Origin: an uncultured Flavobacteriales bacterium
GTDB lineage: Bacteria; Bacteroidota; Bacteroidia; Flavobacteriales_G; Salibacteraceae
DNA length: 64,000 nucleotides
Direction of reading: 5' to 3'
Assembly (NCBI GenBank): GCA_913020435.1
Contig: CAJVZZ010000017.1
Span: 1-64,000 of the forward strand
Below, in pieces: positions 1 to 64,000 of this stretch (position 1 is the stretch's first letter; each line of letters starts with the position of its first letter). The notes below the pieces were generated by a model. That model was given only the letters and a program-made list of their open reading frames with translations. It was not told where the DNA came from and did no database searches. The position numbers were made by a program, and so were the translations under genes.

Positions 1-13
1 AATATTTAATCGA

Positions 14-3000
14 TTACTCGATAATTATTTTCTTAGAAACCTCTGAAGTTCCATTGCTAATGTTTATAAAATAAACACCAGCATCAGCACTTTCAAGATC
101 TAATACTTTATTTAAACTTCCACTTGTGTTAACAGTTTCAGTATATACAACTTGTCCTACCACGTTTTTAACGCTAATAGTGTAATCGCCTGAAGTACTG
201 TTATCCAATTTGATATTAACCATTCCTTTTGAGGGGTTAGGGAAAATACTTAGAGTAGAGTTAGCACCAAATTCAGCAATCGAGAATGGAAATAAATATT
301 CTTCTTGTAGAACAGTAAATACAGCAGCAGCAGATTTACACCCTACTGTATTTTTAGCAACAGCAATGTAATCACCATATCCGTCTCTATTCGCTTTAGT
401 TGGATCAATAATTAAAAGCGCTAGTTCTTGACCTGCTATGATATTTCCTGAAGGGTTTCTCCATTCAACACCCTTGCTTGAAGCAATTGTTGAAGTAATA
501 CCACCTGATGTTTTAACTTCAAGTTCAACGCTGTTGTTCGAAGAAATAGGAGTGATAGAACTTATACCATTAGCCGCACCGTAAGCCGGTGTTGTAATTG
601 AAAACGGAGTAGAAGGCTGAGTTACATTATGAGCTGCTGTCAACGTACAATTGTTACCATCCGTCACTGTATAAGCATAGCTTCCAGCTGCAAGGCTTGT
701 TCTTTTCGTTGCATTGCTTCCACCTGTCCAGGTAATAGTAAGATTTCCTGTACCTCCAGTAAGCACCATCTCTACTTCACCTTTTACATCACCTACACAC
801 TCGTTGTTTACTATACTTCCAGAGGCAGCCTTGATACCTTCACTCGGACCTGAAACTACTACGCTAATAGATTGGATACATGGAGGATTAGATCCGTCGT
901 TTACTTCAACTCTGTATGTTCCAGCTTCAATATTAATTATATTAGAATCTGTAGATATAGTGGCTGTCGGAGCACTTGTTTCAAACCATTTGAAAGTATA
1001 ATTTGGATTTTGGTTAGCGCCTTTAACAACAACAATTGAAATTTTCCCCTGTCTATCACCAAAACAAGTAGTAGTAGTCATGCTATTTGTAACATCTTGT
1101 GTTACAGTTGGAGCTCCAAAATCGCTAACTCCTGCACTAGAAACAACTGTACATCCATTACCATCAGTAATCGTAACTTGATAAGAACCAGAACTAAGTC
1201 CAGAAACTTTTTTGCCAGCAGTTATTGTACCCTTGATATCCCATGCATATGTATATGGTGACAAACCATTTGATGGATCAGATGTAACTTCAACTTCACC
1301 ATCAGTACTTCCACAAGCTGTAGTAGGGGTTCCTGTTGCAACGCCTCCTACCAAAGTTGGGCAAGCTGTAGGCTTTGTAATTAGTCTAACCATATATTTT
1401 CGTCCACCAAAACTCCAATTACCCATTGCTCCACCTGATTGTGCAACTCGGACTAAGTATTGAGAACTAACGAAATCTGTTCTTTGGACTGGCCAGAAAA
1501 TAGTATCTGAACCGAAGTTCTGATCTCCTCTTAGTGTTACAAGATAATTTCCTGGACCTAGTGTATCGTCAGTACCGCCTACAACTCTTGACAATGGAGT
1601 TTCAACCCACTTATCCACGCTATCTTTCAATGCAGACATATTAACGGAACTTGAAGTGAATATAGGGGCATTTGCAACTCCAGATATACTGTTTCTGGTG
1701 TAATCACCAACATTGTAAATGTTAACCGTAATAGTTCCTGTTTTTCCAGCTCTTCTTGTATTAGCGGCAGTATTTAACCACTCAACGCCAACGATGTTAT
1801 CTAAAGTTTTTAGCTCAAAAATCGCGCCTACTTCCCATTCCCAAATAGCAGAAGGATTGTAATAAAATGCTCCAGCTCCACTAATGTCGTTATTGTCACG
1901 AGCATATGTGTCGTTAGTAACTTCTACTGTTGCAGCTAGAGTGTCATCATCATTAAGCTTCAAAGTTGAATCTGAAGTAACGATTAAGTCAACATTGTAG
2001 ATGCCAACTCCAGCAGTAAGTGTGATTGCCTTTGTTGTAGACGTAGAATCAGTAGATAAAGGAGATAAAGAACTTTTTGTAGCAGTTTCAGTTTGACTAA
2101 AAGCAGAGGGACCAGTCACCATTGCTTTGAATCCAGCATTAGTTTGAGTAGCTCCACCTAAATTACTGTATTTAGCACTAAATTGAATTGGATATTTTCG
2201 AGCTTGACGATTAGGTATTTGAGTATAAAAATCGGCATAATGAATAAAGGTAGAATCTGTGTAAGGCTTCCAATAAGAGTCTACTATTGAAAGATCGTTG
2301 CTTTCACCTTCAAATAACATCAAATCATCAATCCACCAACCGTAACCAATGCCAGGCTGAGTTTGTGTTCTTGATTTCCAATAAAATCGAACATAAACAT
2401 TTGCTTTGTTTGCAGCTAACTGAGAAATGTTAACTGTTACTTTCATTGGGTTAGAAGTAGGGTTGGATCCAGCAGTTGATGTAATTAAAAGATCCATGTT
2501 GTCATAAACCGTAGTGAAGTTTGTTCCATCAGTACTAATCTGAACTCGCGTTGTATCTTCAAATCGTGCATGATACTGCTCGAATGAAAGAACAACAGAA
2601 TTTTTACCAGTGCAATTGATTGCACTTGTTGTCATTGTATAAGTTGCAGCAGAAAGAGCTCCTTGTCTTGGATCTCCAGGATTCAAGTTTGCCCAATCAG
2701 CGCCTGAAGTAGAAGCAATACCTTGTGTTGACCACCATGTGTTAGTAGTCCCTAAAGACCATCCTCTAGCTGAACTACCTGTAAGAGTAAGGCCTGCACT
2801 AGAATTAAAATCATAATACGCAATTGTGTCACCTGCTGCAGCAAGAGTACCTGATTTATTTGCCAGATAGGAAATTGGCGTTGTGTTTTGAGGAGAGATA
2901 GTGTTAATGGTAGCACTTTCTCCTTTTAATGAGCTGTTGAATTTCTCAACAACCGATTGAGCGTTTGCTGCGAAAGCAAACAGAACGCTCATTAGCAAAA

Positions 3001-3016
3001 AGGAAACTTTTTTCAT
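14..3016 (-). CDS. T9SS type A secreted protein with SprB repeats
   Basis: A 1000-residue secreted, probably cell-surface or released protein. The N-terminus (MKKVSFLLMSVLFAFAANAQ) is a clear Sec signal peptide. Residues 60-240 resemble a jelly-roll/MAM-like carbohydrate- or protein-binding domain (aromatic strands ending in WWIDDLML). Residues 240-540 look like Ig/CARDB-like beta domains. Three SprB-type repeats follow at about 562-632, 650-728 and 738-803, each starting with a Cys and ending in a G-S/T-Y-x-V-x-D-G/N pattern. Residues 922-1000 form a T9SS type A sorting domain (FPNPSKG, then GVYFINI and a KKIIIE end), which in known families directs passage through the PorV/T9SS pore. The gene is monocistronic with its own strong promoter upstream. 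The ligand is unknown; an adhesin or gliding-associated role is inference. Confidence 0.9.
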   Translation of the reverse strand: MKKVSFLLMSVLFAFAANAQSVVEKFNSSLKGESATINTISPQNTTPISYLANKSGTLAAAGDTIAYYDFNSSAGLTLTGSSARGWSLGTTNTWWSTQGIASTSGADWANLNPGDPRQGALSAATYTMTTSAINCTGKNSVVLSFEQYHARFEDTTRVQISTDGTNFTTVYDNMDLLITSTAGSNPTSNPMKVTVNISQLAANKANVYVRFYWKSRTQTQPGIGYGWWIDDLMLFEGESNDLSIVDSYWKPYTDSTFIHYADFYTQIPNRQARKYPIQFSAKYSNLGGATQTNAGFKAMVTGPSAFSQTETATKSSLSPLSTDSTSTTKAITLTAGVGIYNVDLIVTSDSTLKLNDDDTLAATVEVTNDTYARDNNDISGAGAFYYNPSAIWEWEVGAIFELKTLDNIVGVEWLNTAANTRRAGKTGTITVNIYNVGDYTRNSISGVANAPIFTSSSVNMSALKDSVDKWVETPLSRVVGGTDDTLGPGNYLVTLRGDQNFGSDTIFWPVQRTDFVSSQYLVRVAQSGGAMGNWSFGGRKYMVRLITKPTACPTLVGGVATGTPTTACGSTDGEVEVTSDPSNGLSPYTYAWDIKGTITAGKKVSGLSSGSYQVTITDGNGCTVVSSAGVSDFGAPTVTQDVTNSMTTTTCFGDRQGKISIVVVKGANQNPNYTFKWFETSAPTATISTDSNIINIEAGTYRVEVNDGSNPPCIQSISVVVSGPSEGIKAASGSIVNNECVGDVKGEVEMVLTGGTGNLTITWTGGSNATKRTSLAAGSYAYTVTDGNNCTLTAAHNVTQPSTPFSITTPAYGAANGISSITPISSNNSVELEVKTSGGITSTIASSKGVEWRNPSGNIIAGQELALLIIDPTKANRDGYGDYIAVAKNTVGCKSAAAVFTVLQEEYLFPFSIAEFGANSTLSIFPNPSKGMVNIKLDNSTSGDYTISVKNVVGQVVYTETVNTSGSLNKVLDLESADAGVYFINISNGTSEVSKKIIIE

Positions 3017-3082
3017 GACTTCTCTAAATTATTAGTGTGTAAATTGTAATTAATTAATTTAAAATTAACTTCAAAAGGTTCG

Positions 3083-3112
3083 CAAATTTAATTGATTATG
3101 TTATTAACCAAA
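3083..3112 (-). promoter_or_regulatory. Bacteroidetes-type promoter of the T9SS adhesin gene
   Basis: On the minus strand a TTTG (-33 element, 3112-3109) is followed after 18 nt by TAAATTTG (3090-3083), an exact match to the TAnnTTTG -7 consensus. The start codon at 3016 lies about 66 nt downstream, so the mRNA has a medium-length AT-rich leader. Confidence 0.65.
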
Positions 3113-3174
3113 GAAATTTGATTCTTTTTTGTGTCAGGTTAACAAGCAAGGCAAAGCAGGGTTGGGTAAAATCG

Positions 3175-3840
3175 CTATATTAAACCGTCTTTCATGCGAA
3201 TAGTTCGCTGAGCGCATTTAGCTATATCCTCTTCATGAGTGACCATGACGATTGTATTTCCTTGCTCATGAATATCCTTAAGCAAATCCATTATTTCATG
3301 CGAGGTTACAGAGTCTAAGTTTCCTGTTGGTTCATCGGCTAGTATTATAGATGGTGAGTTTACGAGGGCGCGAGCAATCGCAACCCGCTGTCTTTGCCCA
3401 CCACTTAATTCATTAGGCTGGTGCTTCATTCTATCTGATAAGCCAACAAGGGTAAGTACCTTTTCAGCCATTTCGTTTCGCTCCTTTTTTGGGGTACCAT
3501 TGTAAATGAGTGGAAGAGCAACATTGTCAATCGCGCTATATCTTGGAAGAAGATTAAATGATTGAAACACAAAACCGATTTCCTTATTCCGAACTTCGGC
3601 CAATTGATTTTCCATCATGGTAGAAACGTCTTGATTATTTAAAAAATAGTTCCCTGCGGTTGGAGTATCTAAGCAGCCAAGAATATTCATAAGAGTGGAC
3701 TTGCCTGAACCAGAAGTTCCCATAAGTGCGACGTATTCCCCTCGATTTATTGAAATGTCAACACCTTTTAATGCTTCAACAAGTTCTTTACCCACCATAA
3801 AATGGCGTTTTAGATTTTCAGTTCTAATAATTTCAAGCAT
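3175..3840 (-). CDS. LolD/MacB-type ABC transporter ATPase
   Basis: A 221-residue stand-alone nucleotide-binding subunit of the LolD/MacB (FtsE-like) family, which powers lipoprotein release or efflux through a separate FtsX-like permease. All motifs are intact: Walker [10 protein letters not shown] (41-49), Q-loop glutamine in [10 protein letters not shown] (91-100), signature LSGGQRQ (145-151), Walker B IILADEPT (165-172) and H-loop His202. Length is normal. No permease gene lies beside it, so its partner must be encoded elsewhere. The ATG at 3840 comes only 4 nt after a perfect -7 element (3845-3852), so translation may start at or near the 5' end of the mRNA. The substrate cannot be told from sequence; LolD is the closest named family. 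Confidence 0.9.
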
Positions 3841-3844
3841 TGGC

Positions 3845-3852
3845 CAAAAGTA
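3845..3852 (-). promoter_or_regulatory. -7 element TACTTTTG, 4 nt before the LolD-like start
   Basis: Exact TAnnTTTG match on the minus strand. Only GCCA separates it from the ATG at 3840, predicting a leaderless or nearly leaderless transcript. No clear -33 TTTG is seen. Confidence 0.55.
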
Positions 3853-3903
3853 AACTCAAATTCTACTTGAATGAATTAAAGAAAGGATGGGCGGTAAAAG
3901 GGG

Positions 3904-3911
3904 TACTTTTG
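3904..3911 (+). promoter_or_regulatory. -7 element TACTTTTG, 4 nt before the EamA start
   Basis: Exact TAnnTTTG match. CTGC separates it from the TTG start at 3916. It is divergent from the LolD-like promoter, with the same 4-nt spacing to the start codon. No convincing -33 element. Confidence 0.5.
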
Positions 3912-3915
3912 CTGC

Positions 3916-4821
3916 TTGAAATTTGAGATAAATACACCCGCGAGGCAATACCTTTCGATTGCACTTTTAGCTTTAATCTGGGGAAGCTCCTTCATTCTTA
4001 TGAAAAGAGGACTGGAATCTTTTTCGGCAATGCAGGTTGCTGAATATCGGCTATTCATATCTGGATTAGCTCTACTTCCTCTTGCTTTCCGTCAATTAAA
4101 AAAAATCCCAATTTGGAACAAGGAGTTTTTAGCCATTTGTATGGTGGCAATTTTTGGAAATTTATTACCCGCCATTTTATTTGCGACCGCGCAGCTGAAG
4201 TTGCCTAGTGGTGCAACTGGTATGTTGAATAGTCTTGTGCCTCTTTTTACATTAGCAGTGGGTTTTTTGTTTTTCGGAGTATCACCCATTCTTAGGCAAA
4301 TTCTAGGAGTGTTAATTGGCTTGGTGGGAGCTGTTGTTCTGATTTTTGGTTCTTCACAGATAGGACTGGAGGGGGTGCCAATAGTATATTCGCTTATGGT
4401 AATCGCAGCAACCTTGTGTTATGGAATTAGTGTGAATACGATAAAGTCATGGCTTACAGATATGTCAGCATTTCAGATTACCGCATTTGCTTTTTTTGTG
4501 TTGATGCCGTTTATGGTACTTGGACTCTTTTATAATGGGTTCTTTGAAATTGCTTTTGAAACTGAAAATCAATTGAACCTGGGTTATCTCACAATTCTAG
4601 GAATTGTTGGAACCGCTGGAGCATTACTACTGTTTAATCAACTTATAAAGTTCACATCTGCAGTTTTTGCATCATCTGTAACTTATATGATACCGATAGT
4701 TGCGATGTCTTGGGGCCTTTTGGACGGAGAGGAGTTGAATCTTTTTCATGCCTTCGGCTTCATTTTAATACTGGTAGGAGTGTATGTCATTAGCAGAGTA
4801 AAATCGAAAGCTAAACCTTGA
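3916..4821 (+). CDS. EamA/DMT-family transporter
   Basis: A 301-residue inner-membrane protein with ten hydrophobic segments, typical of two fused EamA (DUF6) repeats of five helices each. The first repeat opens with ALIWGSSFILMKRGL, the usual N-terminal signature. Family members export metabolites such as amino acids or purines; the substrate here is unknown. The start is unusual: the frame has no ATG before residue 29, and starting there would delete the first helix, so TTG at 3916 is preferred. That TTG lies 4 nt after a -7 promoter element, so the transcript may be leaderless. Divergent from the LolD-like gene. Confidence 0.85.
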   Translation: MKFEINTPARQYLSIALLALIWGSSFILMKRGLESFSAMQVAEYRLFISGLALLPLAFRQLKKIPIWNKEFLAICMVAIFGNLLPAILFATAQLKLPSGATGMLNSLVPLFTLAVGFLFFGVSPILRQILGVLIGLVGAVVLIFGSSQIGLEGVPIVYSLMVIAATLCYGISVNTIKSWLTDMSAFQITAFAFFVLMPFMVLGLFYNGFFEIAFETENQLNLGYLTILGIVGTAGALLLFNQLIKFTSAVFASSVTYMIPIVAMSWGLLDGEELNLFHAFGFILILVGVYVISRVKSKAKP

Positions 4822-4867
4822 TCAGTCAGTTTAGTTGGTACTTTAGCTAATCTAAAATAACCTTTCA

Positions 4868-5373
4868 ATCAGAATTCGTTTTTTACTTTTTACGCTTTCA
4901 GCCACATTTATTCAAACCATTTTTGCTCAAGATTATAGCTTGTTTCATTCCAATGACACTTGCACATGTTACAATGAAGCAGAATATCCAGTTGTTACTT
5001 TAAATTACACGTCCTTAATTATGGAATCCTCCTCATCAAATGGAGGAATCGTGCCACTTGCGAGAGGGGAGGTGTATGATTTTAATATTGGAGATATTTT
5101 TCACTCTGAAACTTTCGATGTTCAAGTTGAAAGAGAAGCCACTAGTTGTTTATCCAAACCCTTCAAAAGGAATAATGAACTTAACTGGAATTGCATCGGA
5201 ACTAATTCAAGTCTATGAAATCAGCGGCAGAAAAGTTTCAGAGCAAACGATTGAAAAAACCCCAATTTAATACCACCCAAATTGATGTTTCATTTTTAGA
5301 GAATGGGGTCTATATAATCAAGGCCGTTTCAGGAGAACAACAATATTCTCAACGCATACAAATCCAGTACTAG
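4868..5373 (+). pseudogene. Broken T9SS type A secreted protein gene
   Basis: Three consecutive frames join into one recognisable protein. Frame A has no ATG: it begins with ATC at 4868 followed by a signal peptide (RIRFLLFTLSATFIQTIFAQ), then a domain of about 70 residues. Near 5145-5155 it must shift by one nucleotide into a frame encoding VYPNPSKG, the opening of a T9SS type A sorting domain. At the A6C4 run (5254-5263) it must shift again to reach the FLENGVYIIKA end, stopping with TAG at 5371. Both shifts go the same way. Loss of the start codon together with two frameshifts makes true decay more likely than sequencing error. The intact product would have been about 165 residues, exported by Sec then T9SS. 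Its function is unknown. Confidence 0.7.
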
Positions 5374-5380
5374 ATTAAGG

Positions 5381-5411
5381 GTTGCGCACCTTCAAAAAAT
5401 AATTACTTTTG
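5381..5411 (+). promoter_or_regulatory. Promoter of rplU-rpmA
   Basis: GTTG at 5381-5384 (-33-like) is separated by 19 nt from TACTTTTG at 5404-5411, an exact -7 consensus match. The rplU ATG is about 41 nt downstream. Confidence 0.6.
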
Positions 5412-5452
5412 CTTTCCGATTTTTAATAGGTATAATTAATTAATAATAAACG

Positions 5453-5920
5453 ATGTACGCAATTGTAGAGATAGCAGGGCAGCAGTTTAAAGTGCAAAAA
5501 GACCAAAAGCTTTTTGTTCATCGTCTAGAAGCAGCAGAAGGAGACAACGTGTCTTTCGACAAAGTAATGCTTACAGATGATAACGGAAAAGTGACAATTG
5601 GCGCCCCAGTTATAGAAGGTGTAGCAGTTAATGCTAAAATATTACAACACCTTAAAGGAGATAAAGTAATTGTCTTCAAGAAGAAGAGAAGAAAAGGGTA
5701 CCAAAAATCTAACGGTCACCGTCAGTATTTAACTGAATTGGTAATTGAAGGAATTGGTTCTGAAGCTAAAAAAGCACCAGCTAAGAAAGCCGCTGCTCCA
5801 AAGGCAGAAAAGGCAACTGAAAAAGCACCAGTAAAGAAAGCGGCTCCTGCAAAGGAAGTAGCTCCAAAGGCTGAAGCTAAAAAAGCTGCTCCTAAGAAAG
5901 AAACTAAAAAAGAAGATTAA
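5453..5920 (+). CDS. rplU: 50S ribosomal protein L21
   Basis: Large-subunit ribosomal protein L21, which binds 23S rRNA near L20. Residues 1-103 are the conserved L21 core, beginning [14 protein letters not shown] and ending near the [17 protein letters not shown] segment. The remaining 50 residues are an Ala/Lys/Pro/Glu-rich tail built from loose KKAAPK-type repeats; such a low-complexity basic extension is common in Bacteroidetes L21 and explains the 155-residue length against about 103 in Escherichia coli. First gene of the rplU-rpmA operon, 27 nt before rpmA. Confidence 0.97.
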
Positions 5921-5947
5921 TCGGCGTTTAGCCAAAAAGAATAAATC

Positions 5948-6208
5948 ATGGCACATAAGAAAGGTGTAGGTAGTTCTAGAAACGGTCGGGAATCACAAAG
6001 TAAACGACTTGGTATCAAAGTAAGTGGTGGTCAAGCTGCAAGAGCAGGTAACATCATTTTACGACAAAGAGGTACAAAATATAAAGTAGGTGAAAATGTA
6101 GGTCTAGGAAAAGATCATACAATTTTTGCTCTTGTCGATGGAACAGTAGTTTTTAAGAAGAAAAGAGATAATCGTTCGTACGTTTCGGTTGAGGCATTAC
6201 AAGCATAG
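5948..6208 (+). CDS. rpmA: 50S ribosomal protein L27
   Basis: Ribosomal protein L27 (86 residues), located at the peptidyl-transferase centre with its N-terminal tail near the tRNA ends. The sequence starts [16 protein letters not shown] and has the conserved [18 protein letters not shown] region and the [11 protein letters not shown] strand. There is no Firmicutes-style N-terminal cleavage extension. Second gene of the operon with rplU; a strong intrinsic terminator follows after about 30 nt. Confidence 0.98.
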
Positions 6209-6237
6209 CCGATAGCAAGAAATATTAAGGATTTAAG

Positions 6238-6285
6238 ATCCCGTTTCTAAACCGATAGCTATCGGAATGGTAACGGGATTTTTGT
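6238..6285 (+). terminator. Intrinsic terminator of rplU-rpmA
   Basis: Stem ATCCCGTT (6238-6245) pairs perfectly with AACGGGAT (6272-6279), followed by a T-rich tract. Inside the loop sits a second perfect 14-bp palindrome, CCGATAGCTATCGG (6252-6265), so the RNA can form a long two-part hairpin. Confidence 0.8.
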
Positions 6286-6354
6286 TTTATATCATTAACA
6301 AAAAGCAAAGTTTAGCTATTCACTCTAAACGTAAATTCGCTAACAATAACAGTT

Positions 6355-7626
6355 ATGTTACTTCAGTCTACAATAAGAAATAATCCAGAGGAAATCATTG
6401 ATCGAATGAAGGTTCGAAATATTGATGTTACTGATATTATTGAAAAAATTACTGCGCTAGACAAAAGAAAGCGCGAAGTTCAAACTCGTTTTGAAAACAA
6501 CCAGCACGCAATTAAAGAAAGCTCTAAAGTAATTGGAGATCTTTTCAAATCTGGAAAGCAAGCGGATGCTAGTTCTTTGCGTGAGAAAACAGCATCTCAA
6601 AAAGAAGACAATAAATTATTGAGTGATGAACTCAGTCGTTTGGATGTTGACCTTCTTGAACAAATGTATCACCTTCCAAATATTCCAAATGAAACCGTTC
6701 CTGCTGGAAAAGATGATGCTGATAATGTTGAAATTGCAATTTGGGGACAAAAGCCAGTTCTAGAAAGTTCAGAACCACATTGGGAAATTGCGAAAAACCT
6801 AAACCTTATAGATTGGGAGCTTGGAGTTAAGATTGCAGGAGCTGGATTCCCGGTTTATCGAAATCAAGGCGCTAGATTGCAACGTGGATTAGTTCAGTTT
6901 TTCTTGGATCGTGCAGTTGAGAGTGGATACGAAGAGATTAATCCTCCACTTTTAATTAATGAAGCTTCAGGATACGGAACAGGACAGTTGCCTGATAAGG
7001 ATGGGCAGATGTACCATACTGAAAGAGATCACTTGTACTTGATACCTACTGCTGAGGTTCCGGTGACGAATATTTACCGAGATACAATTATAAAAGAAGC
7101 CGATTTACCAATGAAAAACACGGCTTTTTCTCCTTGTTTTAGGAGAGAAGCAGGAAGCTATGGTAAGGATGTAAGAGGGTTAAACCGACTGCATCAGTTT
7201 GAGAAAGTTGAGATCCTTCAAGTCGTACATCCTGATGAATCTTATAAGGTTCTAGATCACATGGTAGATCATGTAAAAGGTCTATTAGAGTCCCTTGAAT
7301 TGCATTATCGGGTAGTAAGGCTTTGCGGCGGAGATCTTGGGTTTGCCGCAGCAATTACCTATGATTTTGAGGTTTGGAGTGCTGCTCAGGAAATGTGGTT
7401 GGAGGTTAGTTCTGTATCTAATTTCGAAACTTTTCAAGCCAATCGATTGAAGTGCAGATTCAAAGATTCAGAAGGCAAAAATCAATTAGTACATACATTG
7501 AATGGCAGTGCAATGGCTTTGCCCAGAATTATGGCGGCGCTTTTGGAAAATAATCAAACAAAAAATGAAATTAATATCCCAAAGGCGTTGATTCCTTATG
7601 TGGGGTTTGATAAAATTAATAAGTAA
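6355..7626 (+). CDS. serS: Seryl-tRNA synthetase
   Basis: Class II aminoacyl-tRNA synthetase that charges tRNA-Ser, 423 residues, the usual length. Residues 1-105 form the N-terminal coiled-coil arm that grips the tRNA long variable arm. The catalytic core has the TAEV serine-binding segment (232-235), motif 2 with FRREAG (262-267) and DVRGLNRLHQFEKVE (272-286), and motif 3 around 382-400 (NGSAMALPRIMAALLENNQ). The ATG at 6355 gives the standard N-terminus. First gene of a probable operon with the lipoprotein (gap of 2 nt), TPR protein, DUF4286 and rsmA. Confidence 0.97.
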   Translation: MLLQSTIRNNPEEIIDRMKVRNIDVTDIIEKITALDKRKREVQTRFENNQHAIKESSKVIGDLFKSGKQADASSLREKTASQKEDNKLLSDELSRLDVDLLEQMYHLPNIPNETVPAGKDDADNVEIAIWGQKPVLESSEPHWEIAKNLNLIDWELGVKIAGAGFPVYRNQGARLQRGLVQFFLDRAVESGYEEINPPLLINEASGYGTGQLPDKDGQMYHTERDHLYLIPTAEVPVTNIYRDTIIKEADLPMKNTAFSPCFRREAGSYGKDVRGLNRLHQFEKVEILQVVHPDESYKVLDHMVDHVKGLLESLELHYRVVRLCGGDLGFAAAITYDFEVWSAAQEMWLEVSSVSNFETFQANRLKCRFKDSEGKNQLVHTLNGSAMALPRIMAALLENNQTKNEINIPKALIPYVGFDKINK

Positions 7627-7628
7627 TA

Positions 7629-8171
7629 ATGAACAGATTAATTGCATTTGTGAGCTTAATAGGTTTTTTAAGTTCATGTTCAGAAAGCCCAAATGAAAAA
7701 CCTATTCATCAGGTAGATTCTTTACTAATAGTGGTAGCTGGAGCTCAAGGAAACTTGGCAAGTTTAAATTCTAATGACTATAGTTCACTTATTGACACTG
7801 TAAAACAAGATGTTCAGTTTATTCAAAGTCAATATCCTGATACGATGGATTTGCAAACGGCATTGAAGGTTGATTATTACTACAGAACAATTAAATCGGT
7901 ACGTAAATTTTCAGAAACTTATTCTAGCCAAAATTCAGAGTTGAACTTCACCATGACGCAGCTAAACAACCTGAAAAATGACTTGTCCAATGAAATTTTT
8001 GACAAAAAGAGTTTTGTTGAAATATTTCCGTCTGAATCTAAAGCTGTAGCAAGACATAAAGAAAGTGTTGAGAACCTCAAATCATGGCATGAATCTATTG
8101 GTACGGCATATAATAGACATAAACCGGGTATCGACTCTTTGATCGTGTACATTAAAGAAAGCGTCGATTAG
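7629..8171 (+). CDS. Hypothetical lipoprotein
   Basis: 180-residue protein not recognised as a named family. The N-terminus is a lipoprotein signal with lipobox LSSC and acylated Cys17, so the protein is membrane-anchored in the periplasm or on the outer membrane. The rest is mostly helical with heptad-like spacing and a conserved-looking ESVENLKSWHESIG stretch near the C-terminus. It starts 2 nt after the serS stop and ends 7 nt before the TPR gene, so it is translated from the same mRNA. Function unknown. Confidence 0.75.
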   Translation: MNRLIAFVSLIGFLSSCSESPNEKPIHQVDSLLIVVAGAQGNLASLNSNDYSSLIDTVKQDVQFIQSQYPDTMDLQTALKVDYYYRTIKSVRKFSETYSSQNSELNFTMTQLNNLKNDLSNEIFDKKSFVEIFPSESKAVARHKESVENLKSWHESIGTAYNRHKPGIDSLIVYIKESVD

Positions 8172-8178
8172 TAATGTA

Positions 8179-9999
8179 ATGAATCAGGTAGTTAAAATAG
8201 TGTTTTTGGTTATGTTGAGTATGGTTCCGCTTGTCGGAATTAGTCAAACTACTGATAGCCAATTAGCTGCCCATTATTACCAAAATCAAGAATATGAAAA
8301 GGCTCTTTTATATTACAGTCGCCTTTATTCCAAGCAAACTAATACTTCCAATTACAATTATCTCTTTAAGTGCCTTGTAAAGTTAGAAAACTACTCTGAG
8401 GCGCGAAAATTATCGAAAAGACACGTCAGAATTGATCCGATAAATCAAAAAGCCAAAGTTGATTATGGCTATACCTATGGATTGGAAGGTAATGTAAAAA
8501 CGCAATCGAAAGAATTTAAGAAAATCATCAAATCGATTGCTCCAAATTATCTTGTAATCAATGAATTAGCTATTGCTTTTCTTGATATAAAAAAGAATCA
8601 AGAAGCATTAGATGTATATCAACAAGGCAGGTCGATTATGAAAAACACCTACCCTTTTAATACGGAAATTGCTGATATCTATTATCGCATGGAGCGGTAT
8701 AATGATATGACCGATGAGTTGCTCAATCTGTTGGAATTAAATCCTGGATATTTAAAAACAGTTGAGGGATTACTTAATAAAACAGCCGCAAATGAAAAGG
8801 GTAGTCCTGCAAACACAGCTCTTAAAAAGGGGCTGATTCAAAAAATCAATCAAAAACCAAATTCTACTGTATTCTCTGAAATGTTAATATGGGTATTTAT
8901 GCAAGAGGCGAATTGGAGCGCTGCATTTATTCAAGTTAAAGCTTTGGATAGAAGGTTAAACGAAGAAGGCCGAAGAGTCTATAATCTTGCAGAAACCCTA
9001 GCAAATAATAAAGAATATGACGTTGCGGCTGATGCTTATGCCTACGTTGTGAAAGTTGGAACCAAATCACAGTATTACGTAGAATCAAGAATTGGTGGGC
9101 TGATGGTTCGATTTAATCAATTAGCGGATGGAGGTTCAATTGACTCTTTGGCAATGACAGCATTAATTGCCGATTTTGATGCTACGATAAATATTTTTGG
9201 GAAGAATGAAGGTACTTCAACTCTTTTGCGAAAGAAGGCATTTGTCCAGTGTTTTTATCAGCATAAATTGGAAGAAGGCTTAGATACTTACGAAGAAGCA
9301 TTATCAATTAATGGGATAGCCCCACATCAATTAGCTGAAATAAAGCTGGAATATGGAGATGCACTTTTAGCAGGAGGTTATGTTTGGGATGCATCATTAG
9401 TATATGGCCAAGTTGATAAAGGATTTAAGTACGATTTCTTAGGAGAAAAAGCGAAATTTAAAAGTTCTAAAGTGCATTTTTATACCGGAAACTTTGATTT
9501 AGCTAAAGCACAATTGGATATTTTAAAAGGTGCTACTACAAAGCTGATTGCTAATGATGCCATGCTACTATCGGTAATCATAACAGATAATAGCACTGTT
9601 GACACTTCAACCGCGCCATTGAAATTGTATGCTGATGCAGATCTACTCATTTTTCAAAACAGATTGGCTGAGGCAAGGGGTAAGTTAGATAGCATTAAAG
9701 CAATTTATCCAGGACACGCATTGGAAGATGAAATGCTAATGCTTCGTTATGAAATGGCATTAAAGGAAAAAAAATATAAGGATGGAGCTAGTTTTTTGGA
9801 AGATATTAAGGCGCTATACCCAACGGATATTTTAGCAGATAAAGCAATTTATCGTTTGGCAGAATTGTATGAGGAAAAATTAATGCAACCCAGCAAAGCC
9901 AAAGAACTTTACCAATTAATTATTACCGATTATCAAGATAGTTTGTTTGCTACTGAAAGTCGCAAACGATTTCGAAGGTTAAGAGGCGATAACCTGTAA
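8179..9999 (+). CDS. Secreted TPR-repeat protein
   Basis: 606 residues with a signal peptide (cut near GISQ, about residue 23) followed by tetratricopeptide-type helical repeats throughout. Repeat signatures are visible near residues 27-60 (AAHYYQNQEYEKALLYYSRL), around 130-160 (AIAFLDIKKNQEALDVYQQG) and at the C-terminus (AIYRLAELYEEKLMQPSKAK). It should be a periplasmic scaffold for protein-protein contacts. Its place between a lipoprotein and DUF4286/rsmA does not reveal a partner. Bacteroidetes genomes often carry such a tetratricopeptide protein in the rsmA neighbourhood, but the role is unknown. Confidence 0.85.
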   Translation: MNQVVKIVFLVMLSMVPLVGISQTTDSQLAAHYYQNQEYEKALLYYSRLYSKQTNTSNYNYLFKCLVKLENYSEARKLSKRHVRIDPINQKAKVDYGYTYGLEGNVKTQSKEFKKIIKSIAPNYLVINELAIAFLDIKKNQEALDVYQQGRSIMKNTYPFNTEIADIYYRMERYNDMTDELLNLLELNPGYLKTVEGLLNKTAANEKGSPANTALKKGLIQKINQKPNSTVFSEMLIWVFMQEANWSAAFIQVKALDRRLNEEGRRVYNLAETLANNKEYDVAADAYAYVVKVGTKSQYYVESRIGGLMVRFNQLADGGSIDSLAMTALIADFDATINIFGKNEGTSTLLRKKAFVQCFYQHKLEEGLDTYEEALSINGIAPHQLAEIKLEYGDALLAGGYVWDASLVYGQVDKGFKYDFLGEKAKFKSSKVHFYTGNFDLAKAQLDILKGATTKLIANDAMLLSVIITDNSTVDTSTAPLKLYADADLLIFQNRLAEARGKLDSIKAIYPGHALEDEMLMLRYEMALKEKKYKDGASFLEDIKALYPTDILADKAIYRLAELYEEKLMQPSKAKELYQLIITDYQDSLFATESRKRFRRLRGDNL

Positions 10000-10018
10000 T
10001 TCATTTTAATTTAGGAGC

Positions 10019-10318
10019 ATGATTGTATACAATGTAACAGTAAAAGTTAATACTGAGGTTCATGATGAGTGGTTTACATGGATGAAAGAAACCCACATTC
10101 CTGAGGTTATGAAAACAGGACTTTTTTCAGATAAAAACATGTTGAAGGTACTAGTTGATGAGGCTGATGGTATTACCTACAGCATCCAGTACAAAACAAC
10201 TTCTTGGGAGAATTTAGAGGAATATCAAACTAAACATGCCCCTGCGCTTCAAAAAGTCCACACTGATAAATATCAAGGAAAATTTGTGGCTTTTAGAACT
10301 TTGCTGGAAGAAGTATAA
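10019..10318 (+). CDS. DUF4286 family protein
   Basis: 99-residue cytosolic protein matching the DUF4286 family: N-terminal strand MIVYNVTVKVNTEV, a tryptophan-rich WFTWMKETHIPEV helix and the terminal KFVAFRTLLEEV segment. The alpha/beta pattern resembles a ferredoxin-like (dimeric alpha-beta barrel) fold. Its TAA overlaps the rsmA ATG by one base (TAATG), so the two are translationally coupled, suggesting a role connected with ribosome maturation. That link is inference from context only. Confidence 0.85.
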   Translation: MIVYNVTVKVNTEVHDEWFTWMKETHIPEVMKTGLFSDKNMLKVLVDEADGITYSIQYKTTSWENLEEYQTKHAPALQKVHTDKYQGKFVAFRTLLEEV

Positions 10319-11076
10319 TGGTACAACCAAAAAAACATCTTGGCCAACACTTCCTGACGGACGAGTCTGTCGTTCAAAAAATTGTTGAGTCACTTTCTAC
10401 ATCTCCTTCAACACAAGTAATTGAAATTGGCCCTGGTACCGGAGCTCTCTCTAAATATTTGCTAAAGAAGGAATTAAAAAACCTTTGGCTTTGCGAAGTC
10501 GACAGAGAGTCGGTAGACTATTTAATTGATGAATTAGGCGTTCCAGATTATCAGCTTTTACAAAAGAGTTTTCTCAGGCTAGAATTAAGTGACCTTAGTT
10601 CCGAACCCATTTCTATAATTGGAAATTTCCCTTACAATATCTCTTCTCAAATTCTATTTAGAGTTTTCGATCAGAGAGATCAAGTTCCTGAATTAGTTGG
10701 AACATTTCAGAAAGAAGTTGGGTTAAGAGTTGCGGCAAACCCAGGTTCTAAAACCTATGGTATTTTAAGTGTTTTATTACAGGCATTCTACAACGTTGAA
10801 TATCTGAATGACATTGATAGAGGTGCTTTTTTTCCTCCTCCTAATGTGGTTAGCGGTGTCATTAGAATGAAAAGAAATTCGGTTAAAGATTTGGGTTGTG
10901 ACACAAAGAATTTTGTTTTGACAGTAAAAACGGCCTTTAATCAAAGAAGAAAGACTCTGAACAATGCATTGAAATCACTCAACACTGAAAAGCGTGAATT
11001 GCCTTATGGAACGCTTAGAGCTGAGACCTTAACAGTTGAGCAGTTTGTTGAAATGACTAAGATTTTGTTTGGTTAG
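10318..11076 (+). CDS. rsmA: 16S rRNA (adenine(1518)-N6/adenine(1519)-N6)-dimethyltransferase
   Basis: RsmA (KsgA) dimethylates A1518 and A1519 in helix 45 of 16S rRNA during small-subunit assembly. The 252-residue protein has the KKHLGQHFL N-terminal signature, SAM-binding motif I GPGTGALS (38-45), the acidic E-V-D at 60-62 and the catalytic motif IV NFPYN (103-107, the NLPY variant). C-terminal residues 215-240 carry the QRRKTLNNALK helix typical of the family. Coupled to DUF4286 by a 1-nt overlap; last gene of the serS-rsmA operon. Length is normal. Confidence 0.96.
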   Translation: MVQPKKHLGQHFLTDESVVQKIVESLSTSPSTQVIEIGPGTGALSKYLLKKELKNLWLCEVDRESVDYLIDELGVPDYQLLQKSFLRLELSDLSSEPISIIGNFPYNISSQILFRVFDQRDQVPELVGTFQKEVGLRVAANPGSKTYGILSVLLQAFYNVEYLNDIDRGAFFPPPNVVSGVIRMKRNSVKDLGCDTKNFVLTVKTAFNQRRKTLNNALKSLNTEKRELPYGTLRAETLTVEQFVEMTKILFG

Positions 11077-11355
11077 TTCTTCTCATTAGTTTTAAAGTAA
11101 AAGCCTTAATATTCTCTTGGCTTATGCGCGATCGTATCGTTTGATATTGTGTTATTTGATGTTCATCGGGTTAAGTTTTTAGATTTCAGATAGAAGGTCC
11201 CCAGCCTCTCCTTCGCCTTCTTGTTCATCTATTCTTCCGGAATGACGGCAGTTAATTTTACCAATAACTGATTTTAAAAGCGCCGTATTAATATGCGCAT
11301 ATCTACGAAATGCAAGGGCAATAAAACCACACCTTATTTACCTCATCAATAACTT
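11077..11355. other. Intergenic region between rsmA and mgtE
   Basis: About 280 nt with no convincing reading frame. Around 11190-11250 the minus strand reads like a degenerate version of the GTCATTCCGG...GAAGG dispersed intergenic repeats common in Bacteroidetes, but only one copy lies in the window, so this is not called as a repeat. The mgtE promoter follows. Confidence 0.4.
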
Positions 11356-11363
11356 TAACTTTG
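11356..11363 (+). promoter_or_regulatory. -7 element TAACTTTG upstream of mgtE
   Basis: Exact TAnnTTTG match 42 nt before the mgtE ATG. The -33 element is weak. Confidence 0.5.
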
Positions 11364-11405
11364 CTTTATAGAATTCATTAATAACAGGAAATTGGAAGGA
11401 GACTT

Positions 11406-12761
11406 ATGCAGTTCGAGCTTACAAAAGAATATCTGTCGGAGATTCGAGAAGCCGCAGCCGCAAGCGATGAAAATCGCCTGATTGGATTATTTAATGAAGT
11501 ACATGCGGCAGATATTGCTGAGATAATAAACGAGCTTACCACCGAAGAAGCAAAAACGGTTCTTCATTTTTTAGATCCAGATCGTGCTTCAGATACCATA
11601 ACGCACTTAGACGAGGAAGACCGAAAAGATCTACTGAATGCATACACTTCAGTAGAAATTGCTGAAAATTTTGTCGAAAACTTAGAAACTGATGATGCGG
11701 CAGATCTTATTCAAGAGCTTTCTGAAGAAAGAAGGGAAGAGGTAATTGCTCAAATAGATGATATAGACCAAGCCAGTCAGATTGTTGATCTTCTTAACTA
11801 CGAAGAAGGAACTGCAGGGGCAATTATGGGTAAAGAAATGGTACGTGTTTATGAGCACTTATCCGTTACTGAAAGTATCCTTGAATTAAGAAAACAAGCT
11901 GAAGATATTGAAAACGTCTATACCGTTTATGTTACTGATGAAAAAGATAGACTAAAAGGAAGGCTGGCGCTTAAGAAGATGCTAGTTGCGCCAACAAGCG
12001 CTAAAATTAAAGATGTCTATGTCTCTGATATTCATTGGGTAAAAGCTGGTGACACAACAGAAGAAGTTGCTAGCATAATGGAGAAATACGATTTAGTTGC
12101 GCTTCCTGTTGTCGATAATTTACATCGTTTGATTGGGCGAATAACTATTGATGATGTTGTTGATGTTATCAAAGAAGAAGCAGATCGTGATTACCAAATG
12201 GCTTCGGGTATTAGCGAAGATGTAGAGTCTACCGATAGTGTTTGGGTGTTAACTCGCGCGAGATTACCATGGTTAATTTTGGGATTGATAGGGGGTATTT
12301 TTGGCGCTCGCGTCATTGGTTTGTATGAGGCCGATATTCAGTTATACCCAGAAATGGCTTTCTTTATTCCTCTTGTAGCAGCAATGGGTGGTAATGTTGG
12401 AGTCCAATCTTCCGCAATAATTGTGCAGGGCCTAGCTAATAATACAATGGGGATGTCTGGCATCCTGCCAAGGCTTTTAAAAGAGTTTTCTGTCGCTCTA
12501 TTAAATGCTATAGCTTGTGCCATAATTGTTTTAGGCTACAATATAATTTTTGGAGATTCATTAAACCTTGCCTATACCGTTAGTTTAGCACTTTTGGCCG
12601 TGATAGTGATTGCAGCACTCTTCGGTACACTTATTCCGCTTACCTTAGATAAGTATAAAATTGATCCAGCGCTTGCCACAGGTCCATTTATCACTACAGT
12701 GAATGATATACTCGGTCTATTTATTTACTTTATGATCGGAAGGTTGATGTACGGGATATGA
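11406..12761 (+). CDS. mgtE: Magnesium transporter MgtE
   Basis: MgtE-type Mg2+ channel, 451 residues. Order of domains: an acidic superhelical MgtE N domain (about 1-130), a pair of CBS domains (about 135-255) that sense cytosolic Mg2+, a connecting helix, and five transmembrane helices (about 285-449). The pore region keeps the conserved AAMGGNVGVQSS segment and the metal-coordinating aspartate in FITTVNDILG (Asp434). An AAGGAG Shine-Dalgarno-like run (11396-11401) sits just before the ATG, which is unusual for this phylum. It has its own promoter. Follows rsmA on the same strand after 329 nt. Confidence 0.95.
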   Translation: MQFELTKEYLSEIREAAAASDENRLIGLFNEVHAADIAEIINELTTEEAKTVLHFLDPDRASDTITHLDEEDRKDLLNAYTSVEIAENFVENLETDDAADLIQELSEERREEVIAQIDDIDQASQIVDLLNYEEGTAGAIMGKEMVRVYEHLSVTESILELRKQAEDIENVYTVYVTDEKDRLKGRLALKKMLVAPTSAKIKDVYVSDIHWVKAGDTTEEVASIMEKYDLVALPVVDNLHRLIGRITIDDVVDVIKEEADRDYQMASGISEDVESTDSVWVLTRARLPWLILGLIGGIFGARVIGLYEADIQLYPEMAFFIPLVAAMGGNVGVQSSAIIVQGLANNTMGMSGILPRLLKEFSVALLNAIACAIIVLGYNIIFGDSLNLAYTVSLALLAVIVIAALFGTLIPLTLDKYKIDPALATGPFITTVNDILGLFIYFMIGRLMYGI

Positions 12762-12767
12762 TTAACA

Positions 12768-12782
12768 AATTTTTAGTGTTGA
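12768..12782 (+). repeat. Post-stop 15-bp repeat, copy 1
   Basis: AATTTTTAGTGTTGA begins 7 nt after the mgtE stop codon. It is identical to 22355-22369 and differs by one base from 26450-26464. All three lie just downstream of a plus-strand gene. Confidence 0.45.
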
Positions 12783-12930
12783 AATGAATGCACAGCGTAT
12801 TGCTTAAGTCTATTTACGATTGCTGAGTAGGGTTCCGTATTGTTGAAAATGCTACCTTAAAGTTGATCTATTTAATTTTGTGGTCGATAAACAGCCAATT
12901 ATTTTCTTCAAATCTGTCTGTGCCATAGGA

Positions 12931-13269
12931 TTAAGCCTTCTTTACAAACTCAGACTTTAAACCCATTGCACCAAAGCCATCAATTCTACATGCGATATTG
13001 TGATCCCCTTCAACCAATCGAATGTTCTTGACTTTAGTGCCAGCTTTTACCGGCCCTGGAGCGCCTTTTACAGGTAGGTTTTTTAGCACAATCACTGAAT
13101 CCCCATCGACCAAAATGTTCCCGTTGGCGTCTTTTATTTGCGGGTTACTTTCAAGTGCTAGCTCTTCAGGGTTCCACTCGTGTCCACATTCAGGGCACAC
13201 TAGCAGACTATCCATTGGATAGGCATAAATTCCTTTACAACTAGGACAGGGGTTATTTGTTTCGCTCAT
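12931..13269 (-). CDS. PhnA/YjdM-like zinc-ribbon protein
   Basis: 112-residue protein of the YjdM (formerly PhnA) family. An N-terminal zinc ribbon uses Cys8, Cys11, Cys25 and Cys28 (CPSCKG and CPECGHEW). The C-terminal SH3-like domain has the family hallmark [16 protein letters not shown] followed by [17 protein letters not shown]. Despite the old name it is not a phosphonatase; the function is not settled. The frame opens with ATG at 13269, 4 nt after a near-consensus -7 element (TACTTTCG), so the transcript may be leaderless. Convergent with mgtE. Confidence 0.9.
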
Positions 13270-13273
13270 ACAG

Positions 13274-13281
13274 CGAAAGTA
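13274..13281 (-). promoter_or_regulatory. -7-like element TACTTTCG, 4 nt before the PhnA-like start
   Basis: One mismatch to TAnnTTTG (C for T in position 7). CTGT separates it from the ATG, the same 4-nt spacing as at the LolD-like and EamA genes. Confidence 0.4.
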
Positions 13282-13442
13282 TTTAATCCTTAGACTTTAT
13301 GCGCTTTTGGATACGTGTCAAATATTGAGCTAGAGCATTATTCAATTCTGTGGGTGATTCTAACATGGGGAAAAGTCTAACGTCTTTTATGTAAGAAATT
13401 ATAAACCCTCTTCTAAACTACTTCTTTAGTGAAATTTACTTT

Positions 13443-14091
13443 TTAGCTACTGTTGACTGAACAGTGAGGAGCAGTTATATTTCTTAAGAATTGCTTTTCA
13501 TTTTTACAATCTTTAAAAAGGTGTATTAATGTTTCAGTTGCCATTTTTGGCTGAACTTGAGTAATATTGTCAATCACTTTTTTATTGCTGCGGGGTTGAA
13601 GTATGCTGAGAATAAATACTTTGATACATAAAATCCTATTCCTGTTTTAAAGATTTTTCATGATTTTAAAAAAACTACCTTCTGTTCTTTTGAATGAATC
13701 GCTATCTAATTACATGTATATTTTTAAAATTATCGACGCTAATAATTCCAACTCTGTTCTTGGGTTTTTTTCGGTAAGTTCATAGAGTAATTTCGTCGCC
13801 AATATCGTTTTGATTAAACACGAGGTTTTTAGCTTCAAGTTTATTAAAGACGTCAATTACATCTCGATCATAATTTTCGGGAGTCCAAGATTTTTTGATT
13901 TTATGTGGTTAGCAAGGCCTAACATTATCACCTTATATTTTCTTTGAATACTTAACTTGAGAGCTCCAACAAGCCTGATTGGTTGCTCAAGCCTGAACAA
14001 ATAACAGAGTTATCGTGCCTCGTTCTGTCTTTGTCTGCTGAATTTGTGGATCATCAGAACTCAAGGTCACAAGATTGTTCGGTTCACCACT
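13443..14091 (-). pseudogene. Decayed coding remnant
   Basis: This 890-nt stretch has no open frame of 60 codons, but the minus strand carries a chain of protein-like segments in changing frames. From about 14091 downward they read: PSGEPNNLVTLSSDDPQIQQ and on to TITLLFVQA; then LVGALKLSIQRKYKVIMLGL; then SWTPENYDRDVIDVFNKLEA; then YELTEKNPRTELELLASIIL; then, after two in-frame stops, KVIDNITQVQPKMATETLIH and on to a stop at 13445-13443. At least three frameshifts and two stops are needed to join them, giving roughly 200 residues. I do not recognise the family. The segments could be chance, but their amphipathic, low-stop character over 650 nt favours a dead gene. 13282-13442 shows nothing. 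Confidence 0.45.
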
Positions 14092-14096
14092 AGGTC

Positions 14097-14134
14097 AAAA
14101 AAAACTCACAGCAAAAAAGAGTGCTGTGAGTTTT
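14097..14134 (-). terminator. Intrinsic terminator of the DUF2911 gene
   Basis: Perfect 13-bp stem (14101-14113 with 14122-14134, core ACTCACAGCA) with an 8-nt loop. On the minus strand it runs into eight T residues (14104-14097). It lies 30 nt after the DUF2911 stop. Confidence 0.85.
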
Positions 14135-14163
14135 ATAATTTAGCTATTTGAGAGAAACGGTTA

Positions 14164-15012
14164 CTATTTCAATGATTTAATCAAGTCGTCATTTTTCTTT
14201 ACATATTCATCGTATTCTGCTTTTTGAGCCAATACTTTAGACTTTTCAGCGGCAGTAATTGCAGCTTTTTTGTTACCTGATTTAGCGATAATTTTTGCTT
14301 GCCAGTGTACAACCCAGAATTTTTGATCATCACCGTCTAAAGCAACTGCTTTATTAATCCATGTTAACGCTTTTGCATTGTCTTTATCATTATCATGATA
14401 ATACTTTGCAGCCATGTAGAGATCTCTTGAACTCGGACCATTTATTACGGATTCAATTGTTGCCATAACTTCTTTGTCAACATCAGTTTTCACAGGAATA
14501 GTAACCATAGTATTTTCCCAGATTATTTGCCAGTCTGCTGAGTTGCCTGTCAAGTTTGAAAATAACATTGTGAAAGATTCCACTTTTGAAGCTGTTTTTG
14601 AAGACTTCACCGTAAAACGCATTACGTCTTTATCTTCAGCGTACTTATTTGTTGAAGCAGTAGGATCAGAATTAATAATGATAGTCCATTCTGATTCCCC
14701 TGGAATAGTAAAAACGGAGTATTTGCCTTTTTTTAAGCTTTTTCCAGCAAGCATAATCTCGCCTTCTGTTTTGATTGTAGTTGCACTATTAGCTCCCGTT
14801 CTCCATAGTTCACCATAAGCTACTAAGTCTCCAAAAATGGTTCTTCCTTTTACGCCTGGTCTACTATAAGAAACCTCAACTTTAGTTAATCCTATTGCTT
14901 GTTCAATTTCGGCGGTAGGACTTGGTTGTGGTGTTTTAATTTGTGCGTTTGCACTCATAAAACACATCATTGCAGCTGCAATTCCTGTAATCTTTAAGTT
15001 CATAATTTTCAT
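14164..15012 (-). CDS. DUF2911 domain secreted protein
   Basis: Periplasmic or exported protein of the DUF2911 family, 282 residues from the chosen ATG at 15012. A longer frame opens with TTG at 15036 but adds only an Asn-rich stretch before the signal peptide MKIMNLKITGIAAAMMCFMS...NAQ, so the ATG is preferred. The DUF2911 core (about 35-180) has the diagnostic VSYSRPGVKGRTIFG and GELWRTGANSAT segments and the KGKYSVFTIPGESEWTIIIN strand pair. The last 90 residues look TPR-like (AAKYYHDNDKDNAKALTWIN). Function of the family is unknown. Monocistronic, with a strong terminator. Confidence 0.88.
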   Translation of the reverse strand: MKIMNLKITGIAAAMMCFMSANAQIKTPQPSPTAEIEQAIGLTKVEVSYSRPGVKGRTIFGDLVAYGELWRTGANSATTIKTEGEIMLAGKSLKKGKYSVFTIPGESEWTIIINSDPTASTNKYAEDKDVMRFTVKSSKTASKVESFTMLFSNLTGNSADWQIIWENTMVTIPVKTDVDKEVMATIESVINGPSSRDLYMAAKYYHDNDKDNAKALTWINKAVALDGDDQKFWVVHWQAKIIAKSGNKKAAITAAEKSKVLAQKAEYDEYVKKNDDLIKSLK

Positions 15013-15266
15013 ATTGTTATTGTTTCTATTAGTCAACGAAAATATTCAATCTAAATCCCAAATAAGAGAATTTGAGCTAACAGTATCTTAAATGGTTTTA
15101 ACCAAATGAAAACTTTTATCAACATTGTTGATTTTGTGCACATTATGGAGGTAATTACCCCATTGTTTATTGCTAAAATTGCACATAGAATTCACTTCTA
15201 GGCTTGGTTGTTGTAACTATTTGATAATCAAGATGTAGCTGTAGGTTCAGGGCGTTTTTTATAGTA

Positions 15267-16820
15267 GTGTTTGGTTCAAGAAAATTCAAAGTGGAAGAAA
15301 GGAAGATAAAAAATGCGCTAATATCTGTTTTTAGTAAGGATGGTCTAGAGCCAATAGTTCGGAAACTGAAGGATCTTGGAGTAAATATATATTCTACTGG
15401 GGGTACTCAAACTTTTATTGAAGATCTTGGAGTTACTGTAAATAGGGTTGAAGATCTAACTTCTTATCCTTCAATTCTTGGAGGTAGAGTTAAAACGTTA
15501 CATCCAAAGGTTTTCGGAGGAATTTTATCGCGCAGAGCCTTAGAGTCCGATCAAAAGCAGTTATTAGAATTTGAGATTCCCGAACTGGATTTGGTAATCG
15601 TGGATTTATATCCTTTTGAGGACACAGTTATCAGCACTGACGTTGAGCAAACCATTATCGAGAAAATTGATATTGGAGGAATCTCATTAATTAGAGCCGC
15701 AGCCAAGAACTTTAAAGATGTTTTGATTGTGCCTTCGGTTGATCAATACGGATCAGTTTTAGAAATGCTAAATACTGGAAACGGGACAACAACCTTAGTT
15801 CAACGTAAGGAGCTAGCGCTAGAAGCATTTAAAGTTTCATCACATTACGACAGCGCTATATCGGAATATTTCAATCGCGATTTTAATCAAGATTTTATTC
15901 GGCTTTCAGTGAATGATTCGCAAGCGTTGCGATATGGAGAAAATCCTCACCAAAAAGCAAGTTTCTTTGGAAATCTTGACCAAATGTTTGATAAGTTGAA
16001 TGGAAAAGAGCTTTCATATAACAACCTATTAGATGTCGACGCTGCTGTTTGTTTAATGGATGACTTTAAAAACAATGCACCAACTTTTGCTATACTTAAG
16101 CACAACAACGCATGTGGATTAGCAACTAGGCCTACGATTTTAGAAGCATGGAAAGATGCTTTGGCGGGAGACCCTATATCAGCGTTTGGTGGAATTTTAA
16201 TCTCCAATACTGAAATTGATGCTGCTACAGCGACAGAAGTTTATAACTTGTTTTTTGAAGTAATTATAGCTCCTTCATATTCATTAAAAGCTGAAACTAT
16301 TTTAAAGCAGAAAAAGAATCGAATCATACTAGTAAAGAAAGAGGTTGAATTACCGAATCGCTTATACCGTTCAAGTCTGAATGGTTTGTTGGTTCAAGAG
16401 CGAGACAATCGGTCTGAAAATGAATCTAACTTTGAGTCTGTTACTAATGAAAAACCAACATTACAACAAACTGACGATTTAGTTTTTGCCAATAAATTGG
16501 TAAAGCACACAAAGTCGAACACGATTGTTTTGGCAAAAAACGGTCAATTATTAGCAAGTGGAACAGGACAAACCAGCAGGGTGGATGCATTAAACCAGGC
16601 TATTAATAAGGCAAAAGCATTTAATTTTGATTTAAACGGAGCTGTAATGTCTTCAGATGCATTTTTTCCTTTTCCAGATTGTGTGGAAATTGCTGATAAT
16701 GCTGGAATAAAAGCTGTGGTGCAGCCAGGTGGTTCAATTAAAGATAAACTTAGTATAGATTATTGTAATAATCATAATTTGGCTATGGTTATTACTGGAA
16801 CAAGACATTTTAAACATTAG
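15267..16820 (+). CDS. purH: Bifunctional AICAR transformylase/IMP cyclohydrolase
   Basis: PurH catalyses the last two steps of de novo IMP synthesis: formyl transfer from 10-formyl-THF to AICAR, then ring closure. The N-terminal MGS-like IMP cyclohydrolase domain (about 10-140) contains GGRVKTLHPKVFGGIL (72-87). The transformylase domain has RYGENPHQKASFFG (222-235), the catalytic Lys278-His279 pair in LKHNNACG and the terminal VQPGGSIKDKL. No ATG is available: GTG at 15267 gives 517 residues, while GTG at 15291 gives a more typical start (VEERKIKNALISVF); both are possible. mreB follows after 20 nt; purH-mreB-mreC-mreD-mrdA-rodA is a recurrent Bacteroidetes order. Confidence 0.95.
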   Translation: MFGSRKFKVEERKIKNALISVFSKDGLEPIVRKLKDLGVNIYSTGGTQTFIEDLGVTVNRVEDLTSYPSILGGRVKTLHPKVFGGILSRRALESDQKQLLEFEIPELDLVIVDLYPFEDTVISTDVEQTIIEKIDIGGISLIRAAAKNFKDVLIVPSVDQYGSVLEMLNTGNGTTTLVQRKELALEAFKVSSHYDSAISEYFNRDFNQDFIRLSVNDSQALRYGENPHQKASFFGNLDQMFDKLNGKELSYNNLLDVDAAVCLMDDFKNNAPTFAILKHNNACGLATRPTILEAWKDALAGDPISAFGGILISNTEIDAATATEVYNLFFEVIIAPSYSLKAETILKQKKNRIILVKKEVELPNRLYRSSLNGLLVQERDNRSENESNFESVTNEKPTLQQTDDLVFANKLVKHTKSNTIVLAKNGQLLASGTGQTSRVDALNQAINKAKAFNFDLNGAVMSSDAFFPFPDCVEIADNAGIKAVVQPGGSIKDKLSIDYCNNHNLAMVITGTRHFKH

Positions 16821-16824
16821 GAAC

Positions 16825-16831
16825 AAGGAGG
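16825..16831 (+). promoter_or_regulatory. Strong Shine-Dalgarno of mreB
   Basis: AAGGAGG, a full anti-SD match, lies 9 nt before the mreB ATG. Most genes in this window lack any SD, as is normal in Bacteroidetes. Confidence 0.6.
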
Positions 16832-16840
16832 AAAAGATAA

Positions 16841-17863
16841 ATGGGCTTATTTGATTTTTTTACCCAAGAAATTGCGATTGATTTGGGAACGGCCAATACT
16901 TTGATAATTCACAATGACAAGGTTGTTGTTGATGAGCCGTCAATTGTAGCGCAAGACCGGGTGTCTTCAAAATTTATTGCCGTGGGCAAGCAAGCAATGC
17001 AAATGCATGGTAAAACCCACGAAAACATTAAAACTATTCGTCCACTAAAGGACGGAGTAATTGCCGATTTTCATGCTGCAGAGCACATGATTAAGGGTAT
17101 GATCAAAATGATCAATACGGGTCGTAGAATTTTTCAGCCTTCATTGAAAATGGTAATCTGTATTCCTTCTGGAATTACCGAAGTTGAAAAACGTGCAGTA
17201 AAGGATTCTGCTGAGCATGCAGGTGCTAAAGAGGTTTACTTGATTTACGAACCTATGGCTGCTGCAATTGGAATCGGAATTGACGTTGAAGAGCCAATGG
17301 GCAACATGATTATCGATATTGGCGGAGGAACTTCTGAGATTGCAGTTATTGCGCTTGGAGGAATTGTTTGTGACAAATCTATTCGTGTAGCGGGTGATGA
17401 ATTCACGTCTGATATTGAAGATTATTTACGAAGACAGCACAATATATTAATTGGTGAAAGAACTGCTGAACGAATTAAAATTGAAGTTGGTGCAGCTTTG
17501 CCTGAGTTAGATGATCCTCCAGAGGATTACGCCGTTCATGGCAGAGATTTAATGACAGGTATTCCAAAGGAAATACATGTTTCGTATGTAGAGATTTCAC
17601 ATGCTTTAGATAAGTCAATTTCAAAAATTGAAGAAGCTATTTTATCTGCACTTGAAATGACACCGCCTGAACTTTCTGCCGATATTTACAAAACAGGAAT
17701 CTACTTAGCAGGAGGCGGCTCCATGTTAAGAGGATTGGACAAACGAATTAGCATGAAGACTAAGTTGCCAGTGCATGTTGCTGAAGATCCTTTAAGGGCA
17801 GTGGCAAGAGGAACGGGTATCGCACTTAAAAATGCTGATAATTTTAATTTCTTAATTAAGTAA
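16841..17863 (+). CDS. mreB: Rod shape-determining protein MreB
   Basis: Actin-like ATPase that polymerises under the inner membrane and guides lateral wall synthesis by the RodA/PBP2 elongasome. 340 residues, normal length. Phosphate-1 loop EIAIDLGTANTLI near residue 10, phosphate-2 MIIDIGGGTSEIAV and adenosine loop IYLAGGGSMLRGL are intact. The N-terminal MGLFDFF is a typical membrane-binding start. It is preceded by a strong Shine-Dalgarno sequence and followed 19 nt later by mreC. Confidence 0.98.
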   Translation: MGLFDFFTQEIAIDLGTANTLIIHNDKVVVDEPSIVAQDRVSSKFIAVGKQAMQMHGKTHENIKTIRPLKDGVIADFHAAEHMIKGMIKMINTGRRIFQPSLKMVICIPSGITEVEKRAVKDSAEHAGAKEVYLIYEPMAAAIGIGIDVEEPMGNMIIDIGGGTSEIAVIALGGIVCDKSIRVAGDEFTSDIEDYLRRQHNILIGERTAERIKIEVGAALPELDDPPEDYAVHGRDLMTGIPKEIHVSYVEISHALDKSISKIEEAILSALEMTPPELSADIYKTGIYLAGGGSMLRGLDKRISMKTKLPVHVAEDPLRAVARGTGIALKNADNFNFLIK

Positions 17864-17882
17864 ATTACAGGGAGAATAGCAC

Positions 17883-18719
17883 GTGCGTAATCTCATACAA
17901 TTTATTTGGAGACAGCATTTTACGCTATTATTTTTTGGACTGCAATTCATTGCGTTTTTTCTTTTAGTTCAAAACAACTCTTTTCAACGAGCAAATTTTT
18001 TAGGATTTGCGAATGAAGTCTCAGGTGGAGCATTTGAAGCTATTGCTGATGCGAAAGATTATTTGAGTTTAAAAGAGGTGAATGAAAATCTGGCTGAAGA
18101 GATAGGCCGATTAAAGTCTAACGAGCAAGAGGCGCATTTTGGGCTAACACCTTGGTTAAAAGTTATAAATGACAGCTTGTACCGCACTCAATATGAGTAT
18201 ACAAAAGCAAGAGTAGTTAACAGTACGGTTAGCCAACGCAACAACTATTTAACACTAAATCAGGGATCGGTAAACGGTTTCCAGCCAGAAATGGGTGTTG
18301 TTTGCAATGAAGGTATTGTTGGGATTATCAAAAATGTGTCACAACATTATTCAAGTGTGATATCAGTATTGCATTCTCGAACTCAAGTAAGTGCTAAACT
18401 AAAGTCTTCGGATTACTTTGGTGTATTGACATGGGACGGTAAAAAGGCAGATAAAGTTCAACTATCGGATATTCCGTCACATGTTAAAATTGCGATAGGC
18501 GATACCGTCGTAACTCGAGGATCAGGGGGTATTTTTCCAAGAAATGTCTTGATAGGGACTATAGCAGATTATAAACCCATCAGAGGAACTGATTTCTACA
18601 AAATAAATCTCAACTTGGTAGTCGATTTTAGAAAAGTGTCCTATGTTTTTGCGATAACCAATGCCATGATAAAGGAACAAAAGGAAGTTGAATTAAATCA
18701 AACTCAAGAAGATGATTAG
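17883..18719 (+). CDS. mreC: Rod shape-determining protein MreC
   Basis: Bitopic inner-membrane protein that links MreB to the periplasmic PBP2/RodA complex. 278 residues: a short cytoplasmic segment, one transmembrane helix (about 13-32), a helical coiled-coil linker (50-85) and the periplasmic beta domain with NNYLTLNQGSVNGFQPEMGV and GDTVVTRGSGGIFPRNVLIG. Start is GTG at 17883 with a GGGAG sequence upstream. It overlaps mreD by 8 nt, indicating translational coupling. Confidence 0.95.
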   Translation: MRNLIQFIWRQHFTLLFFGLQFIAFFLLVQNNSFQRANFLGFANEVSGGAFEAIADAKDYLSLKEVNENLAEEIGRLKSNEQEAHFGLTPWLKVINDSLYRTQYEYTKARVVNSTVSQRNNYLTLNQGSVNGFQPEMGVVCNEGIVGIIKNVSQHYSSVISVLHSRTQVSAKLKSSDYFGVLTWDGKKADKVQLSDIPSHVKIAIGDTVVTRGSGGIFPRNVLIGTIADYKPIRGTDFYKINLNLVVDFRKVSYVFAITNAMIKEQKEVELNQTQEDD

Positions 18720-19227
18720 TTCTAGTTTATCTATAGCAGTTCGGTTTTTCGTTCTAATTATCCTACAAGGATTAGTGCTTAATAATGTTCATGTTTTTGG
18801 AGTAGCTAGCACCTATTTCTATGTGATTTTTATTTTATTTTTACCTATTGAGTTCAATCGAATTGTTGTTATGTTGCTGGCTTTTGCTCTTGGATTAGCA
18901 ATAGATCTTTTTTCCTCGAGCTGGGGTCTACATACCTTTTCTTGTGTATTTATGGCCTATTTAAGACCAACACTTTTACGCTTTATAGCCCCAAGAGATG
19001 GTTACGAATTTAACGCTGTACCGAATTGGCATGAAATGGGTTTTGTTTGGTTTATCACCTACTCGTCGATTGCTGTTTTTATTCACCATTTTATCGTTCA
19101 TTTTGTTGAAGCCTTTCGTTTTTCCGAGTTCATTAATGTTTTGGGAAGAACATTAGCAAGCACCCTTTTTACCATGTTGCTACTGCTTATATTTCAGTTA
19201 TTTTCTTATAAATCCAATCGAAATTAA
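18712..19227 (+). CDS. mreD: Rod shape-determining protein MreD
   Basis: 171-residue integral membrane component of the elongasome with five to six hydrophobic segments. Sequence is poorly conserved across phyla, as expected for MreD; recognition rests on the topology, the GLAIDLFSSSWGLHTFSC segment (characteristic D-x-x-x-x-x-x-G-L-H) and position between mreC and mrdA. Overlaps mreC by 8 nt and mrdA by 1 nt (TAATG). Confidence 0.92.
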   Translation: MISSSLSIAVRFFVLIILQGLVLNNVHVFGVASTYFYVIFILFLPIEFNRIVVMLLAFALGLAIDLFSSSWGLHTFSCVFMAYLRPTLLRFIAPRDGYEFNAVPNWHEMGFVWFITYSSIAVFIHHFIVHFVEAFRFSEFINVLGRTLASTLFTMLLLLIFQLFSYKSNRN

Positions 19228-21056
19228 TGAAGCCGTTTGAGGATAGGAAATTTGTGATTCTTGGAATATTTTTGACCATTGGGCTCATTTTTTTAGGACG
19301 GTTATTTTTTATTCAGGTTATTGATGATTCGTACCAAATGTCCGCCAATAATCAGACATTGAGAACAATTACTCAATATCCTGTTAGAGGGTTAATTTAC
19401 GATAGGAATAAGCAACTTTTAGTATATAATGAAGCGGCATATGATCTAATGGTTGTGCCTTCTAAAGTCAGCGATTTTGATACAAGTTCATTTTGTCGGT
19501 TGCTTGGAATTTCAGATTCAGCTTTTGTTATTCGGCTTAAGAATGCTAGAAAATATAGTCGCTATCGACCTTCTGTTTTTGAGAAACAGATTCCTGCATC
19601 CCAATGGGCATTGGTATCAGAGCGTCTTTATAAATACAACGGATTTTATGGAGAAAAACGTACCCTTAGGAAATATCCTAAGGCAACTTCGGCTCATATT
19701 TTAGGATACATTTCAGAGGTAGGGAACTCTGACATTGCCAAAGATTCCTATTATAAAAGTGGCGATTATATTGGTAAAAGAGGCTTAGAAAAAGAGTATG
19801 AATCGGTATTGCGCGGAACTCGAGGAAAAAAAATCCTTATGGTAGATGTTCACAATCGGATTAAAGGAAATTATCGAAACGGCCTATATGATAGCTTACC
19901 TATCGCAGGTAAAAATTTGATTTGTTCTATAGACCGAGATCTGCAGGCCTTTGGGGAGTTACTAATGCAAGGAAAAAGAGGAAGTATAGTTGCAATTGAG
20001 CCATCGACCGGTGAAATTTTAGCGATGATATCAGCCCCAAGCTATGACCCTAACTTGTTGGTGGGAAGACCAAGATCAAAAAACTATCAAATGTTGCAAC
20101 AAAATGATTCGTTGAACCCATTATTCAATCGGACTATAAATGCAATGTACCGACCAGGTTCTATATTTAAAATCGTGCAGGCATTAGTGGCGCTTGATGA
20201 AGGAGTGATTACTCAAGAGACCCGATTTCAGTGTAACCGTGGAATAATAGGATGTCACGGTGACCATACATATGACGAATTGGTGGGAGCCATTCAGCAC
20301 AGCTGTAACCCTTATTTCTATCAAGTTTATAAGCGCTTAATTCAGCGTGGAGATAATACGAGTGTTTTTAAGGATGCTAATATGGGATTACAAACTTGGC
20401 AAGAACGTGTTAAATTGTTTGGTTTTGGAGTTCAATTAAAAACCGATTTACCTGGATTGAAAATGGGATTAGTTCCAACACCTGAATTTTATAATAAATG
20501 GTATGGAGAAAACCGCTGGGCTTTTTCAACGATTTACTCGAATAGTATTGGGGAGGGGGAATTACAAGTAGTTCCTATTCAAATGGCAAATTTGGCAGCG
20601 ATTATCGCCAATAAAGGATATTACTATCAGCCACATTTAATCAAGTCAATTGGAGAAGATTCTGTTAAACGATCCGAGTTTACTCAAAAATTTGATACTG
20701 AGGTTGATGCTAAGTATTTTGAACCCATTGTAAAGGCAATGTACAAGGTAGTTAATGAGAGGGGCGGAACCGCTCGCAGGGCCAGAATGGATAGTATCAT
20801 TGTCTGTGGAAAAACGGGGACGGTTCAGAACGATCCTTGGCCTGATCATTCCGTTTTTATGGCTTTTGCTCCCATGGAAAACCCTAAAATTGCGGTTGCG
20901 GTTTATGTAGAGTATTCAGACTATGGAGGTACTTGGGCGGCGCCAATATCAAGCTTAATGATTGAACAATATCTAACTGGAGAGATTAAGAGAAAAGACA
21001 AACAGAAACGGATAACAAATGCTTCATTTTTAGAGATATATGAGGGCAAAAAGTAG
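19227..21056 (+). CDS. mrdA: Penicillin-binding protein 2 (peptidoglycan transpeptidase)
   Basis: Class B PBP that cross-links new peptidoglycan during rod elongation. 609 residues: an N-terminal membrane helix (about 9-29), a pedestal/dimerisation domain (about 50-220) and the transpeptidase domain. Active-site motifs are the SxxK serine Ser312 (SIFK), SxN at 359 (SCN) and KTG at 529 (KTGT). A GHILGYISEVG-like segment (TSAHILGYISEVG) is conserved. Overlaps mreD by 1 nt and rodA by 17 nt; the overlap with its glycosyltransferase partner rodA is consistent with balanced synthesis of the pair. Confidence 0.97.
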   Translation: MKPFEDRKFVILGIFLTIGLIFLGRLFFIQVIDDSYQMSANNQTLRTITQYPVRGLIYDRNKQLLVYNEAAYDLMVVPSKVSDFDTSSFCRLLGISDSAFVIRLKNARKYSRYRPSVFEKQIPASQWALVSERLYKYNGFYGEKRTLRKYPKATSAHILGYISEVGNSDIAKDSYYKSGDYIGKRGLEKEYESVLRGTRGKKILMVDVHNRIKGNYRNGLYDSLPIAGKNLICSIDRDLQAFGELLMQGKRGSIVAIEPSTGEILAMISAPSYDPNLLVGRPRSKNYQMLQQNDSLNPLFNRTINAMYRPGSIFKIVQALVALDEGVITQETRFQCNRGIIGCHGDHTYDELVGAIQHSCNPYFYQVYKRLIQRGDNTSVFKDANMGLQTWQERVKLFGFGVQLKTDLPGLKMGLVPTPEFYNKWYGENRWAFSTIYSNSIGEGELQVVPIQMANLAAIIANKGYYYQPHLIKSIGEDSVKRSEFTQKFDTEVDAKYFEPIVKAMYKVVNERGGTARRARMDSIIVCGKTGTVQNDPWPDHSVFMAFAPMENPKIAVAVYVEYSDYGGTWAAPISSLMIEQYLTGEIKRKDKQKRITNASFLEIYEGKK

Positions 21057-22344
21057 CATATTTCAAAATATTGATTGGACTATATTTTGGGTGTATACCG
21101 CATTGGTGCTCATGGGGTGGGTTAATATTTATGCCGCTACTTATAATGAGCAACACCAATCAATTTTTGATTTGAGTATGTCTTACGGCAAACAAATGAT
21201 ATGGATTATAAGCTCTTATCTTTTGGTGTGGATTGTACTGATGCTAGACCCAAGATTCTTTTCACGCCTTGCATATCCTATCTATGCTCTCTGTATGGCT
21301 TTGTTGATTGGTGTCCTGATTTTTGGAACCGAAATAAAAGGAGCTAAATCATGGTTCACGTTTGGTAGTTTTTCCTTTCAACCTTCAGAACTCGCTAAGT
21401 ATGGAACTGCTCTAGCACTCACGTATTACCTTAGTTCACTAGGGAAAAAGTTCCAAGGAATTTTTGTTAGAATAAAAGCTTTTATAATTCTGCTAATTCC
21501 AGCAGGACTCATTTTATTGCAACCCGATACGGGCTCTGTTTTAGTCTATGCTTCTTTTATTTTTGTTATGTATCGAGAGGGGCTAAGTGGTAATATTCTA
21601 TTAATTGGGTTAGGTGCAGCGGCACTATTTGTATTGGCTTTATTGCTTAACTATACCACCTTTGATTTGCCCTTCGAATTGCAAATTTCTGGACAGACTT
21701 TAATGATTATTGTTGTTGGGATTATATGTCTCCTTATCCATCAGATGTTTCGTAAGGATAAAGGAATTAAGATTGTTATTATTTTAGTCTTTGGAGTTAT
21801 CGCTGGTTATGTGTATGGAGTAAACTATATGTTTAATGATGTATTAAAATCGCATCAGCAGTCCAGAATAAATGAGTTGCTGGGAATAGAGCACGACATC
21901 ACGGGTGCTGGTTATAACGTGCATCAATCCATGATTGCAATTGGTTCGGGGGGGGTGTTTGGAAAAGGGTTTTTAGAAGGAACCCAAACTAAGTTCAATT
22001 TTGTACCTGAGCAAAGTACTGACTTTATTTTTTGTACAGTTGGGGAGGAATGGGGATACTTTGGGAGTCTCGTAGTCATAGTTCTATTTCTGGTATTGCT
22101 CTTCCGAATAGTAATAATAGCTGAAAGGCAACGGTCTAAATTCTCAAGAATTTATGGCTATTGCGTTGCCAGTATTTTCTTTTTTCATTTGGCTATTAAT
22201 ATTGGGATGACCATTGGATTAGCTCCTGTAATCGGAATTCCATTGCCCTTCTTTTCCTATGGCGGTTCTAGTTTGTGGGCATTTACTATTCTCCTATTTA
22301 CATTCGTAAAAATGGACTCAGAGAGAATGCATATTTTGAGTTAA
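21040..22344 (+). CDS. rodA: Rod shape-determining protein RodA (SEDS glycosyltransferase)
   Basis: SEDS-family peptidoglycan polymerase partnered with PBP2. 434 residues with about ten transmembrane helices. Conserved SEDS features include FQPSELAKYGTALALTYYL, the LQPDTGSVLVY segment holding the functional aspartate, the GSGGVFGKGFLEGTQTKFNFVPEQSTDFIF loop and PFFSYGGSSLW near the C-terminus. It is somewhat longer than the E. coli protein because of an extra hydrophobic region around 215-260, usual in Bacteroidetes RodA. Last gene of the mre cluster, starting inside mrdA. Confidence 0.96.
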   Translation: MRAKSSIFQNIDWTIFWVYTALVLMGWVNIYAATYNEQHQSIFDLSMSYGKQMIWIISSYLLVWIVLMLDPRFFSRLAYPIYALCMALLIGVLIFGTEIKGAKSWFTFGSFSFQPSELAKYGTALALTYYLSSLGKKFQGIFVRIKAFIILLIPAGLILLQPDTGSVLVYASFIFVMYREGLSGNILLIGLGAAALFVLALLLNYTTFDLPFELQISGQTLMIIVVGIICLLIHQMFRKDKGIKIVIILVFGVIAGYVYGVNYMFNDVLKSHQQSRINELLGIEHDITGAGYNVHQSMIAIGSGGVFGKGFLEGTQTKFNFVPEQSTDFIFCTVGEEWGYFGSLVVIVLFLVLLFRIVIIAERQRSKFSRIYGYCVASIFFFHLAINIGMTIGLAPVIGIPLPFFSYGGSSLWAFTILLFTFVKMDSERMHILS

Positions 22345-22354
22345 AAGCAGGTTG

Positions 22355-22369
22355 AATTTTTAGTGTTGA
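22355..22369 (+). repeat. Post-stop 15-bp repeat, copy 2
   Basis: AATTTTTAGTGTTGA begins 11 nt after the rodA stop codon, identical to the copy after mgtE. The rest of the 274-nt gap to the next gene holds only a CTTTGCG direct repeat (22552-22558 and 22562-22568). Confidence 0.45.
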
Positions 22370-22618
22370 TTGTTTTGCGCTTCAATAAAAGGGTAGCTGA
22401 AAACAAATAATTCAAAGTTATTATAGACTTGAAGCTTTCTGATTCGTTTGCGTATCCAGTTCAGTAGATATTTGAAATAAGGTGATTTTGGAAAAACTTA
22501 GAACATTGACAGTAACTGATGGAAGCATTCTTTTTCCTTTCTCAGTACCTGCTTTGCGAAACTTTGCGTTACAGCTAATGTGCGGTTATCCATTTAACCG
22601 ACGGATAATTAAAGACTC

Positions 22619-24133
22619 CTACTGCTTCACAAAATTCAAATTCGAAAAATGAAAATCGGGATTAGGTAAATCAATAGCAAAGCCACTAACTTTTCCAGCT
22701 TCTACTTTAAAATTCGCAAAACCACGTGGTAAAAATTCGTCGTTAAACTTAAATACAAACGAATCGTTTTCCCAATGATTACAAGTTGCAGTAAATAATA
22801 TTTTAGCGGGTTCTAAAACCAGTTTGAGTTTAGCTTTTCTACCTTTTCCTTCTATTGAAACAGTAGCGTTTCCATAGAATTTATCCGAGTAAGTTCCAAC
22901 ATAGTTTTCTAAAGGTGCTGAAGGCACAGTTTCTGTTTTACGGTCTTTATCCTGTTTGTTCATTTTTACCGCACTCAAAGAATCTGACCTTTTACTATAG
23001 CTAGAAAAATCTTTAGACCAATCTCTTTTCGCTTCTCCAAACGCCTCATCCAACAATTTGTACATAAGAGCAGTACATATCGAAGACATGTCATTAGTTA
23101 ATACTACAATCCCCATATTTTCTTCAGGAACTAGAGCAACTTTAGTAATGTAACCTGGCAGTCCACCACCGTGATGAACTACTTTTTTACCATTATAATC
23201 CATTAAAAACCAACCAAACCCATAACCCTTAAAATGAGTGCCAATAGATGCATCAAAGCTTGAAACAGGTAATGGATTTTGCACACTGAAAATTTTTCGA
23301 ACAGTACTGGCTTTCAATAAAGTATCTCCATGGTGAATGCCTTCATTTAGCCAGAACTTAGTCCATGTCATCATGTCTACTACATTAGAATTTAGCGCTG
23401 CTGTAGCTCCACTGTTATCATAGTTTATTAGTTCCTGGGGTTTACGTTTTAAATGGGGATAAGCAATTTTTGTATTTTCTTTGTATTTTGTAATAGAAGA
23501 AATAGTTTGAGTCATTCCAAGTGGACTCAAAATCCTGGTATCTACAAATTTGTCCCATGTCATACCTGAAACCTTTGCAATTACTTCCCCTGCAGTAATA
23601 AACATTATGTTTTGATATCCAAATCCATTTCTAAATTCATAAGAAAGTGGCAAATGCTGAATTCTAGTAATTATTTCTTCTCTACTATAATTTGAGCCAT
23701 ACCACAATAAGTCACCATCAAATGTCTTAAGTCCACTTCGATGGCATAGTAAATCTTCAATGCTCATCATATTGGTGACTACAGGATCACTTAGCTTCCA
23801 ATTTGGTAAGTGTTTAGTCACTTTATCATCCCAGTTTAGTTTCCCCTCTTCGACTAACATTCCTATTGAAGCAGCCGTAAACGCTTTCGATAAAGAAGCA
23901 ATACCAAACATGGAGTTTGTACTAATACGTTGAGGTTCTCCAACTTTACTCACACCATAACCTTGCTGAAAAACGATATCACCATTCTGAATAACGCCGA
24001 TTGCTAAGCCAGGCATATTAAAATCACGCATCGATTTTTTTACATAATTATCAAATTTGCCAAAATCAATTTCTTGAGCATTAGCGTTGATTGCAAATAC
24101 AAAAGTTAGGAGTAGGATTAATTTAATTTTCAT
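22619..24133 (-). CDS. Serine hydrolase, beta-lactamase/class C family
   Basis: Exported 504-residue serine hydrolase of the beta-lactamase/PBP4-like (class C, S12) family. A signal peptide ends at NANAQ (residue 20). Catalytic motifs: SLSK at 80-83 with nucleophile Ser80, YQN at 173-175 and a HHGG motif at 320-323 in place of KTG. Residues 405-504 form the DUF3471-type C-terminal beta domain often fused to such enzymes. These proteins are usually D-aminopeptidases, esterases or peptidoglycan-related hydrolases, not drug-resistance beta-lactamases; the substrate here is unknown. Transcribed convergently with rodA. Confidence 0.88.
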   Translation of the reverse strand: MKIKLILLLTFVFAINANAQEIDFGKFDNYVKKSMRDFNMPGLAIGVIQNGDIVFQQGYGVSKVGEPQRISTNSMFGIASLSKAFTAASIGMLVEEGKLNWDDKVTKHLPNWKLSDPVVTNMMSIEDLLCHRSGLKTFDGDLLWYGSNYSREEIITRIQHLPLSYEFRNGFGYQNIMFITAGEVIAKVSGMTWDKFVDTRILSPLGMTQTISSITKYKENTKIAYPHLKRKPQELINYDNSGATAALNSNVVDMMTWTKFWLNEGIHHGDTLLKASTVRKIFSVQNPLPVSSFDASIGTHFKGYGFGWFLMDYNGKKVVHHGGGLPGYITKVALVPEENMGIVVLTNDMSSICTALMYKLLDEAFGEAKRDWSKDFSSYSKRSDSLSAVKMNKQDKDRKTETVPSAPLENYVGTYSDKFYGNATVSIEGKGRKAKLKLVLEPAKILFTATCNHWENDSFVFKFNDEFLPRGFANFKVEAGKVSGFAIDLPNPDFHFSNLNFVKQ

Positions 24134-24267
24134 CTTGTGAAATTATTAAATCGAATCAAGAACTAGGTAATAAATTGCTGTTTTTTGATAAAATGACTGC
24201 CAACCATTTTTCACATTATATTGTCTAAGTCTATATACCTGATTAACATTGTATTTTGGTCACAATT

Positions 24268-26442
24268 ATGCTCAAAAAGGCAGTATTTATAATTCTTATT
24301 ATTACTTGCGGTTTCGTATCGAAAGCCTATCATATAGTGGGCGGAGACATGACCTATAAATGCCTTGGAAATAATAGTTATGAAATAACTATGATTGTTT
24401 ATCGCGATTGCAATTCGAATGGCGCAAAGTATGATGATCCTGCTAACGTTGCTATTTATAACGACACGTTATTTAAAAACCTAACATTAGCACCAGTAGA
24501 CATTAGTGAATTACCTGCTAATATTTACGATCCTTGTTTTTCGGTTCCGTCAGGCGTTTGTGTGCAAATTGGTTATTATAGAAAAACGATTTATTTACCA
24601 CCAAACAGGAATGGCTATACAATTAGTTACCAGCGTTGTTGCCGAAATAGCTCACTTAAAAACATTAGTACTCCAGAAAAGGTAGGAACTACATTAACTA
24701 CAAATATTCCGGGTTCATTGCGATACGGATGCAATAATTCACCAGTATTCCAGAGAGCCCCTCCAATAGCTATTTGCCTTGGAAGTGACTTTAATTTTGA
24801 CCATAGCGCAACTGATGAAGATGGAGATTCGTTGGTTTATAAATTTTGTGATCCATTTACCGGAGGGTCTGATTTATATCGATTTTCTGGGCCTCCCAAT
24901 GGCATAATGCCTATTCCAGCTACAAAGCCTCCCTATAATACTGTGCCTTGGAATGCAGGTTATTCCGCAAACAATCCATTTAACATAGCAATTCCATTTC
25001 AGATTGATCCAAAAACGGGTAGAATTACAGGAATTCCTAGACAAACAGGGCAGTATTTGTATGGTGTGTGTGTAGATGAATATCGCAACGGTATTAAAAT
25101 TGGCACATCGCGAAGAGAATTTCAAGTTAACATTGTAATCTGTGAATCGAATACTGAGGCCAAGTTTAATACTCCACTTCCATGCTCTGGAATGGAGCAT
25201 GAGCTATTAAATAATAGTATTACGTCACGAACATTTCAGTGGGATTTTGACATGGACAACCCTGGAATGTTAACTTCCATAACTCAAACTCCAATAGTTA
25301 CCTTTCCTGATACGGGAACGTTTAGAGTGCGTTTGATTGCAAACCCTCAATTTGATTGTGCCGATACTATTGAGAAGTTGCTTCAGATATACCCGCCATT
25401 AAATCCAAAGGTTTTGGGCCCTCAATATGCGTGTTTGTCAAATCCTAATTTTAAATTTTCTGCTGCTGGTGAATACCAGCCTTACACAAAAATTTACTGG
25501 ACATTTAGTGAAGGTTCGAGTATAAGAACTGACACAGGAGAAGTTACTAAAGTGTTGAATTACCCGCAACTTGGTGAATTTGAAGTCCATATGGAAATGA
25601 CTCATGCAATTTGCAGTGCTGCGATAAAATTGAGGCCAGAGGTTATCGCAAATCCCGAATTAGACCTTGCTACTAGAAATACTGAAGGCTGCGCACCCTT
25701 ATTAGTTCAATTAGAAAATTTGTCAAAATCAGAAAGTCCCTTAGTCACTAAATGGACATTTACAAGAAACTTACGCTCAAGTTCAACTTCAACGAATGCT
25801 CAAGAACGCTGGAGATTTGTTGAACCGGGCAGTTATACAGTCTCGTTACTCACCTATACTGTCGATAAATGTAGAGATACCATTGGGCCTATTTATATTC
25901 CGATCGAGGTTTATGAAAGCCCATTGGCTAACTTTTCTTTGTCCGATTCGGTTATAAGTGTTTTTAATCCTGAAGTAGAAGTTTTGGCAAGTCCAAAAAG
26001 AGCTACGAAATGTGAATTGTTTGTTGGAAATTCTTTGTCTGAAAATGGCTGTAGCGGTTTTTTTATTTTAGAGGAACCGGGTATTTATAGAGTCAGTCAA
26101 ATGGTTACCAATGAAAATGGATGCACCGATACACTGTCTAAAACAGTTACGGTAGAAAATGAATATGCTTTTTTTGCTCCAAATTCGTTTACTCCAAATA
26201 CCGATGGAAAAAATGAAGAGTTCAGACCAGTTGTAATAGGTGCTAAAGAATATCTACTTACTATCTACGATCGATGGGGAAATACAATATTTACCTCCAA
26301 TGATCCTAAAATTGGCTGGGAGGGAATGAACTCTGAAAAGCAAGAAATAGCTCCAATTGGGGTTTATTTGTATCAAGCAAGGGTTATGGATTATTTGGAT
26401 GAGTTTCATTTTTACAGCGGAGAAGTCAACCTATTTCGATAG
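24268..26442 (+). CDS. T9SS type B secreted protein with gliding-motility C-terminal domain
   Basis: 724-residue exported protein. ATG at 24268 starts a clear signal peptide (MLKKAVFIILIITCGFVSKA); an upstream TTG at 24256 would only add four residues. Residues 25-250 are a Cys-rich N-terminal domain with YHIVGGDMTYKCLG, found at the front of many large Bacteroidetes surface proteins. PKD/Ig-like beta domains follow (about 290-630). The final 85 residues are a gliding-motility-associated C-terminal domain (FAPNSFTPNTDGKNEEF, YDRWGNTIF, PIGVYLYQARV), the T9SS type B sorting signal. Such proteins reach the surface or medium through T9SS. The ligand is unknown. Confidence 0.9.
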   Translation: MLKKAVFIILIITCGFVSKAYHIVGGDMTYKCLGNNSYEITMIVYRDCNSNGAKYDDPANVAIYNDTLFKNLTLAPVDISELPANIYDPCFSVPSGVCVQIGYYRKTIYLPPNRNGYTISYQRCCRNSSLKNISTPEKVGTTLTTNIPGSLRYGCNNSPVFQRAPPIAICLGSDFNFDHSATDEDGDSLVYKFCDPFTGGSDLYRFSGPPNGIMPIPATKPPYNTVPWNAGYSANNPFNIAIPFQIDPKTGRITGIPRQTGQYLYGVCVDEYRNGIKIGTSRREFQVNIVICESNTEAKFNTPLPCSGMEHELLNNSITSRTFQWDFDMDNPGMLTSITQTPIVTFPDTGTFRVRLIANPQFDCADTIEKLLQIYPPLNPKVLGPQYACLSNPNFKFSAAGEYQPYTKIYWTFSEGSSIRTDTGEVTKVLNYPQLGEFEVHMEMTHAICSAAIKLRPEVIANPELDLATRNTEGCAPLLVQLENLSKSESPLVTKWTFTRNLRSSSTSTNAQERWRFVEPGSYTVSLLTYTVDKCRDTIGPIYIPIEVYESPLANFSLSDSVISVFNPEVEVLASPKRATKCELFVGNSLSENGCSGFFILEEPGIYRVSQMVTNENGCTDTLSKTVTVENEYAFFAPNSFTPNTDGKNEEFRPVVIGAKEYLLTIYDRWGNTIFTSNDPKIGWEGMNSEKQEIAPIGVYLYQARVMDYLDEFHFYSGEVNLFR

Positions 26443-26525
26443 AATTTTGAATTTTTAATGTTGAGTGGTGCGTGTTGAGTTTCCAGTTTTGAGAATGAAA
26501 AATTCAACCTTAAAAATTCAAAATT
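26443..26525. repeat. Long inverted repeat between two genes
   Basis: AATTTTGAATTTTTAA (26443-26458) is the perfect reverse complement of TTAAAAATTCAAAATT (26510-26525). After one mismatch the arms continue pairing for five more bases. The 51-nt spacer includes a copy of the GTGTTGA-type repeat. It can form a long hairpin without a T-tract and could be a degenerate MITE/REP-like unit. Confidence 0.6.
26450..26464 (+). repeat. Post-stop 15-bp repeat, copy 3
   Basis: AATTTTTAATGTTGA begins 8 nt after the stop of the T9SS type B gene, one mismatch from copies at 12768 and 22355. Here it forms part of the left arm of the long inverted repeat. Confidence 0.4.
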
Positions 26526-26542
26526 TAATTACTTCTCTTTTC

Positions 26543-26550
26543 TAAGTTTG
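26543..26550 (+). promoter_or_regulatory. -7 element TAAGTTTG upstream of enoyl-CoA hydratase
   Basis: Exact TAnnTTTG match 20 nt before the ATG at 26570, just after the right arm of the inverted repeat. No clear -33 element. Confidence 0.5.
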
Positions 26551-26569
26551 CAATCCAAAATATATTGCA

Positions 26570-27352
26570 ATGGAATTTCAGAACATACTTACAGAAACTC
26601 AAGGAAGCATTCAAACGATTACAATTAATCGTCCTAACCAATTGAACGCATTAAATAAACTAACAATAGAGGAATTGAGCACTGCCTTTAAAGCCGCAGA
26701 AGCTGATGCCCTGGTTAGAGTGATTGTAATAACGGGCTCTGGAGAAAAAGCCTTTGTTGCAGGTGCAGACATTAAAGAATTTGCGAATTTTAATGTTGAG
26801 CAAGGTGCAGAATTGAGTCGAAAAGGACAAGAGGTTTTGTTCAACTTGGTTGAGAACCTAAGAACACCCGTAATTGCAGCAATCAATGGTTTTGCACTTG
26901 GTGGAGGTCTTGAATTGGCTATGAGTGCTCATATCAGAATTTGTTCTGAAAACGCTAGAATGGGTCTTCCAGAAGTAAGCCTAGGTGTTATACCAGGTTA
27001 TGGTGGAACACAAAGATTGCCGCAGTTAATTGGAAAAGGAAGAGCGAACGAATTAGTATTTACTGCTCAAATGATTGATGGTGCTAGAGCTCATGAAATA
27101 GGATTAGTAAATCACTGTGTTGCTCCAGAAATTTTAATGGAAACAGCACTTAAAATTGCAACTAAAATTTCCAGAAATTCTCCTACTGCAATTGGTTTAG
27201 CGATTGAGGCTATTAATGCTGGTTTTGTTGATGGAACTAATGGTTTTAATGCTGAGGTTGATGCGTTTGGAAAATCCTTTGGAACCGAAGATTTTAAAGA
27301 AGGAACAACAGCTTTTGTTGAGAAACGGAAACCGAGTTTTAGTGGGAAGTAG
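26570..27352 (+). CDS. Enoyl-CoA hydratase/isomerase family protein
   Basis: Crotonase-fold enzyme of 260 residues, cytosolic, probably hydrating trans-2-enoyl-CoA in fatty-acid or amino-acid breakdown. The oxyanion-hole segments AFVAGADIKEF (61-71) and GGGLELAM (111-118) are intact. Both glutamates that activate water in classical hydratases are present: Glu115 and Glu135 (LPEVSLGVIPGYGGTQRLP). This supports a true hydratase over an isomerase or dehalogenase. It stands alone with its own -7 element, so the exact pathway (beta-oxidation or butyryl-CoA type) cannot be inferred. Confidence 0.92.
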   Translation: MEFQNILTETQGSIQTITINRPNQLNALNKLTIEELSTAFKAAEADALVRVIVITGSGEKAFVAGADIKEFANFNVEQGAELSRKGQEVLFNLVENLRTPVIAAINGFALGGGLELAMSAHIRICSENARMGLPEVSLGVIPGYGGTQRLPQLIGKGRANELVFTAQMIDGARAHEIGLVNHCVAPEILMETALKIATKISRNSPTAIGLAIEAINAGFVDGTNGFNAEVDAFGKSFGTEDFKEGTTAFVEKRKPSFSGK

Positions 27353-27425
27353 TTCAACTTTTCGTAGAATATTATCTAACAACTAGTTTAACAGGCCCAA
27401 ATTATGGTCTTTATTAGTTAGTAGC

Positions 27426-27928
27426 CTATTTATTAATATTCACATCATTCTCTAGTTTGATAAGTTCATCTTTTCGGTACTCGATTATATGGCCTTCGGG
27501 GTAAACCTTATCGAACTAATTTATAAATAAAAAAAGGTGTTCCCCGTTATAGTTAGCAGTGCATTCTTCCATTTTCCTCGTGGTACTTTGTGCTATTGAA
27601 GCACCTTGGCCAACCCATTAAAAAGACATCAGATGTGTGGTCTCCTAAAGAATCCATATGAGCCAAAAGCGAGTCAAGTTATTTTAAATATTCCTCAGTA
27701 ATGGGTTGATTTTCTAATAACTGGTCATTAAACGTTGTATCAGTTGTAGGTCGAAAAAAAACATACCGTGAATCGTTTTTAATTCATGTATTTAAAGTCT
27801 GTTGAAGCAATCCCTGAATTTTGTGGGACTCCAATATTTAAATAAGAATTCGTTGAACCTCTACCCTGAGCTTGACACTGATATGCGAAAAGGAGGCAAA
27901 GATTAAACGTTAGAACTATATTTTTCAT
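27426..27928 (-). pseudogene. Decayed gene for a secreted protein
   Basis: ATG at 27928 opens a good signal peptide (MKNIVLTFNLCLLFAYQCQA), and the frame continues about 30 residues to a TAA. In other frames the same strand carries on with YVFFRPTTDTTFNDQLLENQ, then after one more stop LLAHMDSLGDHTSDVFLMGW, and lastly VYPEGHIIEYRKDELIKLEN, ending in a TAG at 27428-27426. At least two frameshifts and two or three stops interrupt what was once about 165 codons. I do not recognise the family. The signal peptide is intact, which suggests recent inactivation. The remainder of the 591-nt gap shows nothing. Confidence 0.6.
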
Positions 27929-27943
27929 AAATGTTTATTGTCA

Positions 27944-28651
27944 CTAAACACTATAATGAATATCCTTCTCGGGAATTAATTCCAAGTTTTTGTAACGACG
28001 CATCACTTGAGTTAACGCAACGACATCTTTCTCACAATAGTCTTTGATACGCTTCAGGTCTTTCTCAACGTAATAAACATCCCCTACCATACTTCCATCA
28101 ATATCATCCTTTGGAGTTGGAATATCAAAAATTGCAGTTAGTAGATTTAGCGAAGTATAGTTTTTATAGTCTCCAAATTTCCACAATTCTAGCGTATCCA
28201 AATGTTGCACTTCCCATGGTTTTTTGCCTGCAATATTCAGAATACTAGGAAGTGGCAATCCATTAACTAATAGTCGCCTAGCCATATATGGAAAGTCAAA
28301 TTCTTTGCCGTTATGAGCACAAAGCAATTGATAAGGGCTACTGTAATAATCGTTTAGCATTTCAGTGAACTCTTGCAGTAGTTCAAGTTCATTGTCACTG
28401 TAAAAAGACTTTAGTTTAATTGCTCCTTCTCTAATATAACCCACAGAAATACATACGATTTTACCGAATTCAGCATAGATTCCAGCTCTGTTATAGAGTT
28501 CTTCCGGAGTCTCTTCGTTTCTAGCTAGAAAGCCAGCTTTAGTATCCCAAAGTTTTCGAACACGATCTGGAACGTCTTTATAGGCGGAACATTGAGGGAC
28601 GGTTTCAATGTCTAGGAAAAGAACTTTATTTAGATCAATTTTATCTAGCAT
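27944..28651 (-). CDS. 3'-5' exonuclease, DnaQ/PolB-exonuclease-like
   Basis: 235-residue predicted 3'-5' exonuclease with a DEDD (ribonuclease H-like) fold, closest to the PolB-exonuclease-like family. Exo I is FLDIETV with Asp14 and Glu16; Exo II is CAHNGKEFDFPYMARR with Asp119; Exo III is YCEKDVVALTQV with Asp209. All four metal-binding carboxylates are present, so it should be active on DNA or RNA ends. ATG at 28651 is chosen over an upstream TTG at 28657. It precedes no recognisable partner; the next genes on the same strand are a quinone-reductase-like protein and a GSCFA protein. Confidence 0.88.
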   Translation of the reverse strand: MLDKIDLNKVLFLDIETVPQCSAYKDVPDRVRKLWDTKAGFLARNEETPEELYNRAGIYAEFGKIVCISVGYIREGAIKLKSFYSDNELELLQEFTEMLNDYYSSPYQLLCAHNGKEFDFPYMARRLLVNGLPLPSILNIAGKKPWEVQHLDTLELWKFGDYKNYTSLNLLTAIFDIPTPKDDIDGSMVGDVYYVEKDLKRIKDYCEKDVVALTQVMRRYKNLELIPEKDIHYSV

Positions 28652-28691
28652 GGTCAATTAATTTAGACTAAAATTAAGCTATTCTAGCAGA

Positions 28692-29711
28692 CTACCATTC
28701 TACTAAGATTTTCCCCATGCTTTTTCTGCTTTCTAAAAAATCATGTGCTTTTCCAATTTCGTCAGCCTTAAATACTCCTCCTACATGAGGTTTGCAAATT
28801 CCTTTTTTATACAAATCAACTACCTGATTCATGCAAAAATTCATCAGTTCTGGTTTTTCATCCGCTATCCGCAGCATATTTACTCCTGCCCATATTTGTG
28901 ATTTCATGATATGACCTACCGGAGAATAGAAACCAAATCCAAAAGCAACTTTTAATAAAGAAATAATTCCTTTTTTTTCTCTAGAACTCGCACCAAACGG
29001 GACAATTCTACCACCATAACCTAATATTTTTAGTGATTTCTTGAAATTAGAACCTCCAACCGGATCAAAAATAACATCGACTCGCTTTTGACCTCTGATT
29101 TTCTTGATTTCCTCAGCAAAGTCATTTTCGATATAATTGATTGGATAATCGACTCCAATAGATTTAAGGTATTCCAGTTTTGTTGTTGAGCTAGTAGTGC
29201 CATAAACCACTGCTTTTTTCCATTTCATAAGTTGAACAAGGGCAGTTCCAACTCCACCTGCTGCAGCATGAATTAATACATGTTCACCGGGATAAACATT
29301 GATTGCTTCAAATCCTGAAAACCAAGCAGTACAATACTGAGTTGCCATTGCAACGGCTTCACCGTTGCTCATTTCTTCTGGAATTTTTGCAACTGCTAAC
29401 TGAGGAGTCACAACCTTTTCTGCATAAGAGCCAAATCGAGTAAAAGCAACAACCCTGTCCCCAACTTTTACTGTTTTTACAAGTTCGCCAATTTCTAAAA
29501 CTGTTCCCACAGATTCATATCCCAACACCGCTGGAAGTGGAGGGCAATCGTTGTAAATTCCTTTTCGGGCCATTACATCTGCGAAGTTTAACCCAAATGC
29601 ATCCACCTGGACAAGTACGTCATTAGCTTCTGGTTTTGGATCAGCTTGTTCAGCCATCTGGAAAGCCTTTTCTCCAGGGGCTCCAAATTTTTTAAGTTGA
29701 ATAACTTTCAT
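28692..29711 (-). CDS. Zinc-free medium-chain dehydrogenase, quinone oxidoreductase-like
   Basis: 339-residue MDR-superfamily enzyme of the quinone oxidoreductase/VAT-1-like branch, expected to reduce quinones or enones with NADPH. N-terminal GroES-like domain (1-125) contains GLNFADVMARKGIY and GYESVGTV; the nucleotide-binding loop is AAGGVGTA (150-157). The catalytic and structural zinc cysteines of alcohol dehydrogenases are absent, as expected for this branch. It overlaps the upstream GSCFA gene by 4 nt (ATGA), so both are read from one mRNA. Confidence 0.9.
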   Translation of the reverse strand: MKVIQLKKFGAPGEKAFQMAEQADPKPEANDVLVQVDAFGLNFADVMARKGIYNDCPPLPAVLGYESVGTVLEIGELVKTVKVGDRVVAFTRFGSYAEKVVTPQLAVAKIPEEMSNGEAVAMATQYCTAWFSGFEAINVYPGEHVLIHAAAGGVGTALVQLMKWKKAVVYGTTSSTTKLEYLKSIGVDYPINYIENDFAEEIKKIRGQKRVDVIFDPVGGSNFKKSLKILGYGGRIVPFGASSREKKGIISLLKVAFGFGFYSPVGHIMKSQIWAGVNMLRIADEKPELMNFCMNQVVDLYKKGICKPHVGGVFKADEIGKAHDFLESRKSMGKILVEW

Positions 29712-30688
29712 ATTAATTGTGCATTAAGCGTAATAAGTTCCTTTGTGAATCTTTCTTTTATTGAGTTTTCTAAAGCCTCAATATTAAAAATGGTTTTTTT
29801 TAAAAACTGCTGATGTCCTTTAGAATCTGGTTGAAATGGTTTGTGATTGATTGCGGATACTATTTCTTTAATGTTCTGAACTTCAGACAAAGTTTCACTT
29901 TCAAAAAAAGTATTTGATATTTTTTCCCAGATGTATTCTATTGCTGCCTCACTAGGATGAATAAGATCTTTTGTATAAAAACGATAATCTCTTAAATCAT
30001 CAATAAGCCATTCATATCCAGGAATGTAATGTGTATTTTTTGTTGCTTCGATTATTTGATGAGTTGCTGAAATTAGTTCAGCTTTAGAGCGGTTATTTTC
30101 GATAATTCCATCTTTTATATGTCTTACAGGACTTATCGAAAACAAAACTTGTAACGATGGATTTTCTTTTTGTAGCAAGTGTAAGGTTTCAATTCCGATT
30201 TGAGCGATTTCATTACTAGTGGAGAAGTTTTTTTTGAAATTAGACGAATCGATTTTATGGCAATTAGCAACAATTCGTTCTTCGTTTGTGAGCTTATACC
30301 CCCACGCAGTTCCAAACGTTAGAAAAAGATGACTAGCTGTTTTTAATTGGAGTTGAAGGTTAGATTGCTGTTCATTTAAGGATTTTAAAAGACTGGATTC
30401 ATTTTTATGAAAATGCTGGGAATTATGCAACCAAGAGAAATACATATTATTTCTGAAGACCAAATCATTCGCTGTGTAAGGCTGGTTTTGTAGTGCTCTA
30501 TTAAGAATTTCATAAATTGGAATAGGGTGAAAAATGATTCCGTTGGAATTTAATGTTGTTTTGAATTTTAAAGATTGGAATTTTTTACCAATATTTTCCG
30601 CAAAACAACTGCCTATAAAAAGTAGGTTAGATTGTAAGTTTAACTTCACTCCAGAACTCTTCCAGTTTAATTCTGTTCTAAATTTCAT
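29708..30688 (-). CDS. GSCFA domain-containing protein
   Basis: 326-residue protein of the GSCFA family, a branch of SGNH/GDSL hydrolases named after the motif seen here at residues 26-30 (FIGSCFAENIG). A second block, FGTAWGY (about 126-132), and the DLIHPSEAAIEYIWE segment near residue 236 match the expected downstream SGNH blocks that supply the Asp/His. No signal peptide, so cytosolic. The enzymatic activity of the family is unproven. Coupled to the quinone-oxidoreductase-like gene by a 4-nt overlap. Confidence 0.88.
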   Translation of the reverse strand: MKFRTELNWKSSGVKLNLQSNLLFIGSCFAENIGKKFQSLKFKTTLNSNGIIFHPIPIYEILNRALQNQPYTANDLVFRNNMYFSWLHNSQHFHKNESSLLKSLNEQQSNLQLQLKTASHLFLTFGTAWGYKLTNEERIVANCHKIDSSNFKKNFSTSNEIAQIGIETLHLLQKENPSLQVLFSISPVRHIKDGIIENNRSKAELISATHQIIEATKNTHYIPGYEWLIDDLRDYRFYTKDLIHPSEAAIEYIWEKISNTFFESETLSEVQNIKEIVSAINHKPFQPDSKGHQQFLKKTIFNIEALENSIKERFTKELITLNAQLI

Positions 30689-30876
30689 CGCTTTATTTTA
30701 AGTTTCCCTAAATGCTGGAATCCTAGCATTTGCAGAGTTCAAAATTGGTCTAAATTTGAGAGAAATTGAATTAGAATATTATATGACTTCTCAAGAGTTG
30801 AATGAAGAAGAAAAAGTCATAGAGTTCGACCGAAAGAATCGTTGATAATGTTGTTCAGAAAGTAATTCAATATTAA

Positions 30877-31926
30877 TTAGGCTTTTTCAAGTGTAAATGT
30901 AAAGGACGAGCCTTTATCAATTGCGCTAGTAACGCTGACAGTTTGGTGATGAGCATCAATTATATGCTTTACAATTGCTAAACCTAACCCTGTTCCTCCA
31001 ATATGTCTTGATCGGCTTTTGTCGACTCTATAAAAACGCTCAAATAGTCTTGGAAGATGCTTGCCTTCTATTCCAATACCATTATCCTTAACTTCTACAT
31101 TAATTAAAGGAGAATGAGTTGTAAGGTCAATTTTTGTAGTGCCTCCTTCTTTACCATAATTTATACTATTCACGAGAAGGTTAGTAAGAATCTGATCAAT
31201 TTTAGCTTTATCAGCCGTCACGTTTACCACTCTCGTTTTTGGGTTATTGATTTGTAGTTTTACTTTTTTATCTTTTGCTTTTTCTTGAAGATTGTCAGCC
31301 ACATGATATGCCAATTCTACTAAATTGAACTTTGTAATATTCAGGTAGTCTTTGCCAACTTCAAGTTTTGTAATTCGATCTAAATCTCTAGTTAGATTCT
31401 CTAATCGCTCCACATTATTAGCAGCTTTTTGTAAGAATTTATTGCGTATTGACTTGTCATCAACGGCCCCTTCCAAAAGAGTAAGAATGTTTCCCTGGAT
31501 AATTGTGATTGGCGTTTTTAGTTCGTGAGATAGATTGCCAATAAATTCTCTTCGAAATTCGGCCTGTTCTTTTAGATTCGAAATTTCTTTGCGATAATCT
31601 CCTGCCCAGTTTTCTACGTCTTTATTCACCTCTCGGAAGATGTCTTTATTCATATCAACCTTCAACTTGGTTAAGGGTCTACCGATTTTTTCTTGATGAA
31701 TACTTTTGTATATGAGCTTTATTTTTTGATCTATAAACCGCTCCATTAAATAGTAGAACATCCCATAGGAAGCAAAAAAGATAATTATAGGAAAAAGTGC
31801 TAGCAACCCAATGCTTACCTTAAAATTGACTGATAAGACAGAGAATACAATAACAAAAACACCCGCAACAGTTGCAGTGAATAACCCCGCCCTAATGGCG
31901 ATTTTACGAGGTGTCAGGATTTTCAT
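30877..31926 (-). CDS. PhoR-like sensor histidine kinase
   Basis: 349-residue membrane sensor kinase. Two transmembrane helices lie close together (about 15-35 and 38-60) with almost no periplasmic loop, so the stimulus is probably sensed in the membrane or cytosol. HisKA dimerisation domain has the phospho-acceptor His134 in FIGNLSHELKTPITII. The ATPase domain has N box Asn253, G1 DNGIGIEG (281-288), F box FERFYR (295-300) and G2 GGTGLGLAI (310-318). Similar to PhoR, but named families with short loops also include WalK relatives. The upstream response-regulator gene abuts it with no gap. Confidence 0.93.
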   Translation of the reverse strand: MKILTPRKIAIRAGLFTATVAGVFVIVFSVLSVNFKVSIGLLALFPIIIFFASYGMFYYLMERFIDQKIKLIYKSIHQEKIGRPLTKLKVDMNKDIFREVNKDVENWAGDYRKEISNLKEQAEFRREFIGNLSHELKTPITIIQGNILTLLEGAVDDKSIRNKFLQKAANNVERLENLTRDLDRITKLEVGKDYLNITKFNLVELAYHVADNLQEKAKDKKVKLQINNPKTRVVNVTADKAKIDQILTNLLVNSINYGKEGGTTKIDLTTHSPLINVEVKDNGIGIEGKHLPRLFERFYRVDKSRSRHIGGTGLGLAIVKHIIDAHHQTVSVTSAIDKGSSFTFTLEKA

Positions 31927-32601
31927 TTATTTACCGAATTTATACCCTACGCCTTTAATCGTCTTGATATATTTATCGCCAATTTTCTCTCTTAATTTTC
32001 TAATATGCACATCAATTGTTCGGTCTCCTACAACGACCTCGTCTCCCCAAACAGAGCTTAAGATAATTTCACGCGTAAAAACTTTACCAGCCTGAGATGT
32101 TAGTAAACTGAGTAGTTCAAATTCTTTTTTAGGCAAATTCAACTCCTCACCATTAACCTTCACAACATATCGCTCTCGGTCTATAAAAATGCCCTGCACA
32201 TCTTCTTGGGCAATTGGGTTAGAAGGGGACCTTCTTAACATTGCTTTAATGCGAGAAATCAATACTCTTGGTTTAATCGGCTTAGATATATAGTCATCTG
32301 CCCCAGCATCAAAACCTGCAATTTGAGAATAATCCTCACTTCTAGCAGTAAGAAAGGTAATATAAGTATTTTTTAATTTTTTGTTGCTTTTTAGTTCGAT
32401 ACAGGTTTCCATTCCGTCCATTCTCGGCATCATAACATCAAGGATAATAAGGTCTGGAACGACTTTGTCTGCAATTTCTAAGGCCTTAATGCCATCTTCT
32501 GCAGTATAGGTTTCGTAACCTTCTTTTTTCAAGTTATATTCTAAAATTTCGAGAATGTCTGGTTCATCATCTACAAGTAAGATTTTGTGCTTAACTTCCA
32601 T
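31927..32601 (-). CDS. OmpR/PhoB-family response regulator
   Basis: DNA-binding response regulator, 224 residues from the preferred ATG at 32601. A longer frame starts at ATG 32649 and adds 16 residues (MGKDKSTFGKSKKNIT) before the usual family start MEVKHKILLVDDE; it is possible but atypical. Receiver domain: Asp11/Asp12, phospho-acceptor Asp55 (LIILDVMMP), Thr85 and Lys107. Residues 125-224 are a winged-helix Trans_reg_C domain with VGDRTIDVHIRKLREKIG. Divergent from a beta-helix lipoprotein/TonB-receptor locus with a 19-bp palindrome between them. Confidence 0.94.
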   Translation of the reverse strand: MEVKHKILLVDDEPDILEILEYNLKKEGYETYTAEDGIKALEIADKVVPDLIILDVMMPRMDGMETCIELKSNKKLKNTYITFLTARSEDYSQIAGFDAGADDYISKPIKPRVLISRIKAMLRRSPSNPIAQEDVQGIFIDRERYVVKVNGEELNLPKKEFELLSLLTSQAGKVFTREIILSSVWGDEVVVGDRTIDVHIRKLREKIGDKYIKTIKGVGYKFGK

Positions 32602-32730
32602 CGTTATGTTCTTTTTTGACTTTCCAAAAGTTGACTTATCCTTTCCCATGCATATTAATATAAGGTTATGTAAAAATTAACTTAATATTTCAAAGAAAAC
32701 ACATTTGATTGTCTTTTATTTAGTGACTAT

Positions 32731-32749
32731 AGATAGTTCCTAACTATCT
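32731..32749. promoter_or_regulatory. 19-bp palindrome in a divergent intergenic region
   Basis: AGATAGTT, spacer CCT, AACTATCT: perfect 8-bp arms. It lies between the two-component system and the lipoprotein gene, with no T-tract or gene nearby, and so looks like an operator and not a terminator. It does not resemble E. coli Pho-box direct repeats. Nothing else was found in 32602-32944. Confidence 0.45.
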
Positions 32750-32944
32750 TGAAATGAGTTTGTTTGTGTTTCTGTATGGTAAAATCATGCTCACTTTCCA
32801 GCGTTGCATCGATGTTGTTGTAGGCTATTGTCTCATAACATTATTATAACCATCAATTAACTAAGTCGAAAAGCAATTTCAAGAATGCTTGGTGTTCATT
32901 TGCATCAGATTTAATACTAAAAAGAATCTTTTAAAACAATTAAA

Positions 32945-34312
32945 ATGAAAAGAGCAAATTTGACAATTAAGACGTTAATGATGGCAGGATTGTCACTTGC
33001 CGTAGTCGGTGGCATGACATCTTGTAAAAAAGAGGGTTGTACTGATTCAACTGCAACTAATTATGACGAGAAGGCTAAGAAAGACGATGGTTCTTGTATT
33101 GCGTCAACTCCAGTTGTTTCTACACCAACACAGGGTGCTGAAACTAAGACAGGAAAAATTTCTGCTGATGAAACTTGGAATGCAGATAACATTTACACAT
33201 TAAATGGAAAAGTAGTTGTAGAAGATGGTGTAACACTTACTATCGAAGCAGGAACTATTATCAAAGGGGCTGAGGGTCAAGAATCTGCTGCTTCAGCATT
33301 AGTTGTTGCTCAAGGCGGAAAATTAATGGCGGAAGGTACTGCTGAAAATCCAATTATATTCACTTCAACTTTAGATGATATTACGTACGATCAGAAAGTT
33401 GGTACAAACTTGAAGAAAACGAACAATGAGTTATGGGGTGGTATTGTAATCTGTGGCAAAGCAAAGGTTTCTACAGAAAATGGTGATATTGAAGGAAACA
33501 TTGAAGGAATAAATCCTTCAGATGGATTTGGTAAGTATGGTGGTGCAAATGATGCTGATAATTCAGGTTCATTGGCGTATGTTTCTATCCGACATGGAGG
33601 AATTTCTATCGGTGAAGGAAATGAATTGAACGCACTTACTTTAGGTGGAGTTGGAAACGGAACTAAAATTTCAAACATTGAAGTGTATGCGACTCTTGAT
33701 GATGGTATTGAGTGTTTTGGTGGTTCAGTTGATATTACTGATGCACTAGTATTCTATCAAGGTGACGATGGATTGGATTTAGATCAAAACTATTCAGGGA
33801 CTATTTCCGGATTTGCGGTAATTCACGGTGACGGAATTGGAACTGATGAAGGTTTAGAAGTTGATGGACCAGAAGGTTCAACGCATTCTGCCGGTAAATT
33901 CACAATTACTAATGGAATCTGTAAGTCTGAAGGTACTGAAGGAACTCCTGGAGATTTTAAATCAGGTGCTCAAGGAAACGTAACTAATGTAACTTTCATG
34001 TATTCTAGTGCTTCTAAAAAAGCAATTAAATTCAGAACGAAGTTTGTTGATCCAGGTACAGATTGTACTCATAAAGGTGATGCATACAAGAATTTAATTG
34101 ATGGTATGCTAGTGTTTGCAGGTGTTAAAACTGATGCTGATGCTTCTGTATATGATGGTGATAAACCTGACACCCCAGTTTGTGTTACTGAATTAGATGC
34201 CGCACAACTTTCGGGAAAAGGAAAAGTAACGATCAATGGTGCTGGTTCTTCTTACGATTACAAAACCAAATTTTCTTGGGGAGCTGCTGCAAATAATGGC
34301 GAGCTTAACTAG
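32945..34312 (+). CDS. Beta-helix-type surface lipoprotein
   Basis: 455 residues. The N-terminus is a lipoprotein signal with lipobox MTSC and acylated Cys27; the next residues KKEG are a plausible Bacteroidetes surface-export signal. Residues 32-51 hold the CTDSTATNYDEKAKKDDGSC motif, a short Cys-bracketed Asp/Asn-rich element common in Bacteroidetes surface proteins. The rest is rich in Gly, Asp and Asn with many short repeated strands (LTIEAGTIIKG, GGIVICGKAKV, YQGDDGLDLDQNYSG), typical of a right-handed parallel beta-helix, often calcium-binding. It is followed by a TonB receptor. Homologues are sometimes mislabelled multidrug transporter. The ligand is unknown; a partner role with the receptor is inference. 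Confidence 0.82.
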   Translation: MKRANLTIKTLMMAGLSLAVVGGMTSCKKEGCTDSTATNYDEKAKKDDGSCIASTPVVSTPTQGAETKTGKISADETWNADNIYTLNGKVVVEDGVTLTIEAGTIIKGAEGQESAASALVVAQGGKLMAEGTAENPIIFTSTLDDITYDQKVGTNLKKTNNELWGGIVICGKAKVSTENGDIEGNIEGINPSDGFGKYGGANDADNSGSLAYVSIRHGGISIGEGNELNALTLGGVGNGTKISNIEVYATLDDGIECFGGSVDITDALVFYQGDDGLDLDQNYSGTISGFAVIHGDGIGTDEGLEVDGPEGSTHSAGKFTITNGICKSEGTEGTPGDFKSGAQGNVTNVTFMYSSASKKAIKFRTKFVDPGTDCTHKGDAYKNLIDGMLVFAGVKTDADASVYDGDKPDTPVCVTELDAAQLSGKGKVTINGAGSSYDYKTKFSWGAAANNGELN

Positions 34313-34367
34313 AAAAACACTTAACTATTTGGTAATATACTGTTAAACTAAATGGTAATACAAGGCT

Positions 34368-34400
34368 ACCCTGCTGCAATACTTTTGCAGCAGGGTTTTT
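34368..34400 (+). terminator. Terminator of the beta-helix lipoprotein gene
   Basis: Perfect 12-bp stem ACCCTGCTGCAA (34368-34379) with TTGCAGCAGGGT (34385-34396), 5-nt loop and T-tract. Its loop and right arm contain a -7 promoter element for the TonB receptor. Confidence 0.85.
34380..34387 (+). promoter_or_regulatory. -7 element of the TonB receptor inside a terminator
   Basis: TACTTTTG, exact TAnnTTTG match, starting in the loop of the preceding terminator hairpin. The predicted start of transcription (about 34394) gives a leader of about 25 nt before the ATG at 34419. No clear -33 element. Confidence 0.5.
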
Positions 34401-34418
34401 GCATCCTACTATAACACT

Positions 34419-37292
34419 ATGAAAATGAATAAAATACTCAGTATTCTGCTTCTTATTTTTTCAATGACGACTGTATTTGCACAGCAAAAACAGGGTTTTG
34501 TAAGAGGTAATATTTTAGATGGCGACTTTGGAGGTGCACTAATTGGCGCTACTATTTCTCTTACAGATAATCCTAGTAAAGGAACAATTGCAGATTTAGA
34601 TGGCAACTTTTCTCTTCCATTAGATCCAGGACCTTATAAAATTAATGTTTCTTTTATTTCATATGCGACGCAAACCTTCGATGTTGAGGTCAAGTCAGGC
34701 GAAGTTGCTATCTTAGATGCTACGCTTTCATCTGCAGCTGAAGAACTTTCTGCTTATACAGTTGAAGCAAAAGTTCGAAGAACGTCTGAAATAGCTATGC
34801 TGATGGATATGAAAAAGGCAAGTAACGTTACCGATGGTATGTCTGCTCAAACATTCAGAAAAGTAGGGGATAGCGATCTTGGTGGTGCTATGAAAAGAGT
34901 AACTGGTGTAACGGTTCAAGATGGAAAACATGTTTATGTGCGTGGACTTGGAGATAGATATACAAAAACTACGCTCAACGGAATGGCAATCCCAGGATTA
35001 GACCCAGATAAGAATTCTGTTCAAATTGATATTTTCCCAACAAATGTTCTGGAAAACGTAAGTGTGTCTAAAACATTTACACCTGAATTAGATGGAGACT
35101 TTGCCGGAGGATTAATTGATGTGGTTACCAAAAAGTTTCCTGATGAAAAAGCAACTCAGATTAGCATTGGAATGACCTACGTGCCTGGAATGCATTTTAA
35201 CAACGACTATGTACTTTACAATACAGGAAAAATGGATTGGGCTGGTTATGATGATGGATCTAGAAAACTAGGAATTGGAAAAACCACACAAATACCGAAT
35301 TCAGTTTTGAATGATGAAAATTTAGAGTCAGTAACTAGAAATTTTAATTCTCAATTAGCAACAAAGAGTAAAACCGCATTACCAAACGGTTCATTTGCCT
35401 TCAGCCATGGAAATCAAATAAATACAGTTGATGATCGAACTTTTGGATACAACGTAGTATTCAACTACAGAAACGAAACAACATTTTATGAGGAGTTTGA
35501 ATCAAATGATTACTTAAAGAATGTTGACCTTTCTAATCCTGAAATGCAAGCGCAAAGAACAAGAGTTGGTCCTATTGGTAAAAACAATGTGCTTTGGAGT
35601 GGCTTAGTAACCGGATCATACAAAAAAGGAAAAAGTGCGTATTCCGTGACCCTACTAAATACTCAGGGCGGAGAGTCTACAGCATCAAGACGAATTAATA
35701 AGGATGTAGAGCAAAATCAAGCGGTTTTAATAGAAGATATTTTGACTTATCAACAGAGAACATTGTCTACAGTTATGTTTAACGGTAAGCACAAGTTTGG
35801 TTTTGTAGAAGTTGATTGGGGTAATGCAAGTTCATACTCACGAGTTTATGACCCTGATTTTAGAGAAACAAAAATTTCTATAACAGATGGTGACACTACT
35901 TTGTCTACAGGAACAGGCGCAGGAATACAGCGTTTTTGGAGAGATTTAACTGAGTTCAATAATTCATCAAAAGTGGATGTAAAAATGGAGTTCTCTGACA
36001 ACTTCACATTGAAGACAGGAGCTGTAGCGACATTAAAATTTAGAGATTTTGAAACTCAAAATTTCAAACATAGACCGGTAAACCTTAGTGATGTATCTAT
36101 AGATCCAGATTGGTATTTACAAGAAGAAAATGTTTGGCAAGCTTCAAATGATCCTGCTGAATCGTCATCGGGAACCTATACAATTGGAAATTTTCAACCT
36201 GCAAATCAGTATACCTCCAGACAAAATTTATTTGCAGGTTATATTGCTGCTGAACAACGAGTATTTAAGAAGTTAAGATTGATATACGGCGTCCGATTAG
36301 AGCAGGTTAGTATGTATTATACAGGTGAAAATAATACGGGTTCTATTGTTTACAACGACACGAATACCCTTAATGAATTAAATATTCTTCCTTCTTTAAA
36401 TACAGTTTATGAATTATCTGATAAAATGAACTTAAGAGCAGCGGCAAATAGAACAGTTGCGAGACCGACATTTAAAGAGAAATCAATTGCACAGATATAT
36501 GACCCAATAACAAAAAGAACATTTGAAGGGAATATTGATTTAGAGCAAACCTCTATCAACAACTTTGATTTACGTTGGGAGTATTTTTTATCGTCTAAGG
36601 AGTTGATTTCTATTGCAGGTTTTTACAAACAGTTTGATGGTCATATTGAAATGGTTTCTTATCTGGTTAGCCCAGATAACATTAAACCAAGAAATAGTGG
36701 AAGCGCAGAGGTTTTTGGTGCTGAGTTTGAAGTAAGAAAAGCGATTATAAAATCAAAAGATTCAAGTGAATCATTTTTTAATAAGCATTTGAGTAGATTT
36801 TTTGTTTCGGCAAACTTTTCATTAGTTCAATCTAGAGTGGATATGAATAGCGTTTTTGCCGATGATGGTGTTGGCGAAGAAGTATTGACAGAATTAGAGG
36901 TAAGAAGAAATAATGCTAGAGATGGGGAAGTAGTTTCAGATTTCAGACCAATGTCAGGACAATCTCCATATGCAATTAATATTGTTCTTTCTTACGACTT
37001 ACCAGATAATTCAACTAGTGTAGCGTTATCCTACAATGTACAAGGAGAACAATTGACAATAATTGGTTCAGGTAGAGTTCCAGATATATATACTGCATCG
37101 TTCAATAGTTTAAATTTCAATGCATACCGTAAGTTCGGAGAAAAACAAAATCACAGGGTTACGTTAAGCGCCAGAAATTTACTGGATGATGATAGAACAC
37201 TATATTATAAATCGTATGGAGCGGAAACCCAAATTTTCACTTCGTTTAATCCGGGTGTTGGTATTGGAGTAAAATATACTTACACTTTCTAA
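34419..37292 (+). CDS. TonB-dependent outer-membrane receptor
   Basis: 957-residue outer-membrane transporter. Signal peptide MKMNKILSILLLIFSMTTVFAQ; a carboxypeptidase regulatory-like beta domain at about 24-112 (GFVRGNILDGDFGGALIGAT); a plug at about 130-240 (DLGGAMKRVTGVTVQDG, YVRGLGDRYTKTTLNGMAIPG); then a C-terminal barrel ending in an aromatic Phe (VGIGVKYTYTF). It takes up an unknown ligand using the proton motive force through TonB. It is not a SusC type because no SusD partner follows; the upstream surface lipoprotein may fill a similar ligand-capture role. A two-component system is divergent from the pair. A strong terminator follows. Confidence 0.92.
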   Translation: MKMNKILSILLLIFSMTTVFAQQKQGFVRGNILDGDFGGALIGATISLTDNPSKGTIADLDGNFSLPLDPGPYKINVSFISYATQTFDVEVKSGEVAILDATLSSAAEELSAYTVEAKVRRTSEIAMLMDMKKASNVTDGMSAQTFRKVGDSDLGGAMKRVTGVTVQDGKHVYVRGLGDRYTKTTLNGMAIPGLDPDKNSVQIDIFPTNVLENVSVSKTFTPELDGDFAGGLIDVVTKKFPDEKATQISIGMTYVPGMHFNNDYVLYNTGKMDWAGYDDGSRKLGIGKTTQIPNSVLNDENLESVTRNFNSQLATKSKTALPNGSFAFSHGNQINTVDDRTFGYNVVFNYRNETTFYEEFESNDYLKNVDLSNPEMQAQRTRVGPIGKNNVLWSGLVTGSYKKGKSAYSVTLLNTQGGESTASRRINKDVEQNQAVLIEDILTYQQRTLSTVMFNGKHKFGFVEVDWGNASSYSRVYDPDFRETKISITDGDTTLSTGTGAGIQRFWRDLTEFNNSSKVDVKMEFSDNFTLKTGAVATLKFRDFETQNFKHRPVNLSDVSIDPDWYLQEENVWQASNDPAESSSGTYTIGNFQPANQYTSRQNLFAGYIAAEQRVFKKLRLIYGVRLEQVSMYYTGENNTGSIVYNDTNTLNELNILPSLNTVYELSDKMNLRAAANRTVARPTFKEKSIAQIYDPITKRTFEGNIDLEQTSINNFDLRWEYFLSSKELISIAGFYKQFDGHIEMVSYLVSPDNIKPRNSGSAEVFGAEFEVRKAIIKSKDSSESFFNKHLSRFFVSANFSLVQSRVDMNSVFADDGVGEEVLTELEVRRNNARDGEVVSDFRPMSGQSPYAINIVLSYDLPDNSTSVALSYNVQGEQLTIIGSGRVPDIYTASFNSLNFNAYRKFGEKQNHRVTLSARNLLDDDRTLYYKSYGAETQIFTSFNPGVGIGVKYTYTF

Positions 37293-37316
37293 TTTGATAT
37301 TACATCACATTTCAAT

Positions 37317-37353
37317 AAAAAAATGCCATTGTAGTTTGTAAGGGCATTTTTTT
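37317..37353 (+). terminator. Intrinsic terminator after the TonB receptor
   Basis: 11-bp stem AAAAAAATGCC with GGCATTTTTTT, 15-nt loop; A- and T-rich outer ends make it potentially bidirectional. Confidence 0.8.
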
Positions 37354-37550
37354 GATAAACGATATACTAAAACAACGTAAAAGTCATAAGGTGTTTTTGC
37401 TGTTTTCTTATTGATAATACCCGGAATGATTTCTTGTTAAAATGAAAGAAAAAAATTTCAGGTATTAGGCGGTATGCCAGTAATAAATTGATTGAGATAC
37501 AATATTGAATATTTTGAATCTCAATTGTACAGTTATAGCTGGGTTTTTTA
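37354..37550. other. Intergenic region before the T9SS gene
   Basis: AT-rich, no reading frame or repeat recognised. Together with the terminator and following promoter it makes up the 316-nt gap. Confidence 0.4.
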
Positions 37551-37582
37551 TTTGGTGAAAGTATGATTTTTCAGTATTTTCG
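37551..37582 (+). promoter_or_regulatory. Promoter of the T9SS type A gene
   Basis: TTTG at 37551-37554, 20-nt spacer, TATTTTCG at 37575-37582 (one mismatch to TAnnTTTG). Start codon 27 nt downstream. Confidence 0.5.
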
Positions 37583-37608
37583 GTTCTTCAAATCATGAAA
37601 AACTCACT

Positions 37609-38640
37609 ATGAAAACACTTTTAATTCTTTTTTCTATTTTGATTCCAACATTTTTGATTGGACAAGTAACGCTTGATTCAGCCTCTATTATCCCAGGTAT
37701 TGGTACAAAAGTAGATTATTACATTATGAACAATTCTGCGACTTTTGCTGGGCCAGGAAATGCAGGTACTAAGGAAGTTTGGGATTTCTCAAAAATGACA
37801 ATAGGCGATTCCACAGACCTTGAGTTTGAAGCTGTTCAAGGTGGATTTCAAGCGGACCCAAGTAACACTAATTTGTGTGAGCAATACACTGGATTTAATG
37901 GTGTACGGGTTCAATATAAGTCTACTCCAGCTGATTTATACATAATGGGAAACAGAAACGGATTAGTTCAGACGAGCTATGGAAAGGACAGTTTATTAAA
38001 GTTCAAGTTTCCTGTAGCTTATAATAACACCAATACTACAGGATATTATTTCGACGGTGGCACTAGGTTTCGTCCAAATCAAAGGAGGGGTGAATACAAG
38101 ACCACTGTTGATGGTTGGGGTGCTATTCTTTTACCATTTGGAGGTTTAAATGAAATCCTTAGAGTGAAAATTGAAGAGACATATAATGATACTTCTACGT
38201 TTTTAGGAACCGAGACCATAATAGCATATTCTAGTACCACCTATGAGTTTTGGCAAAAAGGAACTGGGAGTTATGTAATGAGTATTAAATATGCAGATGA
38301 AGATGGGGATTTAGATACAATTGTCACCTATAGAAAACAAGATCAGGTTATCATTTCACCAGTTGATACTTCAACTGAAGACACCACCTCAATAATTGAA
38401 ATTCAAACAAAAAAGACACTTCAATTATTTCCAAATCCAGCTTCAACACAGATTAAAGTTTTAGGAAATGATATTGCTGCGAATACTAAAGTCCATATTT
38501 CTAATATGAGTGGAAGTATTTATGAAGTTTTGGAGTTTAATTCTGGGGAATTTGATATTTTAGAATTACCAAAAGGAATTTACTTTCTCATGATAGAAGG
38601 TGATGAGTATCTGCCTATTCGATTTATAAAACAGAATTAA
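37609..38640 (+). CDS. T9SS type A sorting domain protein
   Basis: 343-residue secreted protein. Signal peptide MKTLLILFSILIPTFLIG; residues 20-255 are a beta-rich domain of unknown family beginning QVTLDSASIIPGIGTKVDYY, with a conserved-looking GTKEVWDFSKM segment. Residues 270-343 are a T9SS type A sorting domain (LQLFPNPASTQIKVLG, then LPKGIYFLMIEG). Exported by Sec then T9SS. Own promoter and own terminator, so it is a separate unit from the TonB receptor. No catalytic motif recognised; function unknown. Confidence 0.85.
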   Translation: MKTLLILFSILIPTFLIGQVTLDSASIIPGIGTKVDYYIMNNSATFAGPGNAGTKEVWDFSKMTIGDSTDLEFEAVQGGFQADPSNTNLCEQYTGFNGVRVQYKSTPADLYIMGNRNGLVQTSYGKDSLLKFKFPVAYNNTNTTGYYFDGGTRFRPNQRRGEYKTTVDGWGAILLPFGGLNEILRVKIEETYNDTSTFLGTETIIAYSSTTYEFWQKGTGSYVMSIKYADEDGDLDTIVTYRKQDQVIISPVDTSTEDTTSIIEIQTKKTLQLFPNPASTQIKVLGNDIAANTKVHISNMSGSIYEVLEFNSGEFDILELPKGIYFLMIEGDEYLPIRFIKQN

Positions 38641-38661
38641 TTAAGATTTTAATTAAAAATC

Positions 38662-38696
38662 AAAACCTCGTGTACCTTTGTTTACGAGGTTTTTTT
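38662..38696 (+). terminator. Terminator of the T9SS type A gene
   Basis: 10-bp stem AAAACCTCGT (38662-38671) with ACGAGGTTTT (38684-38693), 12-nt loop, T-tract of seven. Its loop contains the next gene's -7 element. Confidence 0.85.
38673..38680 (+). promoter_or_regulatory. -7 element of the YqaA-like gene inside a terminator loop
   Basis: TACCTTTG, exact TAnnTTTG match, lies wholly in the loop of the preceding terminator. Predicted start of transcription is about 38687, roughly 30 nt before the ATG at 38716. Confidence 0.5.
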
Positions 38697-38715
38697 ATGA
38701 CCATTATTTTTCTAT

Positions 38716-39156
38716 ATGATGTTTCTTGACCCAGCTCTTTGGGCTTTATTTCTGAATTCGTTTCTGGCAGCGACCATTCTTCCGATTGGTTCAGAACCCT
38801 ATTTGACGGGCCTTATTCTTACCGATTATCCTCCAATTCAATGTTTAGTTTATGCTTCGATTGGAAATACGCTTGGAGGAATTACATCCTTTTATTTCGG
38901 AAGATTAGGTAAGTGGGATTGGATAGAAAAATACTTGAAAATTAAAAGAGAAAAGGTGGAAAGCTTTAGTGCTAGAGTTAATCGCTATGGAGTTTGGACT
39001 GCTTTCTTAACTTGGTTGCCCTTTATTGGAGACCCTATTGCGGTTGCATTGGGTTTCTTTAGAGTAAAGGCTATTCCGGTATTTATTTTAATGTTTTTAG
39101 GAAAGACTTTGAGGTATGCGGGATTGATTTACATTGTTCAGCAAGGGGTGAGTTGA
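38716..39156 (+). CDS. YqaA-like small membrane protein (DedA-related)
   Basis: 146-residue inner-membrane protein of the YqaA family, related to SNARE-associated/DedA (VTT) proteins. It starts MMFLDPALWALFLNSFLAATILPIGSE and has the family features SIGNTLGGITSFYFGRLGKW and LTWLPFIGDPIAVALGFFRV, with four hydrophobic segments. DedA relatives flip lipids such as undecaprenyl phosphate; for YqaA this is unproven. Its last 19 nt overlap the convergent methyltransferase gene. Start could also be the second ATG at 38719. Confidence 0.85.
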   Translation: MMFLDPALWALFLNSFLAATILPIGSEPYLTGLILTDYPPIQCLVYASIGNTLGGITSFYFGRLGKWDWIEKYLKIKREKVESFSARVNRYGVWTAFLTWLPFIGDPIAVALGFFRVKAIPVFILMFLGKTLRYAGLIYIVQQGVS

Positions 39157-39770
39157 AGTGTTAAAACTAAATCCTTATAATACTTTTTACCGAGTTTCCT
39201 TTTTTTAATAATACTCAGTTTTTCTGATGCAAAAAGTGAATAGAATTCAGGAAGCGAAGCACGCTCAGTAGCTCCAACTGAATTGAAAATCAAATACATG
39301 AAATTAATCAAAGCTTTCTGAAATTTTGATGAGTTATTTGAAAAATCAGTAATCATTATAAAGCCTTTTTTTTGCAGAATAGACTTGGTTTTATGTAATA
39401 AATTATGACAATTAATTTCACTAAACAAGTCCAATATAAACGGAAGAACTACTAAATCAAACTTCTGATTTGTATCCCACTCAAAAATGCTTTTACATTT
39501 AAAATCGACCCTTTTTTGGTCTTGAGTTGAAACTCTCTTTTCAGAAAGTTCAATCATTTTTGAGGAAGATTCGACGTAGGTTATCCTAGTTGTTGGGTAT
39601 TGGTTCAAACAAAAAGACAAAAGTTCTCCACTGCCACCGCCAACGATTAAAATTTGCGCAGGGTCAAGTTTTTTGGTAAGAAAATGTGTCTGTGCTTTAA
39701 AAAGCAAATCTCCAAAAACCAGTTTCACAAAAAACAGGTAATATGGAGCTATAAGGTTGTATCCATTCAT
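39138..39770 (-). CDS. Class I SAM-dependent methyltransferase
   Basis: 210-residue Rossmann-fold methyltransferase. SAM-binding motif I is ILIVGGGSGELL (about 40-51), followed by an acidic motif II (YVESSSKMIELSE) and a motif around LVVLPFILDLF. Substrate not predictable. A -7 element TAACTTTG lies about 31 nt upstream on the minus strand. It is convergent with, and overlaps by 19 nt, the YqaA-like gene. Confidence 0.85.
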   Translation of the reverse strand: MNGYNLIAPYYLFFVKLVFGDLLFKAQTHFLTKKLDPAQILIVGGGSGELLSFCLNQYPTTRITYVESSSKMIELSEKRVSTQDQKRVDFKCKSIFEWDTNQKFDLVVLPFILDLFSEINCHNLLHKTKSILQKKGFIMITDFSNNSSKFQKALINFMYLIFNSVGATERASLPEFYSLFASEKLSIIKKRKLGKKYYKDLVLTLQLTPC

Positions 39771-39801
39771 TTTTCTATGCGGTTTCGAGGTTTCTCAAAA
39801 C

Positions 39802-39809
39802 CAAAGTTA
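39802..39809 (-). promoter_or_regulatory. -7 element TAACTTTG of the methyltransferase gene
   Basis: Exact TAnnTTTG match on the minus strand, 31 nt before the ATG at 39770. Confidence 0.45.
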
Positions 39810-39831
39810 TGAACAGTGTAAAAGGCCGATT

Positions 39832-40002
39832 TTATACAAAAAGATGTTCTAGATCGTCTTTTGAGTAACGATACTTCTCTTTTAATTCGTCTTCACGAAT
39901 AAATTTGAATGCATCATTATTCAGTAGTAAAAAGTTACTTTTTCCCTTTTGTGCTTTAGCTTTCTTTCGATTTTTAAAGTTTGTAATTCGTTTTAAGGTC
40001 AT
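39832..40002 (-). CDS. Small basic protein, 56 residues
   Basis: ATG at 40002 opens a 56-codon frame ending with TAA at 39834-39832. The product begins MTLKRITNFKNRKKAKAQKG, a very basic first third, then becomes acidic-amphipathic (FKFIREDELKEKYRYSKDDL). It has no signal or membrane segment. Support comes from context: it fills a 266-nt gap otherwise empty, ATG to stop is uninterrupted, and a good promoter (TTG, 20-nt spacer, TACTTTTG) sits 17 nt upstream, inside the 3' end of hemL. The basic region suggests nucleic-acid or ribosome binding, which is inference only. No family recognised. Confidence 0.6.
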   Translation of the reverse strand: MTLKRITNFKNRKKAKAQKGKSNFLLLNNDAFKFIREDELKEKYRYSKDDLEHLFV

Positions 40003-40019
40003 TGATGTTTAATTTGCTG

Positions 40020-40050
40020 CAAAAGTAGCGATTAAATCAATGTAAGTCAA
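40020..40050 (-). promoter_or_regulatory. Promoter of the 56-residue protein gene
   Basis: On the minus strand TTG (40050-40048), 20-nt spacer, TACTTTTG (40027-40020), exact -7 consensus. It overlaps the end of hemL. Confidence 0.5.
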
Positions 40051-41329
40051 GCACTTGCTTCAGTCCGGTGTTAATAATTTTCGCACTTTTTGTTAAATCT
40101 TCAACAGTGTGAGCTTCCGATACAAAACCGACCTCATATCCAGAAGGGCCCATATAAACTCCATTTTCTAAAATGTAGCTATACAACTCCTTGAAGAAAT
40201 CCATTTTAGCACTATCAATTTCATCTGCTTTTGTGACTCTATTCGAGCTAAATGTTAACCAAAATATGGAGCCGGCTTGCTGCATATGAAATCCAGATGC
40301 TGCAGGAATTCCTTCTGTTACTTTTTCAATGAAAAAGGCGGTTTTCTCCTCTAAGTCTTTGTAGAAATTTGGTTTTAAGCATTGCTCTAAAGTTGCTTTT
40401 CCCGAACTCATTGCAACAGGATTTCCAGATAATGTTCCAGCTTGGTAAACAGGCCCGTCAGGAGCAACGCAAGACATGACTTTTTTACTTGCTCCGTAAG
40501 CTCCAACTGGCAATCCACCACCAATAATTTTTCCGTAAGTGATAATGTCAGGCTGAATATTGTATAATCCTGCTGCTCCTTCAAAACCAACTCTAAACCC
40601 ACTAATTACTTCATCAAAAATCAAAAGGATGTCATTGTCTTTTGTTATTTTTCTCAGGAAGTTGAGGTACTCAACATCCTGAACTAATAATCCATTATTC
40701 GCTGGAATGGGTTCAATAATAATACACGCTAAATCATGGCCATGTTCTGCGATTGCTTGTTCAATGGCCTCTTTGTTATTTAAAGGAGCTACTAGTGTTT
40801 CATTTACATAAGCTTCTGGAATTCCCGCTGAAGAGGAAGTTCCTAAGGTCACCAATCCTGAACCAGCATTAACTAATAAAGCATCTAAATGGCCATGATA
40901 GCAACCTTCAAATTTTAAGATTTTGTTTTTGCCAGAATAACCTCTAGCGACTCGAACTGCAGACATCACCGCCTCGGTTCCTGAACTAGTAAATCGAATT
41001 TTTTCTATGAAGCGGTTATTCGAAATGATTAAATCACCCAATTCATTTTCGAGTTGAGTTGGGGCTCCAAAAGAAGTCCCCTTGTCTAGCGCTGCAACAA
41101 TCGAATCTCGAACTCCTCTATGATTATGACCTAGAATTAAAGGTCCCCATGAGCAGCAAAAATCAATGTATTCGTTTCCATCAACGTCGTAAATATGACA
41201 CCCATCTCCTCTATCAATAAATATCGGATCACCTTTAACTGATCGAAATGCACGCACGGGTGAGTTAACTCCACCTGGGAATAAATCTATTGCTTTCGAA
41301 TATAGTTTATCTGAATTTTCTCTAATCAT
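40037..41329 (-). CDS. hemL: Glutamate-1-semialdehyde 2,1-aminomutase
   Basis: PLP enzyme that converts glutamate-1-semialdehyde to 5-aminolevulinate, the C5 route to haem. 430 residues from ATG 41329, the usual length. A longer frame opens at TTG 41380, but that codon lies in the -7 promoter element, so it is rejected. Features: LFPGGVNSPVRAF (16-28), TSSGTEAVMSAVRVARG (114-130), EGCYHGHLD (141-149), FDEVISGFR (238-246) and the Schiff-base Lys267 in TYGKIIGGGLPVGAYG. It is divergent from kynU, with overlapping promoters. Confidence 0.96.
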   Translation of the reverse strand: MIRENSDKLYSKAIDLFPGGVNSPVRAFRSVKGDPIFIDRGDGCHIYDVDGNEYIDFCCSWGPLILGHNHRGVRDSIVAALDKGTSFGAPTQLENELGDLIISNNRFIEKIRFTSSGTEAVMSAVRVARGYSGKNKILKFEGCYHGHLDALLVNAGSGLVTLGTSSSAGIPEAYVNETLVAPLNNKEAIEQAIAEHGHDLACIIIEPIPANNGLLVQDVEYLNFLRKITKDNDILLIFDEVISGFRVGFEGAAGLYNIQPDIITYGKIIGGGLPVGAYGASKKVMSCVAPDGPVYQAGTLSGNPVAMSSGKATLEQCLKPNFYKDLEEKTAFFIEKVTEGIPAASGFHMQQAGSIFWLTFSSNRVTKADEIDSAKMDFFKELYSYILENGVYMGPSGYEVGFVSEAHTVEDLTKSAKIINTGLKQVLDLH

Positions 41330-41362
41330 GGCTTTGAAGTCCTTTTGTTTATTAGGCTTTAC

Positions 41363-41370
41363 TAATTTTG
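41363..41370 (+). promoter_or_regulatory. -7 element TAATTTTG of kynU
   Basis: Exact TAnnTTTG match 45 nt before the kynU ATG; TTTG at 41344-41347 is a possible -33 element with a short 15-nt spacer. The predicted start (about 41377) lies next to the hemL -7 element on the other strand. Confidence 0.55.
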
Positions 41371-41377
41371 AGGTTTG

Positions 41378-41385
41378 CAAAAATA
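41378..41385 (-). promoter_or_regulatory. -7 element TATTTTTG of hemL
   Basis: Exact TAnnTTTG match on the minus strand, 48 nt before the hemL ATG; a possible -33 TTTG is at 41404-41401. It faces the kynU -7 element with 7 nt between them. Confidence 0.55.
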
Positions 41386-41415
41386 ACCTTATTAAGAGGA
41401 CAAAAAAGTAGTCAA

Positions 41416-42696
41416 ATGGATTTCAGATGGGACAAAAATTTTGCTAAAGAATTAGATAAGAGCGATGAATTAAGCGTTTATCGCAATGAATTTATTTTTC
41501 CTCAGCACGATGGAGAAAACTGTATATATCTCACAGGAAACAGTTTGGGGTTGCAGCCAAAAGGTGCAAAAGCTGCATTGCAGCAAGAGTTAGATGACTG
41601 GGGAAAATATGGCGTGGAGGGTCATTTCGAAGCTAAGAATCCTTGGTTTGCTTATCATGAAATGTTTGCTGACCCACTTTCTGAAATAGTTGGCGCAAAA
41701 CCAATGGAAGTCGTGGCGATGAATGGGTTGACCACGAATTTGCACTTAATGATGGTTTCCTTCTACCGTCCAACAAAGGAACGATTCAAAATAATTTGCG
41801 AAGGAAAAGCTTTTCCTTCTGATCAGTATGCACTTGAGACACAAGTTAAGCATCATGGATTAAAGCCTGATGACGTCTTGGTTGAACTTGAGCCAAGAGA
41901 AGGAGAGCATACCATAAGAACTGAAGATGTTTTAAAAGCCATAGAAGAAGTTGGGTCTGAATTGGCATTGGTAATGATCGGTGGAGTGAATTACTACACA
42001 GGTCAAGTTTTCGATATGAAAACCATTACCGAAGCGGGTCAAAGACAAGGAGCTTATGTTGGCTGGGATTTAGCACATGGAGCGGGAAATGTTCCGCTTG
42101 AACTCCACGATTGGAATGTTGATTTCGCTTGCTGGTGTTCTTACAAATACTTGAACTCTGGTCCAGGAAGTATTGCTGGAGTTTTTGTTCATGAAAGACA
42201 TTGCAATAATCCTGAACTTCCAAGATTTGCTGGTTGGTGGGGTCACGATAAGGAAACGCGGTTTTTAATGGAAAAAGGATTTAACCCAATTCGTTCAGCA
42301 GAATCTTGGCAGTTGAGTAACGCTCCCGTTTTGGCAATGGCAGTGCATAAAGTAGCAATTGATTTACATTCTAAAATAGGAATGAAAGCCTTGCGTGAAA
42401 AGTCACAAAAACTGACGCGTTTTCTTGAGTTTTGCATTGAGCAAGTTTCCGAAAATCACTCGAATGCAATATTTGAAATTATAACTCCAAGCAATCCTGA
42501 AGAAAGAGGTGCTCAATTATCTATACTGGTTCATGGTAAAGGAAAGCAGCTTTTTGATTATTTGACAAAAAACGGAGTAATTGCTGATTGGAGAGAGCCA
42601 AATGTTATTCGAATTGCTCCTGTTCCAATTTATAATTCGTTTGAAGATTGCTATCGGTTCTCAGAAGTTTTAAATTCGGCTGTTGAATCCGAATAA
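41416..42696 (+). CDS. kynU: Kynureninase
   Basis: PLP enzyme that cleaves 3-hydroxykynurenine (or kynurenine) to 3-hydroxyanthranilate (or anthranilate) and alanine. 426 residues from ATG 41416; an upstream TTG at 41368 lies in the promoter and is rejected. Key segments: LTGNSLGLQP (39-48), GVEGHFEAKNPW (66-77), PLP-contacting Asp218 and His221 in GWDLAHGAGN, and Schiff-base Lys244 in WCSYKYLNSGPG. With kmo 700 nt downstream it supplies two consecutive steps of tryptophan breakdown, in many bacteria leading to NAD. First gene of the operon; divergent from hemL. Confidence 0.95.
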   Translation: MDFRWDKNFAKELDKSDELSVYRNEFIFPQHDGENCIYLTGNSLGLQPKGAKAALQQELDDWGKYGVEGHFEAKNPWFAYHEMFADPLSEIVGAKPMEVVAMNGLTTNLHLMMVSFYRPTKERFKIICEGKAFPSDQYALETQVKHHGLKPDDVLVELEPREGEHTIRTEDVLKAIEEVGSELALVMIGGVNYYTGQVFDMKTITEAGQRQGAYVGWDLAHGAGNVPLELHDWNVDFACWCSYKYLNSGPGSIAGVFVHERHCNNPELPRFAGWWGHDKETRFLMEKGFNPIRSAESWQLSNAPVLAMAVHKVAIDLHSKIGMKALREKSQKLTRFLEFCIEQVSENHSNAIFEIITPSNPEERGAQLSILVHGKGKQLFDYLTKNGVIADWREPNVIRIAPVPIYNSFEDCYRFSEVLNSAVESE

Positions 42697-42699
42697 AAT

Positions 42700-43221
42700 A
42701 TGGAAGTAATAATTGAAACAGAACGATTTTTAATGCGTGAACTTAAAACCACGGATGCTAATATGTTCTATTCGTTAAATCTTGATCCTGAAGTAACGCG
42801 TTACACAGGTGACACCGCTTTTCATAGTATTAGCGAGGCAATGGATTTTTTGGATGAGTACGACGATTATAAAAAACACGGCTTTGGTCGTTGGGCGGTA
42901 ATGTCAAAAGAAGACTCTGATTCTTGGGGTTGGTGCGGTCTGCATAGAAGAGAAGATGGTTCTGTTGACATGGGCTATCGCTTGTTTCAAGAAAAATGGG
43001 GGAAGGGATGTGCTACCGAAGTTGGAAGAGCCTGTGTCAAATATGCGTTTGAAAATCTTAAATTGCCAGAAATTATCGCAGAAGCCGTTTTAGAAAACGC
43101 TGCCTCTTTTCATGTAATGGAGCGATTGGGCTTCAAGTATTGGAAGGATGGGGAAGATCACGGATACAAAACCAATATTTATAAAATGACAAAGGATGAT
43201 TATTCTAAATTGGAAATTTAG
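42700..43221 (+). CDS. GNAT-family N-acetyltransferase (RimJ/RimL type)
   Basis: 173-residue acetyltransferase, RimJ/RimL-like. Starts MEVIIETERFLMRELKTTDA, typical of the group; the acetyl-CoA loop is the QEKWGKGCATEVG segment (about 98-110), followed by IIAEAVLENAASFHVMERLGF, the family C-terminal block. Substrate unknown; RimJ/RimL relatives acetylate protein N-termini or small amines. It begins 3 nt after kynU, so it belongs to the kynurenine operon transcriptionally, though a role in that pathway is not shown. Confidence 0.88.
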   Translation: MEVIIETERFLMRELKTTDANMFYSLNLDPEVTRYTGDTAFHSISEAMDFLDEYDDYKKHGFGRWAVMSKEDSDSWGWCGLHRREDGSVDMGYRLFQEKWGKGCATEVGRACVKYAFENLKLPEIIAEAVLENAASFHVMERLGFKYWKDGEDHGYKTNIYKMTKDDYSKLEI

Positions 43222-43281
43222 TTAAGTCAACTTTTGCACTCCAATTAAAAAATAAATTTGAACTTTATAACCCGTTAATAG

Positions 43282-43398
43282 TTGCTAAAGGTATTAGGCA
43301 TATTACTCTTTGGAATCGTAATGATTCGAATATTCTCTAGAATGGCGAATAAAGGGCCGCGTAAAAGCAATTATTTTAAAAAGAAATTTGACGAATAG
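43282..43398 (+). CDS. Small single-membrane-span protein, 38 residues
   Basis: A TTG at 43282 opens a 38-codon frame with one hydrophobic helix (LKVLGILLFGIVMIRIF) followed by a strongly basic tail (RKSNYFKKKFDE), typical of a small inner-membrane protein with its C-terminus in the cytosol. Stop TAG at 43396-43398 is 2 nt before the kmo ATG, so translation is probably coupled. An in-frame ATG at 43321 would cut into the helix. No family recognised. The non-ATG start and short length keep confidence moderate. Confidence 0.45.
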   Translation: MLKVLGILLFGIVMIRIFSRMANKGPRKSNYFKKKFDE

Positions 43399-43400
43399 GT

Positions 43401-44735
43401 ATGGAAAAAGCACTTGTTGTTGGAGCTGGATTAGTAGGAAGCTTGCAAGCTGTATTACTAGCAAAAAAAGGTCACCAAGTAGATGTTTATGATCGAAGAG
43501 GTGATATTAGAAATGTTGAGTTTATTGGTGGAAGATCCATAAACTTAGCCCTGTCAAACCGAGGTTGGAAGGCGCTAGAATTAGCAGGTATAGCTCAGGA
43601 TATTAAAGATATCTCAATTCCTATGACGGGTAGGAAAATGCATGCTGTAAACGGTGATATTACTTATCAAGCATACGGTAAAGAGGGTGAAGCAATCTAT
43701 TCAGTCCCTAGAGGTGAGTTAAATCGAAAGTTAATATTGAAGGCAGCTGAACATGAAAATGTGAATTTGCATTTTGATATGAAATGTACCGATATAGATG
43801 TGAAAAAGGGTTCTGTATCCTTTGAAGATGCAAAATCAGGAGATGAGATTATTACTGAAGCATCCCAGATATATGGCACAGATGGAGCGTTCTCTTCAGT
43901 GCGAGCACGACTTCAAAAGACCGATAGATTCAATTATTCACAAGAATATTTGCGACACGGTTACAAGGAATTGATAATTCCAGCAAATGAGGATGGATCT
44001 CATAAAATGGATAAAAATGCGCTCCACATTTGGCCACGAGGTGAGTTTATGTTGATTGCTTTGGCTAATTTGGACGGTAGCTTTACTGTAACATTATTCT
44101 TTCCATTTGAAGGTGAAACATCATTTGAGAGTTTAGATACAGATGAGAAAATTTTGGCATTTTTTGAAGAAACTTTTTCAGATGCAGTTCCATTGATGCC
44201 CACTCTATTAAAAGATTATCACGAAAACCCATCGGCTTCTTTAGTTATAATCCGATGTGATCCATGGAATTACGAAGATAAGGTTTTGTTGATGGGAGAT
44301 TCAGCGCATGCTATTGTTCCTTTTTATGGGCAAGGAATGAATTCAGGTTTTGAAGATTGCTCAGAATGGTGGCGCTTAGCTGAAAAGCACGGTGATAATT
44401 GGGCTGCAATGTTCAAAGAATTTTCGGAAGTTCGTCAACCGAATGGAGATGCAATAGCTGATTTAGCGCTTCAGAATTATATTGAAATGCGAGATTTGGT
44501 AGGGGATGAAATGTTCCTTCTACGTAAGAAGATTGAGAAAAAAATCTATTCAAAATATCCTGACAAATGGGTCCCATTGTACAGCATGGTAACGTTTTCT
44601 CATACCGCCTATGCAGATGCATTAGCAATAGGTAAAAAGCAAGAAAAAATAATGGATCCAATTATGGCACGAACTGATATCGTTCAAACTTGGGATTCAG
44701 ATGAAGTTGAGGATGCGATAATGAGTCAATTGTGA
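43401..44735 (+). CDS. kmo: Kynurenine 3-monooxygenase
   Basis: FAD-dependent aromatic hydroxylase that turns kynurenine into 3-hydroxykynurenine with NADPH and O2. 444 residues. FAD-binding GAGLVGSLQAVLL (8-20), the kynurenine-specific GRSINLALSNRGWKAL (44-59), and the second FAD motif GDSAHAIVPFYGQGMNSGFEDC (299-320) are all present. The C-terminal region has a hydrophobic stretch as in other KMO proteins. It lies downstream of kynU in the same direction. Tryptophan dioxygenase and 3-hydroxyanthranilate dioxygenase are not in the window. Confidence 0.95.
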   Translation: MEKALVVGAGLVGSLQAVLLAKKGHQVDVYDRRGDIRNVEFIGGRSINLALSNRGWKALELAGIAQDIKDISIPMTGRKMHAVNGDITYQAYGKEGEAIYSVPRGELNRKLILKAAEHENVNLHFDMKCTDIDVKKGSVSFEDAKSGDEIITEASQIYGTDGAFSSVRARLQKTDRFNYSQEYLRHGYKELIIPANEDGSHKMDKNALHIWPRGEFMLIALANLDGSFTVTLFFPFEGETSFESLDTDEKILAFFEETFSDAVPLMPTLLKDYHENPSASLVIIRCDPWNYEDKVLLMGDSAHAIVPFYGQGMNSGFEDCSEWWRLAEKHGDNWAAMFKEFSEVRQPNGDAIADLALQNYIEMRDLVGDEMFLLRKKIEKKIYSKYPDKWVPLYSMVTFSHTAYADALAIGKKQEKIMDPIMARTDIVQTWDSDEVEDAIMSQL

Positions 44736-45565
44736 GATTAATATTACTATTTGTTTTCTTTTTTGTAGGTAGCACTCTATTTGGTCAAGGTTATAACCGA
44801 AAGAATAAAGATGCTTTTCCTCAAACACCAAGGTTCGAAAAAACGGGTTTGTATTTTGGTTTAGGGGCAAATCAGCCATTCCATGTAGCTAGTATTAAGA
44901 AGGCTGAAGGAACAAAAATTGGCGATTCTACATTCATAACAAACTCCAGCCCAAGCGGTCAGTTGGGTGTGTTTGCTGAATTTGGAAGATACCACATGAT
45001 TGAGAATCTTTATTTTTTTCGTTATTGGAATTACGGTATTAATTATCGTTGGATTCATGGTAAAGAAGGGTTCGAAAATCAGATAACTACTTCGACAGGA
45101 AATGTTCCACTTTTAGCAGGAGAAAACTCCTTCTCCGATCACTTTCTGAATGCACATGTTGAAATAAGCGGAGTAAATAAGTTGTCTGACAAAACCTTTT
45201 TACAACATACAATAGGAGGTCAGGCTGGTTACGGAATACTATCAAAGAGAAACTATGCTACTAATCTTCCGGGATTGGAACAAAAAACTCAAAATCGATT
45301 GCATTCTTATATTTACTATCGTTTAGGTTGGGGTGCGCGAGTTTCTAAAAAGCTCATAATAATTCCTTCGATTGAGGTGCCTATTTTGAATGCCTACACG
45401 TTTAATTCAGGTAGATATGACATGCCTTATTTTAACAGTCATTATTGGCCTATAACGTTTTCAGTTCGATTCTTATTGTGTCGGCCTTATCGTCTTAAAA
45501 ACTGTCCACCCGTAGATGCACTTGGCTTGCCAGATGGTTTTGATCGAGATGAGCCAGGTAAGTAG
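44732..45565 (+). CDS. Hypothetical exported protein, probably beta-barrel-like
   Basis: 277 residues starting at GTG 44732, overlapping the kmo stop by 4 nt (GTGA), so it is translated from the kynurenine operon. Signal peptide MRLILLFVFFFVGSTLFGQG. The mature part alternates hydrophobic and polar residues with many Tyr and Gly (LYFGLGANQPFHV, LGVFAEFGRYHM, FRYWNYGINYRWIHG, YYRLGWGARV), as in small outer-membrane barrels. It ends with VDALGLPDGFDRDEPGK. No family recognised. Why it travels with kmo is unclear. Confidence 0.75.
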   Translation: MRLILLFVFFFVGSTLFGQGYNRKNKDAFPQTPRFEKTGLYFGLGANQPFHVASIKKAEGTKIGDSTFITNSSPSGQLGVFAEFGRYHMIENLYFFRYWNYGINYRWIHGKEGFENQITTSTGNVPLLAGENSFSDHFLNAHVEISGVNKLSDKTFLQHTIGGQAGYGILSKRNYATNLPGLEQKTQNRLHSYIYYRLGWGARVSKKLIIIPSIEVPILNAYTFNSGRYDMPYFNSHYWPITFSVRFLLCRPYRLKNCPPVDALGLPDGFDRDEPGK

Positions 45566-45575
45566 AGTCTTGTAA

Positions 45576-46220
45576 TTATTTCAAGAAAGGATTTCCTGCT
45601 TTTTCTTCCTTTAGAGTTGTTTCTGATCCATGACCAGAATAAACAACACGATTTTCATCCAATAAAAGAAGTTTATTTTTTATTGAATCCATTAGAGTAT
45701 TCATGTCTCCGCCAGGTAAGTCAGTTCGGCCTATTGAGCCTTTAAAGAGCACATCACCGCCAAGAATCCAGTTTTGGTTAATACATTCGAACGCAACATG
45801 ACCAGGGCAATGACCAGGAAGAAAATAGACATCCAATTTTGTATTACCAAATTCAATTGATTTTCCTTCTTCTAAAACGTATTCAGCTTCTGGTGGAGTT
45901 TCAGCAGCTCGCAATCCATAAGCATGGGCCATGTCAGAAAATCGCTCATAAACGGGTCTGTCCAATTCATGCACCTGGGGAATTAAACCCCAAGTTCTAG
46001 CAACATAGGCATTACCAAACGTATGGTCTAAGTGGCTATGTGTATTAAGCAACAAGACAGGACTCAATTTATTTTCTTCAATCCAAGCTTTTAGTTCTTC
46101 TTTTTCATGCTGCTCATAGCAACCTGGGTCAACAATTGCGCATTGTTTCGTGTCATCATAGACAACATAAGTATTTTCTTGAAAGGGACCGAAAACAAAA
46201 GATTTTAGAAAAGTGGACAT
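45576..46220 (-). CDS. Metallo-beta-lactamase-fold hydrolase (glyoxalase II-like)
   Basis: 214-residue MBL-fold hydrolase from ATG 46220; a TTG at 46268 would extend it by 16 unlikely residues. The metal site is THSHLDH (60-66, giving H61, H63, D65, H66), with further ligands in LPGHCPGHV and the GGDVLFKGSIGR segment (Asp). The C-terminus SGHGSETTLKEEKAGNPFL is characteristic of the YcbL/glyoxalase II-like group, which hydrolyses thioesters such as S-lactoylglutathione-type compounds. Exact substrate not assignable. Convergent with the preceding secreted-protein gene and divergent from the next. Confidence 0.9.
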   Translation of the reverse strand: MSTFLKSFVFGPFQENTYVVYDDTKQCAIVDPGCYEQHEKEELKAWIEENKLSPVLLLNTHSHLDHTFGNAYVARTWGLIPQVHELDRPVYERFSDMAHAYGLRAAETPPEAEYVLEEGKSIEFGNTKLDVYFLPGHCPGHVAFECINQNWILGGDVLFKGSIGRTDLPGGDMNTLMDSIKNKLLLLDENRVVYSGHGSETTLKEEKAGNPFLK

Positions 46221-46321
46221 TTCGTTTGTAAATTTTAAGTCATAAATACGGCAATGCCGCTTAAACAAGTATCAAAAATACATTTTATGACTACCTTTAT
46301 CGGCCTTTGTTTAGCTGGATT

Positions 46322-49300
46322 TTGAAACCAATTAATCTTTATATAACAATCTTTATTCTAGCCCTGTTTGGCTGGAGTGAAACCGTCTTTGGACAGTTCA
46401 ATAATGGTATGCGTCAAAATTTTGGCAAGAGCAGGGTGCAACACGAAGATTTCTTTTGGACCTACTATGAATTCAAGGATTATAAAATTTATCAGTATCG
46501 AGGTGGCGAAAAATTATCTGAATATGTTGCTCAAAATTACCGTGAGAATTTAAAAGATATTGAAAAGAAAATTGGCTTTGGATTTACAGGTGAATTGAAT
46601 TTTATTGTCTACAATAAACAGTCAGAGTACAAACAAAGTAACATCGATTTTGATAATAATGAAAGTGGTACAGGAGGAGTAACCGAAATTGCTAGTTCTA
46701 ATATCTTTTTATACTTCGAGGGTGATTATAACACTTTTGATTTACAACTTAGGCAGGGTCTTTCAGAAATGTTGGTCAAACGAATGTTTTTTGGAGACAA
46801 TTGGAAAGAGGTTATCCGAAATGCAACCTTATTAACCATTCCCGAATGGTATACAGATGGTCTGGTTTCTTACATCTCTGAGCCATGGAGTGTTGAAATT
46901 GACAACCGAGTAAAGGATGGAATAATGACTAATCGTTTCAAAAAATTCAACCATTTAAATGGAGCTGACAGAACCTTTGCAGGTCATGCAATTTGGAATT
47001 ATATAGCCGAGGTTTATGGGCCGGAGGTAATTCCGAATGTACTCTATATGGCGAGAGTAAGCAGAAGTATTGAAAGTGGTTTTCTGTTTGTTCTCGGGGC
47101 GACATTAAATGATTTGACCAATGATGCCTGGTTGCATTACCAAGTTAAATATGAAATGGACGAGAAAAGTGAGAGCTTTCCTGATGATAAAGAAATATCA
47201 ATAAGAACGAGCAAGAAAAGAGAGTATTATCAGGTAAGTAAAAGTCCCGAAGGAAATCAGATTGCCTATGTGAAAAATAATGAAGGTAGGTATAAAGTTC
47301 AGCTCCTTGATTTGGAGAAAAATCGTCGCAAAACAATAGCAAAAGGAGGGATTCGTTACGATAGACTGCCTGACTACTCCTACCCATTAATTGAATGGAG
47401 ACCAGATGGAAAAGTGCTGGCAATAATTGAAGAAGAAAAAGCTGAACCATTTTTAACACTGTATGAAATTGAATCTAAAAAGGGTTATGAACGTCCAGTA
47501 TTTAGGGTTGATGAAGTAGTTGACATGAGCTACTCGAATGATGGTAAAAAGTTGGTTTTATCAGCGACATTAAAGGGGCAATCTGATTTATGGGAATATA
47601 ATTTAATGGCCAATACAGTTAAAAAATTGACAGATGATATTTACGATGACTTGTATCCAAAGTATACGAATGACGGGAAGGAAATAATATTTTCAAGTAA
47701 TCGTCCAACAGATTCATTGTTTTCTCATAAAAAGTTTAGAAATGACATGGAGCCTACAAAAGATTTATTTCTTTTTCAAGGAAAGACAAAATCCTTAATT
47801 CGGATTTCAGAAACACCATTTGCTGATGAAGTTCATCCTCAACCGTATGGTAAAAATCAATTTGTGTATTTAGGCGATAAAAATGGAGTCAAGAACAGGT
47901 ATATAGCAAGATTAGATAGCGTAGTTGCAAGTGTTGATACAATTATAAATTACAGGTATGTGGTCAATTCTAGTCCGTTGAGTAATTACGATCGAAATAT
48001 AAAGGAACATCAGATAATAGCGCCAGAAAACTTAGCAATTGACTTGGTCTATAAGGATAAAAAATATAGACTTTACCAATCGACAGTAGAACGCAATGAG
48101 GAAGAATTGAGTGGAGAAATGATCGAAACAGAATTCCGAAAAGAGGGAACAGCAGAGGTGAAAAATTCAAGTGGGGAGAAATTGAAAATAGTTAAAGTTT
48201 CAGCAGTTGTCATTGAAGAAGAAAAAGAAGAAGAGGAGGCAATAGTTGACATTGAAGACTACACATTTGGGGGAGAGCAACGGGATAAAATGGATGATGA
48301 AAAAAATCAAAATTTTGTAACCGGAAGAGCGAAAAACTCACGGCAAGACACTTCAAAAGTTAAGCTGTTTGATATGCCCCAAGAACGCAATTACAATAAG
48401 AACTTTAGTTACACTAATATAACTTCTACACTCGATTTTAATTTTGCAAATCAACTTTATCAGCCGTTTAATGGCGGACCATATACCAACCCTGGAATGG
48501 GAATTTTAATGAAAGTGTCTTTATTTGATTTGTTTCAAGATTATAAAGTAGAAGGAGGGGCTCGAGTTGGTTTTAGAAATTCAAGTTTGGAAATGTTTAT
48601 GGGTTTACACGATCGCAGTAAAAGATTAGACAAATCCTATGTAGTTAAGCGCCAAAGTCTCAAATACGTGACGGAGGTAGCGGCTAGTAAAGTTATAATT
48701 TGGAAAGGGGAATACTTGCTAAATTATCCGCTAACAGAGTTTCTTTCTGTACGGGGTGAATTAAATTTCAGAGTCGACAGGACAATATCATCAGCAGTAG
48801 AAGATGTTAGTTTAGTTGAACCTAGCTTTATAGTTAGCCAGCCTGGAGTAAAGGTTGAATTAGTATTTGATAATGCAAAATCTAAAGGACTAAACCTATA
48901 CAATGGAACAAAATTCAAAATATTTGCTGAACGGTATCAATTATTAAATGATATCAATAGTGATTTGAATGTTTTTGGAGCAGATTATCGCCACTACCAA
49001 AAAATTAGTAGAGACTTAATCTGGGTAAGTCGAGTGGCTGCAAGTACTTCGTTGGGTAAGCGAAAACTAGTTTATTATCTTGGTTCAGTAGATGATTGGA
49101 TCACGTTAAACCCAGCTAAAGAGAGGTTCAATAGACAAACTCCAATTGCTCAAGATCAGAGTTATACTTTTCAGGCACTTGCAAGTCCAATGAGAGGCTT
49201 TATTCAAAATGCTAGAAATGGAAATTCATTTGGAGTAATTAATAATGAAATTCGATTTCCTGTATTCCGATACTTTGCACGAAAGCCCTTGAAGTCTGAC

Positions 49301-49582
49301 TTTACCAACAATTTTCAAATTGTTGCATTTGGAGATTTGGGCACAGCTTGGAATGGAAGAACTCCATTCTCTGAAGATAATGAATTCAATACGATTACAG
49401 TTGTTGATGGGCCAATAACGATTCGATTAGACAACAAACGAAACCCCATTATTGGTTCGTTTGGAGGAGGCTTAAGGACTAAGCTTCTTGGTTATTTTTT
49501 AAAACTAGATTATGCCTATGGTGTAGAAGATGGACAGGTTTTAAAACCGATCTTTCATGTCTCAATGGGTTTTGATTTTTAG
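46322..49582 (+). CDS. Outer-membrane protein with peptidase-like domain, TolB-like propeller and barrel
   Basis: 1086-residue exported protein. No ATG is available; TTG at 46322 gives a good signal peptide (MKPINLYITIFILALFGWSE), and TTG 46307 would add five residues. A TACCTTTA near-consensus -7 lies at 46292-46299. Residues 25-270 resemble the gluzincin peptidase-MA-like fold (IPEWYTDGLVSYISEP) but the HExxH position reads LRQGLSEMLVKR, so zinc binding is lost. Residues 285-530 are PD40/TolB-like propeller blades (YYQVSKSPEGNQIAYVKN, YSNDGKKLVLSATL, YTNDGKEIIFSSNRP). After an acidic linker (about 625-650) the C-terminal third is a beta-barrel ending FGGGLRTKLLGYFLKLDYAYG...VSMGFDF, close to the BamA/surface-antigen pattern. 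Often annotated translocation protein TolB. Function unknown. Confidence 0.8.
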   Translation: MKPINLYITIFILALFGWSETVFGQFNNGMRQNFGKSRVQHEDFFWTYYEFKDYKIYQYRGGEKLSEYVAQNYRENLKDIEKKIGFGFTGELNFIVYNKQSEYKQSNIDFDNNESGTGGVTEIASSNIFLYFEGDYNTFDLQLRQGLSEMLVKRMFFGDNWKEVIRNATLLTIPEWYTDGLVSYISEPWSVEIDNRVKDGIMTNRFKKFNHLNGADRTFAGHAIWNYIAEVYGPEVIPNVLYMARVSRSIESGFLFVLGATLNDLTNDAWLHYQVKYEMDEKSESFPDDKEISIRTSKKREYYQVSKSPEGNQIAYVKNNEGRYKVQLLDLEKNRRKTIAKGGIRYDRLPDYSYPLIEWRPDGKVLAIIEEEKAEPFLTLYEIESKKGYERPVFRVDEVVDMSYSNDGKKLVLSATLKGQSDLWEYNLMANTVKKLTDDIYDDLYPKYTNDGKEIIFSSNRPTDSLFSHKKFRNDMEPTKDLFLFQGKTKSLIRISETPFADEVHPQPYGKNQFVYLGDKNGVKNRYIARLDSVVASVDTIINYRYVVNSSPLSNYDRNIKEHQIIAPENLAIDLVYKDKKYRLYQSTVERNEEELSGEMIETEFRKEGTAEVKNSSGEKLKIVKVSAVVIEEEKEEEEAIVDIEDYTFGGEQRDKMDDEKNQNFVTGRAKNSRQDTSKVKLFDMPQERNYNKNFSYTNITSTLDFNFANQLYQPFNGGPYTNPGMGILMKVSLFDLFQDYKVEGGARVGFRNSSLEMFMGLHDRSKRLDKSYVVKRQSLKYVTEVAASKVIIWKGEYLLNYPLTEFLSVRGELNFRVDRTISSAVEDVSLVEPSFIVSQPGVKVELVFDNAKSKGLNLYNGTKFKIFAERYQLLNDINSDLNVFGADYRHYQKISRDLIWVSRVAASTSLGKRKLVYYLGSVDDWITLNPAKERFNRQTPIAQDQSYTFQALASPMRGFIQNARNGNSFGVINNEIRFPVFRYFARKPLKSDFTNNFQIVAFGDLGTAWNGRTPFSEDNEFNTITVVDGPITIRLDNKRNPIIGSFGGGLRTKLLGYFLKLDYAYGVEDGQVLKPIFHVSMGFDF

Positions 49583-49585
49583 ATT

Positions 49586-49948
49586 ATGCAAGTAATAATT
49601 ATCCTGGTATTAATAGGGTTTGTAGCCGGAGCTCTAAGTGGTTTATTTGGTATTGGTGGCGGAGTAATTATGGTGCCAGCGTTGGTCGTATTGCTAGGAA
49701 TGACACAGCACAGCGCGCAGGGAACTAGTATAGGTCTTATGCTATTGCCGATCGGAGGCTTAGCGGCATACAATTATTATCAGCAAGGTGAATTGAATAT
49801 TAAATACGGAGCAATTATCGCTGTAGCATTTTTTGTCGGAGGATATTTTGGTTCAAAAATGTCCCTTGGAATATCAGAAATTTGGCTAAAGCGAGCTTTT
49901 GGTGTTCTGATGTTGGCAATAGCCGTCAAAATGATAGCATCCAAGTAA
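49586..49948 (+). CDS. Half-size TSUP (TauE/SafE) membrane protein
   Basis: 120-residue membrane protein with four helices, corresponding to one half of a TauE/SafE (TSUP) transporter. The signature GALSGLFGIGGGVIMVPALV (15-34) and the AQGTSIGLMLLPIGG segment are intact. TSUP proteins move sulfite, sulfoacetate or similar organosulfur anions; half-size versions must dimerise to form the full inverted-repeat fold. It begins 4 nt after the preceding large gene, so is probably co-transcribed. Confidence 0.85.
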   Translation: MQVIIILVLIGFVAGALSGLFGIGGGVIMVPALVVLLGMTQHSAQGTSIGLMLLPIGGLAAYNYYQQGELNIKYGAIIAVAFFVGGYFGSKMSLGISEIWLKRAFGVLMLAIAVKMIASK

Positions 49949-50039
49949 ATAGAATAAAATCAACTGATTTTTTAGCCTTTTCAAACTCGAACTGTTAGCA
50001 AAATGCTCGCTTGTTTCCGTTTGGCCTAAACTTTGACTT

Positions 50040-50047
50040 TACGTTTG
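50040..50047 (+). promoter_or_regulatory. -7 element TACGTTTG of the SPOR protein gene
   Basis: Exact TAnnTTTG match 22 nt before the ATG; TTTG at 50020-50023 is a possible -33 element (16-nt spacer). Confidence 0.5.
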
Positions 50048-50069
50048 CAATTACTTCCAAAATAAGGAT

Positions 50070-51446
50070 ATGAATCGAGCTGTATTTTTTTCACTGATAT
50101 TAATCTTCTTGCATCCTGTTTTATTTAGTCAAGACCTCAAAAACAAAAATTATTCAGAACTCTTCAACGAGTCGAAATTATTGATTGCTAATCAAAAACA
50201 AGAAGCAGCGATTCCAATTTTAGAAGAGATGTATGCTCGGGATAAATCAAACTCAAACGCAGCCTACCTGCTTGCGCTTTGTTATGTAAAATCGTTCAAG
50301 AATATAAATAAAGCTATTTCTTTATTGGAGGCTGCTAAAGGTGATTATTCTAAATTTTATGATCGATCATCAGTTAAGGAAAGAGGAGTAAGTGAATATG
50401 CCTATTACTATTTAATTATCGCCTATTCTTTGAAAGGAGACTGTAAAAACACCATTTCTACTCTTAATGGATTCTATAAAGTATACTCCTATGAAGATGA
50501 ATGGTACCTTATAGATGGTCAAAAATGGTATCGTCAATGCGGCAAACATAAATGGAAAGATGAGGATTCAATTAAAATTGCAAATGTCCCAATTGACTCT
50601 ACTAATGCAGTATTGGACTCCAATTCCGGTTCAAATAAGTTAGTAACTGAAGATACAAACCCCGCTCAAAGACAAGAAAACATCACCAATAGCGTACAAA
50701 TTATTTCTCCACCAAATTCAATGTCGCCAGGAACAACCTCTCCTTATCGCGATAGATTAAGAAGAGTAGGCGAGGTTGGTGGACCTGAAATAATGACTAG
50801 AGGTGTATCACACAATGCAAGGACTTCGCTTTACGGTGTTCAAGTAGGTGCATATATAAAGCCACGTTTTGCAAAAGACTTTAAGGACTTGAAAAACGTT
50901 GAAGTGTATATAGATAACAACGGAGTATTTAGGTACGTTATCGGTCGATTTGTTTATCGAACGCAGGCTGATAAATTATTGAATTATGTGCAAGAGGTTG
51001 GCTATCAGGATGCATTTATTGTAGATGTTAATACGACTAAAAACTTTAATGAAGAGGTAGTCCGAGTAAATAATCAATCGATTAAACGAGAAATTACGGG
51101 AGTTGTAGAGTACCGTGTCCAAATAGGAGCCTTTAAGGAAGAAGATATTCCTGAAGATGTTATGCGGATTTACTTGCAATTTGATGACATTAATGAAAAC
51201 ACTCAAAAGGATCTTACTATTTTAACACTTGGTGAATATGGTGACTATGAAATCGCCAAGGCTTTTTGCTCTAACATTCAAGAACTAGGTATCCCTGATG
51301 CTTTTGTTGTGGCTTTCAATCAAGGTAGAAAAATTACTATTGAGGAAGCCAGGGATTACTTAATTAGGAAGCGGGAAGAGGAAATTGAAAAAGCCCGAGA
51401 AGAGACTGCGATAGAGCAGAAAGAGAAAAAGAAAAAAAAGAAATAG
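50070..51446 (+). CDS. SPOR-domain TPR-like periplasmic protein
   Basis: 458 residues, exported (signal peptide MNRAVFFSLILIFLHPVLFS). Residues 28-165 are helical TPR-like repeats. Two SPOR-type units follow: YGVQVGAYIKPRFAKDFKDL...RYVIGRFVYRTQADKLLNYV (about 253-325) and YRVQIGAFKEEDIPEDVMRI...TLGEYGDYEIAKAF (about 348-420). SPOR domains bind denuded peptidoglycan at septa, so a wall or division role is likely. The C-terminus is a highly charged KREEEIEKAREETAIEQKEK helix ending in seven Lys. Monocistronic, with its own promoter; convergent with the metallopeptidase gene. Confidence 0.82.
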   Translation: MNRAVFFSLILIFLHPVLFSQDLKNKNYSELFNESKLLIANQKQEAAIPILEEMYARDKSNSNAAYLLALCYVKSFKNINKAISLLEAAKGDYSKFYDRSSVKERGVSEYAYYYLIIAYSLKGDCKNTISTLNGFYKVYSYEDEWYLIDGQKWYRQCGKHKWKDEDSIKIANVPIDSTNAVLDSNSGSNKLVTEDTNPAQRQENITNSVQIISPPNSMSPGTTSPYRDRLRRVGEVGGPEIMTRGVSHNARTSLYGVQVGAYIKPRFAKDFKDLKNVEVYIDNNGVFRYVIGRFVYRTQADKLLNYVQEVGYQDAFIVDVNTTKNFNEEVVRVNNQSIKREITGVVEYRVQIGAFKEEDIPEDVMRIYLQFDDINENTQKDLTILTLGEYGDYEIAKAFCSNIQELGIPDAFVVAFNQGRKITIEEARDYLIRKREEEIEKAREETAIEQKEKKKKKK

Positions 51447-51452
51447 TCTACT

Positions 51453-52469
51453 TTAGTCCTTCAGGCTTTCGACCCATTCTTTAATATTTCCTGAATGCAA
51501 TTCCTTGATTAATTTTTGAATTGAATCTTGCTGATTGTGATACATTAAAAACCCAGTGAAGAAAGTATTATTTAATTCTGATTCCTGAAGTTTTTGAAAG
51601 CGCTCTTTATGATTAAACGGTAATAGATATAGTCTGTTTTTATAAGCTGTAAATGTCCTCTGTTTCATTATTGGCCAAATTGTAGTATCAGCGGGCAGGC
51701 TGCTATACAGCAAATTAATGCTTTTGCTATAGGCTACCGTATATTCAGAGAATAGCTCGATGTCATCTAGCGTTTCTTTATATCGTCTTACTACTGCACT
51801 GTTTTTTCCAAATTGTTGAATCAAAAATTGCATAGTGCCCCTATCTCCGATGTAAGTAGCCATGTTTTCATTGAATACACCATCATCTGCAATGTATACC
51901 GTTGCATGAGTCATTTCGTGTACCAGTAGACGCACAAATTTTCCAGTGTCTAATTCAAGCATAGAACTCAAAATGGGGTCGGATAGAATTCCTAATGTAG
52001 ACCAGGCAATTACTTCTCCTAAGTCGACATCAAATCCTTGGTTTCGTAATTCTTCTAATTCCATACTGCCAGCCGATTTTTCGAAAAATCCCTTGTATTC
52101 AAGTTCTCCCAAAAATGGAAATTCCCATTTATAGGCCTCTAAAGAATAAGGTGGACAAGCAGTTAACGCCCATAAAATTGGTTTTCCATTTTGATTGTAA
52201 TATTTAGTGTAATTGTCACCAGGAGTTAAACCCAGCGTGTTTTTTGCGAATGATTTTATTTCTGGAATTAGTTCCAGTAAAAAGCGGCTTTTAGCGGAAA
52301 GGGTGTCGCTTTTTAAAACATTTTCGATTGGAACAGTATTGCTTATAATAGACAGCTGACCTTTGCTTTGCATCCAAAGATATCTGACCATTTCTTGTTG
52401 CCAAATAGTAAAAACACCAAAGAGAATTGCGATTAATGAGGCACTTAACTTTCCTTTATTTATTTGCAT
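51453..52469 (-). CDS. Putative zinc aminopeptidase
   Basis: 338-residue predicted aminopeptidase of the PF10023-type family. One N-terminal membrane anchor (about 7-24) precedes the enzyme. The zinc motif is HEMTH in LLVHEMTHATVYIADDG, followed by the third-ligand segment FNENMATYIGDRG, which fits a gluzincin. The N-terminal LTACPPYSLEAYKWEFPFLGE block is typical of this family, whose substrates are unknown. It is divergent from the lipoprotein-SCO1-cytochrome c operon with 56 nt between start codons. Confidence 0.85.
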   Translation of the reverse strand: MQINKGKLSASLIAILFGVFTIWQQEMVRYLWMQSKGQLSIISNTVPIENVLKSDTLSAKSRFLLELIPEIKSFAKNTLGLTPGDNYTKYYNQNGKPILWALTACPPYSLEAYKWEFPFLGELEYKGFFEKSAGSMELEELRNQGFDVDLGEVIAWSTLGILSDPILSSMLELDTGKFVRLLVHEMTHATVYIADDGVFNENMATYIGDRGTMQFLIQQFGKNSAVVRRYKETLDDIELFSEYTVAYSKSINLLYSSLPADTTIWPIMKQRTFTAYKNRLYLLPFNHKERFQKLQESELNNTFFTGFLMYHNQQDSIQKLIKELHSGNIKEWVESLKD

Positions 52470-52501
52470 ACGTATAGAGGCTATTCAGCGAAATTAAGGC
52501 A

Positions 52502-52509
52502 TAAATTTG
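52502..52509 (+). promoter_or_regulatory. -7 element TAAATTTG of the lipoprotein-SCO1-cytochrome operon
   Basis: Exact TAnnTTTG match 16 nt before the ATG at 52526; short leader predicted. Confidence 0.5.
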
Positions 52510-52525
52510 CAGCAAAAGTTATTGA

Positions 52526-52969
52526 ATGAAAATAATTGGAACTGTCATTTTAATGCTTGTATTTGTATCATGTGGAGGGGTCGATGCACCACCAAAATCT
52601 ACTTGGTCAAAAAAGCAATTAGAAGAGAAAAAAGTAATAGTGAAAGAAGTCATGGAAGTCCATGATATCACTATGGCATTCATGGATAAAATCCATAATT
52701 CTATTGCAGAATTAGAAGATTTAAAAAGCAAACAAGATTCAATAATTCCAAACGTAGATTCTGCAATTCAACTTTTAGAAATTGCCGATGAACTCATGAT
52801 GAATTGGATGCGTAATTATCACGAACCAAAAGATACAATTGATTATGCTTCAGCAAAACAGTATTTACTAAAACAAAAAGTAGCAATTCAAGAAGTTGAG
52901 GTTGAAACAAACACAGCTTTAGATTTTTCTTCAAAATTCCTTTCAAATGCGAACGATACTCTCAATTAG
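52526..52969 (+). CDS. Helical lipoprotein
   Basis: 147 residues with a lipoprotein signal (MKIIGTVILMLVFVSC, acylated Cys16). The mature protein is almost wholly helical with heptad spacing (KKQLEEKKVIVKEVMEVHDI, KIHNSIAELEDLKSKQDSII), giving a coiled-coil hairpin. I do not recognise a named family; similar short proteins are sometimes labelled viral A-type inclusion protein from the coiled coil alone. First gene of an operon overlapping the SCO1 gene by 23 nt, so a role in cytochrome or copper handling is possible by context. Confidence 0.75.
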   Translation: MKIIGTVILMLVFVSCGGVDAPPKSTWSKKQLEEKKVIVKEVMEVHDITMAFMDKIHNSIAELEDLKSKQDSIIPNVDSAIQLLEIADELMMNWMRNYHEPKDTIDYASAKQYLLKQKVAIQEVEVETNTALDFSSKFLSNANDTLN

Positions 52970-53573
52970 TTTAATAATCATTTTAACAAGTTGTGATTCA
53001 GAAAAGTCTGTGCTTCCAATTCTTGGTCAGCATGATTACGAAACAAGAACGGAAGCAGGGAAGACAATCTCTGATACCATACATTACACTGTCCCCGACT
53101 TTTCTTTTTTAGGTCACCGATCGGTTGAAATTAATAATAATACGATTGCTGGAAAAGTAACCATTGTTGATTTTTTCTTTACCACCTGCCCTACAATATG
53201 TCCTGTAATGTCAAGGAATATGAAAAAGATTTCTCAAGAATTTTTAGGCAAAAAAAACTTGGCAATGCTTTCTTTTAGTATTGACGCTATTCACGATTCC
53301 ATCCCCGTATTAAATAAATATGCGAGCAAATTGAATGTTGAAAATGAAAATTGGCATTTCTTGGTTTGTGAAAAGAAGAAAACTTTTGAGCTTGCCAAAG
53401 GTTTTATGATTAGTGCTGCAGAAGATAAAAATGCCCCTGGAGGACTAATCCACAGTGGTGCATTTATTTTATTGGACGGCCAACAAAGAATAAGAGCATA
53501 TTATGATGGAACAAAAGAAGAAGACGTGGACAAAGCAATTGCAGATATTAAAACCTTACTTGATGAAATTTAG
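52947..53573 (+). CDS. SCO1/SenC family copper/thiol protein
   Basis: 208-residue SCO1/SenC protein, thioredoxin-fold, which delivers copper to or reduces the CuA site of cytochrome c oxidase. Lipoprotein signal with acylated Cys16 (ILTSC). Copper ligands: Cys81 and Cys85 in FFTTCPTICPVM, and His169 in LIHSGAFILLD. Length and spacing are normal. It overlaps the preceding lipoprotein gene by 23 nt and the cytochrome c gene by 11 nt, indicating tightly coupled expression. Cytochrome oxidase subunits are not in the window. Confidence 0.92.
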   Translation: MRTILSISLIIILTSCDSEKSVLPILGQHDYETRTEAGKTISDTIHYTVPDFSFLGHRSVEINNNTIAGKVTIVDFFFTTCPTICPVMSRNMKKISQEFLGKKNLAMLSFSIDAIHDSIPVLNKYASKLNVENENWHFLVCEKKKTFELAKGFMISAAEDKNAPGGLIHSGAFILLDGQQRIRAYYDGTKEEDVDKAIADIKTLLDEI

Positions 53574-53958
53574 TCTGCCTATTTTTTTTCTCACTATGGT
53601 TTCTTTAATGAATGGTTGCGGAGATAGTAATAGAGATTATGGAAGTGAACTATATACTAAACATTGCGCAAATTGTCACGGTATTCAAGGCCAGGGACTT
53701 CAAGATTTGTATCCACCCCTAAAAGGTGCAGATTACTTAATTGAGAACCAGAGAGATTTGTCTTGTCTAATTCTTTATGGTATCGAAGGTGAAATAGTCG
53801 TTAATGGGAGAAGCTTTAATGAAAAAATGCCATCAATTCCGCATTTAAGTCATGTTGATTTGACCAATATCATTAATTATATTTCAAAGAATATCGAGCC
53901 ATCTGTGAATCGAGTGACACTCAAAACAGTAAAGAACAGGATTTACGATTGTAAATAA
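53563..53958 (+). CDS. Lipoprotein mono-haem cytochrome c
   Basis: 131 residues from ATG 53563; a longer frame opening at 53503 would lie deep inside the SCO1 gene and hide the signal peptide, so it is rejected. The signal MKFSLPIFFLTMVSLMNGC gives an acylated Cys19, making this a membrane-anchored cytochrome. Haem attachment CANCH (35-39), axial His39, and probable axial Met89 in NEKMPSI. Overlaps the SCO1 stop by 11 nt. Likely a small electron carrier for a terminal oxidase; the physical partner is inference. Confidence 0.9.
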   Translation: MKFSLPIFFLTMVSLMNGCGDSNRDYGSELYTKHCANCHGIQGQGLQDLYPPLKGADYLIENQRDLSCLILYGIEGEIVVNGRSFNEKMPSIPHLSHVDLTNIINYISKNIEPSVNRVTLKTVKNRIYDCK

Positions 53959-54033
53959 AGTGAATCTTTTTTAATAGTTTCTTAAAGTGTAACATTCTTA
54001 TATTGCGTGAGTGAATTTTTTTTTGGATAAACA

Positions 54034-57000
54034 ATGAGTGAACCGATTCTTAACGCACTAATGCAGCTGTTTGCCATTGTAGCAAATGTTGACGAAGAAA
54101 TCGGTACTAGTAGGTCATTTGTGCGAATATTCCTTGCTGAAGAGCTAGATGCTAATCAAACAGAGAAATACTTGCATGTTTATGATGATTTTATACAGCA
54201 GCATAATTTCAGAAAAAGAGCAAAGGATGGTGCGATAAAACGCACCTCTCGGAACTCAGTAAAAATGCTTCGTATTGCGGCAGAAATCAACCGCAGCCTT
54301 ACCAAACCACAAAAACAAGTTGCGCTACTTCGTTTAGTAGAATACGTTTATAGCAGAAAGATTTCTACTCAAGAAAACAGAGAGTTTATCGATGTTATTG
54401 CTGATGCATTTAACATTGAGTCAAATGCTTTTCAGGGCATAATGGAATTCGTTTGTTTTCACGAAAAAGACAGCAAGCACACTTCGTTATTAGAGGTTTC
54501 TTCAACAGCATCAAATACGAATATTAAGCATCTAAAAAGGCAAGGAATTAATGGTAAACTAATTTTTATTTATCTTTCTGGTAGTGGTTTGGTGGCGTTT
54601 AAGAAAATAGGAAACTCGGAATTTTTTGTTTCTGGTGTTCCTTTAAAAGATCAACGAATTTATTTAATGAAGAAGGGTTCTTCAATAAAGGGACTTATCG
54701 CAAGCCCAATTTATTACAGTAATATTCTTATGTGTTTTACGCAAGATAGTATTACTGTTCCCATTTCGCTGCAGGTGAATAATGCCACCTATAAATTTTC
54801 AAATGGAAATGTGGGGATTCAACCGATAAGTTTTAATGCAAATTCTGGTGAACTTACTGGAGTAATGGGTGGGTCAGGAACAGGAAAATCTACTTTGCTT
54901 AGCATCCTCAATGGCACTAACGAGCCAAGTACAGGTCAGGTAAAGATTAACGATTACGATTTGTATTCTGAAAAAAATCTACTGAATGGCTTAATAGGAT
55001 TTGTACCGCAAGATGACTTGCTGATAGAGGACCTGTCGGTTTGGCAAAACTTATTTTACAGTGCCAAGCTGAGTTTTGGAAGCTTAACCCATGAAGCAAT
55101 AAAACAACGAGTAGATAAGGTACTTTTAGAACTGGGACTTAATGAGATAAGGCATTTGAAGGTTGGAAGTCCTTTAGACAAAAGTATTAGTGGAGGTCAA
55201 AGGAAACGGCTAAATATAGCACTGGAGTTGATTAGAGAGCCATCTATTCTTTATGTAGATGAACCAACCTCAGGGTTGTCTTCTAGAGATTCTGAGAAAA
55301 TAATGGATTTGCTAAAGGGTCTCACCCTAAAAGGCTGCATTGTATTTACTGTTATCCACCAACCATCGGTTGAAATTTTCAGGCAATTTGATCAACTACT
55401 TGTCTTAGATACTGGCGGTTATTTGGTTTTTCAGGGAAACCCTATAGATGGTATTAATTACTTTAGAAAAGCAAGTGATCAAGTACTAGCATCTGATGAT
55501 GCGTTTATCGAGAATGCTGAGCAAATTTTTGATATTCTAGAAGCGCCCATTGTAGATGAATTTGGTGAATACACTACTGAACGGAAATGGAAGCCTAAGA
55601 ATTGGTACGATCAATTCAATAAAGAGCGAAAACCAGTTCAATTAAATTCAAAAACTAGAGTAATTCCAGAAAGAGACTTTAAAATACCCACTTATTTTGC
55701 TCAATTAAAAGTGTTCATAAAAAGGGATGTATTGGCGAAGTTGGCCAATACTCAATACCTTGCAATTAATTTACTAGAGATGCCTGTTCTTGCATTCATA
55801 ATAGCGGTTTTTCTGCGTTATTATGGACAAGAAGAATATGTGTATAGAGGCAATACTAATTTATTGGCGTACATATTTATTTCAATCATTGTTGCCCTTT
55901 TTATTGGACTTTCGGTAAGTGCAGAAGAAATTATAAAAGATCTTGCAATACGAAGACGAGAATCTTTCTTGAATTTGAGTTGGGGGGGATATCTTAACTC
56001 TAAAATTGTGATATTGTTCACTCTTTCTGCAGTACAAGTGTTGTTGTATGTTTTAGTAGGCAATACTATTTTAGGGATCAAGGGAATGTACTTTTCATAT
56101 TGGTTGGTGCTATTTACCGCTGCTGCTTTAGCCAATATAACTGGACTTATAATTTCGGCATCATTTCACAAGGTCGTTACTATTTATATATTAATTCCTT
56201 TTTTGATTATTCCGCAAATTATGTTTAGCGGACTATTAGTGAAATATGAAAAGTTAAATCCATGGTTCTCTAGTCAGAAAGTGGTTCCAGTAATTGGAGA
56301 TATGATGGTTTCAAGATGGCTGTTTGAATCTCTCGCAGTGCACCAATCATTAAATAATCAATTTGACCAACATTTTTTTGAGGCTAATGTTAGATTATCT
56401 GAGGCAAACTTTAGAAAGAACTATTGGATACCTGAAATGGAGTCTGCTTTATTGGTTTTGGAGTCACAGTATGGAAGAGTGCTGGATGAAAAAGGTTTCA
56501 AGAAACTTAAGTTACTGGTAAATGAAATTAAGAAGCTACCTGAGAAGGAAGTGCAACATTTGAAATTGGAGCTTGTCAATTTTGAAAAAGGGAGCTATTC
56601 TAGATTGGAATTAACTAACATTAAGGAATTCCTGAATCTAATTGAGGATTACTATTCGCGCAATTTAAAAAGGGCTTTAAATAAGAAAGATTTGGCTTTT
56701 AAGGAAGTTGAATCAAATATTCCAGCAGGAATGACTTTAGAAGAATTTCGCAATGCATATCAAAACGAGCAACTCAATGATTATTTAAATAATAAGACCG
56801 ACCTTATTAAAGTCATAGTAAGTAAAAATGAAATTATTAATAAAGAGAACCAAACATTTCAGTTACCGAGAGGTGTAAATCCACATTATTATGCCCCTAT
56901 GAAGTTGTTTGTAAACAGGTACTATCCTACTCTAAGCTTCAATCTTGCAGTGATGTGGGTTGCGATTATGATACTCGGAATTTGCCTCTATTTTAATGTG

Positions 57001-57042
57001 CTTCCGCGACTCTTAAACTGGAGAAAAAATACTTCAAACTAA
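54034..57042 (+). CDS. ABCG-like ABC transporter with TerB-like N-terminal domain
   Basis: 1002-residue fused ABC transporter. Residues 1-145 form a helical TerB-like domain (MSEPILNALMQLFAIVANVD). A linker beta domain (about 165-250) precedes the ATPase, which has Walker A GGSGTGKST (279-287), signature ISGGQRKRL (385-393) and Walker B SILYVDEPTSGL, all in the ABCG/White pattern. The membrane part has six helices: five between about 570 and 745, and one at the C-terminus (about 972-992). A soluble, helical loop of roughly 220 residues sits between helices 5 and 6, presumably on the periplasmic side. Substrate unknown; ABCG relatives handle lipids or hydrophobic compounds. Probably works as a homodimer. 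Confidence 0.85.
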   Translation: MSEPILNALMQLFAIVANVDEEIGTSRSFVRIFLAEELDANQTEKYLHVYDDFIQQHNFRKRAKDGAIKRTSRNSVKMLRIAAEINRSLTKPQKQVALLRLVEYVYSRKISTQENREFIDVIADAFNIESNAFQGIMEFVCFHEKDSKHTSLLEVSSTASNTNIKHLKRQGINGKLIFIYLSGSGLVAFKKIGNSEFFVSGVPLKDQRIYLMKKGSSIKGLIASPIYYSNILMCFTQDSITVPISLQVNNATYKFSNGNVGIQPISFNANSGELTGVMGGSGTGKSTLLSILNGTNEPSTGQVKINDYDLYSEKNLLNGLIGFVPQDDLLIEDLSVWQNLFYSAKLSFGSLTHEAIKQRVDKVLLELGLNEIRHLKVGSPLDKSISGGQRKRLNIALELIREPSILYVDEPTSGLSSRDSEKIMDLLKGLTLKGCIVFTVIHQPSVEIFRQFDQLLVLDTGGYLVFQGNPIDGINYFRKASDQVLASDDAFIENAEQIFDILEAPIVDEFGEYTTERKWKPKNWYDQFNKERKPVQLNSKTRVIPERDFKIPTYFAQLKVFIKRDVLAKLANTQYLAINLLEMPVLAFIIAVFLRYYGQEEYVYRGNTNLLAYIFISIIVALFIGLSVSAEEIIKDLAIRRRESFLNLSWGGYLNSKIVILFTLSAVQVLLYVLVGNTILGIKGMYFSYWLVLFTAAALANITGLIISASFHKVVTIYILIPFLIIPQIMFSGLLVKYEKLNPWFSSQKVVPVIGDMMVSRWLFESLAVHQSLNNQFDQHFFEANVRLSEANFRKNYWIPEMESALLVLESQYGRVLDEKGFKKLKLLVNEIKKLPEKEVQHLKLELVNFEKGSYSRLELTNIKEFLNLIEDYYSRNLKRALNKKDLAFKEVESNIPAGMTLEEFRNAYQNEQLNDYLNNKTDLIKVIVSKNEIINKENQTFQLPRGVNPHYYAPMKLFVNRYYPTLSFNLAVMWVAIMILGICLYFNVLPRLLNWRKNTSN

Positions 57043-57055
57043 ATCCATTTTATTC

Positions 57056-57085
57056 TTGTTGAGATTGTAAGAAAAATTATATTTG
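57056..57085 (+). promoter_or_regulatory. Promoter of tRNA-Val
   Basis: TTG at 57056-57058, 19-nt spacer, TATATTTG at 57078-57085 (exact -7 consensus). The tRNA begins 14 nt after the -7 element. Confidence 0.6.
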
Positions 57086-57098
57086 CAGCCCGAATTTA

Positions 57099-57173
57099 GG
57101 GCGATTAGCTCAGTTGGTTCAGAGCATCTGGTTTACACCCAGAGGGTCGGGGGTTCGAATCCCTCATCGCCCA
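57099..57173 (+). tRNA. tRNA-Val (anticodon TAC)
   Basis: 75-nt tRNA. The acceptor stem GGGCGAT pairs with ATCGCCC (57166-57172), with discriminator A at 57173. The D arm is GCTC...GAGC; the anticodon arm TCTGG/CCAGA carries loop TTTACAC with anticodon TAC (57134-57136); the T arm contains GGTTCGAAT. CCA is not encoded and must be added after transcription. It has its own promoter and terminator. Confidence 0.97.
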
Positions 57174-57180
57174 CTACATG

Positions 57181-57213
57181 AATGCCGCTTCAGGAATGAA
57201 GCGGCATTTTTTT
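57181..57213 (+). terminator. Terminator of tRNA-Val
   Basis: 12-bp stem AATGCCGCTTCA with TGAAGCGGCATT, loop GGAA, then a T-tract of seven. Confidence 0.85.
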
Positions 57214-57220
57214 GGCTATT

Positions 57221-58006
57221 CTACAACTTCAAAAACCATTTCAGTTCCCTTAAACAATCTTCTGGGGCTTCTATATGCCCCATGTGACCTGATTCTTTTA
57301 AAACAATTCCATATACATTTTCAGAATGGTTGGTTTGCTTATCCATGGTAGATATAGGAATAACCGGATCTTTTTTGCCAGAAATTAAATGAATAGGATA
57401 GGGTGGGAACTTTAATAAAATCTCACGAGATGGTCTTATTTTCATTCCTTCCAAAGCTGCAATAATTCCTTGTTTACTAGTTCTTAATGCTTCGCCCTTT
57501 GCGATTTTTATCTCAATCTTTTTAGTCAATCGATATTTTGATCGAAAAAGTTTAGGAAAAGCAATTCGAATAAAAGACTTGTGATTTTCTTTCACCACAT
57601 CTATTGCTCTTGTTCTATCCTTTTTCTTTTGTATGCTATCGCTTCTGCTTGTGCTAAAAAACAGACAAATACCTGTAGTATAATCAGGGTGCAAATCTGC
57701 AAATGCTAGGGCAACATATCCTCCCATAGAATGACCAACTAATCTTGTTTTTCTAATGCGTAGTTGTTTTAAAACAGCTACAACACACCCAGCCATTTCC
57801 TCCATAGTATGAGTATACCCAAAACATTCGGAATTCCCATGACCAGGAAGATCGATACAAATTAATCTGTATTTTTTAGAAAGTTCAGGAATAAAAACAT
57901 CCCACATCGTAGATGTTTCTATAAAACCATGCAGCAGCACAACAGCTATTCCTTTACCACTTTCGGTAAAATGAATTTTAGCTTTTTTGTAAAGAGCGTG
58001 AGGCAT
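57221..58006 (-). CDS. Alpha/beta-fold hydrolase
   Basis: 261-residue cytosolic hydrolase. Oxyanion region LLHGFIETSTMWD (24-36), nucleophile elbow GHSMGG (Ser near residue 93), catalytic Asp in SGKKDPVIP (about 218) and His in ESGHMGHIEAPE (about 243). The cap region is mostly charged helices. Substrate cannot be inferred; esterases, haloalkane-type and ring-fission hydrolases share this pattern. Its ATG overlaps the aminopeptidase P stop by 1 nt (TAATG), so the two form an operon. Confidence 0.88.
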   Translation of the reverse strand: MPHALYKKAKIHFTESGKGIAVVLLHGFIETSTMWDVFIPELSKKYRLICIDLPGHGNSECFGYTHTMEEMAGCVVAVLKQLRIRKTRLVGHSMGGYVALAFADLHPDYTTGICLFFSTSRSDSIQKKKDRTRAIDVVKENHKSFIRIAFPKLFRSKYRLTKKIEIKIAKGEALRTSKQGIIAALEGMKIRPSREILLKFPPYPIHLISGKKDPVIPISTMDKQTNHSENVYGIVLKESGHMGHIEAPEDCLRELKWFLKL

Positions 58007-59298
58007 TAACGATTCATCGCATTCTCAATCGCTTCAGCTTCAAGAGGAATATCTCGCATTAAATTGAAAGGCGCACCGCTGGATTGCACAATCAAATCAT
58101 CTTCCAAACGGATTCCTAAGTTTTCTTCAGGGATATAAATTCCTGGTTCGCAAGTAAATGCATTTCCAGCCCGCATTGGGGTCGTCCAAGAACCAACATC
58201 ATGAGTATCTAGTCCGATATAATGCGATGTTCCATGCATAAAGTATTTTTTGTAAGCAGGCCATGCTGGATCTTGATTTTTGATGTCCGTTTGATCTATT
58301 AAGCCTAATCCTAGCAGCTCGCTTTCCATAAGCTTACCTACTTCTTTGTGATAGTCTTCTAAATAAGTTCCTGGAACCAATAATTTCTCAGATTCAGTTT
58401 TTACGTTAAGTACAGCATTGTACACCTCTTTTTGACGTTTCGTAAAACGTCCACTTACTGGAAAACAACGTGTTAAATCTGAAGCATAATTGGCGTATTC
58501 TGCACCGAAATCCATAAGGACAACATCACCATCTTTACAGTGTTGGTTGTTTTCGATATAATGCAAAACACAAGCATTGTAACCTGAACCAATAATAGGA
58601 GTGTAAGCAAAACCAGCCGAACGGTTTCTTAAGAATTCATGCATAATTTCCGCCTCAATTTCATATTCCCAAACACCAGGTTTAAGAAAATCTATAACCC
58701 GTTGAACACCTTTAGCAGTAATATCACACGCTTTTTGCATTAAATCAATTTCTACCTGTTCTTTTACAGAACGGATGCTATGCATAATTGGTGCTGCCTT
58801 TTTATAAGTATGTGCGGGATATTTTTTCTGTAAACTTTCAATAAATCGATCTTCTCGAGTTTGAACTTCAGCATTTGCTCTTAAATGAATGTTGGTGTTG
58901 ATGTAAATATTTTCAGCTTGGGCCATTATTTTATTGAGCTGAATATCAAAATCATGAAGCCAAAAAACACTCGATATTCCAGATGTGGTAAAGGCAGTTT
59001 CTTTAGTTAATTTTTTACCTTCCCAGACTGCTATTAGTTCCGATGTCTCTTTTAAGAAGAGCACTTCTTTATAATGACCTTCATGTGCGTCTGGAAAAAG
59101 TACTAGAATACTTTCTTCTTGATCTACCCCCGATAGATACAGAATATCTCTATGCTGTTTAAATGGCATTGTGCTATCTGCGCTAATCGGAAAAATGTCG
59201 TTACTATTAAAAATAGCAACAGAATTCGGAGCCATTTGAGCAATAAACTTTTTACGATTGTTAATGTATAGGTTCTTGTCTATAGGTAAATATTTCAT
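58006..59298 (-). CDS. pepP: Xaa-Pro aminopeptidase (M24B)
   Basis: Aminopeptidase P removes the N-terminal residue before a proline. 430 residues from ATG 59298. Upstream starts at TTG 59319 and ATG 59316 are rejected because a -7 element (59317-59324) puts transcription start near 59310. N-terminal creatinase-like domain (about 1-170); pita-bread catalytic domain with metal ligands in VLMDFGAEYANYASDLTRCFP (two Asp), GTSHYIGLDTHDVG (His), CEPGIYIP (Glu) and GIRLEDD (Glu). No signal peptide. Followed by the hydrolase gene with a 1-nt overlap. Confidence 0.94.
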   Translation of the reverse strand: MKYLPIDKNLYINNRKKFIAQMAPNSVAIFNSNDIFPISADSTMPFKQHRDILYLSGVDQEESILVLFPDAHEGHYKEVLFLKETSELIAVWEGKKLTKETAFTTSGISSVFWLHDFDIQLNKIMAQAENIYINTNIHLRANAEVQTREDRFIESLQKKYPAHTYKKAAPIMHSIRSVKEQVEIDLMQKACDITAKGVQRVIDFLKPGVWEYEIEAEIMHEFLRNRSAGFAYTPIIGSGYNACVLHYIENNQHCKDGDVVLMDFGAEYANYASDLTRCFPVSGRFTKRQKEVYNAVLNVKTESEKLLVPGTYLEDYHKEVGKLMESELLGLGLIDQTDIKNQDPAWPAYKKYFMHGTSHYIGLDTHDVGSWTTPMRAGNAFTCEPGIYIPEENLGIRLEDDLIVQSSGAPFNLMRDIPLEAEAIENAMNR

Positions 59299-59316
59299 AT
59301 CATTTTTATTGAACAT

Positions 59317-59324
59317 CAAATGTA
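59317..59324 (-). promoter_or_regulatory. -7 element TACATTTG of pepP
   Basis: Exact TAnnTTTG match on the minus strand, 18 nt before the chosen ATG; it fixes the start as 59298. Confidence 0.5.
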
Positions 59325-59436
59325 TTAATCCACAAAGAATGTTTGATCATTTTTGTAGGTTTTAGAAGTTAAAGCCACCCAGAAATAAGCCTTATTTAGA
59401 ACCATTCCAAAAAAGGAATATAAAAAGTTTAAAAAC

Positions 59437-59466
59437 TTCGCTAAAACCAACCAGCGTTTACATTTG
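59437..59466 (+). promoter_or_regulatory. Promoter of sdhCAB
   Basis: TTCG (59437-59440, one mismatch to TTTG), 18-nt spacer, TACATTTG at 59459-59466 (exact -7 consensus). Start codon 25 nt downstream. Confidence 0.55.
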
Positions 59467-59491
59467 TTACTTTTAAATAAAACAAAAAATT

Positions 59492-60172
59492 ATGTCCACA
59501 TCTAATGGAATGACGTCAATAGCTAGAAAGTTCTTTATGGCGCTTTCCGGCTTTTTTCTTATTATCTTTTTGTTGCAGCATTGTACGATCAACATGATGT
59601 CAGTGTTTTCGTCTGAAATGTTTAATTCCGTTTCACATTTCATGGGTACTAATCCACTAGTTCAATTTGCCCTGCAGCCTGTTTTAGCTTTTGGTGTGTT
59701 TTTTCATTTGGGAATGGGTATTTATTTAGAAATGCAAAATAATAATGCGCGTTCGATTAAATATGCAATGAACAAACCCTCCGAAAATGCTTCGTGGATG
59801 TCACGAAACATGATTATTACGGGTATTATGGTAATGCTTTTTCTTGGTCTACATTTTTATGATTTTTGGTTGCCAGAGTTGAACATTAAGTTTATTCAAG
59901 GAGACATGACAGGTCTAAATGATGCAGGAAATTTCAGATACTACGAGGAGCTTCAGCATAAATTTCACGACCCAATTAGAACAGGATTGTATGTTTTAGC
60001 GTTTGTATTCTTATCACTTCATTTGCTGCATGGTTTTCAATCCGCATTTCAATCGGTTGGATTTAGATCAAACAGGTGGTCTCCAGTCATTCAGAAATTA
60101 GGTAACTCATATGCTATCGCAGTGCCTTTAGGCTTTATTGTAATTGCTGTATATCATTATATAAACGCATAA
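59492..60172 (+). CDS. sdhC: Succinate dehydrogenase cytochrome b558 subunit
   Basis: 226-residue membrane anchor of complex II, of the single-subunit di-haem b558 type found in Bacteroidetes and Bacillus. Five transmembrane helices. Candidate haem-ligand histidines are His30 (LLQHC), His72 (FFHLG), His121 (GLHFY) and His177 or His180 (LSLHLLHG). It passes electrons between quinone and the SdhB iron-sulfur clusters. No sdhD follows, as expected for this type. First gene of sdhCAB, 15 nt before sdhA. Confidence 0.95.
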   Translation: MSTSNGMTSIARKFFMALSGFFLIIFLLQHCTINMMSVFSSEMFNSVSHFMGTNPLVQFALQPVLAFGVFFHLGMGIYLEMQNNNARSIKYAMNKPSENASWMSRNMIITGIMVMLFLGLHFYDFWLPELNIKFIQGDMTGLNDAGNFRYYEELQHKFHDPIRTGLYVLAFVFLSLHLLHGFQSAFQSVGFRSNRWSPVIQKLGNSYAIAVPLGFIVIAVYHYINA

Positions 60173-60187
60173 TCCGATTCAGATATT

Positions 60188-62191
60188 ATGACAAAATTAG
60201 ACTCAAGAATACCAGAAGGTCCGATAGCTGAAAAATGGACAAAACATAAAAACAACATTAATGTTGTTAATCCTGCTAACAAAAGATTAATCGACGTAAT
60301 TGTTGTAGGAACAGGTTTGGCAGGGGGGTCGGCTTCCGCTTCTCTTGCAGAAATGGGGTATAATGTGAAAGCATTTTGTTTTCAAGATTCTCCAAGAAGA
60401 GCCCACTCAATAGCCGCACAGGGAGGGATTAATGCCGCTAAAAACTATCAAAATGACGGTGACTCTATTTACCGGTTATTTTACGATACTGTAAAAGGAG
60501 GTGATTACCGCTCTAGAGAGGCTAATGTTTATCGTTTAGCTGAAGTATCTGCTAATATCATTGATCAATGTGTAGCTCAGGGAGTTCCATTTGCAAGAGA
60601 TTATGGTGGTTTGTTAGACAATCGTTCTTTTGGTGGTGTATTGGTGTCTAGAACATTTTACGCTAAAGGTCAAACAGGTCAGCAACTTTTGTTAGGCGCA
60701 TATTCTGCGATGTCACGCCAAATTGGAAAAGGCAAAATAAAAATGTACAATCGTCATGAAATGCTTGACGTTGTAAAAGTTGATGGAAAAGCTAGAGGAA
60801 TTATTGCTAGAAATCTAGTTACTGGTGAAATTGAAAGACACTCGGCACACGCAGTAGTTATTTGCTCCGGTGGTTATGGAAATGTTTTCTATCTGTCAAC
60901 CAATGCAATGGGGTCAAATGTAACTGCATCCTGGAAAATTCATAAAAAAGGAGCTTATTTTGCTAACCCATGTTACACTCAAATTCATCCAACTTGTATC
61001 CCAAGATCAGGAGATCACCAGTCAAAACTGACACTAATGTCGGAGTCATTAAGAAATGATGGACGTATCTGGGTGCCAAGGAAAATTGAAGATGTTGAAG
61101 CGATTCGCTCAGGAAAGTTGAAGCCGACCCAATTAAATGAAGAAGATAGAGATTATTACTTAGAAAGACGCTACCCTGCATTTGGTAATTTAGTGCCAAG
61201 GGATGTTGCTTCTAGGGCGGCAAAAGAACGTTGTGATGAAGGTTTTGGAGTAAATAAAACAGGAGAAGCTGTCTATTTGGATTTTGCTTCCGCGTTTATG
61301 CGCTACGGTAAAGAAAAAGCTATGGTTGAAGGTATCGAAGATGCTTCGCAAGAGAAGATTCGAGAACTTGGAGAAGGTGTTATTGAAGCTAAGTATGGAA
61401 ACCTGTTTCAGATGTATGAAAAGATCATCAATGAGAATCCATATAAAACTCCAATGATGATTTATCCTGCCGTTCATTACACAATGGGCGGAGTTTGGGT
61501 CGATTATAATCTCATGACAAGTATTCCTGGTTGTTATGCCTTAGGTGAAGCAAATTTCTCTGATCACGGAGCAAATAGACTGGGCGCTTCTGCTTTAATG
61601 CAAGGACTAGCAGATGGCTATTTTGTTTTACCATACACTATTGGAGATCAATTGGCGGACGATATTAGAACAGGCCCAATATCTACCGACTTACCTGAAT
61701 TCGCTGAAGCTGAAAAGTCAGTTAAAGAAGGATTGAATAAATTAGTTGATAACAAGGGAACACATTCAGTTGATTATTTCCACAAACGGCTTGGAAAAGT
61801 AATGTGGGATAAGGTTGGAATGTCCAGAAATGTAAAGGGCCTTAAAGAGGCTATTGCTGAAATTCAAAAAATACGTTCAGAATTCTGGAGCGATGTTATG
61901 GTTCCAGGAGGCGTAAACGAGATGAATTCTGAGTTAGAGAAAGCTGGTAGAGTTGCAGATTTCTTGGAGCTAGGAGAATTATTCGCAAAAGATGCTTTGG
62001 AAAGAAATGAATCATGTGGAGGTCATTTTAGAGAGGAATCTAAAACTGAAGAAGGTGAAGCTCTGCGTAACGATAAGGATTTTGCGTATGTATCAGCTTG
62101 GGAGTATACAGGCGAGCCGAAAGATGCTATTCTTCACAAAGAAGAGCTTGAGTTTAAAGACATTGAATTAAAACAAAGAAGTTACAAGTAA
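60188..62191 (+). CDS. sdhA: Succinate dehydrogenase/fumarate reductase flavoprotein subunit
   Basis: 667-residue catalytic flavoprotein of complex II that oxidises succinate to fumarate. FAD-binding Rossmann loop [10 protein letters not shown] (41-50); covalent FAD histidine His73 in [12 protein letters not shown]; substrate-site segments include [12 protein letters not shown] (about 265-276) and a late [17 protein letters not shown] block. Length and the extended C-terminus match the type B flavoproteins of Bacteroidetes. Co-transcribed with sdhC and sdhB. Confidence 0.96.
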
Positions 62192-62217
62192 GCTTTTAAC
62201 TTTAAAAATACTGAGAT

Positions 62218-62970
62218 ATGGATTTAACGTTAAAAATCTGGAGACAAAAAAACAAAGACGATAAAGGTGCTTTGAAATCGTATGACATTAAAGGTGTCTC
62301 TCCTGATTCTTCTTTTTTAGAAATGATGGATCTGCTAAACAATAATTTGATTGAAAAAGGTGAAAATCCTGTTGCTTTTGATCACGATTGTCGAGAAGGT
62401 ATTTGCGGTTCTTGTTCAATGTATATAAATGGTGAGGCGCACGGTCCTGATCGTTTGGTTACTACTTGTCAACTGCACATGCGTAAGTTCAAAGACGGCG
62501 AGACTATTCATATCGAGCCATGGAGAGCAAAAGCATTCCCCGTCATTAAAGATTTAGTCGTCGATCGTTCTGCTTTTGATAGAGTCATGAGTGCCGGTGG
62601 ATTCGTTTCAGTTAATACATCTGGAAATACGCAAGATGCAAATGCAACTCCAATTGCAAAGGCCGCAGCAGACAAAGCATTTGATGCTGCTACATGTATT
62701 GGTTGTGGAGCATGTGTTGCTACTTGTAAAAACGCATCAGCTATGTTATTTGTGTCCGCAAAAGTTTCTCAATTGGCATTATTACCCCAAGGTCAAGTTG
62801 AGGCTCAGAGAAGAGCAATTCATATGGTAGAACAAATGGATCATGAAGGTTTTGGAAATTGTTCAAATACTGGTGCTTGCGAAGTAGAATGCCCAAAAGG
62901 GATTTCTTTAGAGAATATTGCTCGAATGAATAGAGAGTTTTTATCTGCCACAATTACTTCAGAAAGCTAG
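62218..62970 (+). CDS. sdhB: Succinate dehydrogenase iron-sulfur subunit
   Basis: 250-residue electron-transfer subunit of complex II. The [2Fe-2S] ligands are Cys58, Cys63, Cys66 and Cys84. The C-terminal domain has [11 protein letters not shown] (Cys160, 163, 166, 170) and [14 protein letters not shown] (Cys215, 221, 225) for the [4Fe-4S] and [3Fe-4S] centres. All expected cysteines are present. Last gene of the operon; an intrinsic terminator begins 22 nt after the stop. Confidence 0.97.
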
Positions 62971-62992
62971 ATATAAACAAATAGAGATTATG

Positions 62993-63019
62993 AAAAGCCC
63001 TATTTTTAGGGCTTTTTTT
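62993..63019 (+). terminator. Terminator of sdhCAB
   Basis: 10-bp stem AAAAGCCCTA with TAGGGCTTTT, 4-nt T loop, T-tract of seven. Confidence 0.88.
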
Positions 63020-63098
63020 ATGCTAATTGGTTTGGTTTTCTGTTAATAAATTGAAGCTCCGGAGCGAAGGCATATTCTATTTAATCTAGCTGAACTTG

Positions 63099-63106
63099 TA
63101 AGTTTG
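63099..63106 (+). promoter_or_regulatory. -7 element TAAGTTTG of the aminotransferase gene
   Basis: Exact TAnnTTTG match 23 nt before the ATG at 63130; the -33 element is weak. Confidence 0.45.
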
Positions 63107-63129
63107 TTAAACTCAAAACAGTTCTATTA

Positions 63130-64000
63130 ATGCCCACATTTAAAGGTTCTTTAAGTTCAAAACTTCCACAAGTTGGGACAAGCATATTTGCGACTATGTC
63201 GGCATTAAGTGCTGAATGCAACGCAATCAATTTGAGTCAAGGGTTTCCTGATTTTGGTGTGGACCCTGTGCTTTTAGACTTGGTAAACAAGTTCATGAAA
63301 CAAGGCTATAATCAATATGCACCTATGCCAGGAGTTTTGTCATTGCGCCAAGCCCTCTCAGCCAAGTTGGAAAAGGCATATAGCACGTTATATGATCCCG
63401 ATTCGGAAATTACCATAACTGCAGGAGCAACTCAGGCAATTTATTCGGCCATTTCCGCAGTTGTTAAAGAGGGAGATGAGGTTATCTTGTTCACCCCAGC
63501 CTATGATTGTTATGCTCCTGCAATTGAATTGAATGGTGGTAAACCTATTTACATTCAGATGCAAGCGCCCTACTATAACATTGACTGGGAAGAGGTTAAG
63601 AAGACGGTAAACCATCGAACGAAGCTTATTGTTATCAATACTCCTCATAATCCTACGGGCACCATTCTATCAGCAAAGGATTTGATGGAGTTAGAAAAAA
63701 TCACATCGAACAGTGATATCATGATTCTCAGTGATGAAGTTTATGAACACATAATTTTCGACGGATATGAGCACCAAAGTGTTGCTCGCTATCCTAAGTT
63801 AGCCGAACGGAGTTTTATCGTTTATTCATTTGGAAAAACTTTTCATGCTACAGGTTGGAAACTTGGATATTGCGTTGCTCCTGAGAAAATGATGAAAGAA
63901 TTTAGGAAGATGCATCAATTTCAAACTTTTGCTTGTAATCACCCCATTCAAATGGCGCTTTCTGAGTACCTTTTGGATGAAAATAATTATAGTAATATTG
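63130..64000 (+). CDS. Methionine/kynurenine-type aminotransferase (cut by window end)
   Basis: PLP class I/II aminotransferase; 290 codons are present and the frame is still open at the window edge, so the C-terminus (perhaps 90 residues) is missing. It begins MPTFKGSLSSKLPQVGTSIF and has LSQGFPDFGVDP (about 36-47), the cofactor-binding NTPHNPTG, LSDEVYEH and the Schiff-base Lys236 in SFGKTFHATGWKLGYC. This pattern fits the YbdL methionine aminotransferase and kynurenine aminotransferase group. Given kynU and kmo 20 kb away, activity on kynurenine is possible but not implied. Own -7 element upstream. Confidence 0.9.
   Translation, partial: MPTFKGSLSSKLPQVGTSIFATMSALSAECNAINLSQGFPDFGVDPVLLDLVNKFMKQGYNQYAPMPGVLSLRQALSAKLEKAYSTLYDPDSEITITAGATQAIYSAISAVVKEGDEVILFTPAYDCYAPAIELNGGKPIYIQMQAPYYNIDWEEVKKTVNHRTKLIVINTPHNPTGTILSAKDLMELEKITSNSDIMILSDEVYEHIIFDGYEHQSVARYPKLAERSFIVYSFGKTFHATGWKLGYCVAPEKMMKEFRKMHQFQTFACNHPIQMALSEYLLDENNYSNI

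Follow-up and report, generated by a model that had tools for sequence, protein, structure and literature searches.

We report that a two-component system and a divergent gene pair for a beta-helix surface lipoprotein (LP) and a TonB-dependent receptor (TBDR) in an uncultured Flavobacteriales bacterium very probably constitute a phosphorus-acquisition locus of a PHO regulon under PhoBR-type control. The locus belongs to an already known type, the phosphate-starvation lipoprotein-receptor cluster of Flavobacterium and Caulobacter, and does not represent a novel type. The LP-TBDR pair is widespread, in F. johnsoniae its homologues rank among the surface proteins most strongly induced by phosphate depletion, and the conserved 11-bp repeat described below represents a testable candidate Pho box for the Bacteroidota. 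Moreover, Pst and PhoU are lacking, which poses the question of the means by which phosphate is sensed here. "The window" refers to the whole stretch of DNA analysed (64,000 nucleotides).

Gene content of the locus

The features are listed in Table 1. The kinase carries HisKA and HATPase domains, with the H-box SHELKTP at residue 133, and its hydrophobic segment is unbroken (19-residue windows, starts 8-43), the external loop between the two membrane passes amounting to approximately five residues (NFKVS). The regulator ORF opens at 32649, but translation more likely begins at Met17 (32601), and with this start the regulator-side repeat array would fall within the regulator promoter. The TBDR has CarbopepD_reg, Plug and beta-barrel domains, and its best NCBIfam match, below the cut-off of that model, is TIGR01782 (TonB-Xanth-Caul), which fits the proteobacterial relatives of the pair (Caulobacter, Sphingomonas, Indioceanicola and Alteromonas). 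No SusC model matched the TBDR, no Pfam or NCBIfam family (SusD family included) matched the LP, and SusD is absent at the locus, which thus has neither the SusC-family receptor nor the SusD-family lipoprotein of a SusCD system. The preliminary description, i.e. a PhoR/PhoB-like pair with nearly no sensor periplasmic loop, divergent from a lipoprotein with a DDGSC motif and a non-SusC TonB receptor with no SusD, is therefore borne out in domains, coordinates and identities. A T9SS-sorted secreted protein encoded 3' of the TBDR (window positions 37609-38640) also occurs nearby in three congeners (L068, L069 and L100) and is apparently genus-specific.

Table 1. Coordinates of the features of the locus and of a related site elsewhere in the genome
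Feature	Coordinates	Strand	Remarks
PhoR-like sensor histidine kinase	30877..31926	-	349 aa, two membrane passes, no PAS domain
PhoB-like response regulator	31927..32649	-	Receiver + Trans_reg_C; annotated from first ATG
Regulator-side Pho-box-like array	32654..32680	-	TTAAT-N6-ATAAC-N6-TTAAT, 11-bp spacing
Perfect 8-3-8 palindrome	32731..32749	.	Likely no operator
LP-side Pho-box-like array	32835..32861	+	ATAAC-N6-ATAAC-N6-TTAAC, 11-bp spacing
LP, beta-helix surface lipoprotein, FII/ElpS-type	32945..34312	+	455 aa, lipobox Cys27
Hairpin with T-run	34368..34396	+	12 pairs, 7 GC; between LP and TBDR genes
TBDR, TonB-dependent receptor, non-SusC	34419..37292	+	957 aa
Na/Pi cotransporter (PhoU domains at C-terminus) and divergent OprP-type porin	G000 contig C6:47703-51077 (L122)		Repeat between

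The canonical PhoB and PhoR models all scored below their curated cut-offs (score/cut-off: NF053854, 214.8/270; NF053855, 166.6/500; TIGR02154, 210.9/296.2; TIGR02966, 231.7/334.2). This would suit a general regulator of envelope or redox functions, resembling PhoPR of Riemerella, for which the pair is only one of many targets and no dedicated phosphate response; the sensor has no known phosphate-sensing domain, Pst and PhoU are missing, and Riemerella PhoP, a related regulator that prefers TTTAACA (PMC9603813), controls bat, cytochrome and other genes with a motif of this type. We consider such a general regulator unlikely, however, given that the OprP and TBDR/LP gene order corresponds to that of the phosphate-responsive Flavobacterium cluster and that a repeat box lies between the Na/Pi cotransporter and the OprP-type porin in the same genome.

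The lipoprotein and receptor genes are inherited together

The LP and TBDR are a true co-inherited pair. In a survey of 60 relatives, where the TBDR was scored at E≤1e-30 together with the beta-helix part of the LP and counts were read by hand from the tables, both genes were present in 46, the TBDR alone in four, the LP alone in none, and neither in 10 (Fisher p 1.3e-8). Rare neighbouring of the two families had been named beforehand as a finding that would refute the proposal; the opposite was seen, with the two genes adjacent in 43 of the 46 relatives that have both. Among the four with the TBDR alone, one has it at a contig end and two are fragmented assemblies. The pair is also tied to the divergent two-component system, as had been proposed: regulator and kinase genes adjoin it in 30 of the 31 same-family genomes having the pair, and 70 of 80 named loci, mostly from Flavobacterium and Weeksellaceae, have the kinase and regulator divergent from the TBDR and LP. 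Two gene orders, LP then TBDR and TBDR then LP, are present among the relatives. More broadly, 181 of the 247 genomes sampled from the class have a member of the LP family, and members occur in alpha- and gammaproteobacteria as well.

Variants of these genes were also noted. The LP family includes proteins of 1,100-1,840 aa with a double or multiple beta-helix (L092, L103 and other class-level genomes), and some relatives, as in L093, have a T9SS sorting tail in place of the lipobox. In one locus (L104 in G030, 10335-12108) the regulator and kinase genes are split into several frames, reflecting assembly errors or decay.

Phosphate genes surround the pair in relatives

In Flavobacterium limi (L163) the genes are ordered OprP-PhoR-PhoB followed by the divergent TBDR-LP, which is the gene order of Fjoh_0542-0546 in F. 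johnsoniae, i.e. OprP, PhoR, PhoB, TBDT and lipoprotein FII, referred to as PUSIV or the PhoBR operon (PMC8115612). The LP is homologous to the Flavobacterium FII-position lipoprotein, as seen via F. limi (31% identity over 359 residues, E 3e-36), and the identities to the F. limi regulator, PhoR-position kinase and receptor are 62%, 44% and 27%, respectively. With the kinase-regulator genes divergent from an adjoining LP-TBDR pair, the locus is by its gene arrangement a cluster of the PUSIV type. Upon Pi depletion of F. johnsoniae the receptor, FII and phoB increase by 8.0, 9.9 and 3.1, given as "FC" in Table 1 of that study while its text uses log2FC (PMC8115612).

Other lineages provide similar contexts. 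Specifically, one operon (L093) comprises genes for TBDR, LP, OprP, PstS, PstC, PstA and PstB; in Sphingobacterium a pst gene is divergent from TBDR-LP in place of the kinase-regulator genes; and a Na/Pi cotransporter gene is located near the pair in 16 further loci (L070-L073, L075, L076, L078, L080-L083, L086, L102, L104, L105 and L107). On the Alteromonas macleodii plasmid pBGP9 (L261) the order is phoB, phoR, PstS, 2OG-Fe oxygenase, LP, TBDR, DUF3450 and ExbB, which makes this phosphate operon plasmid-borne, and the product in the LP position is a giant beta-helix protein. In Pseudoalteromonas the LP-TBDR genes follow ExbB-ExbD-TonB, and Sphingomonas and Indioceanicola have LP-TBDR-T2SS (gsp) loci arranged as Caulobacter cc0170 (ElpS)/cc0171.

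Of the ligands originally left open (phosphate, metal or a polymer), this gene context, i.e. the pst, OprP, Na/Pi cotransporter and phoBR neighbours, narrows the choice to phosphorus compounds. Import of a metal or an ordinary polysaccharide would accord with metal complexes and glycans being classical cargo of TonB receptors, and with the resemblance of the LP beta-helix to polysaccharide enzymes. That reading is nevertheless highly improbable: phosphate genes recur as neighbours in several lineages, and in F. johnsoniae the homologues are among the uncharacterised low-Pi loci described as tightly repressed when N or Fe is limiting (PMC8115612).

Direct repeats with 11-bp spacing in the intergenic DNA

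The palindrome between the divergent genes exists as described, while its presumed role as operator is not supported. A palindrome of equal or better quality (8-bp arms, spacer 0-10) occurred in 14% of shuffled intergenic copies (P = 0.14), the window has 36 of this quality, and a 6-3-6 core is kept only in the two closest congeners. We therefore reject it as an operator, being at chance level and unconserved past these two congeners; direct repeats spaced by 11 bp are conserved instead.

In a pattern scan of the whole genome, no exact three-repeat match other than the LP-side array was obtained. The regulator-side array is conserved in the two closest congeners, with comparable arrays in more distant orthologues. 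Best three-repeat WTAAC scores were compared between period 11 and periods 8-10 and 12-14. Period 11 gave z = 17.3 (next best 4.3) for 29 orthologous intergenic regions and z = 21.5 (next 5.7) for 70 named intergenic regions, where the orthologues are not statistically independent, and z = 6.7 (next 1.8) upstream of 14 Na/Pi cotransporter genes. Hence, tandem direct repeats with the spacing of a Pho-box promoter are positioned 5' of phosphate genes. E. coli Pho boxes are likewise 11-bp direct repeats. One-mismatch three-repeat sites are no commoner in the genome (seven) than those of a reversed-pattern control (13), so the motif by itself is weak and it is position and conservation that count. 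One of these sites lies between the Na/Pi cotransporter and the OprP-type porin genes (Table 1). The idea of a "self-contained" system is contradicted by this; the intergenic region appears rather as one promoter of a PHO regulon. Taken together, the operators are likely the TAAC repeats, with one array facing each gene set. A literature search turned up no Pho box published for Bacteroidota, although this argues only weakly that none exists.

Five consecutive TTAAC/TTAAT repeats with 11-bp spacing are present at another position (G000 contig C31:20276-20324; L124-L126), just 5' of a gene encoding a small, secreted MORN-like protein, with the gene for a DUF349 protein in divergent orientation. 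This may be a further regulon site, and there is no phosphate gene alongside.

Possible phosphate sensing without PstB and stand-alone PhoU

No PstB was detected in the genome or in any of 34 same-family relatives (E≤1e-100, best 37 candidates scored), while 13 of 14 control genomes were positive. Neither was a stand-alone PhoU present in the genome, whose only PhoU domains form the tail of the Na/Pi cotransporter. The components of E. coli-type sensing by a Pst/PhoU-linked PhoR are thus lacking, and the signal to the kinase must come by a route other than that of E. coli. A lack of PstSABC has likewise been reported for plant-associated Bacteroidetes (PMC8115612).

A hairpin between the LP and TBDR genes

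The hairpin between the two genes has a predicted energy of -23.9 kcal/mol (z -5.1). Comparable hairpins, differing in sequence, were found in 14 of 20 LP-first gaps and five of 20 receptor-first gaps and in none of the shuffled sequences, and an Rfam search of positions 30000-40000 gave no match. It is likely an attenuator or a 3'-end stabiliser, which suggests that the LP might be made in excess over the TBDR.

Fold and possible role of the lipoprotein

The AlphaFold model of the LP is a right-handed beta-helix (pLDDT 88.9). A sequence search of the PDB gave no match and Foldseek with the model none below E 0.001, and realignment revealed general beta-helix similarity only (Z about 20-22, ~10% identity to the best matches), with alginate epimerases (AlgG, AlgE4), PL6 lyases, tailspikes and NosD as structural matches. 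The LP carries a GCTD...DDGSC motif. DDGSC also occurs at approximately six other places in the genome and is missing in several LP orthologues; as a generic module it was rejected as a specific ligand site. Residues invariant across 31 LP orthologues include D252, D253, E256, D274, D275, D278, E305 and D307, and in the model the paired Asp residues sit in turns after successive long strands, so that they would probably line up as an acidic ladder along one face. As the invariant residues are acidic, a phosphate ligand bound there would need a bridging metal. Several orthologues have an acid-rich stretch right after the lipobox Cys, e.g. CSDDDDDD, resembling the surface-export signals in PMC5080379; the window LP has CKKEG, a weaker match.

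The LP might instead be an extracellular enzyme or a phosphatase activator, not a lid, freeing phosphate from polymers while the TBDR imports a different product. We regard this as quite possible, though not probable. ElpS overexpression raises extracellular alkaline phosphatase activity, yet purified ElpS has no phosphatase activity (PMC2996285). The fold matches polysaccharide-modifying enzymes (e.g. AlgG, AlgE4, PL6 lyases; Z about 20-21), and successive coils carry the invariant acidic residues in their turns; the non-enzymes NosD, pertactin and the adhesin PfbA score equally, however, and the fold consequently does not decide between binder and enzyme. FI and FII are abundant exoproteins in F. 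johnsoniae (PMC8115612), as would suit an enzyme, whereas the near-obligate LP-receptor pairing and a hairpin that would produce an LP excess are more like a binding partner.

Proposed mechanism

For the reading as a phosphorus-acquisition locus we propose that phosphate limitation activates the short-sensor kinase, with phosphate as the presumed signal, and that the kinase phosphorylates the PhoB-like regulator, which would bind the tandem TAAC repeats and turn on the LP-TBDR operon and, via the second facing array, its own gene. With the hairpin favouring the LP over the TBDR, the LP would reach the cell surface and work alongside the TBDR in collecting a ligand that contains phosphorus and pass it to the TBDR for TonB-driven import. 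The likeliest ligand would be an organic or polymeric phosphate whose size keeps it out of an OprP-type porin. Sequence evidence shows the pair and its ties to the two-component system and to phosphate transporters, as well as the conserved 11-bp repeats, the hairpin and the fold; induction by phosphate depletion is carried over from experiments on relatives. A wider proposal is offered tentatively and is doubtful: a family-wide PHO regulon without Pst or stand-alone PhoU, with a kinase that is embedded in the membrane and may be coupled to the Na/Pi cotransporter through which PhoU domains are present, and with the LP as a metal-bridged acidic-ladder capture lid of an organic-phosphate TBDR, common to Bacteroidota and Proteobacteria.

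Comparison with known systems

The locus shares with F. johnsoniae PUSIV four gene families, a kinase-regulator pair adjoining a receptor-lipoprotein pair, a beta-helix (IPR011050) lipoprotein and the lack of SusD, where the likeness is read through Flavobacterium congeners of equal gene order (F. limi), in which the pairs are divergent. In contrast to PUSIV, the LP gene here comes first and the TBDR gene second with a hairpin between them, OprP is encoded elsewhere, and identity to the F. limi equivalents is 27-62%.

In Caulobacter crescentus a surface lipoprotein gene, elpS (CC0170), is likewise situated beside a TonB receptor gene, CC0171; the likeness is read from gene arrangement and from homologous Sphingomonas and Indioceanicola loci. 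ElpS is made on phosphate starvation, and the ElpS/CC0171 gene co-occurrence was pointed out in 2010 (PMC2996285). That pair adjoins a type II secretion system whereas the window pair adjoins phoBR. Moreover, cc0171 was reported to be constitutive, and ElpS was still produced when cc0171 had been deleted (PMC2996285). Considering this, and that ElpS, itself not a phosphatase, increased alkaline phosphatase activity (PMC2996285), an accessory role fits as well as capture.

SusC-SusD likewise comprises a gene pair for a receptor and a surface lipoprotein, but the window TBDR and LP match no SusC or SusD models. Finally, Bacteroides BtuB-BtuG, a TonB receptor with a non-SusD surface lipoprotein that acts as a B12-binding lid (PMC10404256), is our proposed working model, the LP being likened to BtuG by arrangement; with this precedent it is plausible that the LP replaces SusD as the capture partner.
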